DNA of 64,000 nt from an uncultured Ferrovum sp. (GTDB lineage: Bacteria > Pseudomonadota > Gammaproteobacteria > Burkholderiales > Ferrovaceae). Below the pieces are notes generated by a model. It ran no database searches. It had not been told where the DNA came from and saw nothing but the letters and a program-made list of their open reading frames with translations. The position numbers and the translations under genes are program-made. Numbering within the stretch: position 1 is the first letter of the stretch; every line of letters begins with the position of its first letter. Below, in pieces: positions 1 through 64,000 of this stretch. Location of the stretch: the NCBI GenBank assembly GCA_903909215.1, contig CAIVUX010000033.1:1-64000 (forward strand). Reading direction: 5' to 3'.

Positions 1-30
1 GGGGTCTGACCCCTGGGGGGGTCTGACCCC
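1..30. repeat. GGGGTC(A/T)GACCCC palindrome, direct pair (1-13, 18-30)
   Basis: Two exact copies with central T lie 4 bases apart. They are read through in frame by the partial AddB-like gene on the minus strand (residues G-Q-T-P and G-V-R-P). More sequence to the left would show whether further copies follow. Confidence 0.9.
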
Positions 31-655
31 TAACGTCTTGCGCGCCCAAAGCCGTCAAGCAACGCTGCTCGGCAGGCGTGAGCGGATTGGGGGCTACCAC
101 TAAGCAGAGGCCTGGTTTTGGACCGGCAGCTAAAGCGGCCAAGCGTTGCTGATAGGCCATGGCAGGCGAGAGCTCTAACGGATCTTGATTGAGCACCCAC
201 CATAGGTCGTGCACAAAGCGTGCTTCAAACTGCAAGGGTTCTGATTGTCGTGCGGCGTAGGCTTCTGCCAGACGATCAGCAAAGTCCTTAGGATTGGCAG
301 GGAGTGTAAATCCCCAATGGGTCAGCTCGTCTACTAAGCTTAGGGTTTCGCGCGCCAAAGCCCAACGGTCTTGCAACTCAAACCATTTGCGCGCTTTTAA
401 CGCCTCAACCACCAAAGACAGGCGTTCCAACTGCGGCACCACGCGGCCTTGCAAGGGCTGCTCCTCGGCCCAGAAGGCCAAGGTGGTGGCACGAACGGGG
501 GCGCGCGGCCCCATGAGTTGGGTGAGTTGCTTTGCAAAAGGAGTAACGGCTAAGGAGTGAGGCAAGAGCACCATCACCGATGGGGTGCCCGCCTTTAAGG
601 CCTGATGGACCCGATTGAGGGCCTCATCCAGCACATCCTCGCGGGCATTCACCAT
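1..655 (-). CDS. AddB-like / inactivated superfamily I helicase-type nuclease subunit, N-terminal part (cut by window start)
   Basis: This reading frame is open from an ATG at 655 down to base 2 and has no stop before the window edge, so only the first 218 residues are visible. It begins 9 bases after the fdxA stop and is in the same frame. The visible part has stretches such as KWFELQDRWALARETLSLVDE and YAARQSEPLQFEARFVHDLW. I recognise these from the AddB-like proteins (inactivated helicase plus PD-(D/E)XK nuclease, COG3893 type) that sit next to trxA/rho in betaproteobacteria. Such proteins pair with an AddA/UvrD-type helicase to process double-strand breaks; that partner would lie beyond the window. 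No nuclease motif is visible because the C-terminus is missing. Codons 206-218 run through two copies of the 13-bp GGGGTC(A/T)GACCCC repeat. No strong ribosome site precedes the ATG, so the start is provisional. Confidence 0.65.
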   Translation of the reverse strand, partial: MVNAREDVLDEALNRVHQALKAGTPSVMVLLPHSLAVTPFAKQLTQLMGPRAPVRATTLAFWAEEQPLQGRVVPQLERLSLVVEALKARKWFELQDRWALARETLSLVDELTHWGFTLPANPKDFADRLAEAYAARQSEPLQFEARFVHDLWWVLNQDPLELSPAMAYQQRLAALAAGPKPGLCLVVAPNPLTPAEQRCLTALGAQDVRGQTPPGVRP

Positions 656-664
656 CTGGCAGGG

Positions 665-988
665 CTAGCGTTCCAACAAATGGGCTTTGTCTGTAACGTC
701 TTTCCAATCGTCTGCGTCCGCCGGCGCTTCGTGGCGTTCGGTAATCACTTTCCATACCTTGGAGAGCTGCGCATTAAGCGCAATAAATGAGCGTTGATTT
801 TCTGGCACGTCATCTTCCGCCAAAATGGCTTCCACAGGACATTCGGCTACGCACAACGTGCAGTCGATACATTCATCAGGATCGATCACCAAAAAATTGG
901 GTCCTTCGTGAAAGCAATCCACGGGACACACATCCACGCAATCGGTGTATTTGCACTTAATGCACGATTCGGTCACCACATAAGTCAT
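665..988 (-). CDS. fdxA: Seven-iron ferredoxin FdxA ([3Fe-4S][4Fe-4S])
   Basis: A 107-residue cytoplasmic electron carrier. The start chosen is the ATG at 988, giving MTYVVTESC, because it has a GGAGGC ribosome site 8 bases upstream and matches the family length. A start at 1024 would add 12 unrelated residues. Cysteines lie at 9, 12, 17, 21, 25, 40, 43, 46 and 50. In this family C9, C17 and C50 hold the 3Fe cluster and C21, C40, C43 and C46 the 4Fe cluster. The C-terminal half ([18 protein letters not shown]) is the usual extended tail. The gene is transcribed away from trxA and is followed after 9 bases by the AddB-like gene. Its redox partner cannot be told from the sequence. Confidence 0.95.
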
Positions 989-1120
989 TACAGCCTGCCT
1001 CCAACTGAGTTCTAAACATTTCACTACCTAATATTCTATCAGCAAAGGCTTCTACAGGGGGGTTATGGCCCCCTCTTCCCATCCCCCTTGGTTTTGGGTA
1101 GGATAGCTTCCACTCACCCC

Positions 1121-1139
1121 TCGCAATGCTCCATTGCGA
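1121..1139. promoter_or_regulatory. Perfect inverted repeat upstream of trxA
   Basis: TCGCAATG and CATTGCGA, separated by CTC, form an 8-bp perfect inverted repeat 36 bases before the trxA ATG, in the divergent fdxA/trxA gap. There is no T-run after it, so a terminator is unlikely. It could be an operator or a leader hairpin; the binding protein is unknown. Confidence 0.4.
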
Positions 1140-1174
1140 TGCATACCTGAATTAATGACTATCGAAGGATTTCC

Positions 1175-1504
1175 ATGACCGCCGAAAATATCCACCACGT
1201 AACCGACCGCTCTTTTGATGCGGATGTATTACAAGCCACCACCCCCGTTTTGCTCGATTTTTGGGCAGAATGGTGCGGTCCTTGTAAGCTGATTGCCCCT
1301 ATTTTGGAAGAAGTGGCGCGCGATTATAACGGCCGCCTCAAAATTGCCAAGCTAAACGTAGACGAGAACCCGGATATGGCCCGAAAATACGGTGTTAGAG
1401 GCATTCCAACGCTGTTGCTGTTCAAGAACGGTAATGTAGAAGCCACCAAGGTGGGTGCCCTGTCTAAATCTCAATTGAGCGCCTTTATTGACAGTCATAT
1501 CTGA
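1175..1504 (+). CDS. trxA: Thioredoxin 1
   Basis: A 109-residue cytoplasmic dithiol-disulfide oxidoreductase, reduced by thioredoxin reductase and serving enzymes such as ribonucleotide reductase. The active site WCGPC is at residues 33-37. The conserved cis-proline is in the [11 protein letters not shown] segment, and the Asp of LLDFWAEW precedes the active site. Length and motifs match the family exactly. A GAAGGA ribosome site lies before the ATG. It is upstream of rho, a common betaproteobacterial order, and is divergent from fdxA. Confidence 0.97.
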
Positions 1505-1671
1505 ACAGGTTACTCTGCTCCGCAGACGCTGGATTTTCCCAAAGCTTTTCCCGATGGTCGCAATATCCCCGGTTTCAGCCCTGCGGCGCTAAGCACTCCT
1601 TAAGGTTTCCCCCCTAAAGCTCTTCCTTAAAACTTTATATTCCCTTCGAACCACCCAAAACTGACCCCTAT

Positions 1672-2931
1672 ATGCATTTATCTGATCTGAAAACCCATCA
1701 TGTGACCGAACTGGTGGAAATGGCTGTAAAAAATGAAATTGAAGGCGCCAACCGCCTGCGCAAACAAGAGCTGATTTTTGCGCTGTTAAAAAACCAAGCC
1801 AAGCGTGGTGAAAGCATTTTTGGGGAAGGAACCCTGGAAGTGCTGCAAGACGGTTTTGGGTTTTTGCGCTCGCCCGAGACCTCGTATCTGGCCAGCCCCG
1901 ATGACATCTATATTAGCCCGTCGCAAATTAGACGTTTTAATCTGCACACCGGCGACAGCATTCAAGGAGAGATCCGCACCCCCAAAGAGGGCGAGCGTTA
2001 CTTTGCCCTGGTGAAAGTGGATTCCGTTAATGGCGAACCCCCTGAAAATTCTAAGAATAAAATTCTCTTTGAAAACTTAACGCCGCTTTTCCCCAATCAG
2101 CCCTTGGTGTTAGAGCGCGACATTAAAGCCGAAGAAAACATCACCGGCCGCGTGATTGACATTATCGCCCCCATTGGCAAAGGTCAGCGCGGTCTGTTGG
2201 TGGCCAGCCCCAAAAGCGGCAAGACCGTTATGCTGCAACATATTGCGCACTCCATTGCGGTAACCGCCCCGGATGCGCATTTAATTGTGCTGTTGATTGA
2301 TGAGCGCCCTGAGGAAGTGACGGAAATGCAACGCTCTGTGAAGGGCGAAGTGGTGTCTTCCACCTTTGATGAACCCGCTACACGGCACGTACAAGTGGCT
2401 GAAATGGTGATTGAGAAAGCCAAGCGCTTGGTGGAACATAAACGCGATGTGGTGATCTTGCTGGATTCCATTACCCGCTTAGCGCGCGCCTACAATACCG
2501 TGGTACCCGCTTCCGGCAAAGTATTGACCGGCGGCGTGGATGCCAATGCGCTGCAACGCCCCAAGCGTTTTTTTGGTGCAGCCCGCAACATTGAAGAAGG
2601 CGGCTCGCTGACCATTATCGCCACGGCTTTGGTGGAAACCGGCTCGCGTATGGATGATGTGATCTACGAAGAGTTTAAGGGTACCGGTAACATGGAAATT
2701 CACTTAGATCGGCGCATGGCAGAAAAACGCATCTACCCCGCCATTAACGTAAATCGTTCCGGCACCCGTCGTGAAGAATTGCTGATTAAGCCTGAAGTGC
2801 TGCAAAAAATCTGGGTGCTGCGCAAGCTGCTCTACCCCATGGATGAGCTGGAAGCCATTGAGTTCTTGTTGGATAAAATTAAGGCCACCAAGAACAACGC
2901 CGACTTCTTCGATTCCATGCGTCGGGGTTAA
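1672..2931 (+). CDS. rho: Transcription termination factor Rho
   Basis: A 419-residue hexameric RNA-dependent ATPase/translocase that ends untranslated transcripts. The N-terminal cold-shock-like RNA-binding domain carries the RNP1-like [10 protein letters not shown] at about residues 60-69. The ATPase domain has the P-loop in [15 protein letters not shown] and the Walker B segment [17 protein letters not shown]. The Q-loop and R-loop region follows ([28 protein letters not shown]). The length equals that of the E. coli protein. The 167-base leader after trxA holds no gene. Rho is usually autoregulated in its leader, but I see no specific element here. No clear Shine-Dalgarno precedes the ATG. 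Confidence 0.98.
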
Positions 2932-2943
2932 AGAGGGGTTTAC

Positions 2944-2971
2944 AGGGAAAGGTTGCAGAAATTTCCCTTTT
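2944..2971 (+). terminator. Possible intrinsic terminator after rho
   Basis: AGGGAAA and TTTCCCT form a 7-bp stem around an 11-base loop, followed by TTTT. It lies between rho and rpmE. The long loop and short T-run make it weak. Confidence 0.45.
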
Positions 2972-3028
2972 GAATCATAATGCAGGGCTCATTACTGGCC
3001 TTAGGCCGCAAAGAACTCAGGAAAGACC

Positions 3029-3235
3029 ATGAAAGCTGAAATTCACCCGAAATATGAAGACGTTACCGTAACGTGCAGTTGCGGGAACTCGTTCGTGACC
3101 CGCTCCACGCTGGGCAAACCCGCGCTGTCAGTGGAAGTTTGTTCTGCCTGTCATCCGTTTTACACAGGCAAGCAAAAGATTGTGGATACCGCTGGCCGAG
3201 TTGAAAAATTCCGCCAAAAGTACGCCCGCAAGTAA
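3029..3235 (+). CDS. rpmE: 50S ribosomal protein L31 (zinc-binding form)
   Basis: A 68-residue large-subunit ribosomal protein. Cysteines at 16, 18, 38 and 41 form the zinc ribbon that marks the zinc-containing L31 type, as opposed to the zinc-free YkgM type used under zinc limitation. The family signature HPFYTGKQK is present at residues 42-50. An AGGAAAG ribosome site precedes the start. It is downstream of rho and followed by a strong terminator. Confidence 0.97.
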
Positions 3236-3262
3236 ATCGCAGCACAATCGCTCTAACCCGAG

Positions 3263-3287
3263 AGGCAGCTTGCGCTGCCTTTCTTTT
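3263..3287 (+). terminator. Intrinsic terminator after rpmE
   Basis: AGGCAGC, a 4-base loop TTGC, then GCTGCCT form a 7-bp perfect stem followed by TTCTTTTT. It ends the trxA-rho-rpmE group. Confidence 0.85.
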
Positions 3288-3304
3288 TACTGGGGGTGTA
3301 GCAC

Positions 3305-4960
3305 TTGGCATCGCTCCTGTCATCGGATAAAAACATCAATTTTGACGGGAATTACTCGCCGTTAAAGACCGGCTTATTCTTGTTGGTCTGTATCGCCTGG
3401 TTACTCCCTGGCCTCACGGGCCACACTCCCTGGAAATACGATGAAGCCGTCAGCCAAGGCATTGTGCATGGCATGCTGCATGGCGGCAGTTGGCTGTCCC
3501 CCACCTTAGCCGGTGAACCCTATTTTGCCCACCCCCCGCTCTACTACTGGGTGGCCGCCTGCTTTGCCCGTTGGTTTGGTGCGCTCATGCCCGTGCATGA
3601 TGCCGCACGATTGGCCAGCGGTTTCTTTATGGCATTGACCATGGTGGGCGTGGCTTTAGGCGCCCACGCTCTGTGGGGTGCTCGTGCCATGCGTGTGGCG
3701 GTGATCGTGTTGATTGGCAGTGTGGGCCTTCTTTTGCGAGCGCATGAGATGAGCACCGATTTGTCTTTCTTGGCCGGCGTTACGTTAACCTTGGCGGCCA
3801 TCCCCTTGGCGCGCTCACAATCAATGATCGCAGGCGCGTTAGGTGGTTTGGGTTTGGGGATTGCTTTCCTTTCGCAAGGCACCTTGGCCTTGGGTTTATT
3901 GTTCCCGCTTACGTTGCTGGCCCCTGTACTGATCTCGGATTATTGGCCCAAGCACCCTCTGCGTTACGCCTTCTTCTGGGTGCTTTGCGCACTGCCCTTC
4001 TTTGTGTTGTGGCCTGTGGCACTGTACCTGCAATCCCCCGAGCTGTTTTCCCAATGGTGGCGCATTTTGGTGCAACCCACGCTGCACCCCAATCATTGGT
4101 TGGCCGAAGACATGAACCCCACCTATTACCTGGGTGTCGCCGCGTGGTTTGCTTGGCCCGCTACCCCCTTGGCCTTATGGGCCCTGTGGGAAAGCTTGCG
4201 CCGCGGATTTGCCAATGCTGCTGTACGCTTTTTAATTTTGGTATTGGTGGAGATGTTTTTGGTATTGGGCTTCTCCACCCACCCCCATGAAAGTGGCGCC
4301 CTGCCCTTGCTGATCCCCTTATCCCTATTGGCCGCGGGCAGCATCGACAGCTTGCGCCGTGGCGCCACCAGTGCCCTGGATTGGTTTGGCATGCTCACCT
4401 TCGGTATGGTGACGCTGCTGTTATGGCTGGGTTGGATAGCGCAGCTGACCGGTAGTCCGGTGGGCATCGTGCATTACTTGGATGCACAATTACCCGGCTA
4501 TCACGCCACCTTTCAACCCGTGGCCTTTGGCGCATCGCTTTTGTTAACATTGCTGTGGATTATCGCCATCTTAAATTCACGCCAATCCTCAAGACGCGCG
4601 CTGGTTAATTGGACGGTGGGCATGACCCTGTCGTGGTTGCTGGCCATGACCTTATGGTTGCCCTATATTGAAGCCTCACGCAGCTATAAGGATATGATGC
4701 AGTCTTTAGGGCGCGCCATTCCTGCGCAACATGGATGCGTGGCCAGCACCGGTTTGGGTGAAGCGCAGCGCGCCTTATTGGATTATTACCTCAATATTCG
4801 CACACAACGCATAGAAAACGACTTGGGTAAAACCTGCCGCCTGTGGTTGGTGCAGTCCCGTCCGCGTGATGCATTTGAAGTGCCGCAAGGCTGGCGATTG
4901 CTGTGGACCGGCGCCCGTGCCGGCGATAAATCTGAACGCTTCCAACTGTTTGGTTATTAA
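3305..4960 (+). CDS. GT39-family (ArnT/PMT-like) membrane glycosyltransferase
   Basis: A 551-residue inner-membrane protein with about 12 hydrophobic segments, starting at a TTG preceded by GGGGGT. The first periplasmic loop holds WKYDEAVSQGIVHGML, with the Asp-Glu pair typical of the GT-C catalytic loop. GEPYFAHPPLYYWVAACF, the substrate-loop signature of ArnT-like enzymes, follows. Such enzymes move a sugar from a polyprenyl-phosphate carrier onto lipid A, protein or another acceptor on the periplasmic face. No arnBCAD genes are nearby, so a lipid A-aminoarabinose role cannot be claimed; donor and acceptor are unknown. It ends 9 bases before hrpA and may be co-transcribed with it. Confidence 0.8.
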   Translation: MASLLSSDKNINFDGNYSPLKTGLFLLVCIAWLLPGLTGHTPWKYDEAVSQGIVHGMLHGGSWLSPTLAGEPYFAHPPLYYWVAACFARWFGALMPVHDAARLASGFFMALTMVGVALGAHALWGARAMRVAVIVLIGSVGLLLRAHEMSTDLSFLAGVTLTLAAIPLARSQSMIAGALGGLGLGIAFLSQGTLALGLLFPLTLLAPVLISDYWPKHPLRYAFFWVLCALPFFVLWPVALYLQSPELFSQWWRILVQPTLHPNHWLAEDMNPTYYLGVAAWFAWPATPLALWALWESLRRGFANAAVRFLILVLVEMFLVLGFSTHPHESGALPLLIPLSLLAAGSIDSLRRGATSALDWFGMLTFGMVTLLLWLGWIAQLTGSPVGIVHYLDAQLPGYHATFQPVAFGASLLLTLLWIIAILNSRQSSRRALVNWTVGMTLSWLLAMTLWLPYIEASRSYKDMMQSLGRAIPAQHGCVASTGLGEAQRALLDYYLNIRTQRIENDLGKTCRLWLVQSRPRDAFEVPQGWRLLWTGARAGDKSERFQLFGY

Positions 4961-4969
4961 AGCAGCGTC

Positions 4970-7900
4970 ATGAAACCTGAGCTGCGCGCCGCTCGTGCGG
5001 CCTCCTGCCCCACTCCAGAATACGATGGAACGCTGCCTGTTCATGAGGCCTCTGACGCTATTTTGCAGGCGATTCGCGCTAATTCCGTGACCATCATCTG
5101 CGGTGAAACGGGCTCGGGCAAAACCACGCAAATCCCCAAACTCTGCCTCACCTTAGGGCGCGGTATTGACGGGTTGATCGGCTGCACGCAACCCCGCCGC
5201 ATCGCCGCACGCAGCGTGGCCTCACGCTTGGCCTATGAACTTAAAACCGAAGTGGGTGCTGCCGTGGGGTATAAGGTGCGCTTTCACGATCGCGTATCCC
5301 CCACTTCCAGTTTTATTAAGGTGATGACCGATGGCATCTTACTGGCAGAAATTCACCACGACCGATTACTGAAAGCCTACGACACCCTCATTATTGATGA
5401 GGCCCATGAGCGCAGCCTCAACATTGATTTCTTACTGGGCTACATTAAACGCATCCTGCCGCGCCGCCCGGATTTAAAAGTGATTATCACTTCTGCTACC
5501 TTGGAAGCGGATCGTCTCTCCAAGCATTTCAACAATGCCCCGGTGATTGAAGTATCAGGGCGTACCTATCCGGTGGAAACCCGTTACCGCCCCATAGGGG
5601 ATGCAGACAGTGAAGCGGATGAGAGTGATGAACGTGCGGCTCTTTTAAATGCTGTGGATGAATTGGCGCGGGAATCCCGCGATGGCGATATTCTGGTCTT
5701 TCTGCCTGGTGAACGCGACATTCGCGATGCTGCTGAGGCGCTGCGCAAACACCATCCACCCCATACAGAAATCTTGCCCTTGTTTGCCCGCTTATCTTTT
5801 GCCGAGCAAGACCGCGTGTTCAAGTCTGGTGGTGGGCGACGCATTGTGCTCTCTACCAACGTGGCCGAAACCTCCCTTACAGTGCCCGGCATCCGCTATG
5901 TGGTGGATACCGGTACCGCACGCATTAACCGCTACAGCCTGCGCAACAAAGTGACCCAGCTGCAAGTGGAAAAAATCTCGCAAGCCTCCGCCAAACAACG
6001 GGCCGGGCGCTGCGGACGGGTGGCATCGGGCATCTGCATCCGCTTGTACAGCGAGCAAGACCATGCCGGGCGCCCCGCCTACACCGCTCCAGAAATTCTG
6101 CGCACCTCTCTCGCCGCCGTCATTCTTAAGATGGAATCATTAGGCTTGGGTCGTGTGGAAGATTTTCCGTTTTTGGATGCGCCCACGGCGCGCGCCATTG
6201 AGGATGGATATCAATTGCTGATGGAGTTGGGGGGCGTTGCTGATTTGGGGTCAGACCCCCCCAGGGGTCAGACCCCAAACCCAAATCGGGGTCTGACCCC
6301 TCTTGGGTTGGAGTTAGCCAAGCTACCCGTGGACCCCCGCGTTGGGCGCATGCTGTTGGCCGCGCGCGAGCAAAACTGCATGAATGAAATGCTGATCATC
6401 GCATCCGCGCTCACGGTGCAAGATCCGCGCGACCGACCGCAGGAGCATCGCAATGCCGCTGATCAAAAACATGCGCGCTTTCGCCATGAACAGTCCGAAT
6501 TTTTATCGATCATTAATTTATGGACCTTCTTTAACAAGACGCTGCAGCATAAAAAATCCAATCGCAAGCTGGCGGAATTTTGCCGTGGGGAGTTTCTCTC
6601 TTTAACGCGTCTTAAAGAATGGCACGACATTCACAGTCAGCTGCATGCGTTGGTGGCGGAAATGGGACTGCATCTCAATGGCGCTCCCGCCACTTATGAG
6701 CAGGTGCATCGCGCATTGCTCAGCGGCTTGCTGGGGAATATTGGTCTGCGCGACCCCGAGGAAGACAATTACATGGGCCCGCGTGGCGTGCGTTTTTACA
6801 TCAACCCAGGCTCGTCACTGTTGAAAACCAAGCCGCAATGGATGATCTCAGCGGAATTGGCGGAGACCACGCGCCTGTACGCCCGCTGCATCGCCAAGAT
6901 TGACCCCGAGTGGATTGAGCCGGTGGCGGGCCACTTACTGCGGCGCAGTTATCACGACCCCCATTGGGATAGTGAAGCGGCGCAAGTAAACGCCTACGAA
7001 AAAGTTTCTCTGTATGGGCTGACCATCGTGGGGCGCCGCAGTGTGCGCTATGGTCCCATCGACCCCGTGGAATCGCGCCGGCTGTTTATTCGCCACGCCT
7101 TGGTGCTGGGTGAATACGACACGCGCGCGCCCTTCTTCAAGCATAACGCACAGTTGGTGGAAGAGATTGAAGCCCTTGAGCATAAAGCACGTCGTCAAGA
7201 TGTGTTGGTGGATGAGGAAACCGTGGCGCGCTTCTACGAGGGCCTGTTGCCCAGCTCTGTGTGGAGCGGTGAGCGCTTCGAGAAATGGCGGCGTGATGCG
7301 GAGCAGACCAATCCGCGCGTACTGTACTTAGAACGCGATTATTTGATGCGCCATGCGGCCACTCATATTACGGAAGATTTATTTCCGCACACCATTGAAT
7401 TGGGTGGCGTGGCGCATCCCCTCACATACCGTTTTGAGCCGGGCCACACCTTGGATGGTGTCAGTGTGGCCATCCCCTTGGTGATGTTGGGAAACATTGA
7501 ACCTGATGCGTTGGAATGGTTGGTACCGGGCCTCATCCGCGATAAAATCACAGCACTGTTAAAAAAATTACCGCAACGTATTCGCCGTGAGTTGGTGCCC
7601 TTGCCCGCTTTTATTACCGCCTTCTTAGAAAAATATTCCCCTGCCAATGGATCTCTGACGCGTTCGTTATCCGCTTTTATTCAAACCCGCACACAAATTT
7701 CTTTACTGCCTGAAGAATGGAGTGAGGTGCCCGATCATCTGCGCATGAATATCAGCGTATTGGATGCCAAAGGGGTTGAGGTGGAAAGCGCGCGCGATTT
7801 GGGCATTCTGCGCCAGCGTCTGGGCGCCGTGGCGCGCGAAGCCTTGCGTGATGAACCGGACAGTGGACTTACACGCAGCGGTCTGACCCATTGGGATTTT

Positions 7901-8725
7901 GGCGATTTGCCCAGCACCGTTACTTTGCGCCGGCGCGGTCTGCAAGTACCTGCCTTTCCAGCACTTGTGGACGAAGGCAGCAGTGTGGCCATTCAATTGG
8001 CAGATAGCGAGGGTGAGGCCAACCGCTTAACGCGTTTAGGCGTTGTGCGACTGTGTCTACTAGAACTCAACACCCAAGTGAAAGCCTTGGCGCGCAGCCT
8101 CAATGGGCTGCCCACTGCGCTCTTTTTGGTTCCTTTGGGGTCTGACCCCAATTCAGTGAAAGAAGAAATACTGATGCGCGCGGTATTGGAGTTGGTGACA
8201 GAGATTGCGGGCACCATCCGCACAGAGGCGCAATATCTGGCCCTGCGCGATGGGGTGCGTGCCGGAATGGGTACGCGGGTGAGTGAGATCGCCGCTGCGG
8301 TATCTGCACTCTTTAAGGAATATGCGGCTGTGCTGGCGGACTTGAAATCGGCTAAGCCTCATTTAAAATCCGGCATAGAAGAGGCGCGTTCACATTTGAA
8401 TGAGTTGATCTATAGCGGGTTTATTGAAGACACCCCCTTAGAGCGATTGCAGCATTTTCCACGCTATTTAAAAGCGGTGAGCATGCGCGTGCAGAAGATG
8501 GTTGAGGACGTTAATGGGGATACGCTTAAAATGCGCCAACTCTCGGCCTTGCAGCTGCCTTGGCAGGCGCGCTTAACCAGTCATGGCTGGTCGCCTGCAT
8601 TGGAAGAGTTCCATTGGATGATGGAGGAGCTGCGTGTGTCGCTGTTCGCGCAAACCCTTAAAACCCCCTACCCGGTGTCGGAAAAGCGTTTGCAAAAACG
8701 TTGGGATGAAATCTTGCGGTTGTAG
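4970..8725 (+). CDS. hrpA: ATP-dependent RNA helicase HrpA (DEAH box)
   Basis: A 1251-residue cytoplasmic DEAH/RHA helicase, a family linked to rescue of stalled or collided ribosomes. Walker A GETGSGKT is at residues 45-52, DEAH at 143-146 and SAT near 173. STNVAETSLTVPG and QRAGRCGR (motifs V and VI) follow. The helicase-associated, OB-fold and long DUF3418 C-terminal regions come next. Length is close to the usual 1300. Oddities: residues about 426-444 are encoded by three copies of the 13-bp palindromic repeat, and the last copy supplies the Leu-Thr-Pro of the conserved LTPLG motif. A fourth copy encodes G-S-D-P near residue 1057. All are in frame, so the protein is probably functional. 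Confidence 0.95.
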   Translation: MKPELRAARAASCPTPEYDGTLPVHEASDAILQAIRANSVTIICGETGSGKTTQIPKLCLTLGRGIDGLIGCTQPRRIAARSVASRLAYELKTEVGAAVGYKVRFHDRVSPTSSFIKVMTDGILLAEIHHDRLLKAYDTLIIDEAHERSLNIDFLLGYIKRILPRRPDLKVIITSATLEADRLSKHFNNAPVIEVSGRTYPVETRYRPIGDADSEADESDERAALLNAVDELARESRDGDILVFLPGERDIRDAAEALRKHHPPHTEILPLFARLSFAEQDRVFKSGGGRRIVLSTNVAETSLTVPGIRYVVDTGTARINRYSLRNKVTQLQVEKISQASAKQRAGRCGRVASGICIRLYSEQDHAGRPAYTAPEILRTSLAAVILKMESLGLGRVEDFPFLDAPTARAIEDGYQLLMELGGVADLGSDPPRGQTPNPNRGLTPLGLELAKLPVDPRVGRMLLAAREQNCMNEMLIIASALTVQDPRDRPQEHRNAADQKHARFRHEQSEFLSIINLWTFFNKTLQHKKSNRKLAEFCRGEFLSLTRLKEWHDIHSQLHALVAEMGLHLNGAPATYEQVHRALLSGLLGNIGLRDPEEDNYMGPRGVRFYINPGSSLLKTKPQWMISAELAETTRLYARCIAKIDPEWIEPVAGHLLRRSYHDPHWDSEAAQVNAYEKVSLYGLTIVGRRSVRYGPIDPVESRRLFIRHALVLGEYDTRAPFFKHNAQLVEEIEALEHKARRQDVLVDEETVARFYEGLLPSSVWSGERFEKWRRDAEQTNPRVLYLERDYLMRHAATHITEDLFPHTIELGGVAHPLTYRFEPGHTLDGVSVAIPLVMLGNIEPDALEWLVPGLIRDKITALLKKLPQRIRRELVPLPAFITAFLEKYSPANGSLTRSLSAFIQTRTQISLLPEEWSEVPDHLRMNISVLDAKGVEVESARDLGILRQRLGAVAREALRDEPDSGLTRSGLTHWDFGDLPSTVTLRRRGLQVPAFPALVDEGSSVAIQLADSEGEANRLTRLGVVRLCLLELNTQVKALARSLNGLPTALFLVPLGSDPNSVKEEILMRAVLELVTEIAGTIRTEAQYLALRDGVRAGMGTRVSEIAAAVSALFKEYAAVLADLKSAKPHLKSGIEEARSHLNELIYSGFIEDTPLERLQHFPRYLKAVSMRVQKMVEDVNGDTLKMRQLSALQLPWQARLTSHGWSPALEEFHWMMEELRVSLFAQTLKTPYPVSEKRLQKRWDEILRL
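6247..6300. repeat. GGGGTC(A/T)GACCCC palindrome, triplet inside hrpA
   Basis: Exact copies lie at 6247-6259 and 6264-6276 (central A) and at 6288-6300 (central T). They are translated as G-S-D-P, G-Q-T-P and G-L-T-P between the helicase core and the conserved LTPLG...LPVDPR segment. Confidence 0.95.
8137..8149. repeat. GGGGTCTGACCCC palindrome, single copy inside hrpA
   Basis: One exact copy in the 3' part of hrpA, read as G-S-D-P around residue 1057. Confidence 0.9.
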
Positions 8726-8735
8726 TGACAACTCG

Positions 8736-9068
8736 TCAGACCAGTAACGCGTCAATTCCCTTCAGTTCCACAAGTTGAAGTAGTTTCGCAGCAGCTCCGC
8801 TGGGCCGCTTTTCTGCCACTGGCGATTCCCACTTCTGAACTGTCGAAACACTCACATTCAAAAGCGAGGCAAAGACCGACTGGCTGGCTCTAGCGACTTT
8901 GGTTCTAATGGCAACAACTCGTTCTGGTGTATAAACAGGAGGTTCTTCGCACAATGCCTTCATGCGCGACAGATCCGTTTTAGACACCACTCCATATGCA
9001 CTTAGATCGGTTGCCGTTTCTAGTAACTCACGTAGCATACGACTTTCTTCAGCGCCCTTCTTTTTCAT
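8736..9068 (-). CDS. XRE-family antitoxin / HTH regulator (COG2944-like)
   Basis: A 110-residue DNA-binding protein. The C-terminal half is a Cro/C1-type helix-turn-helix: the segment around VARASQSVFASLLNVSVSTV is followed by QKWESPVAEKRPSGAAAKLL. This is the typical antitoxin of RelE/HigB-type pairs of the COG4737 + COG2944 kind. AAGGAG lies 7 bases before the ATG. The partner toxin gene immediately upstream is broken, so this is probably an orphan antitoxin, perhaps still repressing its own promoter. It ends 10 bases from the convergent hrpA stop. Confidence 0.8.
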   Translation of the reverse strand: MKKKGAEESRMLRELLETATDLSAYGVVSKTDLSRMKALCEEPPVYTPERVVAIRTKVARASQSVFASLLNVSVSTVQKWESPVAEKRPSGAAAKLLQLVELKGIDALLV

Positions 9069-9392
9069 TACAAATCTCCTTAAGGCTACCGCTTGCTTTG
9101 GCTAAATTCAGTTTGGCAGCAGGCATGGCCTGTAAAAACTTTGAAGTCAACCTTGCGGCTTCCTCAATCTTTGCCGAAAAATCTTTACCGGGGTCGCCCT
9201 TCTCTCTACTCGCTTCTTGCACAATCCCCCACCAAGGTCTGCCTCGTAGTGACCACTTTCGATTTCTCTAGCAGCCACACACAGTAGGGTATCGAAAATC
9301 ACTTTTTTCGCCCAACGATAGGGGTCAGACCCCACATGGGGTCTGACCCCAAATACTGTGTCGGCCTCTGTGAAAACAGCATTACTTGGCAA
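9049..9392 (-). pseudogene. Broken RelE/HigB-type toxin (COG4737-like)
   Basis: An 81-codon frame (9147-9392) holds CVAAREIESGHYEADLGGGL followed by CKKRVERR, the characteristic segment of COG4737 RelE-type toxins. The frame then drifts off to an unrelated tail (ATPVKIFRQRLRKPQG). Another frame continues from about 9265 to a stop at 9049 with ARLTSKFLQAMPAAKLNLAK, which resembles the end of this toxin family. The middle of the toxin (the GKRGG... segment) is not found in any frame. The upstream part is replaced by a pair of 13-bp repeats (9321-9350). The remnant overlaps the antitoxin start by 20 bases, as an intact toxin-antitoxin operon would. A sequencing frameshift alone would not explain the missing middle. 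Confidence 0.65.
9321..9350. repeat. GGGGTC(A/T)GACCCC palindrome, inverted pair
   Basis: Exact copies lie at 9321-9333 (central A) and 9338-9350 (central T), in the 5' part of the toxin remnant and upstream of the FKBP gene. Confidence 0.9.
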
Positions 9393-9436
9393 AACAGCGT
9401 TAAACCTCTATCCTTTTCCTTTTTTCGAGAACTTTA

Positions 9437-9880
9437 ATGAAACCTACCCTTAAAACGCTTCTCCTGGCCGCCGCTCTGGCGCTGCCTTTGTACAGCCATG
9501 CCGATGAACCCAAACGAGCCGCCACCATGACCCAATCAGGACTGAGCATTACCGACAACACTATAGGAACCGGCGCCTTAGCCGTGCAAGGCAAAAATGC
9601 CGTGGTGCATTACACGGGTTGGTTATACGACCCCACCGCCCCACACAGCAAAGGCACTAAGTTTGATAGCTCTGTGGATCGTGGCGAACCCTTCACCTTT
9701 ATGATTGGCGCCGGTCGGGTTATTCGCGGTTGGGATGAAGGGGTAGCCGGAATGAAGGTGGGTGGTAAGCGCACCTTAATCATTCCCTCAGAATTGGGTT
9801 ACGGTGCCCGTGGCGCAGGTGGCGTTATTCCTCCCAACGCCATACTGGTGTTTGATGTGGATCTGCTGGACCTGCGTTAA
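9437..9880 (+). CDS. FKBP-type peptidyl-prolyl cis-trans isomerase, exported
   Basis: A 147-residue protein with a signal peptide (MKPTLKTLLLAAALALPLYS, cleavage likely after HA at about residue 22), so it acts in the periplasm. The mature part is one FKBP domain: NAVVHYTGWLYD, GTKFDSSVDRGEPFTF, GAGRVIRGWDEGVAGM, GGKRTLIIPSELGYGA and PNAILVFDVDLL. The ligand-pocket aromatic and Asp residues are visible. It should speed prolyl isomerisation during folding of exported proteins. A repeat pair follows the stop, and the lutC gene converges on it. Confidence 0.92.
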   Translation: MKPTLKTLLLAAALALPLYSHADEPKRAATMTQSGLSITDNTIGTGALAVQGKNAVVHYTGWLYDPTAPHSKGTKFDSSVDRGEPFTFMIGAGRVIRGWDEGVAGMKVGGKRTLIIPSELGYGARGAGGVIPPNAILVFDVDLLDLR

Positions 9881-9888
9881 CGTTAACA

Positions 9889-9918
9889 GGGGTCAGACCC
9901 CTGGGGGGGTCTGACCCC
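9889..9918. repeat. GGGGTC(A/T)GACCCC palindrome, inverted pair
   Basis: Exact copies lie at 9889-9901 (central A) and 9906-9918 (central T), between the 3' ends of the convergent FKBP and lutC genes. The pair can fold as one long hairpin or two short ones, but no T-run follows. Confidence 0.9.
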
Positions 9919-9935
9919 TAGCCGAATTGATTTTG

Positions 9936-10586
9936 CTAGCCCACCAAAATAACATGCACGCGGTAAGGCCCGTGGGCGCCAATGATAATGGTCTGCTCAA
10001 TATCTGCGGTGCGTGAGGGGCCGGAGATAAAGTTTACCGCACGCGGCACGGCGCTCTGCTGGGATTTCAATAACGTCCACGCTTCTTCCATTCCCGGCAC
10101 AATGCGGCTCACATCCAATATGGCGATGTGGGTTTCAGGTAGTAAGCTCACCGCCGCCGGTGTATCAGGGCCGGAGAGCAGCATTAAACTGCCCGTCTCC
10201 GCGATGGCACAAAACGCACCTGTAATACCCACTAAGTCGCTGTCTTTAGCACCACGAAACTCTAACCCCAGACCCGTAGCGCTCCATGGCATGGCACTGA
10301 GTGCGGGCCATGCCACAGCATTGAGGGGCAGCTTCAATTCATTGAGGTAGCGCACCACAGCAGCGGGCGCATCATTCAAGGTGGCCACACGGTCCACGGT
10401 GGTGGACAGCATTTTTGAGCGCAGAGAAAAACGTTCCGCGTGATCAGTCCAACCGTAGGTGGGGCGTGGGCCACGGGCGTTATCATTAATGGCGCGCAAC
10501 ACCTCTGAGCGCTCCGCACCCGGCACATCACCGGGCAGATTTAAACCACGGCGCACCCGTGCCAAGATGTTATCGCGCGCGCTCAA
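9936..10586 (-). CDS. lutC: Lactate utilization protein C (LutC/YkgG family)
   Basis: A 216-residue cytoplasmic member of the LUD domain family, the third subunit of the LutABC iron-sulfur L-lactate oxidase. Visible features are the N-terminal SARDNILARVRRGLNLPG, the central LVGITGAFCAIAETGSLMLL and the C-terminal FISGPSRTADIEQTIIIGAH followed by GP. This S-G-P-S-R-T-A-D-I-E signature is strongly conserved in the family. The start overlaps the lutB stop (ATGA), so the two are translationally coupled. It is the last gene of the minus-strand run. Confidence 0.92.
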   Translation of the reverse strand: MSARDNILARVRRGLNLPGDVPGAERSEVLRAINDNARGPRPTYGWTDHAERFSLRSKMLSTTVDRVATLNDAPAAVVRYLNELKLPLNAVAWPALSAMPWSATGLGLEFRGAKDSDLVGITGAFCAIAETGSLMLLSGPDTPAAVSLLPETHIAILDVSRIVPGMEEAWTLLKSQQSAVPRAVNFISGPSRTADIEQTIIIGAHGPYRVHVILVG

Positions 10587-11986
10587 GATTTTCTCTTGGC
10601 GTAGAGTTCACGGAACGTTTTGCCCGTTGGGGCCGGCATATCACGCCCATCGGTCCAACCATCCAAGCCCGGCAGCCAATGCAGCAACCCCTTCTTGCCA
10701 CCCATGAGGTGCAGCAGACGTGCCGCCACTTGAGCAAAGCGTGCGTACACGCGCGGGTGATTGGCCATGGTGCGCCAAACACCAATAGAGAAGCGTTCAG
10801 ACCAAGGGCGCAGGCGTTGCTCGAATGACTGTTCACGCAACACGCGCATGAGCTCGGGCAAAGGAATCTTCACTGGACAGACCACTTCGCAGGCGCCGCA
10901 AAGCGTGGAGGCCTGTGGCAAATCCAGCGCATTTTTAAGACCCACGTATGAGGGTGTTAGCACCGCACCTATGGGGCCCGGGTACACCCAGCCGTAAGCG
11001 TGGCCGCCAATGTTTTGGTACACCGGACAATGGTTCATGCAGGCTCCACAGCGAATGCAACGCAGCGCGCGTTGCAGTTCGGTGCCCAATAATCGTGAGC
11101 GGCCACTGTCCACCAAAATAATATGCGATTGCTCGGGGCCGTCCACATCGTCAGCCCCCTTGGGCCCTGTAAGCATGGACACATAATTTGTAATGGACTG
11201 CCCCGTGGCGGAGCGTGGCAGCAGGCGCAGAATGGTGGATAAATCATTTAAGGTGGGTAATACTTTTTCAATACCGGTAATGGCCACGTGAATTTTGGGT
11301 AAGGTGGTCACCATGCGCCCATTACCCTCGTTGGTGACAATCACCACGGAGCCGGTTTCGGCAATTAAAAAATTACCGCCGGAAATGCCCATGTCCGCCG
11401 AAATAAAATGCGGGCGCAGCTGTTCGCGCGCTTCGCGACAGAGCGCCGGAATATTCGTTTGACGCGGGGTGTGGTGGTGCTTTGAGAAGAGTTCCGCCAC
11501 CTCCTCCACATTCTTATGAATGGCGGGGGCAATGATGTGCGAGGGGGGTTCGTCCGCCAACTGCAGAATATATTCGCCTAAATCAGTTTCAATAACCTGC
11601 ATGTCCGCAGCAGCCACGGCATCATTAAGGCCCGACTCCTCGCTTACCATGGACTTGGACTTTACAATCTTGCGCACACCATTGGCCTTAGCGATTTCAA
11701 TGAGGATGCGGTTTACATCCTGCGCGGTTTCCGCCCAATGCACCGTGGTGCCACGGGCCTGAGCGCGCTCTTCAAAAGTGATTAAATAACTATCGAGGTT
11801 GGCTAAAATGCCATCGCGAATAGCCGCAGCAGCCACGCGGATATCTTCTAGGTTATCCACTTCCTTCATCACTTCCGCGCGCGCAATCACAAAACGGCCA
11901 CCAAAGCGCTTCATGTTTTTTTGCAGCACTGGATCAACGAGTTTTTTCTTGACGTTGGATTTGAACGAGAAAGAGGTGAGCAACAT
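10583..11986 (-). CDS. lutB: Lactate utilization iron-sulfur protein B (LutB)
   Basis: A 467-residue protein with an N-terminal LUD domain (GISGGNFLIAETGSVVIVTN) and a C-terminal ferredoxin-like region with two [4Fe-4S] motifs: CIRCGACMNHCPVY near residue 310, then CGACEVVCPVKIPLPE. With LutA and LutC it oxidises L-lactate to pyruvate in the cytoplasm, passing electrons onward through its clusters. The order lutA-lutB-lutC with a 2-base gap and then an overlap indicates one operon. No lactate permease or GntR-type regulator is adjacent. Confidence 0.94.
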   Translation of the reverse strand: MLLTSFSFKSNVKKKLVDPVLQKNMKRFGGRFVIARAEVMKEVDNLEDIRVAAAAIRDGILANLDSYLITFEERAQARGTTVHWAETAQDVNRILIEIAKANGVRKIVKSKSMVSEESGLNDAVAAADMQVIETDLGEYILQLADEPPSHIIAPAIHKNVEEVAELFSKHHHTPRQTNIPALCREAREQLRPHFISADMGISGGNFLIAETGSVVIVTNEGNGRMVTTLPKIHVAITGIEKVLPTLNDLSTILRLLPRSATGQSITNYVSMLTGPKGADDVDGPEQSHIILVDSGRSRLLGTELQRALRCIRCGACMNHCPVYQNIGGHAYGWVYPGPIGAVLTPSYVGLKNALDLPQASTLCGACEVVCPVKIPLPELMRVLREQSFEQRLRPWSERFSIGVWRTMANHPRVYARFAQVAARLLHLMGGKKGLLHWLPGLDGWTDGRDMPAPTGKTFRELYAKRKS

Positions 11987-11988
11987 GT

Positions 11989-12738
11989 CTAGTCTTCGCC
12001 CAAATCAGCCAACGCTTCAGGCCCCACCAATACTTCCGCCACATGCAGCACTTGGGTGGACTCATCGCCCATGCGGCGCAAGCGTCCTTCAATGTTGAGT
12101 AAGCAGCCCAAGTCCCCACCCACAATGGCGTCCGCCCCAGAAGCCTGAACGTCCTGGCATTTGTTATCCGCCATGCGCGAGGCGATGTCGCCCAATTTGA
12201 TGGAGAACGCGCCACCAAAACCGCAACAGGTTTCAGGCTTCTCCATTTCGCGCAGCTGTGCACCCGCCACTTGGCCGATCAGTTGACGGGGCTGCAATTT
12301 AATACCCAACTCGCGCAGACCGGAGCAGGAGTCGTGGTAGGTGATGTTGCCTTTAAAACTGCTGTGCAGGTTTTGGATGTGCAGTACGGTGTGCAGAAAT
12401 TGGGTGAGCTCGTAGGTACGCGCTGAGAGCGCATTGATGCGTTTTTGGAGTGCGGGGTCTGCGGGGAATAGTTGGGCATAATGGTGGCGAATCATGCCTG
12501 TGCAAGAGCCACTGGGAATGACCACATAGTCAAAAGATTCGAAATCTTTCAAGAAACGTTGCGCCAACAGACGTCCCGATTCACGGTCACCGGAATTAAA
12601 GCCCGGCTGACCACAACAGGTTTGGCCCTCAGGCACCACCACCTCACAGCCCGAATTTTGCAATAATTTAAGCGTGGCAAAGCCGATGCGAGGACGCATC
12701 AGGTCTACAAGACAAGTGACAAATAGACCGACGCGCAT
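11989..12738 (-). CDS. lutA: Lactate utilization protein A (LutA, CCG-domain Fe-S protein)
   Basis: A 249-residue protein with two cysteine-rich CCG domains of the glycolate oxidase GlcF/heterodisulfide reductase type: QTCCGQPGFNSG near residue 40 and ETCCGFGGAFS near residue 168. Each is paired with a further conserved Cys segment (GSCTG, HDSCSG). These bind iron-sulfur clusters. It is the first gene of the lutABC block and starts 20 bases after the pbpG stop, so it may be read from the upstream minus-strand genes as well as from its own promoter. Confidence 0.93.
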   Translation of the reverse strand: MRVGLFVTCLVDLMRPRIGFATLKLLQNSGCEVVVPEGQTCCGQPGFNSGDRESGRLLAQRFLKDFESFDYVVIPSGSCTGMIRHHYAQLFPADPALQKRINALSARTYELTQFLHTVLHIQNLHSSFKGNITYHDSCSGLRELGIKLQPRQLIGQVAGAQLREMEKPETCCGFGGAFSIKLGDIASRMADNKCQDVQASGADAIVGGDLGCLLNIEGRLRRMGDESTQVLHVAEVLVGPEALADLGED

Positions 12739-12758
12739 GGTGGTCTTAGGACGTTAAA

Positions 12759-13655
12759 TCAGAGTTGGCTAACCGTCAAACGGCTGCGGGCTTCCAGCCA
12801 ATGGCGGACGCGGTTGGCATCGCCAATGCGGGCATGGTGGCCATGAGAATCGAGCAACACAATCACCATGGAATGGCCGGTAATGGTGGCTTGCATCACG
12901 AGGCATTGGCCGGATTCATTGATAAAACCCGTTTTAGACAGGCCGATATCCCAGTTGCTCTGGGCCACCAAGGGGTTGGTGTTGTGAAAAGTTACGGCAC
13001 GTCCGCGCAGGCCCACGGGTACTGATACGGTGGCGGTGGTGGTGATGTCGCGAATAAGGGGCTGCTGGAAACCTGCTTGCACCAAGGTGGCCAGGTCTTG
13101 TGCCGTGGACACATTACCGCCATGAAGCCCCGAGGAATCCTCAAAATGACTGTTGGCCATGCCCAGACTCTGCGCTTCGGCGTTCATCTGTGCCACAAAG
13201 GCCGTAATGCCACCGGGGTAATTGCGGCCCAAGGCGGCGGCGGCACGGTTTTCGGAGGCCACTAAGGCCATGCGCAAAAAGTCCATACGGCTGGCATGGG
13301 CGCCCACGCGCAGATGAGAGCTGGTATTGCGCAAGCCATCCACATCTTCATTGGTGACCACCAGTTCCTCGTTGAGGTCTTGCTTGGAATTCAATACCAC
13401 CAAGGCGGTCATCAGCTTGGTAATGGAGGCAATGGGGTGAATGGGGTCGGGGTTTTTGGAGTAGAGCACTTGCTGATTGGTCTGATCAATGACGAGAGCG
13501 GTGGACGAGAGCAAGGATATATGGTCAGGATCCGCCGCAGCTGCCACACGGTGCCGATGGGGTTGGGCCGCCTGGGCAGGCAAGGCCACCACGGTGGACA
13601 AGGCCACAACGGCCAGTAAAACAAAGCGGGCAAAGCCTTTATTTAAGTTATCCAT
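12759..13655 (-). CDS. pbpG: D-alanyl-D-alanine endopeptidase, PBP7-like (S11 peptidase)
   Basis: A 298-residue periplasmic enzyme with an N-terminal signal peptide (FARFVLLAVVALSTVVALPA, ending AQA). It cuts D-Ala-meso-DAP cross-links in peptidoglycan. The serine-peptidase triad motifs are present: SITK (SxxK), SEN (SxN) in VASENRAAAALGRNYPGG, and KTG in IGLSKTGFINESG. There is no C-terminal PBP5-type domain or amphipathic anchor, which favours the PBP7/8 endopeptidase type over a carboxypeptidase. It lies between the ABC exporter and lutA with small gaps. Confidence 0.9.
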   Translation of the reverse strand: MDNLNKGFARFVLLAVVALSTVVALPAQAAQPHRHRVAAAADPDHISLLSSTALVIDQTNQQVLYSKNPDPIHPIASITKLMTALVVLNSKQDLNEELVVTNEDVDGLRNTSSHLRVGAHASRMDFLRMALVASENRAAAALGRNYPGGITAFVAQMNAEAQSLGMANSHFEDSSGLHGGNVSTAQDLATLVQAGFQQPLIRDITTTATVSVPVGLRGRAVTFHNTNPLVAQSNWDIGLSKTGFINESGQCLVMQATITGHSMVIVLLDSHGHHARIGDANRVRHWLEARSRLTVSQL

Positions 13656-13702
13656 ACTTCCTCAACCAATGCATTGCCCTAACAATACAAAAAATCAGCC
13701 GC

Positions 13703-15508
13703 TTACGCAACAGTATTCTGCTTCTGTTGCAAAATCCACATACGGGCATAGGCGCCATTTTGGGCCAAAAGGGCCTCATGGCGACCGCGCTCGATGATGG
13801 CTCCGCCCTCCATCACCAAAATTTGGTCCGCATCCACGATGGTAGAAAGGCGGTGGGCAATCACCAAAGTGGTGTGGTCGCGGGCAATTAAGGCCAGTTC
13901 TGCTTGTATGTCTTTTTCAGATTTGGAGTCTAGGGCCGAGGTGGCTTCGTCAAACACCAACACCTGTGGACGCTTTAATAACGTGCGCGCAATGGCCACG
14001 CGTTGCTTTTCGCCGCCGGATAATTTAAGGCCGCGCTCGCCCACTTGTGTGTCATAGCCATCGGGCAGCGAGTGTATGAAATCGTGAATATGGGCCGCCT
14101 GTGCCGCGCGTATCACTTCATCTTTCGTGGCCTCAGGGCGGCCGTAGGCAATGTTGTAATACACCGAGTCGTTAAACAGCACAGTGTCTTGCGGCACAAT
14201 ACCAATGGCTGCACGCAAAGATTGCTGCGTGACGGTTCGAATGTCTTGACCGTTAATGGTGATGGCGCCACCGGTTACTTCATAAAAGCGAAACAGCAAA
14301 CGCAGTAAGGTGGATTTACCCGCACCGCTAGCCCCCACCACCGCCACCTTATGGCCGGGCGGAATTTCAAAATCGACGCCTTTTAAAATCTCGCGTCTTG
14401 GATCGTAACTAAAGTGCACATTCTCAAAAAGAAGCGCGCCCTGCCCCACCGCGAGAGGCGCCGCATTGGGTGCGTCTTTAATTTCACTGTTTACATTCAG
14501 CAAGCGGAACATACGATCCATATCCGCCAAGGCCTGCTTAATTTCGCGATAAATCACGCCCAAGAAATTAAGGGGAATATAGAGTTGCAGCAGGAGTGCG
14601 TTAATCAACACCAAATCGCCCAAGGTTAAGCGCCCCATCATCACGCCATCCGCCGCGCGGTACATCAGTGCTACCGAACCAATGCCAATAATCAAGCTTT
14701 GCGCAGCATTTAAGGCGGCTAGAGAGGTTTGGCTTTTAACCGAGGCCTCTTCCCACTTGCGCAGGTTTTCATCATAGCGCTCAGTTTCCCAATCTTCATT
14801 GCCAAAATACTTTACGGTTTCGTAATTTAACAAGCTATCAATGGCGCGCGTGTTGGCTTTGGAGTCCAGCTCATTCATACGCCGACGAAAGGCCGTGCGC
14901 CACTCCGTAATGACGATGGTGAGCGTTACATACACCACCAAGGTGAACACAGTAATAACCGCAAACCACACGTCGTACTTCCAGGCCAAGATACCGCCCA
15001 CCAAGCACATTTCCACCAAGGTGGGCAGAATGCTAAACAAGGTAAAGCGCATCAAGCTTTCAATACCGCGTGTGCCGCGCTCAATGTCACGCGACATGCC
15101 GCCGGTTTGGCGCTCTAAGTGAAAACGCAAATTAAGCCCATGCAAATGGCGAAACACAGAGAGTGCAATGCGGCGAATGGAGCGTTGCGTGACTTTGGCA
15201 AACACGCCATCGCGCAATTCGTTAAACAAGGTGGTGGAAAAACGCAGCGCACCGTAACCCACGATCAGCAGTACCGGCAACGCCAGAATGGCCTGCTTGG
15301 TATCCAAGGTATCAATAATGGATTTTAGCGCTAAAGGCACACCCACGTTGGCCAGCTTGGCGATAATAAGAAACAGCAATGCTGCCGCCACGCGCCCTTT
15401 AAACTCCATGAGATAGGGCAGCAGACCGCGAATAGCACCCCAGTCCCCACTACCAAAGCGATTGGGCGAGAGTAAGTTGTCGGTATTTTGATGTTGTCGA
15501 TGGCGCAT
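13703..15508 (-). CDS. Atm1/HMT-type ABC exporter (fused permease and ATPase)
   Basis: A 601-residue half-transporter with six membrane segments in the first 310 residues and a nucleotide-binding domain after. Motifs are Walker A VVGASGAGKSTLLRLLF, Q-loop VPQDTVLF, signature LSGGEKQRVA, Walker B VLVFDEATSALDSKSE and the H-loop VIAHRLSTI. The membrane part (FNELRDGVFAKVTQRSIRR, LRFHLERQTGGMSRDIERG, NYETVKYFGNEDWE) is that of the bacterial Atm1 homologues, which export glutathione-bound metals or sulfur species. It begins 2 bases after the truB stop, so it is coupled to the infB operon. The exact substrate cannot be told. Confidence 0.88.
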   Translation of the reverse strand: MRHRQHQNTDNLLSPNRFGSGDWGAIRGLLPYLMEFKGRVAAALLFLIIAKLANVGVPLALKSIIDTLDTKQAILALPVLLIVGYGALRFSTTLFNELRDGVFAKVTQRSIRRIALSVFRHLHGLNLRFHLERQTGGMSRDIERGTRGIESLMRFTLFSILPTLVEMCLVGGILAWKYDVWFAVITVFTLVVYVTLTIVITEWRTAFRRRMNELDSKANTRAIDSLLNYETVKYFGNEDWETERYDENLRKWEEASVKSQTSLAALNAAQSLIIGIGSVALMYRAADGVMMGRLTLGDLVLINALLLQLYIPLNFLGVIYREIKQALADMDRMFRLLNVNSEIKDAPNAAPLAVGQGALLFENVHFSYDPRREILKGVDFEIPPGHKVAVVGASGAGKSTLLRLLFRFYEVTGGAITINGQDIRTVTQQSLRAAIGIVPQDTVLFNDSVYYNIAYGRPEATKDEVIRAAQAAHIHDFIHSLPDGYDTQVGERGLKLSGGEKQRVAIARTLLKRPQVLVFDEATSALDSKSEKDIQAELALIARDHTTLVIAHRLSTIVDADQILVMEGGAIIERGRHEALLAQNGAYARMWILQQKQNTVA

Positions 15509-15510
15509 GA

Positions 15511-16494
15511 TTAGCTCACAAATGTGACAGGTTTTACGAGTGTTGGTTCCAAATATTCTTCTGCCATTAAACGCGCGGCGTGCAATTTCTGCTGGTCTGT
15601 TATTTCGCAGACCCCCAGGAAGAACTGCTCATGAGAATAGACGCGGTAACGCGCGCCGCTTTCATGGGGTGCTGTAATAGGCCAAGAGATATCGCGCCCG
15701 TGACGAATATGCTCCGATTGCTCAGCATTCAGATCGAGGCGCGGCACGTCCGGCAGCATGGCATCCGCCGGCAGTAAGCAGGCTTCTCGTTGCGCCAGAC
15801 TCATGTGTTGCAGTTGTTCTAGGGTAACAGCGCTGTGCAGTGAAAAAGGGCCGGTCTGGGTGCGGCGCAAGGCAGATAAGTACCCCCCGCAACCCAAGGC
15901 ACGACCCATATCTTCAACCAGCACGCGAATATAGGTGCCTTTGCTAACTTTCGCCTCAATGGTTAGCAGCTCATCCTGCCACTGCAACAGATTAAGCGAC
16001 ATCACCTCAATGGCGCGTGCCACGCGCTCCACCTCAAGGCCAGCACGGGCATAACTGTAGAGCGGTTTTCCATTTAGTTTCAGCGCTGAATGCATGGGGG
16101 GTTGTTGGGTTTGATGACCCAAAAACGAGTGCAGGATTTTTTCTAGTTCAGCAGGACTGCCCGCGTAGGGATGCAGCGCCGTAATCTCACCTTCGCCATC
16201 GGCTGTGGTGCTGGTATAACCCAAACGGATTTGGGCTTCATAACCCTTAGGTGCATCAAGCAACCATCCCGAAAACTTGGTGGCTTCGCCAAAACATAAA
16301 GGCAGCAAACCAGTGGCATGTGGATCGAGCGTACCCGTATGACCCGCCTTCAATGCGCCGAATAAATTGCGTGCGCGTTGCAACGCAGCGTTAGAGGAAA
16401 GGCCAAAAGGTTTATCCAGCAACAGCACGCCTGTAATGTTCCGGCGCGGCAGACGAGGCGTTGAGGGCGCCTCAGGATTTGGGGTGTTGGTCAT
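15511..16494 (-). CDS. truB: tRNA pseudouridine(55) synthase TruB
   Basis: A protein of about 327 residues that makes pseudouridine 55 in the T-loop of tRNAs. The catalytic Asp is in AGHTGTLDPHATGLLPLCFG, and KPFGLSSN near the N-terminus is a family motif. SKGTYIRVLVEDMGRALGC marks the second conserved block, and a C-terminal PUA-like part follows. I start it at the ATG at 16494 (MTNTPNPEAP); the upstream in-frame TTG at 16515 is less likely. Either start overlaps the end of rbfA, as usual for this operon. Confidence 0.95.
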   Translation of the reverse strand: MTNTPNPEAPSTPRLPRRNITGVLLLDKPFGLSSNAALQRARNLFGALKAGHTGTLDPHATGLLPLCFGEATKFSGWLLDAPKGYEAQIRLGYTSTTADGEGEITALHPYAGSPAELEKILHSFLGHQTQQPPMHSALKLNGKPLYSYARAGLEVERVARAIEVMSLNLLQWQDELLTIEAKVSKGTYIRVLVEDMGRALGCGGYLSALRRTQTGPFSLHSAVTLEQLQHMSLAQREACLLPADAMLPDVPRLDLNAEQSEHIRHGRDISWPITAPHESGARYRVYSHEQFFLGVCEITDQQKLHAARLMAEEYLEPTLVKPVTFVS

Positions 16495-16840
16495 CCGAGG
16501 CCACCGCCTCGTCAATCAAGGTGGTGAGAGCAATGGCGCGATCTAGAGAAACATCTGCCACAAAATGCAAAGCGGGCAACGTGCGAATAGACAGGCGTTT
16601 GCCCAGTTGATTGCGCAAAAAACCTGCGGCATCTTGCAAGGCTTCTAGCGAACGCGCCAGCACTTCATTGCCTTGCAACGAGCTGACATAAATTTTGGCA
16701 TGGGAATAATCGTTGGTCACTTCCACCGCCGTCACCGTGATCATGCCTAGGCGAGGGTCTTTTAGTTCGCGACTGATAAGGTCGGCCAAGTCTTTGTGGA
16801 TTTGGTCGCCAATGCGGCGCGATCTGAGGAAGGCGCTCAT
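16472..16840 (-). CDS. rbfA: Ribosome-binding factor A
   Basis: A 122-residue KH-fold protein that binds the immature 30S subunit and helps process the 16S 5' end, mainly in the cold. The family pattern is complete: RRIGDQIHKDLADLI, KDPRLGMITVTAVEVTNDYS and HAKIYVSS at the start, then LRTLPALHFVADVSLDR at the end. It lies 2 bases after infB and overlaps truB. Confidence 0.96.
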   Translation of the reverse strand: MSAFLRSRRIGDQIHKDLADLISRELKDPRLGMITVTAVEVTNDYSHAKIYVSSLQGNEVLARSLEALQDAAGFLRNQLGKRLSIRTLPALHFVADVSLDRAIALTTLIDEAVASDDQHPKS

Positions 16841-16842
16841 GT

Positions 16843-19494
16843 TTAGAGGGAGCGCGCGATTTCAACCACTTCAAAAGCTTCCAGCTTATCGCCCACTTCA
16901 ATGTCGTTGTAATTTTTAAGGGATAAACCACATTCAAAACCGGCCTTCACTTCCCGTACGTCGTCTTTAAAGCGCTTCAAGGAATCTAATTCACCAGTAA
17001 AGATCACCACTTCGTCACGCAACAGACGCACACCCGCAGAGCGTTTGATGGTGCCATCCAATACATAGCAGCCGGCTACAGAACCCACACGAGAAATGCG
17101 GAACACTTCGCGAATTTCCACCAGGCCCGTGATATTTTCTTTCTTATCTGGGGAGAGCATGCCGGATAAAGCCGCTTTCACTTCGTCCACCGCGTTGTAG
17201 ATAATGTCGTAGTAGCGCACATCCACGCCGGTACTGGCGATAAGTTTGCGCGCAGTAACATCGGCCCGGGTGTTAAAGCCAATAATCACTGCTTTCGAGG
17301 CCAGCGCCAAGTTTACATCCGATTCTGTAATACCCCCTACCGCTGCATGCACAATGTTCACGCGCACTTCATCGGTGGATATTTTTTGCAAAGATTGCGT
17401 CAAGGCTTCGTATGAACCTTGCACGTCTGCTTTAATAATTAAGGACAGGCTTTTCACGCCGCCATCGGCAATATTCTCGAACATGTTTTCAAGACTGGCA
17501 GATTGTTTGCGTGCCAACTTCACATCGCGGAACTTGCCTTGACGGAACAATGCAATTTCGCGCGCTTTGCGCTCGTCATTTAACACCATCATATCTTCGC
17601 CGGCCACGGGCACTTCCGTGAGACCTTGAATTTCTACTGGAATAGAAGGACCCGCTTCTTCAATGGCGTTGCCCGCTTCGTCCAACATGGCTCGCACACG
17701 ACCATAGGATGCGCCGGCCAACACCATATCCCCACGACGCAAAGTACCGGTTTGCACCAGAATGGTGGCCACAGGGCCGCGGCCTTTGTCGATGCGTGCC
17801 TCAATTACGATGCCTTTGGCGGGAATATTGCGCGCCGCTTTAAGTTCCAGCACTTCCGCTTGCAGCAGCACAGATTCCAACAGCTTATCAATGCCATCTC
17901 CGGTCTTGGCCGACACTTGCACAAACTGCGCGTCGCCGCCGTACTCTTCAGGCAACACGCCTTGCGCCACCAATTCATTCTTGATGCGCTCAAAATTGGC
18001 TTCAGGCTTATCCATCTTATTTACCGCCACCACCACCGGCACTTGTGCGGCCTTGGCGTGGTGAATGGCTTCAATGGTTTGTGGCATCACGCCATCGTCC
18101 GCTGCTACTACCAGAATGACGATGTCGGTCACTTTTGCACCACGCGCCCGCATGGCGGTAAACGCTTCATGGCCAGGAGTATCGAGGAAGGTAACCATAC
18201 CACGCGCAGTTTCTACGTGATAAGCGCCAATATGTTGGGTAATACCACCGGCTTCACCACTGGCCACACGGGTGCGGCGAATATAATCCAGCAAGGAGGT
18301 TTTGCCATGATCCACATGGCCCATTACGGTAACCACGGGTGCGCGCGGTTCTAAAATGGCATCCACGTGGGTGCCGCCGGTTTCAGCCAACAGCGATTCG
18401 GGGTCGTCCAGACGTGCGGGTTTGGCAATGTGGCCCATTTCTTCCACCACAATCATGGCGGTTTCTTGGTCCAGCACTTGATTGATGGTCACCATCATGC
18501 CCATCTTCATGAGGGTCTTGATCACTTCTGCCGCCTTCACGGTCATCTTCTGGGCCAACACGGCCACGGTGATGGTTTCAGGGACCAGCACTTCATGAAC
18601 AATGGCCTCGGTGGGCGCTGAGAAGGCGTGCTCACCCTCATCAGCCTTATGACTTTTCGCATGGCGGCCGCGCGGATCGCGCCAGGCGGTTCCGCTAGAA
18701 GTATCCCCACGGGTTTTAAGCCCGCGACGTTTGTTGCCGTCGTCCATCCAGGTGGTGGGTTTATCGGTTTTTTTACCCGGCTTCTTGGCGGTCTTGTCAT
18801 CGGGTTTTGCTGCGGGACGATGCAAGGTGCCTGACTTTTCTACAGGTTTAGCGGCAGCCTTTGTTGCGGCTGCTAGCACAGCGGCGGCGGCATCAATCAC
18901 CGTTTTTTCTTCGGCTTCTTTTTTAGCGCGAACGCGCGCTTGCTTATCTTGCACATCCGCCGACTGGCGCGCTCTCAGTTCCGCTTGACGCGCGTCTTCA
19001 GCATCTCGCAAGCTGCGTTGACTGGCATCCACAGGCAGCGTTGGGGAGGATGGTGGGGATGGAATGGATGGCGTAGCCACCGCTTCAGGGGCAGCCTCTG
19101 CAATCACCACCGGCTCAGGAATAATTTCTACTATTGGTTCAGGAATTTCTTCCACCGCTGGCGCAACTACTTGGACCTCAACTTCATCAGGTGAATCGCG
19201 CTTTACCAATACGCGCTTTTTGCGCACTTCCACTTGAATGGTGCGGGCCTTGCCGGTTGCGCTATCGGACTTCTTGATTTCGCTGGTTTGCTTGCGGGTA
19301 ATGGTGATGCGCGTCTTGGTTTCGGAACGACCATGTTGCTCACGCATATGGTCCAGCATTTGCGTTTTGTCTTTCTCACTAATGACGTCGCCTGCAGCGG
19401 ACTTAGTAACACCCGCCGCCTTTAACTGCTCAAGCAGCTTTTCGGGAGTTACTTTTAGTTCTACTGCAAAATCAGCGACTGTTGCTTTGACCAT
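16843..19494 (-). CDS. infB: Translation initiation factor IF-2
   Basis: An 883-residue GTPase that places initiator tRNA on the 30S subunit. An N-terminal IF2-N domain ([20 protein letters not shown]) is followed by a long charged, Ala/Pro/Lys-rich linker (about residues 95-290). The G domain has G1 [18 protein letters not shown]3 [10 protein letters not shown] and G4 NKMDKPEAN. Domains II to IV follow, including the fMet-tRNA-binding C2 region. A GGAG site precedes the ATG. It sits between nusA and rbfA, the standard order. Confidence 0.98.
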
Positions 19495-19510
19495 TCAATT
19501 CTCCGATGCT

Positions 19511-20986
19511 TTACTCAAATAACGGCGCACGCGCCGTCATGACGAGAGCTCTGGCACGCTCTTCATCAATACCTGTCAATTCAGACAATTCATCCGCAGC
19601 CAAATCGGCCAGCTCTTGAACCGTGGTGACGCCCTTGGCTGCAAACAAGATCGCGGTTTCAGCATCCATTCCCACCATGTTCTGCAAATCTTCTGCGGCG
19701 TTTTCTACCCGCTCTTCAGAGGCAATAGCTTCGGTGAGCAGCGCGCTGCGTGCGCGGCTGCGCAATTCATTTACAGTGCCTTCGTCCAGCGCTTCAATTT
19801 CTAACATTTCATTAATGGGTACATACGCCACTTCTTCTAAAGAGCTAAAGCCTTCTTGAATCAGAATGTCGGCTACGTCTTGATCCACATCCAAGCTGCG
19901 CACAAACAAATCACGCAGATGCGTGGATTCGGCGCTGTCTTTTTCTTGCGCCTGATCTTGGGTCATGATGTTCAGTTCCCAGCCCGTCAATTCGGAGGCC
20001 AAGCGGACGTTTTGACCCATGCGGCCAATGGCTTGAGCCAATTGCTCTTCATCCACCACCACATCCATGCTGTGTGCATCTTCATCCACACGAATGGAAT
20101 TCACTTCTGCAGGGGCCAGAGCGTTAATAACAAACTGGGCAGGATCTTCCGACCACAGAATAATATCTACCCGTTCGCCACCCAATTCGGCGGTGACGGC
20201 TTGCACGCGCGAACCGCGCATGCCCACGCATGTGCCGATAGGGTCGAGGCGACGATCGTTGGACTTCACCGCAATCTTGGCGCGGATACCGGGGTCCCGT
20301 GCGGCGGATTTAATATCCAGCAATCCTTCTTCAATTTCTGGCACTTCCAACTCAAACAGCTTGGTAATAAATTCTGGGGCGATGCGCGAGAGGATCAGTT
20401 GCGGACCGCGGCCCACACGCTCTACCCGTGCCAGATAACCGCGCACACGATCGCCCACACGCAGGTTTTCTTTTTGAATCATTTGGTCGCGCGGCAATAA
20501 GGCCTCAATACGACCGGATTCGATAATGGCGCTGCCACGCTCCAGGCGCTTCACGGTACCGGTGACTAGGCTTTCTTTGCGGTCCAAGAAGTCGTTTAAG
20601 ATTTGCTCGCGCTCAGCATCGCGGATTTTTTGGAAAATAACTTGCTTAGCAGCTTGTGCCCCAATACGACCAAAGTCGATGGGTTCCAGCGGATCTTCAA
20701 TCACGTCACCGGGTTGGATGTCTGGGTTGCGCAACACGGCTTGCGACATAGGCATTTCTTGGAACTCAGACAGCCATTCGGCGTCCGGTACCACGCGCCA
20801 CACCTGATAAGAGTTAAAGTCGCCGTTTTCACGGTCCACTTCCACCCGCACTTCGATGTCGTCTTCGCCATGTTTCTTTCGGGTCGCCGAGGCGAGCGCC
20901 ATCTCTAGTGCCAAAAAGACAATGTCCGTATCGACATTCTTTTCACGGGCCAGGGCATCCACCAACATCAGCACTTCCTTGCTCAT
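19511..20986 (-). CDS. nusA: Transcription elongation/antitermination factor NusA
   Basis: A 491-residue RNA polymerase-binding protein. It has the N-terminal domain ([19 protein letters not shown]), an S1 domain ([18 protein letters not shown]), two KH domains ([20 protein letters not shown] and [18 protein letters not shown]) and two C-terminal helix-hairpin-helix acidic repeats. The carboxy-terminal repeats are those of the longer proteobacterial form. It acts in pausing, termination and rRNA antitermination, and is autoregulated in many bacteria. It is 10 bases from rimP. Confidence 0.98.
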
Positions 20987-20996
20987 AACGCCTCCC

Positions 20997-21443
20997 TCAA
21001 ATCTCTGGTACGAGATTGGCTCGATCTATTTCGGCCACCTCAATCTCAATCAACACACCTTCTGCCTCTAGGGTGAGCGTGGTTCCAGACACCGAAACCA
21101 CACGACCCATAAAATTCCGTTGTCCGGCCTTAGGAATGCGCAGGCGCAATTTCACCTCACGTCCCTGAAACCGAACAAAATCTTCAACCTTCTTTAAAGA
21201 GCGGTCTAAACCCGGAGAGGACACCTCCAAACGGTCAAAATCCACCCCCTCCACTTCAAACAGACGGGTGAGCTGGTTGCTGACCAAGGCGCAATCCTCA
21301 ACGCCAATCCCTTGCGGCCGGTCAATAAACACCCGCAATAACCCCCGTCCAGCCCGCTCTAGGTCTACAAACTCATAACCCAGACCGGTAACGGTTTTTT
21401 CTATCAGGCCAGCAGCATCCATACCAGCGGCATTCCTCGTCAA
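20997..21443 (-). CDS. rimP: Ribosome maturation factor RimP
   Basis: A protein of about 148 residues needed for 30S subunit assembly. Visible motifs are [33 protein letters not shown] and [20 protein letters not shown], followed by the C-terminal SH3-like barrel. An inner ATG (MDAAGL, at 21422) is an alternative start. It is the first gene of the rimP-nusA-infB-rbfA-truB run; the metY tRNA often found in front of it is absent here. Confidence 0.93.
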
Positions 21444-21455
21444 CAGCGTTTACCA

Positions 21456-21479
21456 ATAAAAAATGGGCTCGAAGCCCAC
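21456..21479 (-). terminator. Intrinsic terminator after the M17 aminopeptidase gene
   Basis: On the minus strand TGGGCT, loop TCG, AGCCCA is followed by TTTTTTA. The hairpin is nearly symmetric and also has a T-run on the plus strand. It separates the aminopeptidase gene from rimP. Confidence 0.75.
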
Positions 21480-21511
21480 TTTTTTGGAACAATTACAATT
21501 CAAGACCTCAA

Positions 21512-22975
21512 TTATAGCTTGTTTTTTAGCCAATTGTCCACAAAGTGCACCCCCCAGTTTACGCCAAACCCCGTCACATCCGAGCCTACAGCCCCTAACC
21601 CGCCCTCATTGCGGGAGGCCGAGAGGTCCATATGCACCCAGGGTGACTGCCCAATAAAGCGCCATAAGAAGCGCGCCGCCAGAATATGGTCCGCTTCCCC
21701 CTCGGCAGTACATTGCTTAATGTCGGCTATTTTGCTGTCCAAGGCAGGGTCGTAATCTTTTGCTAGAGGAAAGACGACTACCCGCTCGCCGCAGACATCC
21801 CCCACGTGAGTGGCCAACGCCGCCAGCGCTGGGGTGGTGGCGAAGATGCCGCTGTAGCGACTGCCCAGGGCCGTGTGCATACTGCCCGTCAAGGTTGCAA
21901 AGTCCACCATTAATTCTGGTTTTAAACGTGCGGCAAGGCTTAAGGTGTCGGCCAACACCATGCGCCCTTCCGCATCCGTGTGGACAATTTCAATGGTGGT
22001 GCCGTTTAAGGCGCGCACCACGTCGTTTTGTTTATAGGCCTCTGCACTGATGTGGTTTTGCGCCAAAGCCAACCAGCAATCAATGTTCACGGGCAGGCGC
22101 AATGCGGTGACGGCACTTAATATCCCTAAGGCCACCGCCGAACCATTCATGTCCTCATGCATGCCATACATATATTTGGCCGGCTTGAGGTTATGCCCGC
22201 CGGTATCAAAACAAATGCCCTTGCCCACCAAGGCCATGCGCCGCGTGGCGCCTGGCCCGCGATAGCTTAAATGCACAATGGCTGCATCCTGATCCGCGCT
22301 GCCTTGAGCCACCGCCACAAAAGCGCCTGCTCCCATGGTTTTAAGGCGTGCCAAGGAATATTCCCGCACAGCCCAACCTTGCTGGCGCGCCAGTGACCGA
22401 ATGCGCCGCCGGTAATGGGCGGGGGTTAATTCATTGGGTGGCCATAAGGTCAGTTCGCGCGTCAAGGTATTGGCCTGTGCTGTGGCCCGAGGGGCAGCAA
22501 AGCGCGACAGATCGCGCACGCCCTGCACAAACACGGTGCGCAACGCCGTGGGTTTGGTTTTTTTACGACTGGGCAGGGCGGCCCCATTGACCCACACACA
22601 GTACAGCGCCAACCCCGCCACCGCTTCGCGCTCAGGGCCGGTGAGTACCAGCGCACAGCTTTGCGGGTGCTCGGCCAGCAACGGCTTTAAGCCCGCGCAC
22701 AGCACGCTTTGCTGCTCAAAACGGCTAAGGGTTGAGTTAACCCATACCCAAGAGATCATCACGCCGTCACCCACTTCCGCGCTAATGGGTTGCTTGCACA
22801 GTAATTCAGGTTTCTCATTTTGACGACGCAATACCGCCATCAACACGTCAAAACCGGGAATGTTATGTTGGGCCTGCGGGGCTTCGGTCAACACCACCAG
22901 AGCGTGGCGCACGCCTTGGGCAGGCCAACGATGGGGGGGGCCGGATAAGGCTTTTGGTGGAGGGCATGTTTGCAT
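21512..22975 (-). CDS. M17 leucyl aminopeptidase family protein
   Basis: A 487-residue cytosolic zinc/manganese aminopeptidase. The catalytic domain has GKGICFDTGGHNLKPAKYMY, with the metal-binding Lys and Asp, then HEDMNGSAVALG. The signature HTDAEGRMVLADTL follows, with the Asp and Glu metal ligands and catalytic Arg. The N-terminal half is divergent, and HEDM replaces the more common K/R-x-D-M, so it belongs to a PepB-like side branch rather than classical PepA. It probably removes N-terminal residues from peptides. It is divergent from thyA with only 23 bases between starts, so the two promoters must overlap the neighbouring genes. Confidence 0.85.
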   Translation of the reverse strand: MQTCPPPKALSGPPHRWPAQGVRHALVVLTEAPQAQHNIPGFDVLMAVLRRQNEKPELLCKQPISAEVGDGVMISWVWVNSTLSRFEQQSVLCAGLKPLLAEHPQSCALVLTGPEREAVAGLALYCVWVNGAALPSRKKTKPTALRTVFVQGVRDLSRFAAPRATAQANTLTRELTLWPPNELTPAHYRRRIRSLARQQGWAVREYSLARLKTMGAGAFVAVAQGSADQDAAIVHLSYRGPGATRRMALVGKGICFDTGGHNLKPAKYMYGMHEDMNGSAVALGILSAVTALRLPVNIDCWLALAQNHISAEAYKQNDVVRALNGTTIEIVHTDAEGRMVLADTLSLAARLKPELMVDFATLTGSMHTALGSRYSGIFATTPALAALATHVGDVCGERVVVFPLAKDYDPALDSKIADIKQCTAEGEADHILAARFLWRFIGQSPWVHMDLSASRNEGGLGAVGSDVTGFGVNWGVHFVDNWLKNKL

Positions 22976-22998
22976 AGCGGCAATGTTATCATGCGCCC

Positions 22999-23793
22999 AT
23001 GCGACAGTATCTTCAGTTCTTAGACGACATTTTAACCACCGGCGTGCAAAAGACCGACCGCACGGGCGTGGGCACTGTCAGTCTGTTTGGCTATCAGATG
23101 CGCTTTAATTTAAGCGCAGGGTTTCCGCTGGTCACCACCAAGAAGTTGCATCTGCGCTCAATTATTCATGAATTGATTTGGTTTCTTTCCGGCAACACCA
23201 ACATCGGCTACCTAAAAGAAAACGGTGTCAGCATTTGGGATGAATGGGCCGATGCCGAAGGCAATTTGGGGCCCGTATACGGCAAACAATGGCGCCGCTG
23301 GCAAGGTGCGGATGGTCAAGTGGTGGACCAAATTTCAGAAGTGCTGCAGCAGTTGCGCGGCAATCCAAATTCTCGTCGCATGGTGGTGTCCGCCTGGAAT
23401 GTCAGTGAAGTCAATCAAATGGCGTTACCCCCTTGCCACCTGCTGTTCCAATTTTATGTGGCCGAGGGGCGCTTGTCCTGTCAGCTCTATCAGCGCTCCT
23501 GCGATGCAGGTTTGGGCGTACCGTTTAACATAGCGTCCTACGCCCTGCTTACCCATTTAATGGCCGAGCAAAGCGGGTTGTTGCCGGGCGATTTTATTTG
23601 GACCGGTGGCGACTGCCATATTTATTTAAATCATGTGGAGGCGGTGCGCGAACAACTCACACGCACGCCCTACGCCTTGCCCACGCTGAAGATTTTGCGC
23701 AAGCCGGATTCACTGTTTGATTATCGCTTTGAAGATTTTGAGATTGAACACTACCAATCACACCCCCATATCGTCATGGCGGTGGCTGTTTAA
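22999..23793 (+). CDS. thyA: Thymidylate synthase
   Basis: A 264-residue enzyme, the same length as the E. coli protein, that methylates dUMP to dTMP with methylene-tetrahydrofolate. The catalytic Cys146 is in [12 protein letters not shown]. Other signatures are [40 protein letters not shown] and [14 protein letters not shown]. The C-terminal IVMAVAV supplies the conserved terminal Val. No folA follows; instead clpA converges on it 4 bases downstream. Confidence 0.98.
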
Positions 23794-23797
23794 ACGC

Positions 23798-26056
23798 TTA
23801 ATGCACGGCTTCAGCAGGGATTTCTTCAAATTTCAGCACCACGCCGTCTTCCCCTTCAGCATCAATAATCACCTTGCCGCCTGAGGCCAGACGTCCAAAC
23901 AGCAATTCATCGGCCAAGGCACGACGAATGGCGTCCTGGATAAGGCGTGCCATAGGGCGCGCACCCATAAGCGGATCAAACCCTTTCTTCGCCAGGTAGT
24001 GACGCAGCGCGTCAGTAAAGGTGGCCTCTACACGTTTTTCTTGCAACTGCGCTTCTAGCTGCAGTAAGAATTTATCCACCACCTGCATGATGACGTCTTG
24101 ATCGAGGCTGGCGAAGGAAATAATGGCATCCAAGCGATTGCGGAATTCAGGCGTAAAGGTGCGCTTAATATCCGCCATTTCATCGCCGCGGCGCTCACCT
24201 TTCAAGAAGCCCATATCGGACTTGGTCAGCGTATCCGCCCCAGCATTGGTGGTCATGACGATTACCGTATTGCGAAAATCGGCCTTGCGCCCGTTGTTGT
24301 CGGTGAGTGTACCGTGATCCATCACTTGCAACAGGATGTTAAAAATATCCGGGTGCGCTTTTTCAATCTCATCCAACAGCAACACCGAATAGGGGTGCTT
24401 GGTAATGGCTTCAGTCAATTGTCCGCCTTGATCAAAACCCACATAACCCGGGGGTGCACCAATTAAGCGCGATACTGCGTGGGGCTCCATATATTCCGAC
24501 ATATCAAAACGAATCAGCTCCACACCTAAGGTGTAAGCCAATTGCCGCGCCACTTCGGTTTTGCCCACGCCTGTGGGGCCGGAAAACAAAAAAGCCCCAA
24601 TGGGTTTTTGCGGATTACCCAAACCACTGCGTGACATTTTAATGGCGGCGGCCAAGGCATCGATGGCTTTGTTTTGACCAAACACCACCGCTTTTAAATC
24701 ACGGTCTAGGGTTTTTAATGCATTGCGATCATCGCTAGACACGTTGCGCGGCGGAATGCGTGCAATCTTCGCCACCACCTCTTCAATTTCGCCCTTACCA
24801 ATCACTTTGCGTTGTTTTGATTTTGGTAAGATACGCTGTGCCGCTCCCGCCTCGTCAATGACATCAATGGCTTTGTCGGGCAAATGACGGTCGTTAATAA
24901 AACGCGCGGATAATTCAGCAGCGCTGGTCAGCGCAGTCTCGCTGTAACGCACACCATGGTGACTTTCAAAACGCGATTTTAAGCCGCGCAGAATTTGTAT
25001 GGTCTCATCCACCGTAGGCTCTTCCACATCAATTTTTTGAAAACGCCGTGACAGCGCATGGTCTTTTTCAAAAATGCTGCGGTATTCGTTATAGGTGGTG
25101 GCCCCAATGCAACGCAAAGACCCTTTTGAAAGCGCGGGCTTCAACAGGTTAGAGGCGTCCAAAGTGCCCCCCGACGCGGCTCCGGCGCCAATCAGCGTGT
25201 GGATTTCATCGATGAACAGCATGCTGTTGGGGTCTTCTTGCAACTGCTTTAAGACCGCCTTCAAGCGTTGTTCAAAATCACCACGATATTTTGTTCCCGC
25301 CAACAAAGCACCCATATCCAGCGAGTAGACGGTGGATTGAGCCAATATTTCAGGAATATCGCCAGCCACAATACGCGCAGCCAAACCCTCGGCAATAGCG
25401 GTTTTGCCCACGCCTGCCTCACCCACCAACAAAGGATTGTTTTTGCGCCTGCGGCACAGCACTTGAATAACCCGTTCCACTTCACGGTCGCGGCCAATCA
25501 GCGGGTCAATCTTGCCCGCCACCGCTTGAGCATTAAGATTTAAGGTAAAGCTTTGCAGGGCACCTCCTGCGGCAGGCTCTGCTTCACCCTCCACGGCGGG
25601 TTCTTCGCGCGGTGTGCCTTGCGGTACTTTGGCGATGCCATGGGCGATGAAGTTCACCATGTCCAGGCGACTAATCCCTTGTTGGTGTAAAAAGTACACC
25701 GCGTGCGAGTCTTTCTCACCAAAAATGGCCACCAACACATTGGCGCCCGTGACTTCTTTTTTACCCGAGGATTGCACGTGCAAAATGGCGCGTTGAATGA
25801 CGCGCTGAAAACCCAAGGTGGGCTGTGTATCCACTTCGCCGTCACCGGGCACCGTGGGAGTATGTTCGGCAACAAACTGAGCCAATTCTTTACGCAAACC
25901 ATCGATATTGGCGCCACAAGCGCGCAACACATCTGCCGCTGAGGGGTTATCCATCAGGGCCAGCAGCAGATGTTCCACCGTAATAAACTCGTGGCGTTTT
26001 TGCCGCGCGTCCACAAAAGCCATATGCAGGCTTACTTCCAGTTCTTGGGCAATCAT
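23798..26056 (-). CDS. clpA: ATP-dependent Clp protease ATP-binding subunit ClpA
   Basis: An AAA+ unfoldase of about 752 residues that feeds substrates to ClpP. It has an N-domain with two Clp repeats, then AAA modules with Walker [16 protein letters not shown] and [15 protein letters not shown]. Walker [21 protein letters not shown] lies in the first module. I place the start at the ATG at 26056 ([14 protein letters not shown]), since its ATGA overlaps the clpS stop and GAGGA lies upstream. A start at 26080 would add eight unrelated residues. The clpS-clpA order is universal in proteobacteria. Confidence 0.97.
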
Positions 26057-26367
26057 GTTCCGTTTTCCTCCATCACGCATTGCAGCGGATGCTGATGTTG
26101 TCTGGCAAATTCTTTTACCCGATTAACCTTCGATGCTGCCAAATCACGCGGGTAGGTGCCACATACACCGCGCCCTTCCGTATGCACGGCCAACATCACC
26201 CGGGTGGCCGCTTCTAAATTTAAAGCAAAAAATTGCTGCAAGATCAGTATGACAAATTCCATGGGCGTGTAGTCATCATTTAACAGTACGACATTAAAGA
26301 GCGCGGGAGGTTTCGCTTTGGCGCGCTGTTTTTCTAAAATCGGAGTCGCTTGTTGACGTGAAGGCAT
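26053..26367 (-). CDS. clpS: ClpS adaptor for N-end-rule substrates
   Basis: A protein of about 104 residues that binds N-degron substrates and docks them on ClpA. Conserved features are [40 protein letters not shown] and the C-terminal [17 protein letters not shown] prefer the ATG at 26367 ([12 protein letters not shown]) by family length. An in-frame ATG at 26409 would add [14 protein letters not shown], and only 4 bases separate that ATG from the repeat pair. Neither start has a clear Shine-Dalgarno. The stop overlaps the clpA start. Confidence 0.92.
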
Positions 26368-26412
26368 AGCTTTTAGTCTAACCAATTGGAATTTTTTCGC
26401 AATAGGCATTAT

Positions 26413-26442
26413 GGGGTCAGACCCCGGGCGGGGTCTGACCCC
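26413..26442. repeat. GGGGTC(A/T)GACCCC palindrome, inverted pair
   Basis: Exact copies lie at 26413-26425 (central A) and 26430-26442 (central T), directly upstream of clpS and 170 bases upstream of the divergent cold-shock gene. Confidence 0.9.
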
Positions 26443-26466
26443 TACCCCCCATTTGCACTTAACTGC

Positions 26467-26493
26467 TTGACTTTAGCTGTGAATTTGTATAAA
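26467..26493 (+). promoter_or_regulatory. Candidate sigma-70 promoter of the cold-shock gene
   Basis: TTGACT (26467-26472) and TATAAA (26488-26493) are separated by 15 bases, slightly short. It would give a 5' leader of about 110 bases, in line with the long structured leaders of cold-shock mRNAs. Confidence 0.45.
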
Positions 26494-26610
26494 AGGTGTG
26501 TTGGAGTTTGATTCAAGCTGTCTGCATCACCGGTTCTCCCGTTGGCTGGCCTTGAAACTCAAACCTTTTTTCGGGTTTTAAGCCCCTATTTATAAACAGG
26601 AAAGCAAACA

Positions 26611-26814
26611 ATGGCAACCGGTACAGTAAAGTGGTTCAACGATTCTAAGGGTTATGGTTTCATTACCCCCGATGACGGCAGCGAAGATCTTTTTGCTCAT
26701 TTCTCAGCCATCCAGATGGGCGGTTTCAAAACCCTGAAAGAAGGTCAAAAAGTGAGCTTTGAAGTGACCCAAGGCCCTAAGGGCAAACAAGCATCCAATA
26801 TTCAGGCCGCTTAG
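26611..26814 (+). CDS. Cold-shock protein (CspA family)
   Basis: A 67-residue single cold-shock domain that binds single-stranded RNA/DNA as a chaperone. RNP1 KGYGFITP and RNP2 DLFAHFS are both intact, and [11 protein letters not shown] is the typical start. An AGGAAAG ribosome site precedes the ATG. The leader is about 110-150 bases and gene-free. A strong two-way terminator follows. Whether it is cold-induced or constitutive (CspE-like) cannot be told from the protein. Confidence 0.95.
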
Positions 26815-26842
26815 TCCTTAAGTCTTTCTGACGAAAGCTTAT

Positions 26843-26874
26843 AAAAAACCCCTACCTCGGTAGGGGTTTTTTTA
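26843..26874 (+). terminator. Bidirectional intrinsic terminator (csp / icd)
   Basis: AAAACCCCTACC, loop TC, GGTAGGGGTTTT then TTT form a 12-bp perfect stem with a T-run on both strands. It lies between the convergent csp and icd genes and should serve both. Confidence 0.92.
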
Positions 26875-26896
26875 TGCCCTAAGCAGGGGCTTTTGC

Positions 26897-28135
26897 TTAC
26901 ATATGGCTGATCATGGCTTTGCCAAAGCCTGAACAAGACACCTGATGAGCCCTTTCCATTAAGCGGGCAAAGTCATAGGTCACCGTTTTGGCTGCAATGG
27001 CTTTTTCCACAGAGGCAATAATCACATCGGCCGCTTCCAGCCACCCCATGTGACGCAACATCATTTCTGCCGAGAGGATAATGGAACCAGGGTTTACATA
27101 ATCCTTGCCGGCGTATTTGGGTGCCGTGCCATGTGTGGCTTCAAACATAGCAATGTCGTCAGAGAGATTGGCGCCTGGGGCAATGCCAATACCGCCCACC
27201 TGAGCCGCCAGCGCATCAGAAATGTAATCGCCATTTAAATTTAGCGTGGCAATCACATCGTATTCATCAGGGCGCAGTAAAATTTGTTGTAAGAACGCGT
27301 CCGCAATCACGTCTTTAATGACGATGCCATTGGGCAGCTTCATCCACGGGCCGCCGTCCAACAACTGCGCACCAAATTCCTTCTGACAGAGTGCGTAGGC
27401 CCAACTTTTAAAGGCCCCTTCGGTGTACTTCATGATATTGCCCTTATGGACAATAGTGACCGATTTGCGCTTGTTATCAATGGCATATTGCACAGCTTTG
27501 CGCATTAAGCGCTCAGTGCCATCACGTGAAACGGGCTTAATGCCGATACCGGATGTGGCGGGGAAGCGAATGGCCGTAACCTTCATTTCCTTTTGTAAAA
27601 ATTCGATCAGTTTGCGCGCTTCGGGGGTTTCTGCTTCCCACTCAATGCCGGCATAAATATCTTCCGAGTTTTCACGGAAAATCACCATATTGGTTTTATG
27701 GGGCTCACGCACGGGGCTGGGCACCCCCGTAAACCAACGCACGGGGCGTAGGCACACATATAAATCAAGCTGTTGGCGCAGGGCCACATTGATAGAACGA
27801 ATACCACCGCCCACAGGAGTGGTTAAGGGGCCTTTGATGGAGACCACGTAATCGCGCAGGGCATGCAGCGTTTCTTCGGGTAACCAGACGTTGTCGCCAT
27901 ACACGCGCACGGCCTTTTCGCCCGCGTACACCTCCATCCAGGAGATTTTTCGCTTGCCACCATACGCCTTGGCAACCGCCGCATTCACCACATCCACCAT
28001 GACAGGCGTGATATCCACCCCAATCCCATCACCTTCCATAAAAGACACGATGGGTTGATCGGGTACTTCGATGGAATAGTCTGATTTAACACGGATTTTT
28101 TCGCCAACAGTGGGGACTTTAATGTGTTGATACAT
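26897..28135 (-). CDS. icd: NADP-dependent isocitrate dehydrogenase
   Basis: A 412-residue TCA-cycle enzyme that converts isocitrate to 2-oxoglutarate. Substrate motifs are [20 protein letters not shown], with the Ser that AceK phosphorylates in enterobacteria, and [15 protein letters not shown]. The signature [20 protein letters not shown] and the NADP-side [19 protein letters not shown] are present. A GGAGGAAACGA site precedes the ATG. It is divergent from rraA and next to the glyoxylate-shunt genes, so isocitrate partition is encoded at one spot. No aceK is in the window. Confidence 0.97.
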
Positions 28136-28186
28136 GATTCGTTTCCTCCGGCTTATAAAAAAATACTTGTGTCCTATGTCTTATAT

Positions 28187-28198
28187 ATGATATATCAT
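28187..28198. promoter_or_regulatory. Perfect 12-bp palindrome in the icd/rraA divergent region
   Basis: ATGATATATCAT lies 52 bases from the icd start and 61 bases from the rraA start, in an AT-rich stretch. This is a possible operator or overlapping -10 region. No regulator is assigned. Confidence 0.35.
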
Positions 28199-28258
28199 TA
28201 TTCAGATGGACGGGAAAGAGAATTTTATAACCCTTTTTCCGGTTTTTTTGGAGCATTT

Positions 28259-28735
28259 ATGAATTTTTGCACCACGGATATCTGCGATGAATATGGCGAT
28301 GCCGTGGCGGTAGCCGAACCCCTGCTGGGTAATTTTGGGGGGATTAGCGCCTTTGGCGGCACCATCGCCACACTTAAGGTATTTGAAGATAACACCCTCG
28401 TACGGGCCGCCCTGGACACCCCAGGCAACGGCCGTGTACTTATTGTTGACGGAGGCGGATCCCTTCGTTGCGCTTTGGTAGGCGACCAATTAGCCCACTT
28501 AGGCGTTACAAATGGCTGGGCCGGAATTATTGTGTATGGCTGTATACGTGATTCAGCGGCCATCAGCGGTATGCCCATTGGCGTACAGGCTCTGGGAACC
28601 CACCCCCGCAAGTCGGTTAAGAAAGGCGAAGGCACGGCTGATATTGCTGTGACTTTTGCCGGCATCACATTCCACCCGGGCGACCAGGTGGTGGCAGACG
28701 ACGATGGCATCATCGTTTGCAAAAAACCGCTTTAA
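28259..28735 (+). CDS. rraA: Regulator of ribonuclease E activity A (RraA family)
   Basis: A 158-residue protein. The true start is the ATG at 28259 (MNFCTTDICDEYGD); the frame stays open further upstream, but that extension is unrelated. Family motifs are AFGGTIATLKVFEDN, VLIVDGGGSLRCALVGDQLA, GIIVYGCIRDSAAI and FHPGDQVVADDDGIIV. RraA of E. coli binds RNase E and slows mRNA decay. Related folds include HMG/CHA aldolases, and many RraA-like proteins have aldolase or decarboxylase activity. It lies 44 bases before aceA, which leaves open a metabolic role. Confidence 0.88.
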   Translation: MNFCTTDICDEYGDAVAVAEPLLGNFGGISAFGGTIATLKVFEDNTLVRAALDTPGNGRVLIVDGGGSLRCALVGDQLAHLGVTNGWAGIIVYGCIRDSAAISGMPIGVQALGTHPRKSVKKGEGTADIAVTFAGITFHPGDQVVADDDGIIVCKKPL

Positions 28736-28779
28736 AAATATTTCTATTTAATTAATGAATTGTATTTTAGGAGACGGCT

Positions 28780-30057
28780 ATGCGCGTTGAACAAGAAATT
28801 GCAAATATGAAGAAAGATTGGGCTGAAAACCCACGTTGGAAAGGTGTAACCCGTCCCTACTCCGCCGAAGACGTGGTTCGTTTGCGGGGCAGCCTGCAAA
28901 TTGAATACACCTTGGCGCGCCGTGGTGCTGAAAAACTCTGGGATTTATGCACCACCCAGCCTTACGTGGCCACCCTGGGCGCCTTAACCGGCAACCAGGC
29001 CATGCAACAGGTTAAAGCCGGCCTAAAAGCCATCTACCTGTCCGGTTGGCAAGTGGCGGGTGATGCCAATGATTCGTTGCAAATGTATCCCGATCAATCC
29101 CTGTACGCCGTTAGCTCAGTGCCCACCGTGGTGCGCCGTATCAACAACACCTTCCGTCGTGCGGATCAACTGCATTGGGCCGAAGGCAACACCAGCATCG
29201 ACTGGTTTGCCCCCATCGTGGCCGATGCCGAAGCCGGCTTTGGTGGTGTGTTGAATGCCCATGAATTGATGAAAGCCATGATTGAAGCGGGCGCTGCGGG
29301 CGTTCACTTTGAAGACCAATTGGCTGCCGCTAAAAAATGTGGTCACTTGGGAGGCAAAGTTTTGGTGCCTACGCAAGAAGCCGTACAAAAATTAGTGGCT
29401 GCACGTTTTGCTGCCGACATTCTGGGCGTACCCACTATTCTGTTGGCGCGTACCGATGCTGAAGCCGCAACGCTCATTACTTCGGACGTGGATCCTTTAG
29501 ACAAACCCTTCTGCACCGGCGAGCGCACCAACGAAGGCTTTTATCGTGTGCGCAACGGCCTCGAGGCTTCTATTGCTCGTGGCTTGGCCTATGCCGAAGT
29601 GGCGGACATGGTGTGGTGTGAAACCGGTAAGCCCGATTTGGAATTTGCCCGTCAATGGGCTGAAGCCATTCGTGCCAAGTACCCCAACAAAATGTTGGCC
29701 TACAACTGTTCGCCTTCCTTTAACTGGAAGAAACATTTGGACGACGCCACCATTGCCAAATTCCAAAGCGAATTGGGCGCCATGGGTTACAAGTTCCAGT
29801 TCATCACCTTGGCCGGCTTCCATTCATTAAACTACGGCATGTACGATTTGGCCCATGGCTACGCAAAGGACGGCATGACCTCTTACGTGAAGCTGCAAGA
29901 AGCCGAGTTTGGTGCAGAAAAAATTGGCTATACCGCCACCCGCCATCAACGGGAAGTGGGCACCGGTTACTTTGATGAAGTAACGCAAGTGATTCAAGGG
30001 GGCACATCATCCACCACCGCCTTGACCGGTTCCACCGAAGAGGAACAGTTCCACTAA
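28780..30057 (+). CDS. aceA: Isocitrate lyase
   Basis: A 425-residue cytoplasmic enzyme that splits isocitrate to succinate and glyoxylate, the first step of the glyoxylate shunt. The catalytic Cys is in [20 protein letters not shown]. Other blocks are [30 protein letters not shown] and [20 protein letters not shown] lies before the ATG. With aceB downstream and icd upstream it suggests growth on acetate, fatty acids or other C2 units. A strong terminator follows, so aceB has its own promoter. Confidence 0.97.
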
Positions 30058-30084
30058 AACGATCACCATCGGTGATCCCGATGG

Positions 30085-30115
30085 ATCCCATCCCGGAAAC
30101 GGGGTGGGATTTTTA
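30085..30115 (+). terminator. Intrinsic terminator after aceA
   Basis: ATCCCATCCCG, loop GAAA, CGGGGTGGGAT form an 11-bp stem (one G-T pair) followed by TTTTATT. Confidence 0.88.
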
Positions 30116-30128
30116 TTGTGCAACGCTT

Positions 30129-30158
30129 GGGGTCTGACCCCAGGGGGGGTCTGACCCC
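30129..30158. repeat. GGGGTCTGACCCC palindrome, direct pair
   Basis: Exact copies lie at 30129-30141 and 30146-30158, both with central T, between the aceA terminator and aceB. Confidence 0.9.
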
Positions 30159-30174
30159 AACTGAATTTGGGTGT

Positions 30175-30193
30175 ATTATTGCGATGCAATAAT
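30175..30193. promoter_or_regulatory. Perfect inverted repeat just upstream of aceB
   Basis: ATTATTGC, spacer GAT, GCAATAAT. It ends 21 bases before the aceB ATG, so a bound repressor or an mRNA hairpin here could control aceB. It is not followed by a T-run. Confidence 0.4.
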
Positions 30194-30214
30194 TTGCCCC
30201 CTTTTGAGGATTCC

Positions 30215-31816
30215 ATGAGCACTGCTTCTTCAGCTTCCGGTTTAACCCTAACATCCCGCCAAGATGGGGGCTTCGCCCAGATTCTTACCCCCGCAGCCTT
30301 GGCTTTTTTAGAGCAGTTGTGCCAGGAATTCGAACCCCGTCGCCAGAACTTATTGCAAAAACGCATTGAGCGCCAAGCGCAGTTTGATGCGGGCATTCGC
30401 CCCGACTTTAACCCCAACACCACTGCCATTCGCAATGGCGATTGGACCGTAGCCCCCTACCCCGCTGACCTTACGGATCGGCGCGTGGAAATTACCGGCC
30501 CCACAGATCGCAAAATGGTGATCAACGCCCTGAACTCAGGGGCCAACGTATTCATGGCCGACTTTGAAGATTCCACCACGCCCACCTGGGAGAACTCGGT
30601 GTCCGGTCAAATCAACATTCGCGATGCGGTAAACCGCACCATCACCTTCACCAACCCTGAAGGTCGCGAATACCGCCTCAACGAAAAACCTGCGGTGTTA
30701 TTTGTACGCCCGCGCGGTTGGCATCTTAACGAAAAACATGTACTGCTGAACGGCCAACCTATTTCAGGCAGCTTGTTCGATTTTGCTCTGTATTTTTTCC
30801 ACAACGCCAAAACTCTGTTGGCAAACGGCAGCGGTCCTTATTTTTATCTGCCCAAATTAGAAGGCCATGAAGAAGCACGCCTTTGGAACGATGTGTTTGT
30901 GGCGGCTCAAACAGCGTTAGGCATTCCCATGGGCAGTATTAAAGCTACGGTGTTAATTGAAACCGTATTGGCTGCTTTTGAGATGGATGAAATTTTATAC
31001 GAGTTGCGCCAGCATAGCGTGGGCTTAAATGCTGGGCGTTGGGATTACATTTTCAGCTGTATTAAAAAATTCCGCAAAGACCCGCACTTCATTTTGGCGG
31101 ACCGCAACTTGGTCACCATGACTTCACCCTTTATGCGTGCATACGCCTTACTGCTGGTTAAAATTTGCCACCGGCGCGGCACCTTTGCCATGGGTGGCAT
31201 GGCGGCACAAATCCCCATTAAAAACGACAGTGCGGCCAATGAAAAGGCCATGACCAAAGTTCGCGAAGACAAGACCCGCGAAGTCACCGATGGTTATGAC
31301 GGCACTTGGGTGGCGCACCCGGGTTTGGTGGGGCTGGCGCGCGAAATGTTTGACCAGCACTTAAAAACACCCAATCAAATTACCCGCCTGCGCAATGATG
31401 TAAGCACCAGCGCCGCGGACTTAATGGATTTTGCACCACCGGGCCCCATCACCGAAACCGGCCTGCGCATGAATATCAACATCGGACTGCAATACTTGGG
31501 CTCCTGGTTGGCAGGCGTGGGTTGCGTGCCCATCCACAACCTAATGGAAGATGCGGCTACGGCAGAAATTTCCCGCGCCCAAATTTGGCAATGGATTCGC
31601 AGTCCCCATGGGGTATTGAATGATGGACGTAAGGTGGATGTAACGCTGTTCCGCGCCTTGGTTCCTTTTGAACTGCAAAAGATTCGCGCCGAATTGGGCG
31701 ACGCCGCCTATAACGCGGGCGAATATGGCGAGGCGGCCGCGTTATTCGACTCCTTAACCACCTCAGAGGACTTCGTAGAGTTTCTCACCTTGCCCGGTTA
31801 TGAGTTTATTGAGTAA
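30215..31816 (+). CDS. aceB: Malate synthase A
   Basis: A 533-residue enzyme condensing glyoxylate and acetyl-CoA to malate, the second glyoxylate-shunt step. I choose the ATG at 30215 (MSTASSASGLTL) because TGAGGA lies 5 bases upstream; an earlier in-frame ATG at 30167 is unrelated to the family. Signatures are VFMADFEDSTTPTWEN, PRGWHLNEKH, KATVLIETVLAAFEMDEILY and GLNAGRWDYIFSCIKK. Length fits the A form, not the 720-residue GlcB form. Confidence 0.96.
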   Translation: MSTASSASGLTLTSRQDGGFAQILTPAALAFLEQLCQEFEPRRQNLLQKRIERQAQFDAGIRPDFNPNTTAIRNGDWTVAPYPADLTDRRVEITGPTDRKMVINALNSGANVFMADFEDSTTPTWENSVSGQINIRDAVNRTITFTNPEGREYRLNEKPAVLFVRPRGWHLNEKHVLLNGQPISGSLFDFALYFFHNAKTLLANGSGPYFYLPKLEGHEEARLWNDVFVAAQTALGIPMGSIKATVLIETVLAAFEMDEILYELRQHSVGLNAGRWDYIFSCIKKFRKDPHFILADRNLVTMTSPFMRAYALLLVKICHRRGTFAMGGMAAQIPIKNDSAANEKAMTKVREDKTREVTDGYDGTWVAHPGLVGLAREMFDQHLKTPNQITRLRNDVSTSAADLMDFAPPGPITETGLRMNINIGLQYLGSWLAGVGCVPIHNLMEDAATAEISRAQIWQWIRSPHGVLNDGRKVDVTLFRALVPFELQKIRAELGDAAYNAGEYGEAAALFDSLTTSEDFVEFLTLPGYEFIE

Positions 31817-31920
31817 GCGCGGTCAACGGGTACAATAGTGTTTGCGTTAATGGATGGCGACACCTAGAATTGCTGTACATTTTTTGTTTAGTTGATTGAT
31901 ATTTTTTAAAAGGAATCCAC

Positions 31921-32172
31921 ATGTCTAAATTAATTTCTGCCCTCATGGCAGCCCTTTTTGCTGCTGTAACATTCTCCGCCGTAGCCGCTGACGCTCCTGC
32001 TGCTGCACCGGCTTCTCCTGCTGCCAAACCTGCTGCCATGGCCCCTATGGCTGCTCCTGCAGCCGCTCCTATGGGCGCCTCTGCTGCTGATAAGGCTCCT
32101 GCCGACAAGCCTGCTAAAAAGAAACATAAAAAACACCATAAAGCCAAGAAGACCGCTCCAGCTGCCAACTAA
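31921..32172 (+). CDS. Small exported Ala/Pro-rich protein with Lys/His-rich tail
   Basis: An 83-residue protein I do not recognise as a named family. Residues 1-23 are a clear signal peptide (MSKLISALMAALFAAVTFSA, cleavage after AVA). The mature part is low complexity: Ala/Pro/Met repeats from 24 to about 65, then a very basic tail (KKKHKKHHKAKK). The tail could bind nucleic acid, anionic polymers or metal, but that is inference. AAAAGGAA precedes the ATG and a strong terminator follows, so it appears to be a single-gene unit. Its codons are dominated by GCT for alanine, unlike neighbouring genes, which may mark high expression. Confidence 0.75.
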   Translation: MSKLISALMAALFAAVTFSAVAADAPAAAPASPAAKPAAMAPMAAPAAAPMGASAADKAPADKPAKKKHKKHHKAKKTAPAAN

Positions 32173-32194
32173 TGGATTGCTTTAGCGCTTTAGA

Positions 32195-32224
32195 AGGCAG
32201 GGTTTGCGCCCTGCCTTTTTCTTT
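32195..32224 (+). terminator. Intrinsic terminator after the Ala/Lys-rich protein gene
   Basis: AGGCAGGG, loop TTTGCG, CCCTGCCT form an 8-bp stem followed by TTTTTCTTTT. Confidence 0.9.
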
Positions 32225-32251
32225 TGGTGGTAATCAGCCACAATAACCCTC

Positions 32252-33361
32252 ATGACCCCTAAACGTATTGTTGTTGGCCTCTCCGGCGGCGTAGATTCTT
32301 CTGTGTCGGCCCTGCTTCTGAAAGAACAAGGGCATCACGTGATCGGCCTATTCATGAAGAACTGGGAAGATGACGAGGAATGTACGGCGCGCCAAGATTT
32401 GGTGGACGCTGCATCCGTGGCCGATCGCTTAGACATCGAGATTGAAGCAGTGAACTTTTCAGCAGAATATCGTGATCGGGTATTTCAAAACTTTCTGTCT
32501 GAATATAAAGCGGGACGCACGCCCAACCCAGACGTGCTGTGTAATTCAGAAATCAAATTTAAAGCCTTCTTAGACCATGCCATGGCGTTGGGCGCTGATG
32601 GGATTGCCACTGGGCATTACGCTCAAGTGCGTCAAGTAGGCGAGCGCTTTGAGCTGTTGCGTGGCGCGGATACCAGCAAGGACCAAAGCTACTTTCTGTA
32701 TCGCTTAAACCAAGCGCAGCTGCGCCACACCTTGTTTCCTGTGGGCCACCTGCGCAAAACAGAGGTGCGGGAATTGGCGCGTCAGGCGGGACTGCCCACT
32801 GCAGAAAAGAAAGATAGCACCGGTATCTGTTTTATTGGCGAGCGACCCTTCCGTGAATTCTTACAACGTTACCTGCCCATTGAACCGGGCCCCATGAAAA
32901 CCCTGGACGGTCGCGTGGTGGGACAACACCAAGGATTGATGTACTACACCATCGGACAACGCCAAGGATTGGGTATTGGGGGTGAGGGTGAACCGTGGTT
33001 TGTGGCGGCTAAAAACATGACCACCAATGTGCTGACCGTGGTTCAAGGCCATGATCACCCGGCTTTAGAAAAAGATTGGTTGGTGGCACAGGATTTGTCC
33101 TGGATTTCAGGCACGTCGCCAACTTTGCCAGCCTTGGGGTCAGCCTTGGGGTCAGACCCCACCCGGGGTCAGACCCCAGAGGGGCAATTGGCGGCCAAGA
33201 CGCGCTACCGCCAAAGCGATGCACCCTGCACCTTGAGCTTTACGGCACCCAATGAAATGCGCTTAGAATTTGAAACTCCCCAATGGGCTGTTACCCCAGG
33301 CCAATCCGCGGTGCTCTATCAAGGAGAGGTGTGTTTGGGGGGTGGGATAATTTCTATTTAA
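32252..33361 (+). CDS. mnmA: tRNA-specific 2-thiouridylase MnmA
   Basis: A 369-residue enzyme that puts the 2-thio group on wobble U34 of Lys, Glu and Gln tRNAs. The PP-loop SGGVDSS is near residues 10-16. The two catalytic cysteines are in [15 protein letters not shown] and [13 protein letters not shown]. The C-terminal barrel has [13 protein letters not shown] and [12 protein letters not shown]. Between these, residues about 295-309 are encoded by two exact 13-bp repeats plus a half copy, giving an insertion ([17 protein letters not shown]) where relatives have a short turn. It shares four bases (TTAA) with the convergent GST gene. Confidence 0.95.
33136..33177. repeat. GGGGTCAGACCCC palindrome, pair plus half copy inside mnmA
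   Basis: Exact copies lie at 33148-33160 and 33165-33177 (central A). A partial copy GGGGTCAG begins at 33136, and the unit CCTTGGGGTCAG occurs twice in a row. The copies are read in frame as G-S-A, G-S-D-P and G-Q-T-P. Confidence 0.92.
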
Positions 33362-33969
33362 GGATTGGGTGGCGTATCAATGAATGATTTGCGTTGCGCC
33401 AACTTATCCACCAAGACGACCAAATGAGGATACTGCTCACGCCAGGTTATTTCAGGGAAACGGAAATCCAACCACAATAACGTGCAACCCACGGCGATGT
33501 CCGCCAAATTAAATGCGTCCGCCGTGCAGCTGGTGCGTGGGCCCAATTCTTTGGCCATCATCGCCACTCCGCGCTCCATTTTTCCTTTTTGACGCGCCAT
33601 AGCAGCAGGACTGCGCTCGTTTTCAGGACGGCGCATTTCCAACACAATGGACACTCCCGCGTCCAGCACACCATCAGCCAGGGCTTCCCAACGCTTTACC
33701 ATGGTGCGCTCGCGTGCCGGTTCAGGAATAAGGTGGCCCACGGGATTTATGCTATCCAAATATTCAGCAATGACAGGGGAATCAAATAAACTTAAACCGT
33801 CATCCAATTGCAAGGCGGGAATCTTGCCTAAGGGGTTTATGTTATTGATAGGCGCGCTTTCACCGCCTTCCATAGAGTTGGTGATAAATTCAAATTCAAT
33901 ATGTTTTTCAAGCAAAACCACGCGCACTTTGCGGGCAAAAGGACTGGTTACTGAGCCAAACAGTTTCAT
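33358..33969 (-). CDS. Glutathione S-transferase family protein
   Basis: A 203-residue cytoplasmic protein, starting at the ATG at 33969 ([20 protein letters not shown]). The N-terminal thioredoxin-like domain has the SPFARKVR active-site stretch, [20 protein letters not shown] (cis-Pro and the glutathione gamma-glutamyl contact) and VIAEYLD. The C-terminal helical domain has [20 protein letters not shown], with the conserved N-capping Asp. The sequence resembles the YibF-like GST group. Substrate unknown. Confidence 0.88.
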
Positions 33970-34033
33970 AGGAGCCAAAAATCTTTAAGGGGTGAATAAC
34001 GAGCTCATTATAACATCAGGCTAACGTGGTTTA

Positions 34034-36080
<2,047 letters not shown>

Positions 36081-36111
36081 TAGTAAATCCTTCGTAAAAA
36101 GCGCCGACCGC

Positions 36112-36756
36112 TTAGCGCGAATGGTTCCGTGAGCGCCAACCAGCAAATAATACCGGCAGCAAAGTGACTACTACAATGACTACGATGACCGCGGTCAAGT
36201 TCCCCTTAATAAACGGAACGTTGCCAAAAAAATAACCGGCCATCAATAACGAGCCCACCCACAGCACGGCACCCACCGCATTAAACAGCAGGAAGCGGGT
36301 GCGCGACATGTCTCCTACCCCGGCCACAAAGGGGGCGTAGGTGCGAATGATGGGCAGGAAGCGCGACAAAATAATGGTCTTTCCACCATGGCGTTCAAAG
36401 AACAGATGGGCCTGTGCCAAGTGGCGTGGATTAAACCAGCGCGACTTCTCCCAATGAAAGACCCTGGGTCCTAAGTAACGTCCAATATGGAAATTAACCG
36501 TATTGCCTAAAAATGCAGCGGCTGTTAGCACCGCGAATAAAGTAGGGAAATTGTAGGCGCCAGCCAAGCTGGAATCCAAGGCCGCCACAGCACCCGCTAC
36601 GAACAGCAGCGTATCACCGGGCAGAAATGGTGCCACCACCAAACCGGTTTCGCTAAAGATAATAATAAATAAAATAACGTAGGCCATGGCGCCATACTGC
36701 TGGCTGAGTTGCAGCAGGTGTTGGTCTAAATGGCCCAGGAATTGGAGAATTTCCAC
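36112..36756 (-). CDS. DedA-family inner-membrane protein
   Basis: A 214-residue polytopic protein. Conserved features are FSETGLVVAPFLPGDTLLFV in the first half, then LGNTVNFHIGRYLG and FFERHGGKTIILSRFLPIIR followed by TYAPFVAGVGDMSR. These include the acidic and arginine residues required in DedA proteins, now viewed as undecaprenyl-phosphate or phospholipid flippases of the VTT group. It begins 12 bases after the secF stop, so it may be co-transcribed with the Sec genes. Confidence 0.9.
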   Translation of the reverse strand: MEILQFLGHLDQHLLQLSQQYGAMAYVILFIIIFSETGLVVAPFLPGDTLLFVAGAVAALDSSLAGAYNFPTLFAVLTAAAFLGNTVNFHIGRYLGPRVFHWEKSRWFNPRHLAQAHLFFERHGGKTIILSRFLPIIRTYAPFVAGVGDMSRTRFLLFNAVGAVLWVGSLLMAGYFFGNVPFIKGNLTAVIVVIVVVTLLPVLFAGWRSRNHSR

Positions 36757-36768
36757 GAGCGTTGGCGC

Positions 36769-37704
36769 TTAAGCCCCTTCACCTGCAGGATTTGGTTTTT
36801 TCTCGGTGGCCACAAAGTCATCACGGTTCATACCCAACCACATGGCAATGGGACTGGCCACCAATACAGAAGAATAAATACCAAAGATAATGCCGATGGT
36901 CAGTGCCAAGGCGAAGTAATGCAGGGCTTCCCCACCAAAGAACAACATGGAGGTCACCATGAGCTGCGTGCAACCGTGCGTGATGATGGTGCGGCTGAGC
37001 GTGCGCGTAATGGCGTTATCAATGACGTGCGGAACAGAGGCCCCGCGCATTTTGCGAAAGTTTTCACGCACTCGGTCAAACACCACTACCGATTCGTTTA
37101 CGGAATATCCCAGAATGGCCAACACCGCAGCCAATACTGATAGAGAAAACTCCCAGCGGAAGAAGGCGAAGAAGCCCAAAATGATGACCACATCATGTAA
37201 GTTGGCCACAATCGTCGCCACAGCCGGGCGCCACTTAAAGCGCAGCGCCAAATACAGCACAATGCCTAATGAGACGAAGAGCAGCGCAGCAGATCCATCG
37301 CGCACCAACTCATCCCCCACCTGCGGGCCAACAAATTCTACGCGCCGCATTTGCACGGAGGGGTCTGACCCCTTTAGCGCCACCATCACTTGATCTGAGA
37401 GTTTGGCGGTGGTGAGGCCTGTTTTAAGCGGTAAGCGAATCAATACATCATGGGAAGTGCCAAAGTTTTGCACGTTGGCATCGTTAAACCCCAACCCGGC
37501 CAACGCATCGCGAATCCTGCCCACATCGGCCGCCGCACCGGTGCTCACTTCCATTACCGTGCCGCCGGTAAAATCTACGGAAAAATTAAGGCCACGACTG
37601 AATAAGAAGAATATCGCCAACAAAAAAGTGGCCAATGAGATGGCGGTGGTGTAACGCCCCCAACTCATAAACGGGATATCTTTTTTAATGCGGAAAAATT
37701 CCAT
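36769..37704 (-). CDS. secF: Protein translocase subunit SecF
   Basis: A 311-residue inner-membrane protein with six membrane segments. With SecD and YajC it uses the proton-motive force to help pull proteins through SecYEG. Typical segments are LNFSVDFTGGTVMEVSTG and VEFVGPQVGDELVRDG, then SVNESVVVFDRVRENFRK. At residues 111-115 one 13-bp repeat copy encodes G-S-D-P just before the conserved V-x-x-R-R-V-E-F-V-G-P-Q stretch; the frame is intact. It follows secD after 27 bases. Confidence 0.96.
   Translation of the reverse strand: MEFFRIKKDIPFMSWGRYTTAISLATFLLAIFFLFSRGLNFSVDFTGGTVMEVSTGAAADVGRIRDALAGLGFNDANVQNFGTSHDVLIRLPLKTGLTTAKLSDQVMVALKGSDPSVQMRRVEFVGPQVGDELVRDGSAALLFVSLGIVLYLALRFKWRPAVATIVANLHDVVIILGFFAFFRWEFSLSVLAAVLAILGYSVNESVVVFDRVRENFRKMRGASVPHVIDNAITRTLSRTIITHGCTQLMVTSMLFFGGEALHYFALALTIGIIFGIYSSVLVASPIAMWLGMNRDDFVATEKKPNPAGEGA
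37360..37372. repeat. GGGGTCTGACCCC palindrome, single copy inside secF
   Basis: One exact copy, read on the minus strand as G-S-D-P in the first periplasmic domain of SecF. Confidence 0.9.
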
Positions 37705-37731
37705 TTTTTCTTTTACTCGTAATGGGTGGGC

Positions 37732-39588
37732 TTATTTGCCGTTGCGATGCCAATCCACATTGCCAATGGAGAGCTTGTCAATTTTGCGACGACTGCCGTA
37801 AATGAGGTTCACTAATCCGCGTGAAATAACCACGGAACTAAACATGGAGGTGAGGATGCCCAGCACCAACACCACAGCAAAGCCCTTCACAGGCCCTGAA
37901 CCAAAGGCAAACAGCGCGATACCCGCAATGCCGGTGGTGACGTTTGAATCCATAATGGTGCCAAAAGCACGCTCGTAACCGGCGTTAATGGAGGCGCCCG
38001 GTGAATTGCCGTTGCGCAGCTCTTCGCGAATGCGCTCGTTGATCAGCACATTGGCGTCAATGGCCATACCCACCGTCAGTGCAATACCCGCCATACCAGG
38101 CAAGGTAAGCGTGGCTTGCAAGAGCGAGAGCAGCCCCACCAACAACAGCACGTTAATGGCCAAGGCGGTCACAGAAATGACGCCGAATAACAAATAGTAG
38201 AACATCATGAACACTGCAATGGCGGTGAAACCAATCCAGGTGGAATGAAAACCGCGCGCGATGTTTTCAGCACCAAGGCTGGGGCCTACCGTTCGCTCTT
38301 CTAAAAATTCCATAGGAGCAGCCAGGGCACCGGCGCGCAACAGCAATGCCAAATCATTGGCTTCTTTGGGGCTGCGCAAGCCGGTAATCTGAAAGCGGGC
38401 ACCCAACTCATCTTGAATGGTGGCCACGCTGATGGCCTCTACTTTGCTTTTTTCAATTAACAAAATAGCCATGCGTTTTTTAATATTTTCGCGCGACACC
38501 TGACGAATGATGCGCGCACCCTTGCTGTCCATGCTGATGTTGACAGAGGGGCGATTGGATTGCGAATCAAAACCAGCACCCGCATCGGTGATGACATCCC
38601 CCGTCAACACCACTTGTTTTTTTACAAATACCGGCACACCGTTGCGCTCTAATACCAGCTCAGAACCAAAGGGCGGCGCCTGAGTGAGAGATGTGGGCAT
38701 GGGGTGCTCTTCATCCACCAGCCTAATTTCAAGAGTGGCAGTACGGCCGATGATGTCTTTGGCCTTAGCGGTATCCTGTACGCCAGGCAACTGCACAATA
38801 ATACGATCCGAGCCTTGCTGCTGAATAATGGGCTCTTTGGCGCCCAATTCATTAATGCGATTGCGCAGGGCCAAAATGTTTTGCTTTAAGGCTTGATCTT
38901 GAATGGTGACAATGGATTCTTGGCGCAAGGCCGCTACCACAGTCAGATTGACCCCTGACCCTTCGTCATTCAAAATTAAATCGTGAAAGCCATTGTCCAG
39001 TGCCGCGTGAGCGGCTTTGCGGCTGTCTTCGTCGTGAAACTTAATCACAATGCGGTTGCCATCGCGATTCAATTCTTCATAATACACACGCTGGTCACGT
39101 AACAGACCGCGCATCTCTAAGGCTGAGCTATCCAGACGTTTGGCAATGGCCGCTTTCATATCCACTTGCAGCAAAAAATGCACGCCGCCGGACAAATCCA
39201 AACCCAAATACATGGGCAGCGCCCCCAGGTCCGACAGCCAGTTCGGCGAATTGGGCACTAGGTTCAGAGCCACCACATAACTTTGTTGCTGCCCATCGGG
39301 GTTTAGCGCATGGTCAATCACATCGCGTGCTTTAAGCTGCAAGTCGGCATCAGAAAAGCGAATTTTGATACCGCTTTGATCTAAAGTGGTGCGCATAAAG
39401 GCCAAGTTGGCATCGTGCAGCGCTTGCTCGGCACGGGCTTGCACCGCCATATCCGCTTTGGCTGTGACGCCCTGCGCAGAAATTTGCACGGCGGGCGACT
39501 GGCCATAAAAATTAGGTAGGGTGTAGAGCACGCCCAGCAGCAGCGCCAATGCCACTAGGGCGTTTTTCCAAAGCGGGTATTTGTTCAT
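37732..39588 (-). CDS. secD: Protein translocase subunit SecD
   Basis: A 618-residue inner-membrane protein with a large periplasmic P1 domain and six membrane segments. Signatures are LGLDLSGGVHFLLQVDM, SDRIIVQLPGVQDTAKAKDI and LPGMAGIALTVGMAIDANVL. The last holds the Asp involved in proton flow. NERIREELRNGNSPGASINA follows. It lies between yajC (3-base gap) and secF, the usual operon. Confidence 0.97.
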   Translation of the reverse strand: MNKYPLWKNALVALALLLGVLYTLPNFYGQSPAVQISAQGVTAKADMAVQARAEQALHDANLAFMRTTLDQSGIKIRFSDADLQLKARDVIDHALNPDGQQQSYVVALNLVPNSPNWLSDLGALPMYLGLDLSGGVHFLLQVDMKAAIAKRLDSSALEMRGLLRDQRVYYEELNRDGNRIVIKFHDEDSRKAAHAALDNGFHDLILNDEGSGVNLTVVAALRQESIVTIQDQALKQNILALRNRINELGAKEPIIQQQGSDRIIVQLPGVQDTAKAKDIIGRTATLEIRLVDEEHPMPTSLTQAPPFGSELVLERNGVPVFVKKQVVLTGDVITDAGAGFDSQSNRPSVNISMDSKGARIIRQVSRENIKKRMAILLIEKSKVEAISVATIQDELGARFQITGLRSPKEANDLALLLRAGALAAPMEFLEERTVGPSLGAENIARGFHSTWIGFTAIAVFMMFYYLLFGVISVTALAINVLLLVGLLSLLQATLTLPGMAGIALTVGMAIDANVLINERIREELRNGNSPGASINAGYERAFGTIMDSNVTTGIAGIALFAFGSGPVKGFAVVLVLGILTSMFSSVVISRGLVNLIYGSRRKIDKLSIGNVDWHRNGK

Positions 39589-39591
39589 GAC

Positions 39592-39906
39592 TTACTGAAT
39601 GGTTCCCTTGGGCAACAAGGTGCCAATGGCACCACGTTGCACTTGAATGATGACACCCTTCGCCACTTCCAGCTTGGCATGGTTATCGTCCAAATCCACG
39701 ATTTTACCCAATACGCCCGCCACCACCACTTCATCACCACGACTCAAGGCCTCAAGCATGGTTTTTTGTTCTTTTTGACGCTTCATTTGCGGACGAATCA
39801 GCATGAAGTACAAAACACCGAACATAATGGCAATAAAGACCAGGTTCATGCCTAAATCTGGGGTTGCACCCACGCCGCCATCGGCGAAAGCATTTTCAAT
39901 AAACAT
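39592..39906 (-). CDS. yajC: Sec translocon accessory protein YajC
   Basis: A 104-residue protein with one membrane span (LVFIAIMFGVLYFMLIRPQM) and the family motif RPQMKRQKEQ, followed by the cytoplasmic GDEVVVAGVLGKIVDLDD domain. It forms the SecDF-YajC complex. GGAGAA lies before the ATG. Confidence 0.96.
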   Translation of the reverse strand: MFIENAFADGGVGATPDLGMNLVFIAIMFGVLYFMLIRPQMKRQKEQKTMLEALSRGDEVVVAGVLGKIVDLDDNHAKLEVAKGVIIQVQRGAIGTLLPKGTIQ

Positions 39907-39936
39907 CGTATTCTCCTAAAACAAAACTGCAGAATT

Positions 39937-42098
<2,162 letters not shown>

Positions 42099-42127
42099 GG
42101 TCGAACCTATTATAATAGGCGGTTCGT

Positions 42128-42214
42128 GCCCGGGTGGCGAAATTGGTAGACGCATCAGACTCAAAATCTGACGCTGGCAACAGTGTGCCGGTTCGACTCC
42201 GGCCCCGGGCACCA
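42128..42214 (+). tRNA. tRNA-Leu(CAA)
   Basis: An 87-base type II tRNA with encoded CCA. The acceptor stem is GCCCGGG with CCCGGGC. The D-arm holds GAAATTGGTAGACGC, and the anticodon stem TCAGA/TCTGA encloses the loop CTCAAAA, giving anticodon CAA (codon UUG). The long variable arm CGCTGGCAACAGTG and the T-loop GTTCGACTCC are present. Its 3' end is partly copied at 44838-44855. Confidence 0.95.
42191..42208 (+). repeat. tRNA-Leu 3' segment, left copy of possible attachment repeat
   Basis: GTTCGACTCCGGCCCCGG in the T-arm/acceptor part of tRNA-Leu matches 44838-44855 at 17 of 18 bases. The 3' ends of tRNA genes are classic integration sites. Confidence 0.5.
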
Positions 42215-42328
42215 GCAAAAAAATTTAGTTGTCCATCCAAGTCCAACTATATCCGGATTATTTTATAACTTATAGCCATTCAGCTAAGTCGATGATGCTA
42301 TCACTTCATCACGCTTTTTTAGGGAAAA

Positions 42329-42733
42329 TTACTTTTGCAGCCGATCCCAGATGGATTCCATGATGAGAGAGGTTGCGCGATCGGCAGAGCAAACACCCTG
42401 ACAGACCACTGTGATTAGTTTCTTGTTGCCGCTGCGCAGCCCTAACTCCGCTTGAACATCTTCCGCCCACTCAGCAAGAGACACCATGAGATAGTCCCTT
42501 GACGCACTGCGGATGACTGATTTTTGGGTGGGGTTAAGGTTCCCTAGTATGGTCGACACTGCCGCATCGAGCGTCTCTGGCCAATTGTTTGAATTCTGTG
42601 CAGCGCTTGGCGACTGCTCCATGCTTGTCACTGTACGATCTGCTGGATCAACGGATTGCACTGTTTCAGCCGCAAGGATAATGTCGGGCATGATGGCCAT
42701 TGTGAGTGCCAGTAAAAATGGGAGCTTGCTCAT
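42329..42733 (-). CDS. Exported protein of unknown function (DUF6794-like pattern)
   Basis: A 134-residue protein with a signal peptide (MSKLPFLLALTMAIMPDIIL, cleavage near AAE), so probably periplasmic. The mature part has WPETLDAAVSTILGNLNPTQ, an ELGLRSGNKKLI segment with a following Cys pair (VVCQGVCS), and SLIMESIWDRLQ at the end. The spacing of W-P-T-L, G-L, G-N, L-C and I-W-L residues recalls a small domain I know as DUF6794, from memory only. It overlaps the cytochrome c gene by four bases, which ties it to the PQQ-dehydrogenase cluster. Confidence 0.6.
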   Translation of the reverse strand: MSKLPFLLALTMAIMPDIILAAETVQSVDPADRTVTSMEQSPSAAQNSNNWPETLDAAVSTILGNLNPTQKSVIRSASRDYLMVSLAEWAEDVQAELGLRSGNKKLITVVCQGVCSADRATSLIMESIWDRLQK

Positions 42734-43074
42734 TTTGGCATTTGAACTGTTATGCGCATGCTGGAATACCAGTTCGCTAGGCTTTCGATGTCCTCATCGG
42801 TAAGTTTTTTCGTAATGATAGTCATTTGTTGGTTTTGCCGCGCGCCCGCACGGAATGAGCGCAGTTGTTCTTGCAGATATTCGCGTTTCTGCCCGCTTAA
42901 GTTTGGCGCTCCCAGCAAGGTTGCAATGCCGTCCATGCCGTGACAGTTCTGACAGAGTGTCTTTACTTTGTCGGGTGCAATTAGCGCGTCGCTGGCCTCA
43001 GCCAATTGAGCTGCAGCGCCAAGAAAAAATATGTGTAGCAGTGTTGTAAGTATTTTTTTTGTGATGTTATTCAT
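42730..43074 (-). CDS. Periplasmic c-type cytochrome, single heme
   Basis: A 114-residue protein. The start ATG is at 43074 (MNNITKKILTTLLHIFFLGA), followed by a signal peptide ending near AEA. The heme-binding motif CQNCH is at about residues 41-45 and the distal Met ligand is probably in the QNQQMTIITKKLTDEDIE stretch. LANWYSSM is the typical C-terminal helix, so this is a class I cytochrome of the c4/c5/c553 type. It sits between the PQQ-type dehydrogenase gene and the exported unknown protein and is a likely electron acceptor for the former. Confidence 0.88.
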   Translation of the reverse strand: MNNITKKILTTLLHIFFLGAAAQLAEASDALIAPDKVKTLCQNCHGMDGIATLLGAPNLSGQKREYLQEQLRSFRAGARQNQQMTIITKKLTDEDIESLANWYSSMRITVQMPK

Positions 43075-43089
43075 GATGAGATTGCCCAA

Positions 43090-43122
43090 AGAAAAACGGG
43101 CGGAGCGTTAAGCCCCGCCCGT
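43090..43122 (-). terminator. Intrinsic terminator after the PQQ-type dehydrogenase gene
   Basis: On the minus strand ACGGGCGGGGC, loop TTAAC, GCTCCGCCCGT (one G-T pair) is followed by TTTTTC. It lies between the dehydrogenase and cytochrome c genes, so the cytochrome may depend on read-through or its own promoter. The plus strand also has a T-rich tail. Confidence 0.75.
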
Positions 43123-43139
43123 TTTAGTTTTCAACGAAA

Positions 43140-44456
43140 TTACTTCCCTTGATATGAGATGCGGTAAATTGCACCTGCTTTGTCGTCCGATACTAAGATA
43201 GAACCATCAACGTATTGTTTCACGTCAACCGGCCTGCCCAGATAAGCGCCTTCCGCGTTCATCCAGCCTTCCGCAAACGGTTCTGTTTTTACAGCGTTAC
43301 CCTTGTCGTCAAGATATGTCACCATTATTCTCGCGCCTCTTGGTTTTACAGCATTCCAAGAACCATGTTGCGCGTTAAAAATGGCGTTCTGATACTTGGC
43401 GGGGAACATTTTACCCGTGTAGAACATCATGCCCAGATCGGCAGCATGTGCGATCATTTCAACTTGAGGTTTGACATAATGATCTGCCAGTTCCTTGGGG
43501 ATTGGCTTGCCTTTGTACTCGTCAGTGCGCACTTCACCACCGCCATAATACGGGGCGCCATACCAACCACCAAGCTGCAGTACGCCGTTCACCGCAGGGA
43601 TCTTGTTCAGCTCTCCGGGTGGGGTTTCGTCGCCCATGCCGTCCACTTGATTGTCAGTAAACCACAAGCTGTTATCCTTTGGGTTAAATGCAAGCCCAGA
43701 GGAATTGCGGATACCGGTGGCCACCACTTTACGATTCTTGCCATCACGGTCGAAGCTGACGATCCCACCAATACCCCATTTGCGGTACAGGTCAATCTTT
43801 TCAGCAGGCTGGACGTTAAAAGGTTGTCCCAAGGTGATGTAGATTCTGTTGTCTGGTCCGATCACGCAGGCACGTGCAGTATGGTTGTACGATTCTTCTT
43901 CTGGAGGAATTAAATCGCCTTGCTTGACGATGGGGAATGCAACCGTATCGGAACCTTGTTGGAAGTATTCAGCTGCCGGGAACATCATGACGCGGTTACG
44001 CTCGGCAATGAACAGGAAGCCATCAGGTGAATAGCATGCACCGGCAGGGAGGTCGAACTTAAGGCTGGGGCTAAATTCATCAACCGTGTCGGCGACATTG
44101 TCCATGTCTCGGTCATTCGCTGAATAAACAGACCCTTTTAGAGTTCCGGCCCAAACCGTGGCGGTGTTGCGGCTAACGGCCATGCCACGTGCATCCGGTA
44201 CGATGGCGAACAATTCAATTTTAAACCCTTCAGGCAACTTGATCTGTTGCAGCATTTTTTTCAGGTTTTCAGCGTACTGACCACCTTGGGTAATGCGCTT
44301 CATCGGCCCCGTATCGGTTCGCTTGAAGGCGCCCAGCTTATCAAGGTTTGTGTCATCGTCTTTTGCCAAGCTGATGCTTGAGAATGATGAAAGTGCCAAA
44401 CAAGCTGCCAAGAAAACTGCCCGCTTCTTAAATACAGTTCTGATTGTTTTTTTCAT
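43140..44456 (-). CDS. PQQ-dependent sugar dehydrogenase-like protein (sorbosone dehydrogenase type)
   Basis: A 438-residue exported beta-propeller. The start is the ATG at 44456 (MKKTIRTVFKKRAVFLAACL), with GGAG 11 bases upstream and a signal peptide ending SLA. Family traits include LPEGFKIELFAIVPDARGMA, NRVMMFPAAEYF and HTARACVIGPDNRIYITLGQ. GIRNSSGLAFNPKDNSLWFT, FNAQHGSWNAVKPRGARIMV and GRPVDVKQYVDGSILVSDDK complete the pattern of soluble glucose/sorbosone dehydrogenases, which use PQQ to oxidise sugars or alcohols in the periplasm. No PQQ synthesis genes are visible, and the substrate is unknown. Base use looks more AT-rich than in the flanking genes. Confidence 0.82.
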   Translation of the reverse strand: MKKTIRTVFKKRAVFLAACLALSSFSSISLAKDDDTNLDKLGAFKRTDTGPMKRITQGGQYAENLKKMLQQIKLPEGFKIELFAIVPDARGMAVSRNTATVWAGTLKGSVYSANDRDMDNVADTVDEFSPSLKFDLPAGACYSPDGFLFIAERNRVMMFPAAEYFQQGSDTVAFPIVKQGDLIPPEEESYNHTARACVIGPDNRIYITLGQPFNVQPAEKIDLYRKWGIGGIVSFDRDGKNRKVVATGIRNSSGLAFNPKDNSLWFTDNQVDGMGDETPPGELNKIPAVNGVLQLGGWYGAPYYGGGEVRTDEYKGKPIPKELADHYVKPQVEMIAHAADLGMMFYTGKMFPAKYQNAIFNAQHGSWNAVKPRGARIMVTYLDDKGNAVKTEPFAEGWMNAEGAYLGRPVDVKQYVDGSILVSDDKAGAIYRISYQGK

Positions 44457-44508
44457 TCTGCTAAATCTCCTCAATATTTTTTATATGTTCTAATTAATCG
44501 TATAATTT

Positions 44509-44520
44509 ATTGACGTCAAT
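44509..44520. promoter_or_regulatory. Perfect palindrome ATTGACGTCAAT upstream of the PQQ-type dehydrogenase
   Basis: A 12-bp perfect palindrome 53 bases before the dehydrogenase ATG. On the minus strand it contains TTGACG, which could be the -35 box, so a bound protein would compete with RNA polymerase. The regulator is unknown and the -10 box is poor. Confidence 0.4.
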
Positions 44521-44650
44521 GCGTTTTTGCATGGCGTTTTGAGAGGTTACCCGTATTAATACCCAGCTGTCAACAAAGCAAAAAGTGCTGCCGATCTGTT
44601 GCATTGCACCAATAGAAAGGCGCGTAGTCCGCTGTCTACGAAACTCTATT

Positions 44651-44682
44651 CCGCCCCGGTAATTCCGGCGCGGGGGTTTTTT
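44651..44682 (+). terminator. Terminator-like hairpin in the gene-free stretch
   Basis: CCGCCCCGG, loop TAATT, CCGGCGCGGGGG with an internal bulge, followed by TTTTTT. No gene on the plus strand obviously needs it, so it may end a lost gene or RNA. Confidence 0.4.
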
Positions 44683-44764
44683 ATGATATAGCCGGGCATG
44701 CTGTGATACCACACGCTAGAATAAGCACATGAAGTCTGTCAAAATGGTGGTAGCAAGACTGACG

Positions 44765-44787
44765 TGACGGTAACTTTGACGGTAACT
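44765..44787. repeat. Tandem repeat TGACGGTAACT, two copies
   Basis: TGACGGTAACT occurs at 44765-44775 and 44777-44787, a 12-base period, 51 bases left of the tRNA-Leu remnant. Such short direct repeats flank integrase-binding regions in some elements, but two copies alone are weak evidence. Confidence 0.5.
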
Positions 44788-44837
44788 CTAAATTAAAATA
44801 ATCACAGAATGGCTATTCATGCGGGTTACGATCAACT

Positions 44838-44855
44838 GTTCGAGTCCGGCCCCGG
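44838..44855 (+). repeat. Partial copy of the tRNA-Leu 3' end (possible attachment-site remnant)
   Basis: GTTCGAGTCCGGCCCCGG matches the tRNA-Leu T-arm/acceptor end at 42191-42208 with one mismatch, in the same orientation. The two copies bracket about 2.6 kb holding the PQQ-type dehydrogenase cluster. Confidence 0.5.
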
Positions 44856-44892
44856 CCATGTCTATTAACCCCCAATATTACTTGATTACCCC

Positions 44893-45957
44893 ATGAGTCT
44901 TCTGTTTAGCCCCCTGTCACTGCGCAGCATCACCCTCCCCAATCGCATCGTGGTATCGCCCATGTGCCAATACTCAGCCCATGAGGGTGTGGCCAACGAT
45001 TGGCATTTAATGCATTTGGGGAAATTTGCCGTGTCCGGCGTGGGCATGGTTATTGTAGAAGCCACGGGCGTGGAAATGACGGGGCGCATTACCCCCCATT
45101 GCCTGGCCTTATGCAATGATCAGCAAGAAGCCGCGTTAACGCGCGTTGTGCAATTTTGCAAGGCTCACGGACCGGCGCGCATGGCCATTCAATTGGGTCA
45201 CGCGGGTCGCAAAGGCTCCACGCGGCGGCCGTGGGATGCCGGTGCGCCGCTCACTTCAACTCAAGGGGGTTGGTTAGTAGATGCGCCCTCTGCTATACCC
45301 TACAACAGCGATGGTGAAGTGCCTCATGCTCTGACCACCACTGACCTCACCCGCATCCTAAACGCATTTGTGAATTCTGCGCAACGCGCCTTGCGCGCCG
45401 GTTTTGAAGGCATTGAAGTGCATGGTGCGCATGGATATTTGTTGCATCAATTCCTGTCACCGCTCACCAACCAACGCACGGATGCCTATGGTGGCAGTCT
45501 AGAAAACCGCCTGCGTTATCCCCTGGAAGTCTTTAAAGCCGTGCGTGCCATCTGGCCCGAGCATTTGCCTTTGGGTATCCGCCTGTCTGCAGTGGATTGG
45601 GTCCCCGGGGGTCTGACCCCAGAAGATACGCTATTTAATGCAGCAGCATTTAAAGCCGCCGGCGCTGATTGGATTGATGTCTCCACAGGTGGATTGGTGG
45701 CCCATCAAAAAATTACCGTGGGCCCGGGCTATCAAGTGCCTTTTGCCGCACAAGTAAAACACGCCACCGCAGCCACCACTATGGCGGTGGGCATGATTAC
45801 CGACGCCCACCAAGCGGAAGCCATCCTGCAAAACGGTGATGCCGATTTAATTGCCATGGCACGCGCCATGTTGCGCAACCCCCATTGGGCATGGCACGCA
45901 GCAGAGGCTTTGAATGAAAGCGCAACTGTGGTTCCGCAATATCTGCGCGCGCGCTAG
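44893..45957 (+). CDS. NADH:flavin oxidoreductase, Old Yellow Enzyme family (YqjM-like)
   Basis: A 354-residue FMN-dependent ene-reductase TIM barrel. Visible motifs are NRIVVSPMCQYSAHEGVAND (the Cys of the YqjM class beside FMN), then AIQLGHAGRKGSTRRPWD. GFEGIEVHGAHGYLLHQFLS and FLSPLTNQRTDAYGGSLENR are the active-site His pair and signature. MAVGMITDAHQAEAIL and DLIAMARAMLRNPHW bind the FMN phosphate. Residues 239-243 (G-G-L-T-P) come from one 13-bp repeat copy. It ends 9 bases before the PLP decarboxylase gene. The physiological substrate is unknown. Confidence 0.92.
   Translation: MSLLFSPLSLRSITLPNRIVVSPMCQYSAHEGVANDWHLMHLGKFAVSGVGMVIVEATGVEMTGRITPHCLALCNDQQEAALTRVVQFCKAHGPARMAIQLGHAGRKGSTRRPWDAGAPLTSTQGGWLVDAPSAIPYNSDGEVPHALTTTDLTRILNAFVNSAQRALRAGFEGIEVHGAHGYLLHQFLSPLTNQRTDAYGGSLENRLRYPLEVFKAVRAIWPEHLPLGIRLSAVDWVPGGLTPEDTLFNAAAFKAAGADWIDVSTGGLVAHQKITVGPGYQVPFAAQVKHATAATTMAVGMITDAHQAEAILQNGDADLIAMARAMLRNPHWAWHAAEALNESATVVPQYLRAR
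45608..45620. repeat. GGGGTCTGACCCC palindrome, single copy inside the OYE gene
   Basis: One exact copy, read as G-L-T-P in the segment AVDWVPGGLTPEDT, a surface loop position after the conserved S-A-x-D-W motif. Confidence 0.9.
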
Positions 45958-45966
45958 ACAGTATTT

Positions 45967-47388
45967 ATGACGCCCGAAGAGTTTCGCCAATGGGGTCATC
46001 AACTCATCGACTGGCTGGCGGATTATCAACAGCAAATAGAACAATACCCCGTTCGCTCAGCACTTAAACCTGGCGAATTTCGCGCTTCACTCCCCGCTCA
46101 CGCGCCGGAAGCGCCCGAATCCTTTCAAGCCATTTTAGACGACCTGAACAACAAAATATTACCGGGCATTACCCATTGGCAATCGCCTAACTTCTTTGCT
46201 TTCTTTCCCTCCAACGCGTCTGGTTATTCTGTATTGGGTGAATTGGTGGCGGCGGGGTTAAGTGTGCAGGGCATGCTGTGGGAAACCAGCCCCGCTTGCA
46301 CTGAGTTAGAAACCCATGTTCTGGATTGGTTGGTGACGTTATTGGGCCTGCCCGCGCGTTTTCGCTCTGATGGATTAGGGGGCGGCGTGATTCAAGACAG
46401 CGCCTCCAGCGCGCTTCTGTGCGCCCTGATTGCCGCGCGCGAACGCTGCACTGGTTTTAACAGCCGTTTGCAAGGCAGCGACAATCGGCTGGTGCTCTAC
46501 GCATCCACAGAAGCCCATTCCTCCTTAGAAAAAGCCGCAGTTATCGCCGGTATTGGCCTAAACCAAGTGCGCCGCATTGGTGTGGATAAAAACCATACGC
46601 TGCGCGTGGATGAATTGCAGCGCACCTTAGCCGCCGATCGTGCCGCGGGTTTAATGCCTTTCATGGTGGTGGCCACCTTAGGCACCACCTCCTCACTGTC
46701 TTGTGATTCGCTTCCCGCCTTAAGCGCTTTATGTTTGCATGAAAAACTGTGGCTGCATGTGGATGCCGCCATGGCCGGCAGTGCCGCCCTATGTCCAGAA
46801 TACCGTCATATCCATGAGGGATTAGAAGGGGCGGACAGTTATTGCTTTAACCCTCACAAATGGTTGCTGACCAACTTTGATTGCGATTGTTTTTATGTGG
46901 CCGATCGCGCAGCTCTTACGCGCGCCTTATCCGTGGCGCCGGCTTATTTGGACAACCCGGCCAGCGAGAGCGGTTCTGTGATTGACTACCGTGATTGGCA
47001 AATTCCATTGGGGCGGCGCTTTCGTGCACTCAAACTGTGGTTTGTGTTGCGCGGGTTTGGCGCCGAGGGTTTGCGTCAAAATATTCGCCACGGTATTGCC
47101 TTGGCACAGCGTTGGGGAAAAATCATAGAGTCCGACTCTAATTTTGAACTGGCATGCCCGGTGGCATTTAATCTCATTTGTTTTCGCCATCACAAGGGTG
47201 ACGCTTTCAATCAACAATTAAAAAATGCGCTAAATGATTCCGGAAAAATGTATCTCAGCCACACTGTGCTCGATGGTCGTTATACCTTACGCCTTTGCGT
47301 GGGGCAGAGTACGGTACAGGCGCATCATACCGATGCCGCTTGGAACTTGATTGTACAGACCGCTCAAAAGCAATCAGAAGCGCTCTAA
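45967..47388 (+). CDS. Group II PLP-dependent decarboxylase (aromatic-L-amino-acid decarboxylase-like)
   Basis: A 473-residue PLP enzyme of the DOPA/tryptophan/tyrosine decarboxylase group. The N-terminal block GITHWQSPNFFAFFPSNASG and the substrate region SPACTELETHVLDWL are typical. The cofactor site has HVDAAMAGSAALCPEYRH, and the Schiff-base Lys is in FNPHKWLLTNFDCDCFYV. It should decarboxylate an amino acid, probably aromatic, to the amine; the substrate cannot be fixed. It follows the OYE gene by 9 bases and is followed by a perfect palindrome before the LuxR-type gene. Confidence 0.88.
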   Translation: MTPEEFRQWGHQLIDWLADYQQQIEQYPVRSALKPGEFRASLPAHAPEAPESFQAILDDLNNKILPGITHWQSPNFFAFFPSNASGYSVLGELVAAGLSVQGMLWETSPACTELETHVLDWLVTLLGLPARFRSDGLGGGVIQDSASSALLCALIAARERCTGFNSRLQGSDNRLVLYASTEAHSSLEKAAVIAGIGLNQVRRIGVDKNHTLRVDELQRTLAADRAAGLMPFMVVATLGTTSSLSCDSLPALSALCLHEKLWLHVDAAMAGSAALCPEYRHIHEGLEGADSYCFNPHKWLLTNFDCDCFYVADRAALTRALSVAPAYLDNPASESGSVIDYRDWQIPLGRRFRALKLWFVLRGFGAEGLRQNIRHGIALAQRWGKIIESDSNFELACPVAFNLICFRHHKGDAFNQQLKNALNDSGKMYLSHTVLDGRYTLRLCVGQSTVQAHHTDAAWNLIVQTAQKQSEAL

Positions 47389-47391
47389 TTG

Positions 47392-47405
47392 TAGAGAGCT
47401 CTCTA
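47392..47405. promoter_or_regulatory. Perfect 14-bp palindrome TAGAGAGCTCTCTA
   Basis: It lies 3 bases after the decarboxylase stop and 90 bases before the LuxR-type regulator ATG. There is no T-run, so it is not a terminator. It could be an operator of the regulator/pilus cluster. Confidence 0.45.
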
Positions 47406-47494
47406 TATAGCTGACAGTTTTTACAGTGGCTCTGCCCATGAATTTGTATCCTGACCCTCCCGCAGTTTCACAATCACAACGGAGACAGGATGTC

Positions 47495-48160
47495 ATGACA
47501 CCTCAAAACCCTATTCGTGTATTTGCTGCCACCCATAATCAGATTACTATCTGGGGGCTCAAATCTCTGCTAGAAGCCTCACAAAAACCTCTGCAGTGGG
47601 CCGGTAGCCACCCCATCGATCACAACCTGATGAATGAGATTGCCCGCAAGAAGCCCCACATTGTGGTGTGCGATGCGGCACTCATGGATGCAGCGCAAGA
47701 ATTACCCACACAATTGCACGAACAAGGCATTGGTTTATTGGTGTTGAGTCCGTCACGGGATTTATCCGAACAAGAAACATTGGTGCGTGCAGGCGCCAAA
47801 GGCGTCATTCACATGGGTGAAGCGGCGGGCACCTTATTGGGCGCCATCGAACAAGTGGCGGATGCCCGTCTGTGGTTATCGCCTGACTTGGCCAACCGCA
47901 TGCTGTACCGTGCCATTGGGGGTCCGTTGGCACCTAAGGCCACGCCTGATGAAACCCGTATTGGGCACCTCACGCGCCGCGAACGCCATGTTATCTCTAC
48001 CCTCACGCGCAACCCAGAGGCCAAAGCCTTTACTTTAGGCACGTTACTGGAAATTAGTGAATTTACGGTGCGCAACCATCTCTCCATTATTTATCGCAAA
48101 TTAGCATTGCGCGGGCGCGCGGCTTTGGTGATCTTTGCCAATCGTCATCACTTGGCCTAA
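47495..48160 (+). CDS. LuxR/NarL-type regulator with degenerate receiver domain
   Basis: A 221-residue protein. The start is the ATG at 47495 (MTPQNPIRVFAATHNQITIW), with GGAGACAGG upstream. The N-terminal half has receiver topology. However, the acidic pair expected after strand 1 is replaced by Ala-Ala-Thr-His, and the conserved Lys of strand 5 is missing (GAKGVIHMGEA). An Asp does remain in IVVCDAALMD. The C-terminal half is a LuxR HTH: LTRRERHVISTLTRN, TLGTLLEISEFTVRNHLSII and YRKLALRGRAALVIFA. It lies just upstream of the Tad pilus operon and may regulate it without classical phosphorylation; this is inference. Confidence 0.82.
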   Translation: MTPQNPIRVFAATHNQITIWGLKSLLEASQKPLQWAGSHPIDHNLMNEIARKKPHIVVCDAALMDAAQELPTQLHEQGIGLLVLSPSRDLSEQETLVRAGAKGVIHMGEAAGTLLGAIEQVADARLWLSPDLANRMLYRAIGGPLAPKATPDETRIGHLTRRERHVISTLTRNPEAKAFTLGTLLEISEFTVRNHLSIIYRKLALRGRAALVIFANRHHLA

Positions 48161-48169
48161 CTACAATGC

Positions 48170-48787
48170 ATGGCTCAACATAATTCACTGTGGGAATGGA
48201 CCCTGCGGCTATTGGCCGCGGCAGCGGTGGGAATTTTTTGGTGGAAAGCCTGCCAACATTGGCAGCATAACGACAAACAGATAGTACTGCTGCTCTTTGT
48301 TTTTAGCGAAACGCTCACCATATTAATGCTGTTAATTAACCACGCCCCTGCGCTGCGCGACTGGAATCCCATCTCTGTCACCAGCAGCTTGTTTGCCACT
48401 TTTTATTTTTTGCTACTCGACCCCTTTGGCGGTGAGGCTCTATTACCTGCCTGGATATGCGCCTTCTTTATTCTGTTCGGTGCGCTTTGGCAAATCTATG
48501 CCAAAATTTCATTGGGTCGCTCATTTGGGTTGCTGCCGGCTTTGCGCAGTGTTCGCACGCAAGGGGCTTATCACTATGTTCGCCACCCCATTTATATGGG
48601 TTATTTAATTTGCGATTTTGGTTTTTTCTTGGCGCACTTCAATATTCATAACTTCTGCATTTACTTAGGTCTATACAGCTTACAAGTCATCCGCATTATT
48701 CGCGAAGAGCGCTTACTCTCTCAAACGCTAGTTTACCAGCAGTATCAATCTGTGGTGCGTTGGCGTTTGGTTCCTGGGTTTTTTTGA
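48170..48787 (+). CDS. Membrane methyltransferase, isoprenylcysteine carboxyl methyltransferase-like
   Basis: A 205-residue protein with about five membrane segments. The C-terminal GAYHYVRHPIYMGYLICDFG, followed by EERLLSQTLVYQQY, is the cofactor-binding signature of the ICMT/PEMT-type membrane methyltransferases. In this signature R-H-P and E-E-R bind SAM. The usual eukaryotic substrate (prenylated protein) is not expected; bacterial members are mostly unassigned and could methylate lipids or other membrane compounds. It lies 9 bases after the LuxR-type gene and 149 bases before the flp pilin gene, so it may belong to the regulator unit. Confidence 0.75.
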   Translation: MAQHNSLWEWTLRLLAAAAVGIFWWKACQHWQHNDKQIVLLLFVFSETLTILMLLINHAPALRDWNPISVTSSLFATFYFLLLDPFGGEALLPAWICAFFILFGALWQIYAKISLGRSFGLLPALRSVRTQGAYHYVRHPIYMGYLICDFGFFLAHFNIHNFCIYLGLYSLQVIRIIREERLLSQTLVYQQYQSVVRWRLVPGFF

Positions 48788-48936
48788 ACCACTACCCCAG
48801 ACGAATGTGTGGGGTTTGCCCCCTCACAGACATCACATCAGTTGATGCAGTTGTGACTGTTTTAATACATAGGGCATCGATAAGCTGAATTCACATGGAC
48901 GCCCATCGGTGCCCCTGTCTACTTCAGGAGAATTTT

Positions 48937-49119
48937 ATGCGCAACGCACTCAAACAGCTCAAACAATTCCTACGCAACGAAGATGGTGTTACCGCCATCG
49001 AATACGGACTCATTGCAGCCTTAATCGGGATGGTGGCCATTACCGGTGCCACCGTGGTGGGCACCAACCTCAACACCAAGTTTAATTCCATCGCCACCAG
49101 TATCGGTTCGGCAGGCTAG
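48937..49119 (+). CDS. flp: Flp family type IVb pilin
   Basis: A 60-residue prepilin. The start is the ATG at 48937 (MRNALKQLKQFLRNEDG), with AGGAG upstream. The leader ends in Gly and the mature pilin begins VTAIEYGLIAALIGMVAIT, with the Glu-Tyr pair that defines Flp pilins. Cleavage by a TadV/CpaA-type peptidase, not present in the window, would leave about 43 residues. It is the first gene of the Tad operon and probably the major subunit of an adhesive pilus. The 149-base upstream gap presumably holds the operon promoter, but I see no good sigma-70 match. Confidence 0.95.
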   Translation: MRNALKQLKQFLRNEDGVTAIEYGLIAALIGMVAITGATVVGTNLNTKFNSIATSIGSAG

Positions 49120-49156
49120 TCGCTATGACATCTTATGCTGTGCGGATAGAACGGTC

Positions 49157-49936
49157 ATGAAGTGGCCTCGCAAGCCGTGGTGGATGGGCGCCACCATTCT
49201 CATGGCCTTGAGCGTGGCCGCTCTGTCCGCACGCAGCCTATTAAACGCTTCTGCAGTCAGCTCTATCCCGATTGCCATGGCGGCATCTGCGCTTGAAGTA
49301 GGCATGCGCATTGATGCCTCTCAAATAACCCATGTGGCATGGCCGCGCGCTTTATTGCCTCCTGGTGCGATTACCGATTTAACTCATTTAGAAGGCCGCG
49401 TACTACGTGCCGCCGTACAGCCGGGCCTGCCCATATTGGAGGGGGCCTTAGCCCCTGAGGGCGTGCGCGGTGGCTTGGCCGCCATCATCGAACCGGGGCG
49501 GCGTGCCATGACTGTACGCGTCAATGAAGTGGTGGGTGTAGCCGGGTTTGCATTGCCCGGAAACTTTGTGGACGTGGTGGTGAACAGCCCCCACGATGGC
49601 AACCCAGCCCATCTGGGCAGCCCCATTTCTAAAATCATGTTGGAGCATATTTTGGTATTGGCAGTGGCGCAAGAGTCTAGCCCAGAGGACAGTAAGCCAC
49701 GCGTGGTGAATGCCGTAACCTTGGAAGTAACCCCCACGGAAGCTGAAAAGTTGGACCTGGCACGCAGCATCGGCAATCTCTCCTTGGTGTTGCGCAACCA
49801 AGCGGACCAGAAATCTTCGCACACGGAGGGCGTAACACGACAAACCCTATTGGGCACACAGGCCGCTATTCGCGTAACTGGCCCCACCGCCTTGGTGGAA
49901 CTGATTCGCGGCAATGAGCGGAGCTTTGTGCGATGA
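49157..49936 (+). CDS. cpaB: Flp pilus assembly protein CpaB (RcpC)
   Basis: A 259-residue protein, start ATG at 49157 (MKWPRKPWWMGATILMALSV), with one N-terminal membrane anchor. The SAF domain has ASALEVGMRIDASQITHVAW, the LEGRVLRAAVQPGLPILEGA stretch and GRRAMTVRVNEVVGVAGFAL. PGNFVDVVV and VTLEVTPTEAEKLDLAR complete the CpaB pattern. It is thought to work with the secretin in the periplasm. It lies 37 bases after flp and overlaps cpaC by four bases. Confidence 0.92.
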   Translation: MKWPRKPWWMGATILMALSVAALSARSLLNASAVSSIPIAMAASALEVGMRIDASQITHVAWPRALLPPGAITDLTHLEGRVLRAAVQPGLPILEGALAPEGVRGGLAAIIEPGRRAMTVRVNEVVGVAGFALPGNFVDVVVNSPHDGNPAHLGSPISKIMLEHILVLAVAQESSPEDSKPRVVNAVTLEVTPTEAEKLDLARSIGNLSLVLRNQADQKSSHTEGVTRQTLLGTQAAIRVTGPTALVELIRGNERSFVR

Positions 49937-51393
49937 CCTTTTTCTTAAGGTTTGGCGTTTTGCTGTTGTTCAGCTATTTAAGCATGGCAGCGCCATTGCC
50001 CTCAGCGCTGTCTTTGCTGGAGGGTAAGTCCACAGTGCTCTTACTGCCCTCACCGGTAACGCGCCTCTCTGTAGCACAGCCAGACATCGTGGATGTTATT
50101 TTACTTAGCCCCCATGAAGTGTATTTGTTGGGTAAAAACGCGGGCAACACCAACCTTATGTTGTGGTCTAGGGGCGCGGGTGCTGAAACGCTAAACATCA
50201 CCGTTCGTCTGGACAGTGCGGCGTTAAGCGAGCAATTGCAAGCGCTGCTGCCTGAAGAGACCGCGCTGCACGTATCGGCCATTGGTGAATCCATTGTGTT
50301 ATCAGGCTCTATATCGGATGTGTATCGCAATGAACAGGCAGTGGCCATTGCGCAAGCCTTCCTTACACGACAACCCTCCTTTGCCAGCAATGCGTTTAAC
50401 GGCAACCTGCCGACTCATTCAACGGCGCTGGGTACAGCCGGTGCTGTAAGCCCAGTAGGGGCAGTGGGGGCGCTGGGTTCAGTAGGTGCGATGGGTGCCG
50501 TGCTGGGCACATTCGCCACCAAGGGGCCCATGGTACCCACGGTCACCACGCCTATGGCACAACCGCAGCCGCACATTATTAATTTGCTCACCATTTCCAA
50601 CCCCACCCAGGTGATGGTGGAGGTGAAGGTGGCTGAGGTATCGCGCACGGTAATGGAGCAGTTGGGCTCTTCTCTGCGCTATCAAAAATTCAGTGGCAGC
50701 GGCAACAGTGGCATTCTGTCCAACTTGCTTACTCAATCTCCCTCCTCTATTACTTTGGGCAACGCGCTGGTGGCCACCCTAGACGGTCAGCACAGCGACG
50801 GCTCGGTTAAAATTCTGGCGGAGCCCACACTATTGGCCTTAAGCGGGCAAGAAGCCCATTTCTTGGCTGGGGGCACACTGTATATCCCCACCAGTACACC
50901 CAATGGTGCGGGTGGCACTAATGTCACCCTGACAGAAAAAGAATATGGTGTGTCCTTGCATTTCTTGCCCAAGGTATTAGAAGGCGGTCGCATTTGGTTA
51001 ACTGTGGCCCCTGAAGTATCCGAGCTTAATCCTCAGGGGGTAACGGTAAGCAATGCATCAGGGTTGCCGCCCACCGTATTGCCTTCCTTCACCACCCGTC
51101 GCGCCAGCACCACGGTTCAACTTAAAGACGGCGAGCATTTAATCATTGGAGGATTGCTCAGCAGTACCAGCAGCAACACCATCAGTGCCATGCCCTTTTT
51201 GGGTGAATTGCCTTTTCTGGGTGCGCTTTTTCGCAGTCCCGATTTTCAGAGCGGGCAATCGGAATTGGTATTCGCGGTGACACCGCACCTTGTGAAGGCT
51301 TCCACAGAGCTACCCCCCTTACCCACCGATCACTATCACGAAGCCACACGCAGCGAACGCTTACTGGATGGCCGTGTAGAAGGTGCGCCATGA
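49933..51393 (+). CDS. cpaC: Flp pilus secretin CpaC (RcpA)
   Basis: A 486-residue outer-membrane secretin with a signal peptide (FFLRFGVLLLFSYLSMAAPL). The N-terminal BON/pilus-secretin domain has VTRLSVAQPDIVDVILLSPH and LLGKNAGNTNLMLWSRGA. The secretin core has VMVEVKVAEVSRTVMEQLGS, TLLALSGQEAHFLAGGTLYI and TTVQLKDGEHLIIGGLL followed by MPFLGELPFLGALF. It forms the pilus exit channel. Residues about 160-205 are a Gly/Ala/Val-rich low-complexity insertion of the kind GAVGALGSVGAMGAV, unusual in this position. Confidence 0.93.
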   Translation: MTFFLRFGVLLLFSYLSMAAPLPSALSLLEGKSTVLLLPSPVTRLSVAQPDIVDVILLSPHEVYLLGKNAGNTNLMLWSRGAGAETLNITVRLDSAALSEQLQALLPEETALHVSAIGESIVLSGSISDVYRNEQAVAIAQAFLTRQPSFASNAFNGNLPTHSTALGTAGAVSPVGAVGALGSVGAMGAVLGTFATKGPMVPTVTTPMAQPQPHIINLLTISNPTQVMVEVKVAEVSRTVMEQLGSSLRYQKFSGSGNSGILSNLLTQSPSSITLGNALVATLDGQHSDGSVKILAEPTLLALSGQEAHFLAGGTLYIPTSTPNGAGGTNVTLTEKEYGVSLHFLPKVLEGGRIWLTVAPEVSELNPQGVTVSNASGLPPTVLPSFTTRRASTTVQLKDGEHLIIGGLLSSTSSNTISAMPFLGELPFLGALFRSPDFQSGQSELVFAVTPHLVKASTELPPLPTDHYHEATRSERLLDGRVEGAP

Positions 51394-51980
51394 TGCGTGA
51401 CGAAACCGGCAGCATCATGCTGACGTTTTTATTATGCCTATTGGTATTGTTGGGGTTTTGCGCTTTAACCCTAGATCTCTCGCGCTTATTCATTGCACGC
51501 GGCCTACTGCAAGGTGCAGCAGACGCAGCCGCTTTGGCGGGTGCTCGTGAATTGAACAACACAGCGGTGGGCACTCAAAACGCGGTAACGGTGGCACAAG
51601 CGGTGTTAAACCATTACCACCTTGCTTTAGAAAACAATGCGGTGATTGATTTAAGCCAGGTGTCGTTTCGTGCCGGCCCCTGCGCCAACCCCAACAGTGG
51701 GTCTAGCACACAAAGTGGCAGCACAATGAGCGCTCCTCATTGGCAAGTGGTGAGCGCACCCACCTGCAGCTTTATAGGGCTAGATCCCTCCTCTGGTACG
51801 GGAACAGGAAGCGCCACGGGATTGAATTATTTGGAGGTGGATACGGGCAATCAACCCGCCCTGGCCAACCAGTGGTCGCAAATGCTGTTTTGGGGTCAGG
51901 CCCCGAATCGGGGTCTGACCCCATTTGGCTATGCGGTGGCCGGTTTCACCGCCCCCACCACAGTTCGGTTATACCAATGA
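51390..51980 (+). CDS. TadG-like putative pilus-associated protein
   Basis: A 196-residue protein overlapping cpaC by four bases. The N-terminus is a pilin-like membrane segment (TGSIMLTFLLCLLVLLGFCA), followed by LDLSRLFIARGLLQGAADAA and ALAGARELNN, the signature of the TadG/Tad domain. It lacks the long VWA region of large TadG proteins. Residues about 168-178 (GQAPNRGLTP) are encoded by a 13-bp repeat pair, near the C-terminus. Its stop overlaps the next start (ATGA). Confidence 0.85.
   Translation: MMRDETGSIMLTFLLCLLVLLGFCALTLDLSRLFIARGLLQGAADAAALAGARELNNTAVGTQNAVTVAQAVLNHYHLALENNAVIDLSQVSFRAGPCANPNSGSSTQSGSTMSAPHWQVVSAPTCSFIGLDPSSGTGTGSATGLNYLEVDTGNQPALANQWSQMLFWGQAPNRGLTPFGYAVAGFTAPTTVRLYQ
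51892..51922. repeat. GGGGTC(A/T)GACCCC palindrome, pair inside the tadG-like gene
   Basis: An exact copy at 51910-51922 (central T) and a one-mismatch copy at 51892-51904 (GGGGTCAGGCCCC). They are read as G-L-T-P and G-Q-A-P. Confidence 0.88.
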
Positions 51981-52504
51981 ACCACAAACACAGGCAGCGT
52001 CACGAGCGCGGTACGGCCACCATTGAGTTGGCCTTTGTCATCCTCATTTTGTTTACGGTCATGGCCTTCATCACAGAGTTTGGCCGTTTGTACTGGACGT
52101 TTAATGTGCTGCAAAAGGCGACTCAAGAGGGTGCGCGTGCCTTATCACTGGCAGCACCTGATCAATTGGGACAACTCATTGCAGGTGTTCAAGCGCAAAT
52201 GGTGCAGGATGTGGCCGACGCAGGGGTGAGTGGGTTTAACGCATCTCAGATTCAAATCAGCTGTCTTGATGGCAGCCTGAATGCTTTTTTCGTTACCCCC
52301 GCTTACTGCCAAGCGGGCGCTATCAGCATTGCCGATAGCAACTTGGGCTACGTGCAAGTGTCTGTACAGTATTCCCTAGCCGGGCTAGGCACCTGGTTGC
52401 CCTTTTTCTTCCCCGGCGCATTTGATGAACCCCTGGTGATAAATGGCAGTACTGGGCCTATGGCACTTAACCCCAGCGCGTTGTTTCGCTATGGCGCACT
52501 TTAA
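51977..52504 (+). CDS. TadE-family pseudopilin
   Basis: A 175-residue protein starting at the ATG at 51977 (MNHKHRQRHERGTATIELAF). The Gly before TATIELAF is the expected cleavage point, with the Glu at mature position 5. The membrane segment FVILILFTVMAFITEFGRLY follows, then a Gly/Ser/Ala-rich domain with two pairs of spaced cysteines. It is probably a minor pilin that starts or shapes the Flp fibre. It overlaps the genes on both sides. Confidence 0.88.
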   Translation: MNHKHRQRHERGTATIELAFVILILFTVMAFITEFGRLYWTFNVLQKATQEGARALSLAAPDQLGQLIAGVQAQMVQDVADAGVSGFNASQIQISCLDGSLNAFFVTPAYCQAGAISIADSNLGYVQVSVQYSLAGLGTWLPFFFPGAFDEPLVINGSTGPMALNPSALFRYGAL

Positions 52505-53033
52505 TCTGCACCTGCAACGTGGCAGCGTCAGCGTAGAGTTTGCGCTGATAGCCAGCGTATTTTTTACCTTGCTGTTTGGTGCGTTGGAATGGGGGCGCGT
52601 GTTTTTTATGTGGAATGCGGCACAAGAAGTAACGCGCCGTGCCGCACGCGATGCCGCAGTGATGGGTTTTAATGCCACCCCCGCCATTCAACTGGATGCC
52701 GTCTTACAATCCTCCACCGCTTGGGGCAGCGCCTCCTTTCCTGGTATTAGTGAAATCACCAATCTGTCTGTGGCGGTGCGTTACATGGGGGGCAGTTTTG
52801 GAGCGCTCACGGTGGTGAGCAACCCCCCGGTCAGCGCCGCCTTAAATGCCGCCAACTGTTCGCAAGGATTAAACCCTTGCGTGATTGCCGTACAAACTCA
52901 ACTGTGCCAACCCAGCAGTAATCCTTGTGCGCCCATTTCGATACTGCCGTTCACGGTGTTGGAGGGCTTAACCTCGCTCGCACTGCCGATCTCTACAGTA
53001 ACCCGGCCCATAGAAGCCGCGGGCGGCAGCTAA
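52491..53033 (+). CDS. TadE/TadF-family pseudopilin
   Basis: A 180-residue protein, start ATG at 52491 (MAHFNLHLQRGSVSVEFALI). It has pilin-like Gly|SVSVEFALIASVFFTLLFGA, then LEWGRVFFMWNAAQEVTRRA and ARDAAV, typical of TadE. The C-terminal part has four cysteines (NCSQGLNPC, LCQPSSNPC), likely in disulfides. It is a second minor pilin. The start overlaps the previous gene by 14 bases. Confidence 0.88.
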   Translation: MAHFNLHLQRGSVSVEFALIASVFFTLLFGALEWGRVFFMWNAAQEVTRRAARDAAVMGFNATPAIQLDAVLQSSTAWGSASFPGISEITNLSVAVRYMGGSFGALTVVSNPPVSAALNAANCSQGLNPCVIAVQTQLCQPSSNPCAPISILPFTVLEGLTSLALPISTVTRPIEAAGGS

Positions 53034-53036
53034 ATC

Positions 53037-53903
53037 ATGGCCTCCTTAATGCTTGCCTCTCAAGACCGTGTATTCGCTTTTTTAAGCTGTAAAGGTGGCG
53101 TAGGAACCACCTTTATAACCACTCAACTGGGCAGCATTCTGGCCATGCGGCAAAACCTTAGGGTTTTAATTGTGGATTTGGCACACCCCTTTGGCGACGC
53201 GGCCTTAATGCTGTCGCAATCCCACCCTCCCGCCACCTTGTCTGATTTGGTACGCCAACCCGATCGGTTGGACGAAGCGTTGTTACAATCAGCATTGGTA
53301 TTCCCTCAACCGCGTTTGGGAATTTTAGCCGCCACAGAAAACCCCACCGCATGGGCGCAGGTGGAGCCGCGTGCCATCCGTGCGTTGATGGAAGTGGCGC
53401 GGCAATGTTTTGATTGCATTTTATTGGATTGCGGACGCGGGCTAGATGAGGCACGTCTGGCCGCCCTTGACTCCACAGATAAGCTATTGCCCGTTTTGCA
53501 GAGCACCATGCCCATGCTGCGCGATGGGCGCCGGTTGCTGACAGCCCTATCAGAACTGGGCTTTCGGGCACACCAAGTCATGCCCCTTATTAATCGCCAC
53601 GGTCATACCCTGTTGCCCAGCAAGGCACTGCTGCCCACAGCGCTCTCTATGAACCAAGCGCACAGCATTCCCGATGATGGCGCTTTTGTACAAGCCTGCA
53701 TTGACGCAGGACTGCCTGCAATAGCGCGCTCGCCGCACCATCCCATCACGCGCAGCTTAATTCAATTGGCCCAACGATTGGTTCATGAACCAGGTGCCGA
53801 TTTACCGCCATCATCGGGAATCGTCTCGCATTGGTTGCGCAAACAATGGCGTTGGGCCGTTTATCCGCAACCCGCGGGCCATATGGCCAGGGCAACCGTT
53901 TAA
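53037..53903 (+). CDS. CpaE/TadZ-like MinD-superfamily ATPase, lacking the receiver domain
   Basis: A 288-residue protein of the ParA/MinD group. The deviant Walker A is LSCKGGVGTTFITTQLGSIL at residues 16-35. The switch-type DLAHPFGDAALML and DCILLDCGRGLDEARL follow. CpaE/TadZ proteins usually carry an N-terminal receiver-like domain and exceed 370 residues; that part is absent and no upstream start could add it. TadZ proteins place the Tad machine at the pole. Here the localising function may be reduced or supplied by another protein. Confidence 0.85.
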   Translation: MASLMLASQDRVFAFLSCKGGVGTTFITTQLGSILAMRQNLRVLIVDLAHPFGDAALMLSQSHPPATLSDLVRQPDRLDEALLQSALVFPQPRLGILAATENPTAWAQVEPRAIRALMEVARQCFDCILLDCGRGLDEARLAALDSTDKLLPVLQSTMPMLRDGRRLLTALSELGFRAHQVMPLINRHGHTLLPSKALLPTALSMNQAHSIPDDGAFVQACIDAGLPAIARSPHHPITRSLIQLAQRLVHEPGADLPPSSGIVSHWLRKQWRWAVYPQPAGHMARATV

Positions 53904-53913
53904 GGAGCTGGCT

Positions 53914-55191
53914 ATGAAAGCATTATTTCAACTGCGCACCCATATCCACCATAAAATTTTAGATCGCTACGATTTAGCACGCCTGCAAACCTTACCGCAC
54001 GATCGCCAACGGGATGAACTAAAATCATGGATTGAACTATGCTTGCAAGAAGATCCACCGGCGCTAAACAGTGCTGAGCATCATCAGTTGATACAGGATA
54101 TTCAACATGAAATGTTGGGCTTAGGTCCCTTAGAGACTTTATTAAACGACAGCTCCATTTCCGATATTCTGGTCAACGGCCCTGATCATATTTATGTGGA
54201 ACGTGCCGGATTATTAACCCGTTGTCACAGCCGCTTTGAAGACCAGGGCCATCTGATTAAAACCATTGAAAAAATTGTGTCGCGGGTGGGGCGACGCATT
54301 GATGAATCAAGCCCCATGGTGGATGCGCGCCTACCCGATGGATCACGCGTGAACGCCATCATTCCACCTTTGGCCTTGGATGGCCCCATTCTCTCCATTC
54401 GCCGTTTTGCCAAAACCGCGCTTACATTGCACGATTTAATTGCAGGTGACAGTTTAACGCGCGACATGGCCGATCAACTCACAGGCTATGTTCAGGCGCG
54501 GCTCAATATTCTTATTTCAGGAGGAACCGGCAGCGGTAAGACCACATTACTCAATGTGCTATCAGACTTTGTCTCGCCTGATGAACGGCTCATCACCATT
54601 GAAGATGCGGCGGAATTGCGCTTGCACCAGGCCCATGTGGTGCGATTGGAAACGCGTCCTGCCAATTTAGAAGGGCAAGGTGAAGTGACGCAACGGATGT
54701 TGGTGCGCAATGCCTTGCGCATGCGCCCGGATCGCCTTATCTTAGGCGAGGTGCGCGGCGCCGAGGCTTTGGATATGCTGCATGCTATGAACACTGGGCA
54801 TGAGGGCTCTCTCACCACAGTGCATGCCAATAGCCCAGACGATGCGCTGATACGCCTAGAGCAACTGGTCATGCTGGGCCATGGCTCACTCTCGCCCATC
54901 ACGATTCGCGCACAAATTCGCAGCGCCATACAAGTGGTGGTGCAAATGGCGCGCATGAGTGACGGATCGCGCAAGGTGGTGTCGATTTCCGAGCTGACCG
55001 GCGGCCATGCCAATCGCTTAACCACACGCGCATTGTTTACCTATAGTGTGCGTCGCCGGCTGGTGGATGGTCATGCAGAAGGACGTTTTCACTGCTCGGG
55101 ACAACCCTCCTCTTTTCAGGCACGTCTGCAGAGGTTTAATGCTCCACTGCCCAATACCCGCTTTTCTTCCAAACCAGAATATCCGCAATGA
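53914..55191 (+). CDS. cpaF: Tad pilus assembly ATPase CpaF (TadA)
   Basis: A 425-residue secretion ATPase, start ATG at 53914 (MKALFQLRTHIHHKILDRYD), with AAGGAG 7 bases upstream. The longer frame starting at 53785 lies inside the previous gene. It has SDILVNGPDHIYVERAG, Walker A ISGGTGSGKTTLLNVLSDFV, ITIEDAAELRL, Walker B RPDRLILGEVRGAEALDMLH and the His-rich AMNTGHEGSLTTVHANSPDD. It powers pilus extension, and perhaps retraction, with TadB and TadC. Confidence 0.96.
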   Translation: MKALFQLRTHIHHKILDRYDLARLQTLPHDRQRDELKSWIELCLQEDPPALNSAEHHQLIQDIQHEMLGLGPLETLLNDSSISDILVNGPDHIYVERAGLLTRCHSRFEDQGHLIKTIEKIVSRVGRRIDESSPMVDARLPDGSRVNAIIPPLALDGPILSIRRFAKTALTLHDLIAGDSLTRDMADQLTGYVQARLNILISGGTGSGKTTLLNVLSDFVSPDERLITIEDAAELRLHQAHVVRLETRPANLEGQGEVTQRMLVRNALRMRPDRLILGEVRGAEALDMLHAMNTGHEGSLTTVHANSPDDALIRLEQLVMLGHGSLSPITIRAQIRSAIQVVVQMARMSDGSRKVVSISELTGGHANRLTTRALFTYSVRRRLVDGHAEGRFHCSGQPSSFQARLQRFNAPLPNTRFSSKPEYPQ

Positions 55192-55973
55192 ATGTGGCGC
55201 TAACAGTTTTTGCCTGCTCCTTATTTGTTCTGGTGCTGTCCGCCCTAGAAGCCGTTGCCCTCTGGTGGGATGGTCACTATGGCGAGCGCCATCGGGTATT
55301 GATGCGCATGAATCAGTGGGATGTTGAACCCGCCGGATTTGGTATACCCAAACCCATTTTACGTGCAACCCTCACTGCAAATGGTGTGACGCAGCTCATA
55401 CCGCTGCACGCTTGGTGGATGCGCCAACGCCTGCTTAAAAAAATAGAAGCTCAATTGCCGGATGCATTAGATTTTATCAGCCGCGCATTGCGTGCGGGTC
55501 ATGATCTTCCACGCGCCATGCAATTGGCCAGCACAGAATTGCACGACCCCCTGGCCCGTGAATTGCGTTACACCATAGAGGACTTGGAGTTTGGTGCGGG
55601 CCTGCCTGCAGCCTTGCGCCACTTAGGTGAGCGTGTTCCGCTCGGGGATTTGCGCACGTTTATTGTCGCCACGACTTTGCACCGCGAAACCGGCGGCGAC
55701 ATTACACGCGTCTTTGATTCCCTAGCGCATCTCATTCGTGCACGCGCCACCTTGCGCGCACAAGTGCGTGTGTCCTCCACTGAGGGCCGCCTATCCGCAT
55801 TCATTTTAAGTGTGCTGCCCCTCATGACCGCCTTCATGGTGCAAGCGGTACACCCTGGTTTGTTGCACGTGTTGATAGAAAGCCCCATGGGACGCATGGC
55901 GTTGGGCGGCGCTGTTGGCCTGTGGCTAACCGGCATCGCGCTTATGGTTCATATTATCCACATCAACCCATGA
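55188..55973 (+). CDS. tadB: Tad pilus inner-membrane platform protein TadB
   Basis: A 261-residue protein overlapping cpaF by four bases. The T2SSF domain (LPDALDFISRALRAGHDLPR, DLEFGAGLPAALRHLGERVP, TTLHRETGGDITRVFDSLAH) lies between an N-terminal and two C-terminal membrane spans. It forms the platform that couples the CpaF ATPase to pilin assembly. Its stop overlaps the tadC start (ATGA). Confidence 0.93.
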   Translation: MNVALTVFACSLFVLVLSALEAVALWWDGHYGERHRVLMRMNQWDVEPAGFGIPKPILRATLTANGVTQLIPLHAWWMRQRLLKKIEAQLPDALDFISRALRAGHDLPRAMQLASTELHDPLARELRYTIEDLEFGAGLPAALRHLGERVPLGDLRTFIVATTLHRETGGDITRVFDSLAHLIRARATLRAQVRVSSTEGRLSAFILSVLPLMTAFMVQAVHPGLLHVLIESPMGRMALGGAVGLWLTGIALMVHIIHINP

Positions 55974-56737
55974 CTCTTACTCAACATTTAATGCAGGTAT
56001 TAACACCGCTTGGACGCCTGTCCGGGTCGCTGGAGACAGGCGGCACCTCGGTATTGCGCCTGCGTTTTTTTAACGCGGGCCTGCGTTTTCAGCAGGGGCC
56101 GTTGTTGTATTTGGCAACCAAATCCATACTGGCTCTAATGTTTCCTATGCTGTTATGGGCGGTGTTGCCCAGCCACCCTCCCCCACTGTGGGTGCGCTGG
56201 GCTTTGTTGATTGGAGTGAGCGCCATGGGTTACATGTTGCCCAATATGGTGCTGCGCATTCTTATTATGCGACGACAGGCCTCCATTGCGCGGGCGCTGC
56301 CCGAATTGGTGGATTTGTTGGTGCTGTGCGTGGAAGCGGGATTGTCTTTAGAGCAGGCCTTAACGCGCGCAGGCCACGAAATCATATTGCAATCTCGTCC
56401 TCTGGCAGACGAATTGCATTGGGTAAGTGCGGAGCTTAAGGCAGGCAGCACGCGGGCACGGGCCTTGCGTCACTGGGCCATGCGCGTGGGGTTGGAACCC
56501 TTGGATTCCTTAGTGACATTGCTGGTGCAGGCCGAACGCTTTGGTACCCGCATTGCCGATGCGCTGCGCGCCCAATCCAACCATCTGCGCATGCGCCAAC
56601 GCCAGATAGTGGAAACCGCTGCCGCACAAGTGGGACTGAAACTGCTCTTTCCACTGATATTTTGCCTATTCCCAGGGCTGCTGTTGGTGCTGGTGGGCCC
56701 TGCGTTTATCAGCTTGATGCATGTGCTGGCGGCTTGA
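55970..56737 (+). CDS. tadC: Tad pilus inner-membrane platform protein TadC
   Basis: A 255-residue protein, start ATG at 55970 (MTLTQHLMQVLTPLGRL). It has several membrane spans and a T2SSF domain: LPELVDLLVLCVEAGLSLEQ, ALTRAG and LVTLLVQAERFGTRIADALR. FPLIFCLFPGLLLVLVGPAF is the C-terminal span pair. It is the last Tad gene here; no TadD lipoprotein or prepilin peptidase follows. A MazEF-type pair starts 36 bases later. Confidence 0.93.
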   Translation: MTLTQHLMQVLTPLGRLSGSLETGGTSVLRLRFFNAGLRFQQGPLLYLATKSILALMFPMLLWAVLPSHPPPLWVRWALLIGVSAMGYMLPNMVLRILIMRRQASIARALPELVDLLVLCVEAGLSLEQALTRAGHEIILQSRPLADELHWVSAELKAGSTRARALRHWAMRVGLEPLDSLVTLLVQAERFGTRIADALRAQSNHLRMRQRQIVETAAAQVGLKLLFPLIFCLFPGLLLVLVGPAFISLMHVLAA

Positions 56738-56751
56738 CGCAACGATCAGTG

Positions 56752-56768
56752 TATAATAACATTGTTAT
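56752..56768 (+). promoter_or_regulatory. -10 box and overlapping palindrome upstream of the mazE-like gene
   Basis: TATAAT (56752-56757) is a perfect -10 hexamer. The palindrome ATAACA-T-TGTTAT (56756-56768) overlaps it and ends 4 bases before the antitoxin ATG. This fits an operator for the usual autorepression by MazE-type antitoxins. A TTGACG at 56734 is too close (12 bases) to be a standard -35 box. Confidence 0.5.
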
Positions 56769-56772
56769 AACT

Positions 56773-57033
56773 ATGAACAAGCCTCTACAAATCACTATTC
56801 GCGCCATCGGCAATTCCCATGGAATTGTTATTCCTAAAGCCATTCTTGAGCAAATGGGGTTTGATAAGACAGCACAAATGTTTATTGAGGGAGATACGCT
56901 GGTTTTAAGTAAACCTCAAAAACCTGTACGCGCAAATTGGGAACTAGAAGCAAGTAAAATCGCTGAAGCGGGAGAAGGCCGTCTTGTGATGGGCGATTTT
57001 CAGAATCTAGATGACAAAGATTGGGTTTGGTAA
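56773..57033 (+). CDS. MazE-like antitoxin (AbrB/SpoVT fold)
   Basis: An 86-residue protein, start ATG at 56773 (MNKPLQITIRAIGNSHGIVI). It has the swapped-hairpin AbrB fold pattern: IRAIGNSHGIVIPKAILEQM then FIEGDTLVLSKP. The C-terminal tail rich in Glu/Asp/Trp (GDFQNLDDKDWVW) probably wraps the toxin. Its stop overlaps the toxin start by one base. Confidence 0.88.
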   Translation: MNKPLQITIRAIGNSHGIVIPKAILEQMGFDKTAQMFIEGDTLVLSKPQKPVRANWELEASKIAEAGEGRLVMGDFQNLDDKDWVW

Positions 57034-57359
57034 TGACCGTCGTTTCTCGTGGAGATATCTGGCTCATTAATTTAGACCCTACTGTGGGCAACGAGATTAA
57101 AAAATCGAGGCCTTGCGTTGTTGTTTCACCGCCAGAGATGAATAAACGTTTGCACACTGCCCTTGTGGCACCTATGACTACGCAAGGGAGCCCAGCATCC
57201 TTCCGGATTCCTGTGACTCATGGTGGTAAAAGGGGTTTAATTCTGTTGGATCAAATCAGAGCAATCGATAAAAGCAGGTTAATTAAAAAATTGGGCGCGC
57301 TAACATCCAAAACATTAAATACCAGCCTGCTAACACTGCAAGAAACATTCGCACTATAA
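57033..57359 (+). CDS. MazF-type toxin (PemK family endoribonuclease)
   Basis: A 108-residue protein, start ATG at 57033 (MTVVSRGDIWLINLDPTVGN). MazF/PemK marks are RGDIWLINLDPTVGNEIKKS, RPCVVVSPPEMNK and the ALVAPMTTQG strand. LILLDQIRAIDKSRLIKKLG carries the conserved Asp-Gln and Arg. Members cut mRNA at short sites. The gene looks intact, unlike the RelE-type pair at 9 kb. It faces the 3' end of the ggt-like gene. Confidence 0.9.
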   Translation: MTVVSRGDIWLINLDPTVGNEIKKSRPCVVVSPPEMNKRLHTALVAPMTTQGSPASFRIPVTHGGKRGLILLDQIRAIDKSRLIKKLGALTSKTLNTSLLTLQETFAL

Positions 57360-57392
57360 AAATAATCGCTTAACAATTAGGCCCCAATAAAT

Positions 57393-59009
57393 CTAGAAGG
57401 CCGCGACACCACCATCAGACCGCGGATCGTACGCACCCTCTAGCTCACCATTGCTGTGGCGAACCAAAGCCCCGGCATGGCCCATGGTAGAGTCGAAGGC
57501 TTCTAATATCTCCACATCATGGCCGCGCGTGCGCAACTCATCCACCACCGCTGCGGGAAATCGTGATTCCAACTTTAAGCTGTCGGTGGTCTGACCCCAG
57601 GTGCGGCCCAGCAACCAGCGCGGCGCACTGACGCTGTGTTGCAGCTCCTGCCCAAACAGGGCGTAGCGCGTAAACACCGCGGCTTGTGTTTGCGGTTGGC
57701 CATCCCCTCCCATGGTGCCGTACACCATGAGGCGCCCATCTTTTAAGCGTGCGGCTGCGGGGTTTAGGGTGTGGAATGGTTTCTTTCCTGGTTTGATGGC
57801 CAGTAATGCTTGCGGATTTAAACCAAACGAAGCGCCACGGTTTTGCCAATTAATGCCAGTGCCAGGCAACACGCAGCCACTGCCGTACTCATGATAAATA
57901 CTCTGAATAAACGATACCGCCAAACCGCTGGCATCTATGGCGCCCAACCATACGGTGTCCCCTGGGCCGTGGCCCGCACCCCATGGCGCAGCATGTTTTG
58001 GGTCAATGGCTGCGGCTAAAGACTCTAGGCGCGCATCCTCTAATAATGACTGCGCATGAATAGGGCAATCACGCGCATCGGTGACATATTGATCGCGCAG
58101 GCCAAATGCTTTTTTGGTGGCTTCTACCAGTAAGTGCACATGATCCGCGCTATCGGCTTGTACGGAGGACAAACCCGCGCGCTCGGCAATACCCAAAATA
58201 GCTAGGGACACCACGCCTTGCGTGGGCAAGGTCATGTTGTAGAGATCGCCCAGCGCGTGATTCAGGTGCAATGGTGTAACGATTTCTGCATGGTACGCAG
58301 ACAAATCTGCGGCACTCACGGGGGAGCCCAAGGTTTTTAAATCGGCCGCGATGTCCGCAGCCAAAGCACCCCGATAAAAACTATCCAGACCCTCGCTCAC
58401 CAAACGCCTTAAGGTGTTGGCCAAACGCGGCTGTTTGAAAAGCGTCCCTTCTTTTGGTGCCTCTGGGGTTGCTTCTGGGGTCTGACCCCGAATTAAAAAG
58501 GTTTCGGCAAAACCAGGCTGCGCCACAAGCTCGGGCAATTTTTGTGCGGTGAGCGTGGATTGACTGTGGGTGACTGTGATGCCCTGCTCGGCATATTGAA
58601 TGGCTTGCCCCAATAGTGCCGCAAGTGAGTGCTGCCCGCCCATGCGCTGCGCAATCTGTAACGCCGCTTGCCATCCACCCACAGTGCCCGCCACGGTATT
58701 AGCGGCCCACGGCCCGCGTGTGGGAATGCTGGTCATGCCGTGTTCGTGATAAGCCGCAATGGTGGCATTGGCTGCTGCCCCTCCGCAGGCGCTAATGGCC
58801 ATGGGTGCGCCCTGTGGCGGCACGATCAACCAGAAGCCATCACCGCCAATGCTGTTCATGTGCGGATAGACCACCGCTATGGTGCTGGCCGCGGCCACCA
58901 TGGCCTCAATGGCGTTGCCGCCATTGCGCAACACCGCAAGCCCAGCTTCAGACGCTAGAGCATGTGGTGCGGTCACTATCCCTTGTTGTGGGTTTACAGA
59001 ATGACTCAT
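57393..59009 (-). CDS. Gamma-glutamyltransferase-family Ntn hydrolase, possibly oxamate amidohydrolase (HpxW-like)
   Basis: A 538-residue self-cleaving hydrolase, start ATG at 59009 (MSHSVNPQQGIVTAPHALAS). No signal peptide is visible, so it is likely cytoplasmic, unlike true periplasmic GGT. The nucleophile is the Thr of GPGDTVWLGAIDASGLAVSF. The downstream SIYHEYGSGCVLPGTGINWQ and NRGASFGLNPQ, and the early NGGNAIEAMVAAAST, fit the subgroup containing oxamate amidohydrolase HpxW. One 13-bp repeat encodes R-G-Q-T-P near residue 175. The start overlaps the stop of the OxlT-like gene, which also points to oxalate-related chemistry. The specific activity is an inference. Confidence 0.75.
   Translation of the reverse strand: MSHSVNPQQGIVTAPHALASEAGLAVLRNGGNAIEAMVAAASTIAVVYPHMNSIGGDGFWLIVPPQGAPMAISACGGAAANATIAAYHEHGMTSIPTRGPWAANTVAGTVGGWQAALQIAQRMGGQHSLAALLGQAIQYAEQGITVTHSQSTLTAQKLPELVAQPGFAETFLIRGQTPEATPEAPKEGTLFKQPRLANTLRRLVSEGLDSFYRGALAADIAADLKTLGSPVSAADLSAYHAEIVTPLHLNHALGDLYNMTLPTQGVVSLAILGIAERAGLSSVQADSADHVHLLVEATKKAFGLRDQYVTDARDCPIHAQSLLEDARLESLAAAIDPKHAAPWGAGHGPGDTVWLGAIDASGLAVSFIQSIYHEYGSGCVLPGTGINWQNRGASFGLNPQALLAIKPGKKPFHTLNPAAARLKDGRLMVYGTMGGDGQPQTQAAVFTRYALFGQELQHSVSAPRWLLGRTWGQTTDSLKLESRFPAAVVDELRTRGHDVEILEAFDSTMGHAGALVRHSNGELEGAYDPRSDGGVAAF
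58477..58489. repeat. GGGGTCTGACCCC palindrome, single copy inside the ggt-like gene
   Basis: One exact copy, read on the minus strand as G-Q-T-P in the segment LIRGQTPEATPEAPKEGTLF. Relatives have a short G-x-P-x-x-E-G turn here, so this looks like an insertion of several residues. Confidence 0.9.
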
Positions 59010-60247
59010 AAGTAGCGGTGCTTTTGTCGTAAGGGTTTTAATACTGCAATGGCCAATATAGCCGCCACGATATCTAAGGTGATGACCACGGCGAACACTG
59101 GAATCCAACTCTGCGTAGACTCATGCAGCAAAGCCGCCATGGGCCCCCCCAATACCGAACCCACTCCTTGTGCCATATATAAGAACCCATAATTGGTGGT
59201 GGCATGGCGTTCGCCAAAAGTATCCGTCAGCGTGGAAGGGAAGAGGGAGAAAATTTCACCCCAACCAAAAAATACCAACCCCGTCAGTAGAATAAACAAC
59301 ACGGGTTCGGTGCGAAATTGCAGCCAGGCAAACATGGCAATCCCTTCCAATAAAAAGGCGATGAACATGGTGTTTTCACGCCCGATATTGTCCGACACCC
59401 AACCAAAGAAGGGCCGGGTTAATCCATTGGTGATGCGATCGAGCGTTAACGCCAACGGCAGGGCCGCCATTCCCATGACCATCACCGTGGCCACACCAAA
59501 ATCCCGTGCAATGGGGGCCATTTGCGATATCACCATTAGCCCTGAAGTGGACAGCATGGTCATCATGGCAAACAGCAACCAAAAGGTAGGGGTTTTTAAC
59601 ATCACCTTAGGGGTTACACCGGGCAAAATTTCACGGTGCCCGCTGGCAATGGCTTCCAGCTCACGCGGTGGCCGTTTAAGCCCTTGCGCGGCCAATAATC
59701 CCACTGCGGCAAAAATAAGGCCATAGGTCCAAAGCGTAGATTGATAGCCCACATCCGCAATGCTGGCAGAAATGGGAATGGTGGTGAGCATAGCGCCCAT
59801 GCCATAGCCTGCCGCCACCATACCCACAGCGAAGCCCCGGCGATCGGGAAACCACTTCACCATTTGACTGACAATACCGATATACACCACCCCTGTTCCC
59901 ACCCCGCCCAACAATCCATAGGTGAGATATATTTCTTCAATACTCGTGGCGTGCGAGGCCATGACCCAACTTAAACCGCTCAATACTGTTCCTACAGCAA
60001 TTAAAAAACGCGGGCCAAAACGATCCACCAAATAGCCTTGCAAGGGCGAAAGGAAAGTTTGCAACACAATCAGAATAGAAAAAGTAACCTGCAACTCGGG
60101 CAACTTAACGCCCAAACCGCCCATCATGGGCTTGGTGAATAAGGTCCAAGTGTACTGCGGGCTGGAAATGGCCATCATGCACAGGACGCCCAGAATTAAC
60201 TGTATCCAGCGCCTGGCGCCTGTGGGGTGGGCAGAAATTGTGGTCAT
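59006..60247 (-). CDS. MFS transporter, oxalate/formate antiporter (OxlT)-like
   Basis: A 413-residue carrier with 12 membrane segments and GAGGAG before the ATG. The N-terminal region SSPQYTWTLFTKPMMGGLGV, the LVDRFGPRFLIAVGTVLSGL loop and YIGIVSQMVKWFPDRRGFAV are typical of OxlT-type proteins. They exchange dicarboxylate (oxalate) for formate or import related acids. It is the first gene of a two-gene unit with the ggt-like hydrolase. No oxalyl-CoA decarboxylase or formyl-CoA transferase is in the window, so transport of another 2-oxo or amide acid is possible. Confidence 0.82.
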   Translation of the reverse strand: MTTISAHPTGARRWIQLILGVLCMMAISSPQYTWTLFTKPMMGGLGVKLPELQVTFSILIVLQTFLSPLQGYLVDRFGPRFLIAVGTVLSGLSWVMASHATSIEEIYLTYGLLGGVGTGVVYIGIVSQMVKWFPDRRGFAVGMVAAGYGMGAMLTTIPISASIADVGYQSTLWTYGLIFAAVGLLAAQGLKRPPRELEAIASGHREILPGVTPKVMLKTPTFWLLFAMMTMLSTSGLMVISQMAPIARDFGVATVMVMGMAALPLALTLDRITNGLTRPFFGWVSDNIGRENTMFIAFLLEGIAMFAWLQFRTEPVLFILLTGLVFFGWGEIFSLFPSTLTDTFGERHATTNYGFLYMAQGVGSVLGGPMAALLHESTQSWIPVFAVVITLDIVAAILAIAVLKPLRQKHRYL

Positions 60248-60452
60248 AACATCTCCTCATTTAAACATCACCAGAACATGTAGCAATTCTTATGCCAAAC
60301 GAGAGTTCAGCCCCAAACCTTTTTTATTTTAGAGTGAATCTTACCCTGGTTTGGTGCAAAGACCCGAGTGCGAGAAGCACCGCACCCTCAGTTGAAGGGT
60401 CAGCACCGCAACAACAGCACCAAAACAGTCCCAACCCCCAACCGATGGTCCA

Positions 60453-62681
60453 TTATGGTGTGGAAGATCGCCGCCGCAACAGCAACGCATTGGTCACCAC
60501 TGTAAAACTGGAAAAAGCCATGGCACCGCCGGCAAATACGGGGGTCAACCAGCCCATGGCCGCCAGAGGAATACCCACCACGTTGTAGAAAAACGCCCAA
60601 AACAAATTTTGACGAATTTTTTGCCAGGTACGGCGCGACAAGGACAACGCTTCGGGAATCAGCGTCAGGTCGCTGCGCAGCAAGGTAATGCCGGCTGCAT
60701 GCATGGCCACGTCGGTGCCCGACCCCATGGCGATACCCACATCGGCCGCGGCCAAGGCGGGCGCATCATTAACACCATCCCCCACCATGGCCACCACAGC
60801 CTGATTTATGCGCAAAGACGCCACAATCTCCGCTTTCTGCCCGGGGCTGGTATTGGCAAACACCTGATCCATGCCCAGGCTCTCAGCCACACGGTTGGCC
60901 GCCACGATGTGGTCGCCGGAAATCAATACTGTTCGCACCCCCAATGCTTTCAACTGCTCAATGGTTTGTTTGGCCTGCGGGCGAATCTGGTCACCAAAAG
61001 CCATCCAAGCCAGTGGCGTGGCGCGTTTGTCCGAGGCGCGCAATACCCATGATAAGGATAACCCTGATTGTAGTGCGTCAGCGGCCAATGAAGGCAGCGG
61101 ATCCACCATGGCCCCATGGTGCTGTTGCATGCCATGCAAGCTCATCAGCACAATGGATTGCCCTGCCCAAGGCCCTGAAACCAATTGCCCTGTTACGCCT
61201 AGACCGGGCTGCGCGGTTACTCCTGAAACGTTTTGCGCTGTCACACTGCGTTCAAGCGCATAAGCCATCACTGCTTTTGCCAAGGGATGCTCGCTGCCCG
61301 ATTGTAACCCTGCCAATGCCGCCAACACCTCGGCCTCGGGGGCATCCCCCACCATGTGAAGCCCTTGTACCACGGGTCGGCCTTCGGTGAGTGTGCCGGT
61401 CTTATCAAACGCCACGACCGTCACCGCATGGGCCATTTCCAACGCTGTGGCATCTTTAATCAGAATGCCTTTACCCGCAGCAACGCCTGTGCCCACCAAA
61501 ATAGATACCGGCGTGGCCAATCCCAATGCGCAGGGACAAGCAATCACCAGCACCGAGACTGCGTTAATAATGGCATGCTCCCATGAGCCTTGAAGCAACA
61601 GGTTGCCCAACAACGTCAGCAAAGCGATCACCAAGACAGTGGGCACAAAGACCGCGCTGACCCGATCCACTTGGCGCTGAATGGGCGGCTTAGAAGCCTG
61701 AGCATTGGACACCAGTCGAATAATGCGCGCCAAAGTACTCTCGCTCACGCTGGTGCTTACGGTCACAATAAGAAGCCCCAACCCATTCACAGTACCGCCC
61801 GTAACGTGAGCGCCAGGACCTTTGGTGATGGCCTCACTCTCGCCTGTAAGCAGCGATTCATCCACGTCACTCTCCCCTTCTTCAACCACACCATCAGAAG
61901 GAATGCGCTCGCCAGGCAGCACCAGTACGCGATCATTGGGTAACAAGTGTTCGGTGAGGATGAGTCGATTAAAACGCATGGGGCGGCCCGCGTCGATAAG
62001 ACGAGCTGTATCAGGGCGCAGGGATTGCAAGGCGCGGATGGCATCAGCCGCTTGGCGGCGCGCACGGGATTCCAGCAACTTACCCAACAACACCAGCGTA
62101 ATGACCACGCTGCCCGCTTCAAAATACAGCGCATCCATGCTGGTTATTCCACGCAACATCTGCACGGTACTCAAACCATAGGCTGCGCTGGTGCCCAACG
62201 CCACCAGCAAATCCATATTGCCAGAACGGTTTTTCAACGCGATCCAGCCGGCGCGGTAGAAGCGAGCACCAAAAATAAATTGCACTGGTGTGGCCAGGGC
62301 CCATTGCAACCATGCAGGTAACATCACATCCACACCCAAGGCGTGCACCATCATGGACAGCACCAAGGGTGCACTCAGTAACGCTGAGGCGATAACCATG
62401 CGCTGTTCATGCCGATCCTGCTGCTGCCGACCCGCGTCCTCGCGGGCAAACACATCATCACTCACTGCACGCGCGCCATAACCCGCTGCCACCACAGCGC
62501 GCACCAAGCGGGTGACCGCCTCCGGCGACGCTTCTTCTGAATCCGTTAAAATAATCTCAGCCCGTTCCGTGGCAAGATTAACCGTAGCCTCAGTGACCCC
62601 AGGGACCTTCTTAAGAGCCTCTTCCACGTGGGACACGCAGGAGGCGCAGGTCATTCCAGTAATAGCAAGAGTTTGACTCAT
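60453..62681 (-). CDS. copA: Copper-exporting P1B-type ATPase
   Basis: A 742-residue membrane pump with one N-terminal heavy-metal domain (ITGMTCASCVSHVEEALKKV). Then come the actuator motif TGES in DESLLTGESEAITKG, the metal-transport CPC in VLVIACPCALGLATP and the phosphorylation site FDKTGTLTEG. HP marks the nucleotide domain (SGSEHPLAKAV) and the hinge is VGDGVNDAPALAAADVGIAM. CPC plus this N-terminal domain indicates Cu(I)/Ag(I). The role could be copper efflux or supply of copper for cytochrome oxidase assembly. It diverges from ccmA with 50 bases between, so shared control is possible. No CueR gene is adjacent. Confidence 0.92.
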   Translation of the reverse strand: MSQTLAITGMTCASCVSHVEEALKKVPGVTEATVNLATERAEIILTDSEEASPEAVTRLVRAVVAAGYGARAVSDDVFAREDAGRQQQDRHEQRMVIASALLSAPLVLSMMVHALGVDVMLPAWLQWALATPVQFIFGARFYRAGWIALKNRSGNMDLLVALGTSAAYGLSTVQMLRGITSMDALYFEAGSVVITLVLLGKLLESRARRQAADAIRALQSLRPDTARLIDAGRPMRFNRLILTEHLLPNDRVLVLPGERIPSDGVVEEGESDVDESLLTGESEAITKGPGAHVTGGTVNGLGLLIVTVSTSVSESTLARIIRLVSNAQASKPPIQRQVDRVSAVFVPTVLVIALLTLLGNLLLQGSWEHAIINAVSVLVIACPCALGLATPVSILVGTGVAAGKGILIKDATALEMAHAVTVVAFDKTGTLTEGRPVVQGLHMVGDAPEAEVLAALAGLQSGSEHPLAKAVMAYALERSVTAQNVSGVTAQPGLGVTGQLVSGPWAGQSIVLMSLHGMQQHHGAMVDPLPSLAADALQSGLSLSWVLRASDKRATPLAWMAFGDQIRPQAKQTIEQLKALGVRTVLISGDHIVAANRVAESLGMDQVFANTSPGQKAEIVASLRINQAVVAMVGDGVNDAPALAAADVGIAMGSGTDVAMHAAGITLLRSDLTLIPEALSLSRRTWQKIRQNLFWAFFYNVVGIPLAAMGWLTPVFAGGAMAFSSFTVVTNALLLRRRSSTP

Positions 62682-62731
62682 TGGGGCTTTTACAAAGGCA
62701 GGTTAGGGATAATATTGTAGAATAGCGCAAT

Positions 62732-63337
62732 ATGCTCTCCGTTACCCAACTCACTTGCCAAAGAGGCGAACGCGTCCTGTTTGAGGGCCTCAATTTTGAG
62801 CTCCCAGAAGCTCAATGGCTGCACGTATGCGGCGCCAACGGCTGTGGCAAAACAAGCCTTCTGCGCATTCTCACAGGTCTCGCTGAGCCGGTTTCCGGAA
62901 CCATCTCCTGGAATGGGACCGCTATCGGCGAAAAGCGCGAAGTCTTTCATGAAGATTTGCTCTATTTAGGCCATCAAGGCGCACTAAAAGAGGAGCTCAC
63001 ACCCCTGGAGAACCTTACGCTCAGCCTGGGTATGGAAGGTTATACGCGGGGGCCAAAAGATGTGGCGGAGGCCCTGCATCAATTTGGTTTAAGGGGCCGC
63101 GAGCATTTGCCGGTGCGGTTTTTATCTGCCGGTCAGCGCCGGCGTGTATTGCTGACGCGCTTGTTGTTGCGCCCTGCCCGTTTGTGGATTTTAGATGAAC
63201 CCTTCACAGCATTGGATGTGCATGCAGTGGCTTTTTTAACAGAAAAAATATCCGCTCATTTAGAAACCCAGGGTACCGTGGTGTTGACCAGCCACCAACC
63301 GCTGACGTTGGCGCACGGGCAGGCCATCACCCTATGA
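62732..63337 (+). CDS. ccmA: Cytochrome c biogenesis ATP-binding protein CcmA
   Basis: A 201-residue ABC ATPase of the CcmABCD heme-release system, which supplies heme to CcmE for c-type cytochrome maturation. Walker A is CGANGCGKTSLLRILTG, the signature LSAGQRRRVLLTRL, Walker B LWILDEPFTALDVHAV and the H-loop VVLTSHQPL. Length and composition are typical. It overlaps ccmB by four bases. c-type cytochrome maturation fits the cytochrome c gene at 42.7 kb. Confidence 0.95.
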   Translation: MLSVTQLTCQRGERVLFEGLNFELPEAQWLHVCGANGCGKTSLLRILTGLAEPVSGTISWNGTAIGEKREVFHEDLLYLGHQGALKEELTPLENLTLSLGMEGYTRGPKDVAEALHQFGLRGREHLPVRFLSAGQRRRVLLTRLLLRPARLWILDEPFTALDVHAVAFLTEKISAHLETQGTVVLTSHQPLTLAHGQAITL

Positions 63338-64000
63338 GCGCCTTCTTCGTGCCTTTTAAACAATCTGTGCAGCGAGACTTGTTATTGGCCGCTCGTCACA
63401 AAACCGAACTCATTACCGCCCTCTTCTTTTTTGTGATTGTGGTGAACCTCTTACCCTTGGGCGTGGGGCCAGACCCCGAGTTGTTGCGCAAAATTGCCCC
63501 CGGCATTTTATGGATTGGCGCCTTGCTGGCCACTCTGTTGGGAATGCAGAGAATGTTTGCACCGGACCATGCGGATGGCACCTTAGAGCAAATGGCGCTC
63601 TCACCACAATCCTTTACCGTATTGGTGGCGGGCAAGATTACCGCGCATTGGCTGGTGGCCGGCGTACCCGTAGTGCTGATGGCGCCGCTCTTGGGGTTAC
63701 AATTCGATTTGAGTGCGCGCAGTTTATGGGTATTGACGCTGTCCTTGCTGCTGGGTACTCCGGTGCTCTCGCTCATCGGTTCCGTGGGCGCTGCATTAAC
63801 ACTGGGCGTGCGCGGCGGCGGTGTGTTGCTCTCGCTGCTCATCTTGCCCCTCTATATTCCTGCACTCATTTTTGGGGCGGGGGCTGTGGAAGCCGATTTG
63901 GCGGGACTGAGTATTGAAGGCCATATGTCGTTATTGGCTGCACTGGCTGTACTGTCAGCGTTTTTTGGCCCATGGGTTACCACCTTCGCCTTGCGTATTG
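63334..64000 (+). CDS. ccmB: Heme exporter membrane protein CcmB (cut by window end)
   Basis: The first 222 residues are visible and the frame is open to the window edge; the family length is about 220-230, so only a few residues are missing. It has six hydrophobic segments. The conserved LPLGVGPDPELLRKIAPGIL and FAPDHADGTLEQMALSPQSF are typical. It is the membrane partner of CcmA. The GPDPE codons resemble the 13-bp repeat, but this motif is native to CcmB. Confidence 0.95.
   Translation, partial: MSAFFVPFKQSVQRDLLLAARHKTELITALFFFVIVVNLLPLGVGPDPELLRKIAPGILWIGALLATLLGMQRMFAPDHADGTLEQMALSPQSFTVLVAGKITAHWLVAGVPVVLMAPLLGLQFDLSARSLWVLTLSLLLGTPVLSLIGSVGAALTLGVRGGGVLLSLLILPLYIPALIFGAGAVEADLAGLSIEGHMSLLAALAVLSAFFGPWVTTFALRI

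Follow-up and report, generated by a model that had tools for sequence, protein, structure and literature searches.

A probable degenerate mini-island at a tRNA-Leu gene carries a dehydrogenase–cytochrome c cassette in an uncultured Ferrovum

When a tRNA-directed tyrosine integrase inserts an element, the element supplies the 3' end of the tRNA gene and the native end is shifted to its other side. Replacement of a gene end is also described for islands at dusA, which are bounded by imperfect attachment-site (att) repeats of about 21 bp (PMC4482086). Here we describe a locus in the genome of an uncultured Ferrovum sp. (GCA_903909215.1; 1.53 Mb in 51 contigs) that is very probably a degenerate mini-island targeted to tRNA-Leu, the relic of an integrative element. 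The stretch analysed, referred to below as the window, comprises 64,000 nt (positions 1 to 64,000 of the forward strand of contig CAIVUX010000033.1), and a search of it with ARAGORN found a single tRNA gene. The features discussed are collected in Table 1.

Table 1. Features of the tRNA-Leu locus and its insert, in window coordinates.
Feature	Position	Strand	Remarks
queA	41040-42098	-	left flank, conserved in relatives
tRNA-Leu(CAA)	42128-42214	+	ARAGORN
Host part of tRNA-Leu(CAA)	42128-42190	+	from 42191 on presumably supplied by the element
tRNA-proximal attachment-site core	42191-42211	+	GTTCGACTCCGGCCCCGGGCA
134-aa protein, secreted-looking	42329-42733	-	weak DUF6794 match, below Pfam cut-off
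Small monohaem c-type cytochrome	42730-43071	-	one CxxCH
GSDH-family (glucose/sorbosone dehydrogenase) enzyme, secreted, 438 aa	43140-44456	-	PF07995
Gene-free distal edge	44475-44837		terminator-like GC hairpin and T run near 44650-44690
Direct-repeat pair TGACGGTAACT	44765-44787	+	12 bp apart, about 50 bp inside distal core
Distal attachment-site core, displaced native tRNA-Leu 3' end	44838-44858	+	GTTCGAGTCCGGCCCCGGCCA; ancestral GTTCGAG
OYE-family NADH:flavin oxidoreductase	44893-45957	+	right flank, conserved in relatives

The repeated tRNA end and the empty site

The insert begins at the 3' end of the tRNA-Leu gene and finishes at a direct repeat of that end. As an earlier note on this DNA had claimed, a same-strand copy of the 18-mer at 42191-42208, differing from it by one base, is present at 44838-44855. 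Lengthened to 21 nt, the two cores differ at two positions (19/21 identical), and the distal one has a small deletion near its end. This is the sole such pair in the 1.53-Mb genome at up to two mismatches, and no further copy was found in the window at up to five. By chance, such a repeat would be expected about 2.5e-6 times within 3 kb on the same strand, or about 1e-4 times over both strands of the window.

The repeat can be polarised, as the ancestral copy is the distal one. Base 7 is G (GTTCGAG) in all 13 tRNA-Leu(CAA) genes read from relatives in the family. The window gene reads GTTCGAC, with C at this base, and the distal copy alone keeps the ancestral G. This is the arrangement that integration predicts, the element having furnished the new end and the native one now lying 2.65 kb further downstream.

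The locus in relatives was surveyed in 61 genomes through queA, tRNA-Leu and OYE. Empty sites were found in four of them (G006, G018, G012 and G023), which belong to the same family as the window but to another genus, g7. In these genomes queA and OYE directly flank the tRNA, with about 147 bp from the start of queA to the start of OYE, tRNA included, and an order, read from the sequence, of queA, tRNA-Leu, about 30 nt and the OYE ATG. Taking the segment between the repeats out of the window restores this arrangement and leaves about 34 nt from the core to the OYE ATG. The earlier note held that finding the same three genes at this site across distant relatives would tell against insertion; the cassette is absent from the site in all same-family genomes examined. 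A chimaeric assembly of this draft or binned genome might be considered given its many contigs; however, both flanks keep the gene order of the empty site and the att sites themselves form the junctions, making this explanation negligible.

The gap between tRNA-Leu and OYE is variable, as different genes occupy it in other genera: an EamA-like transporter in g4 and an FAD-dependent oxidoreductase in g8 (names from translations). In G003, likewise of another genus, an IS200/IS605-like transposase pair, also named from translations, is inserted after the same tRNA-Leu (L177:1662-3227). In genome G007, tRNA and OYE are separated by 10.3 kb, which were not counted as a similar island because a second tRNA end is absent. 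Such variation without a second tRNA fragment (g4, g8 and the roughly 10 kb of different genes in G007), together with an insert that carries no integrase, is what could be expected if the genes had come in through ordinary recombination, whether homologous or illegitimate, and the fragment at 44838 were an unrelated partial duplication of a tRNA end. However, the distal copy is located exactly at the boundary of the OYE leader, where a displaced native end belongs, and it carries the ancestral base. Recombination of this kind is thus an improbable account, and site-directed integration is preferred.

Composition and origin of the insert

The insert spans 2.6 kb and holds three genes, all on the minus strand, and an edge of about 360 bp without genes. 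Its composition is foreign when judged against the 64-kb window, which was the reference used. The earlier note had called the insert AT-rich relative to its flanks, and this was borne out: at 48.0%, the GC content of 42215-44837 is the lowest among 614 windows of equal length, the value for the whole window being 53.2%. Codon usage, for which the earlier note had also suggested a comparison, is atypical as well. The codon-bias distance of the GSDH gene is 0.42 (maximum 0.29 among 55 length-matched chunks of window genes) and that of the whole cassette is 0.39 (maximum 0.29 among 214 blocks).

No recognisable gene was found in 44475-44837, in agreement with the gene-free edge described earlier. 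The hairpin and T run in this edge look terminator-like (fold z-score -1.04), and the TGACGGTAACT pair close to the distal core could possibly represent arm-type sites of an integrase. A near-identical TGACGGTAACT pair lies downstream of a small-protein gene in viral contigs (L250-L256, L258). A search of viral contigs for the GACGGTAAC repeat pair gave nine matches. Eight come from one phage group, where the pair follows a gene encoding a protein of about 165 aa; the ninth falls within a coding stretch. In the viral loci read, no GACGGTAAC pair stands beside an integrase, so these matches are no proof of arm-type sites.

The phylogeny of the dehydrogenase is also foreign. The enzyme is 83-87% identical to proteins from Comamonadaceae-type and other betaproteobacterial MAGs, and the queA genes of three genomes with close GSDH relatives (L003, L004 and L007) are only 52-53% identical to that of the window. 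In a quick maximum-likelihood tree with SH-aLRT supports and without bootstrap, it pairs with L004 (support 97) inside a 13-row clade of Comamonadaceae type (support 99). The same-family genomes have only distant GSDH paralogues (31-48% identity) or none. The cytochrome shares only about 50-62% identity with its counterparts from the nearest GSDH relatives and may therefore have a history separate from that of the dehydrogenase. A plasmid search returned only weak matches to GSDH genes. In L003 and L004, tRNA genes lie 1.2-1.6 kb upstream of the GSDH gene; these loci were rejected as tRNA islands, as no repeated tRNA end was found. In L004, the nearest relative, a VapBC-like toxin-antitoxin pair is situated between tRNA-Arg and the GSDH gene (L004:4881-5611).

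A two-gene operon of GSDH and cytochrome c is widespread in Proteobacteria, as would suit an ancestral order of queA, tRNA, cassette and OYE that was lost in the relatives, with no insertion in the window. Against this stand the absence of the cassette at the site in every same-family genome examined, the foreign composition, a phylogeny nested in another group and the presence of the att repeat; an ancestral order is very unlikely, and acquisition by integration accounts for the locus better.

The cargo enzymes and their cofactor

The dehydrogenase belongs to the GSDH family (PF07995, 41.5 bits against a cut-off of 25). Three positions or pairs are invariant in nine GSDH homologues (H192, R250-N251 and R408-P409), and these we take to fit the catalytic His and the PQQ-contacting Arg residues of soluble glucose dehydrogenase. 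A single-sequence search for solved relatives found none, and a profile search matched three solved members of the family with E values of 3e-5 to 4e-3. The window enzyme matches the profile of the GSDH or PQQ-dependent sugar dehydrogenase family (PF07995; solved relatives 2g8s, 6jt5 and 7cdy) and has the residues invariant among its homologues, although it is remote from the solved members and its use of PQQ is suggested only through the family.

The earlier note had called the enzyme a PQQ-type dehydrogenase. Assignment to the GSDH family stands, and binding or use of PQQ would be consistent with the conserved His, Arg-Asn and Arg-Pro; as regards PQQ itself, a profile search found no PqqC in the window genome, the assembly of which is incomplete. 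Nor was PqqC found in the genomes of the nearest GSDH relatives, L003, L004 and L007, which are also incomplete assemblies. The PqqC profile did match in two other genomes; the PqqE profile yielded no more than a match far under its cut-off.

A small cytochrome c gene adjoins or follows the GSDH gene in most of 80 related loci, and the surroundings of the operon differ among the six relatives read. The two proteins probably pass electrons to the respiratory chain from an extracytoplasmic substrate, presumably a sugar or an alcohol. The DUF6794-like gene is not part of this conserved operon in related loci and is seldom found in the order (matches in 5 of 300 genomes, the window's own among them). 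The earlier note described three periplasmic redox genes: the three co-oriented genes are there, and the DUF6794-like gene falls outside the redox operon. A more speculative idea, which we consider rather unlikely, is that the GSDH–cytochrome c operon is a roaming respiratory cassette in bacteria that apparently do not make PQQ; it would either scavenge PQQ from neighbours or work independently of it, and small tRNA islands would be one route of its spread.

Mobility and comparison with known elements

No integrase or integrase fragment was recognised in the insert. A search of the window genome for PF00589 recombinases turned up only XerD (C19) and XerC (C38), each above its NCBIfam equivalog cut-off, so the island is unable to move by itself. 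Since it has no integrase of its own, it is classed as a degenerate island and not as a mobile element. The integrated element without an integrase that the earlier note proposed is supported by the repeat, its polarity, the empty site, the foreign composition and the content of the insert.

In a same-family genome, G013, an element occupies the same tRNA-Leu (L273:315-2033). Directly after the tRNA come a truncated Arm-domain-like protein and a complete P4-like integrase of 402 aa, in that order; the integrase has Arm-DNA-bind_3, Phage_int_M and Phage_integrase domains, and genes that look phage-like lie beyond it. This indicates that the site is used for integration in the family. A likeness between the end of the G013 element and the left end of the window insert was not significant, as 212 of 2000 shuffles scored as high. 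In viral contigs, the 24-nt tRNA end was matched twice with C and 45 times with G. The majority of these matches resemble tRNA-Leu genes carried by phages, or tRNA-Leu ends attached to a different body, and were not accepted as relatives of the element. In one contig, L201, an integrase lies about 100 bp away from the core; the flanks there resemble the window ends no more than expected by chance.

The locus can be explained as follows. A tyrosine integrase would have acted on the chromosomal tRNA-Leu(CAA) gene in the queA-OYE interval, recombining it with an attP of the element that was near-identical to a tRNA-Leu 3' end. The element's copy would have rebuilt the 3' end of the tRNA, and the native end would have been moved to the opposite side of the insert. 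The integrase and any transfer genes may later have been deleted, as opposed to never having been present, to leave a 2.6-kb stub that keeps the secreted GSDH-family dehydrogenase, the small cytochrome c and the DUF6794-like gene.

The locus represents a well-resolved gene gain by a bacterium with a small genome, in which the direction of the exchange can be read from a single base, and it identifies the tRNA-Leu(CAA) gene next to queA as a site of integration in the family. The mechanism is a textbook one and the island is ordinary in kind. Unlike the tRNA-targeted islands, prophages and integrative elements of P4-like tyrosine integrases, the window island has no integrase, measures just 2.6 kb and carries three cargo genes. 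With these elements it shares insertion at a tRNA 3' end, a rebuilt tRNA, an imperfect direct repeat derived from the displaced end, foreign composition and the carriage of cargo genes.
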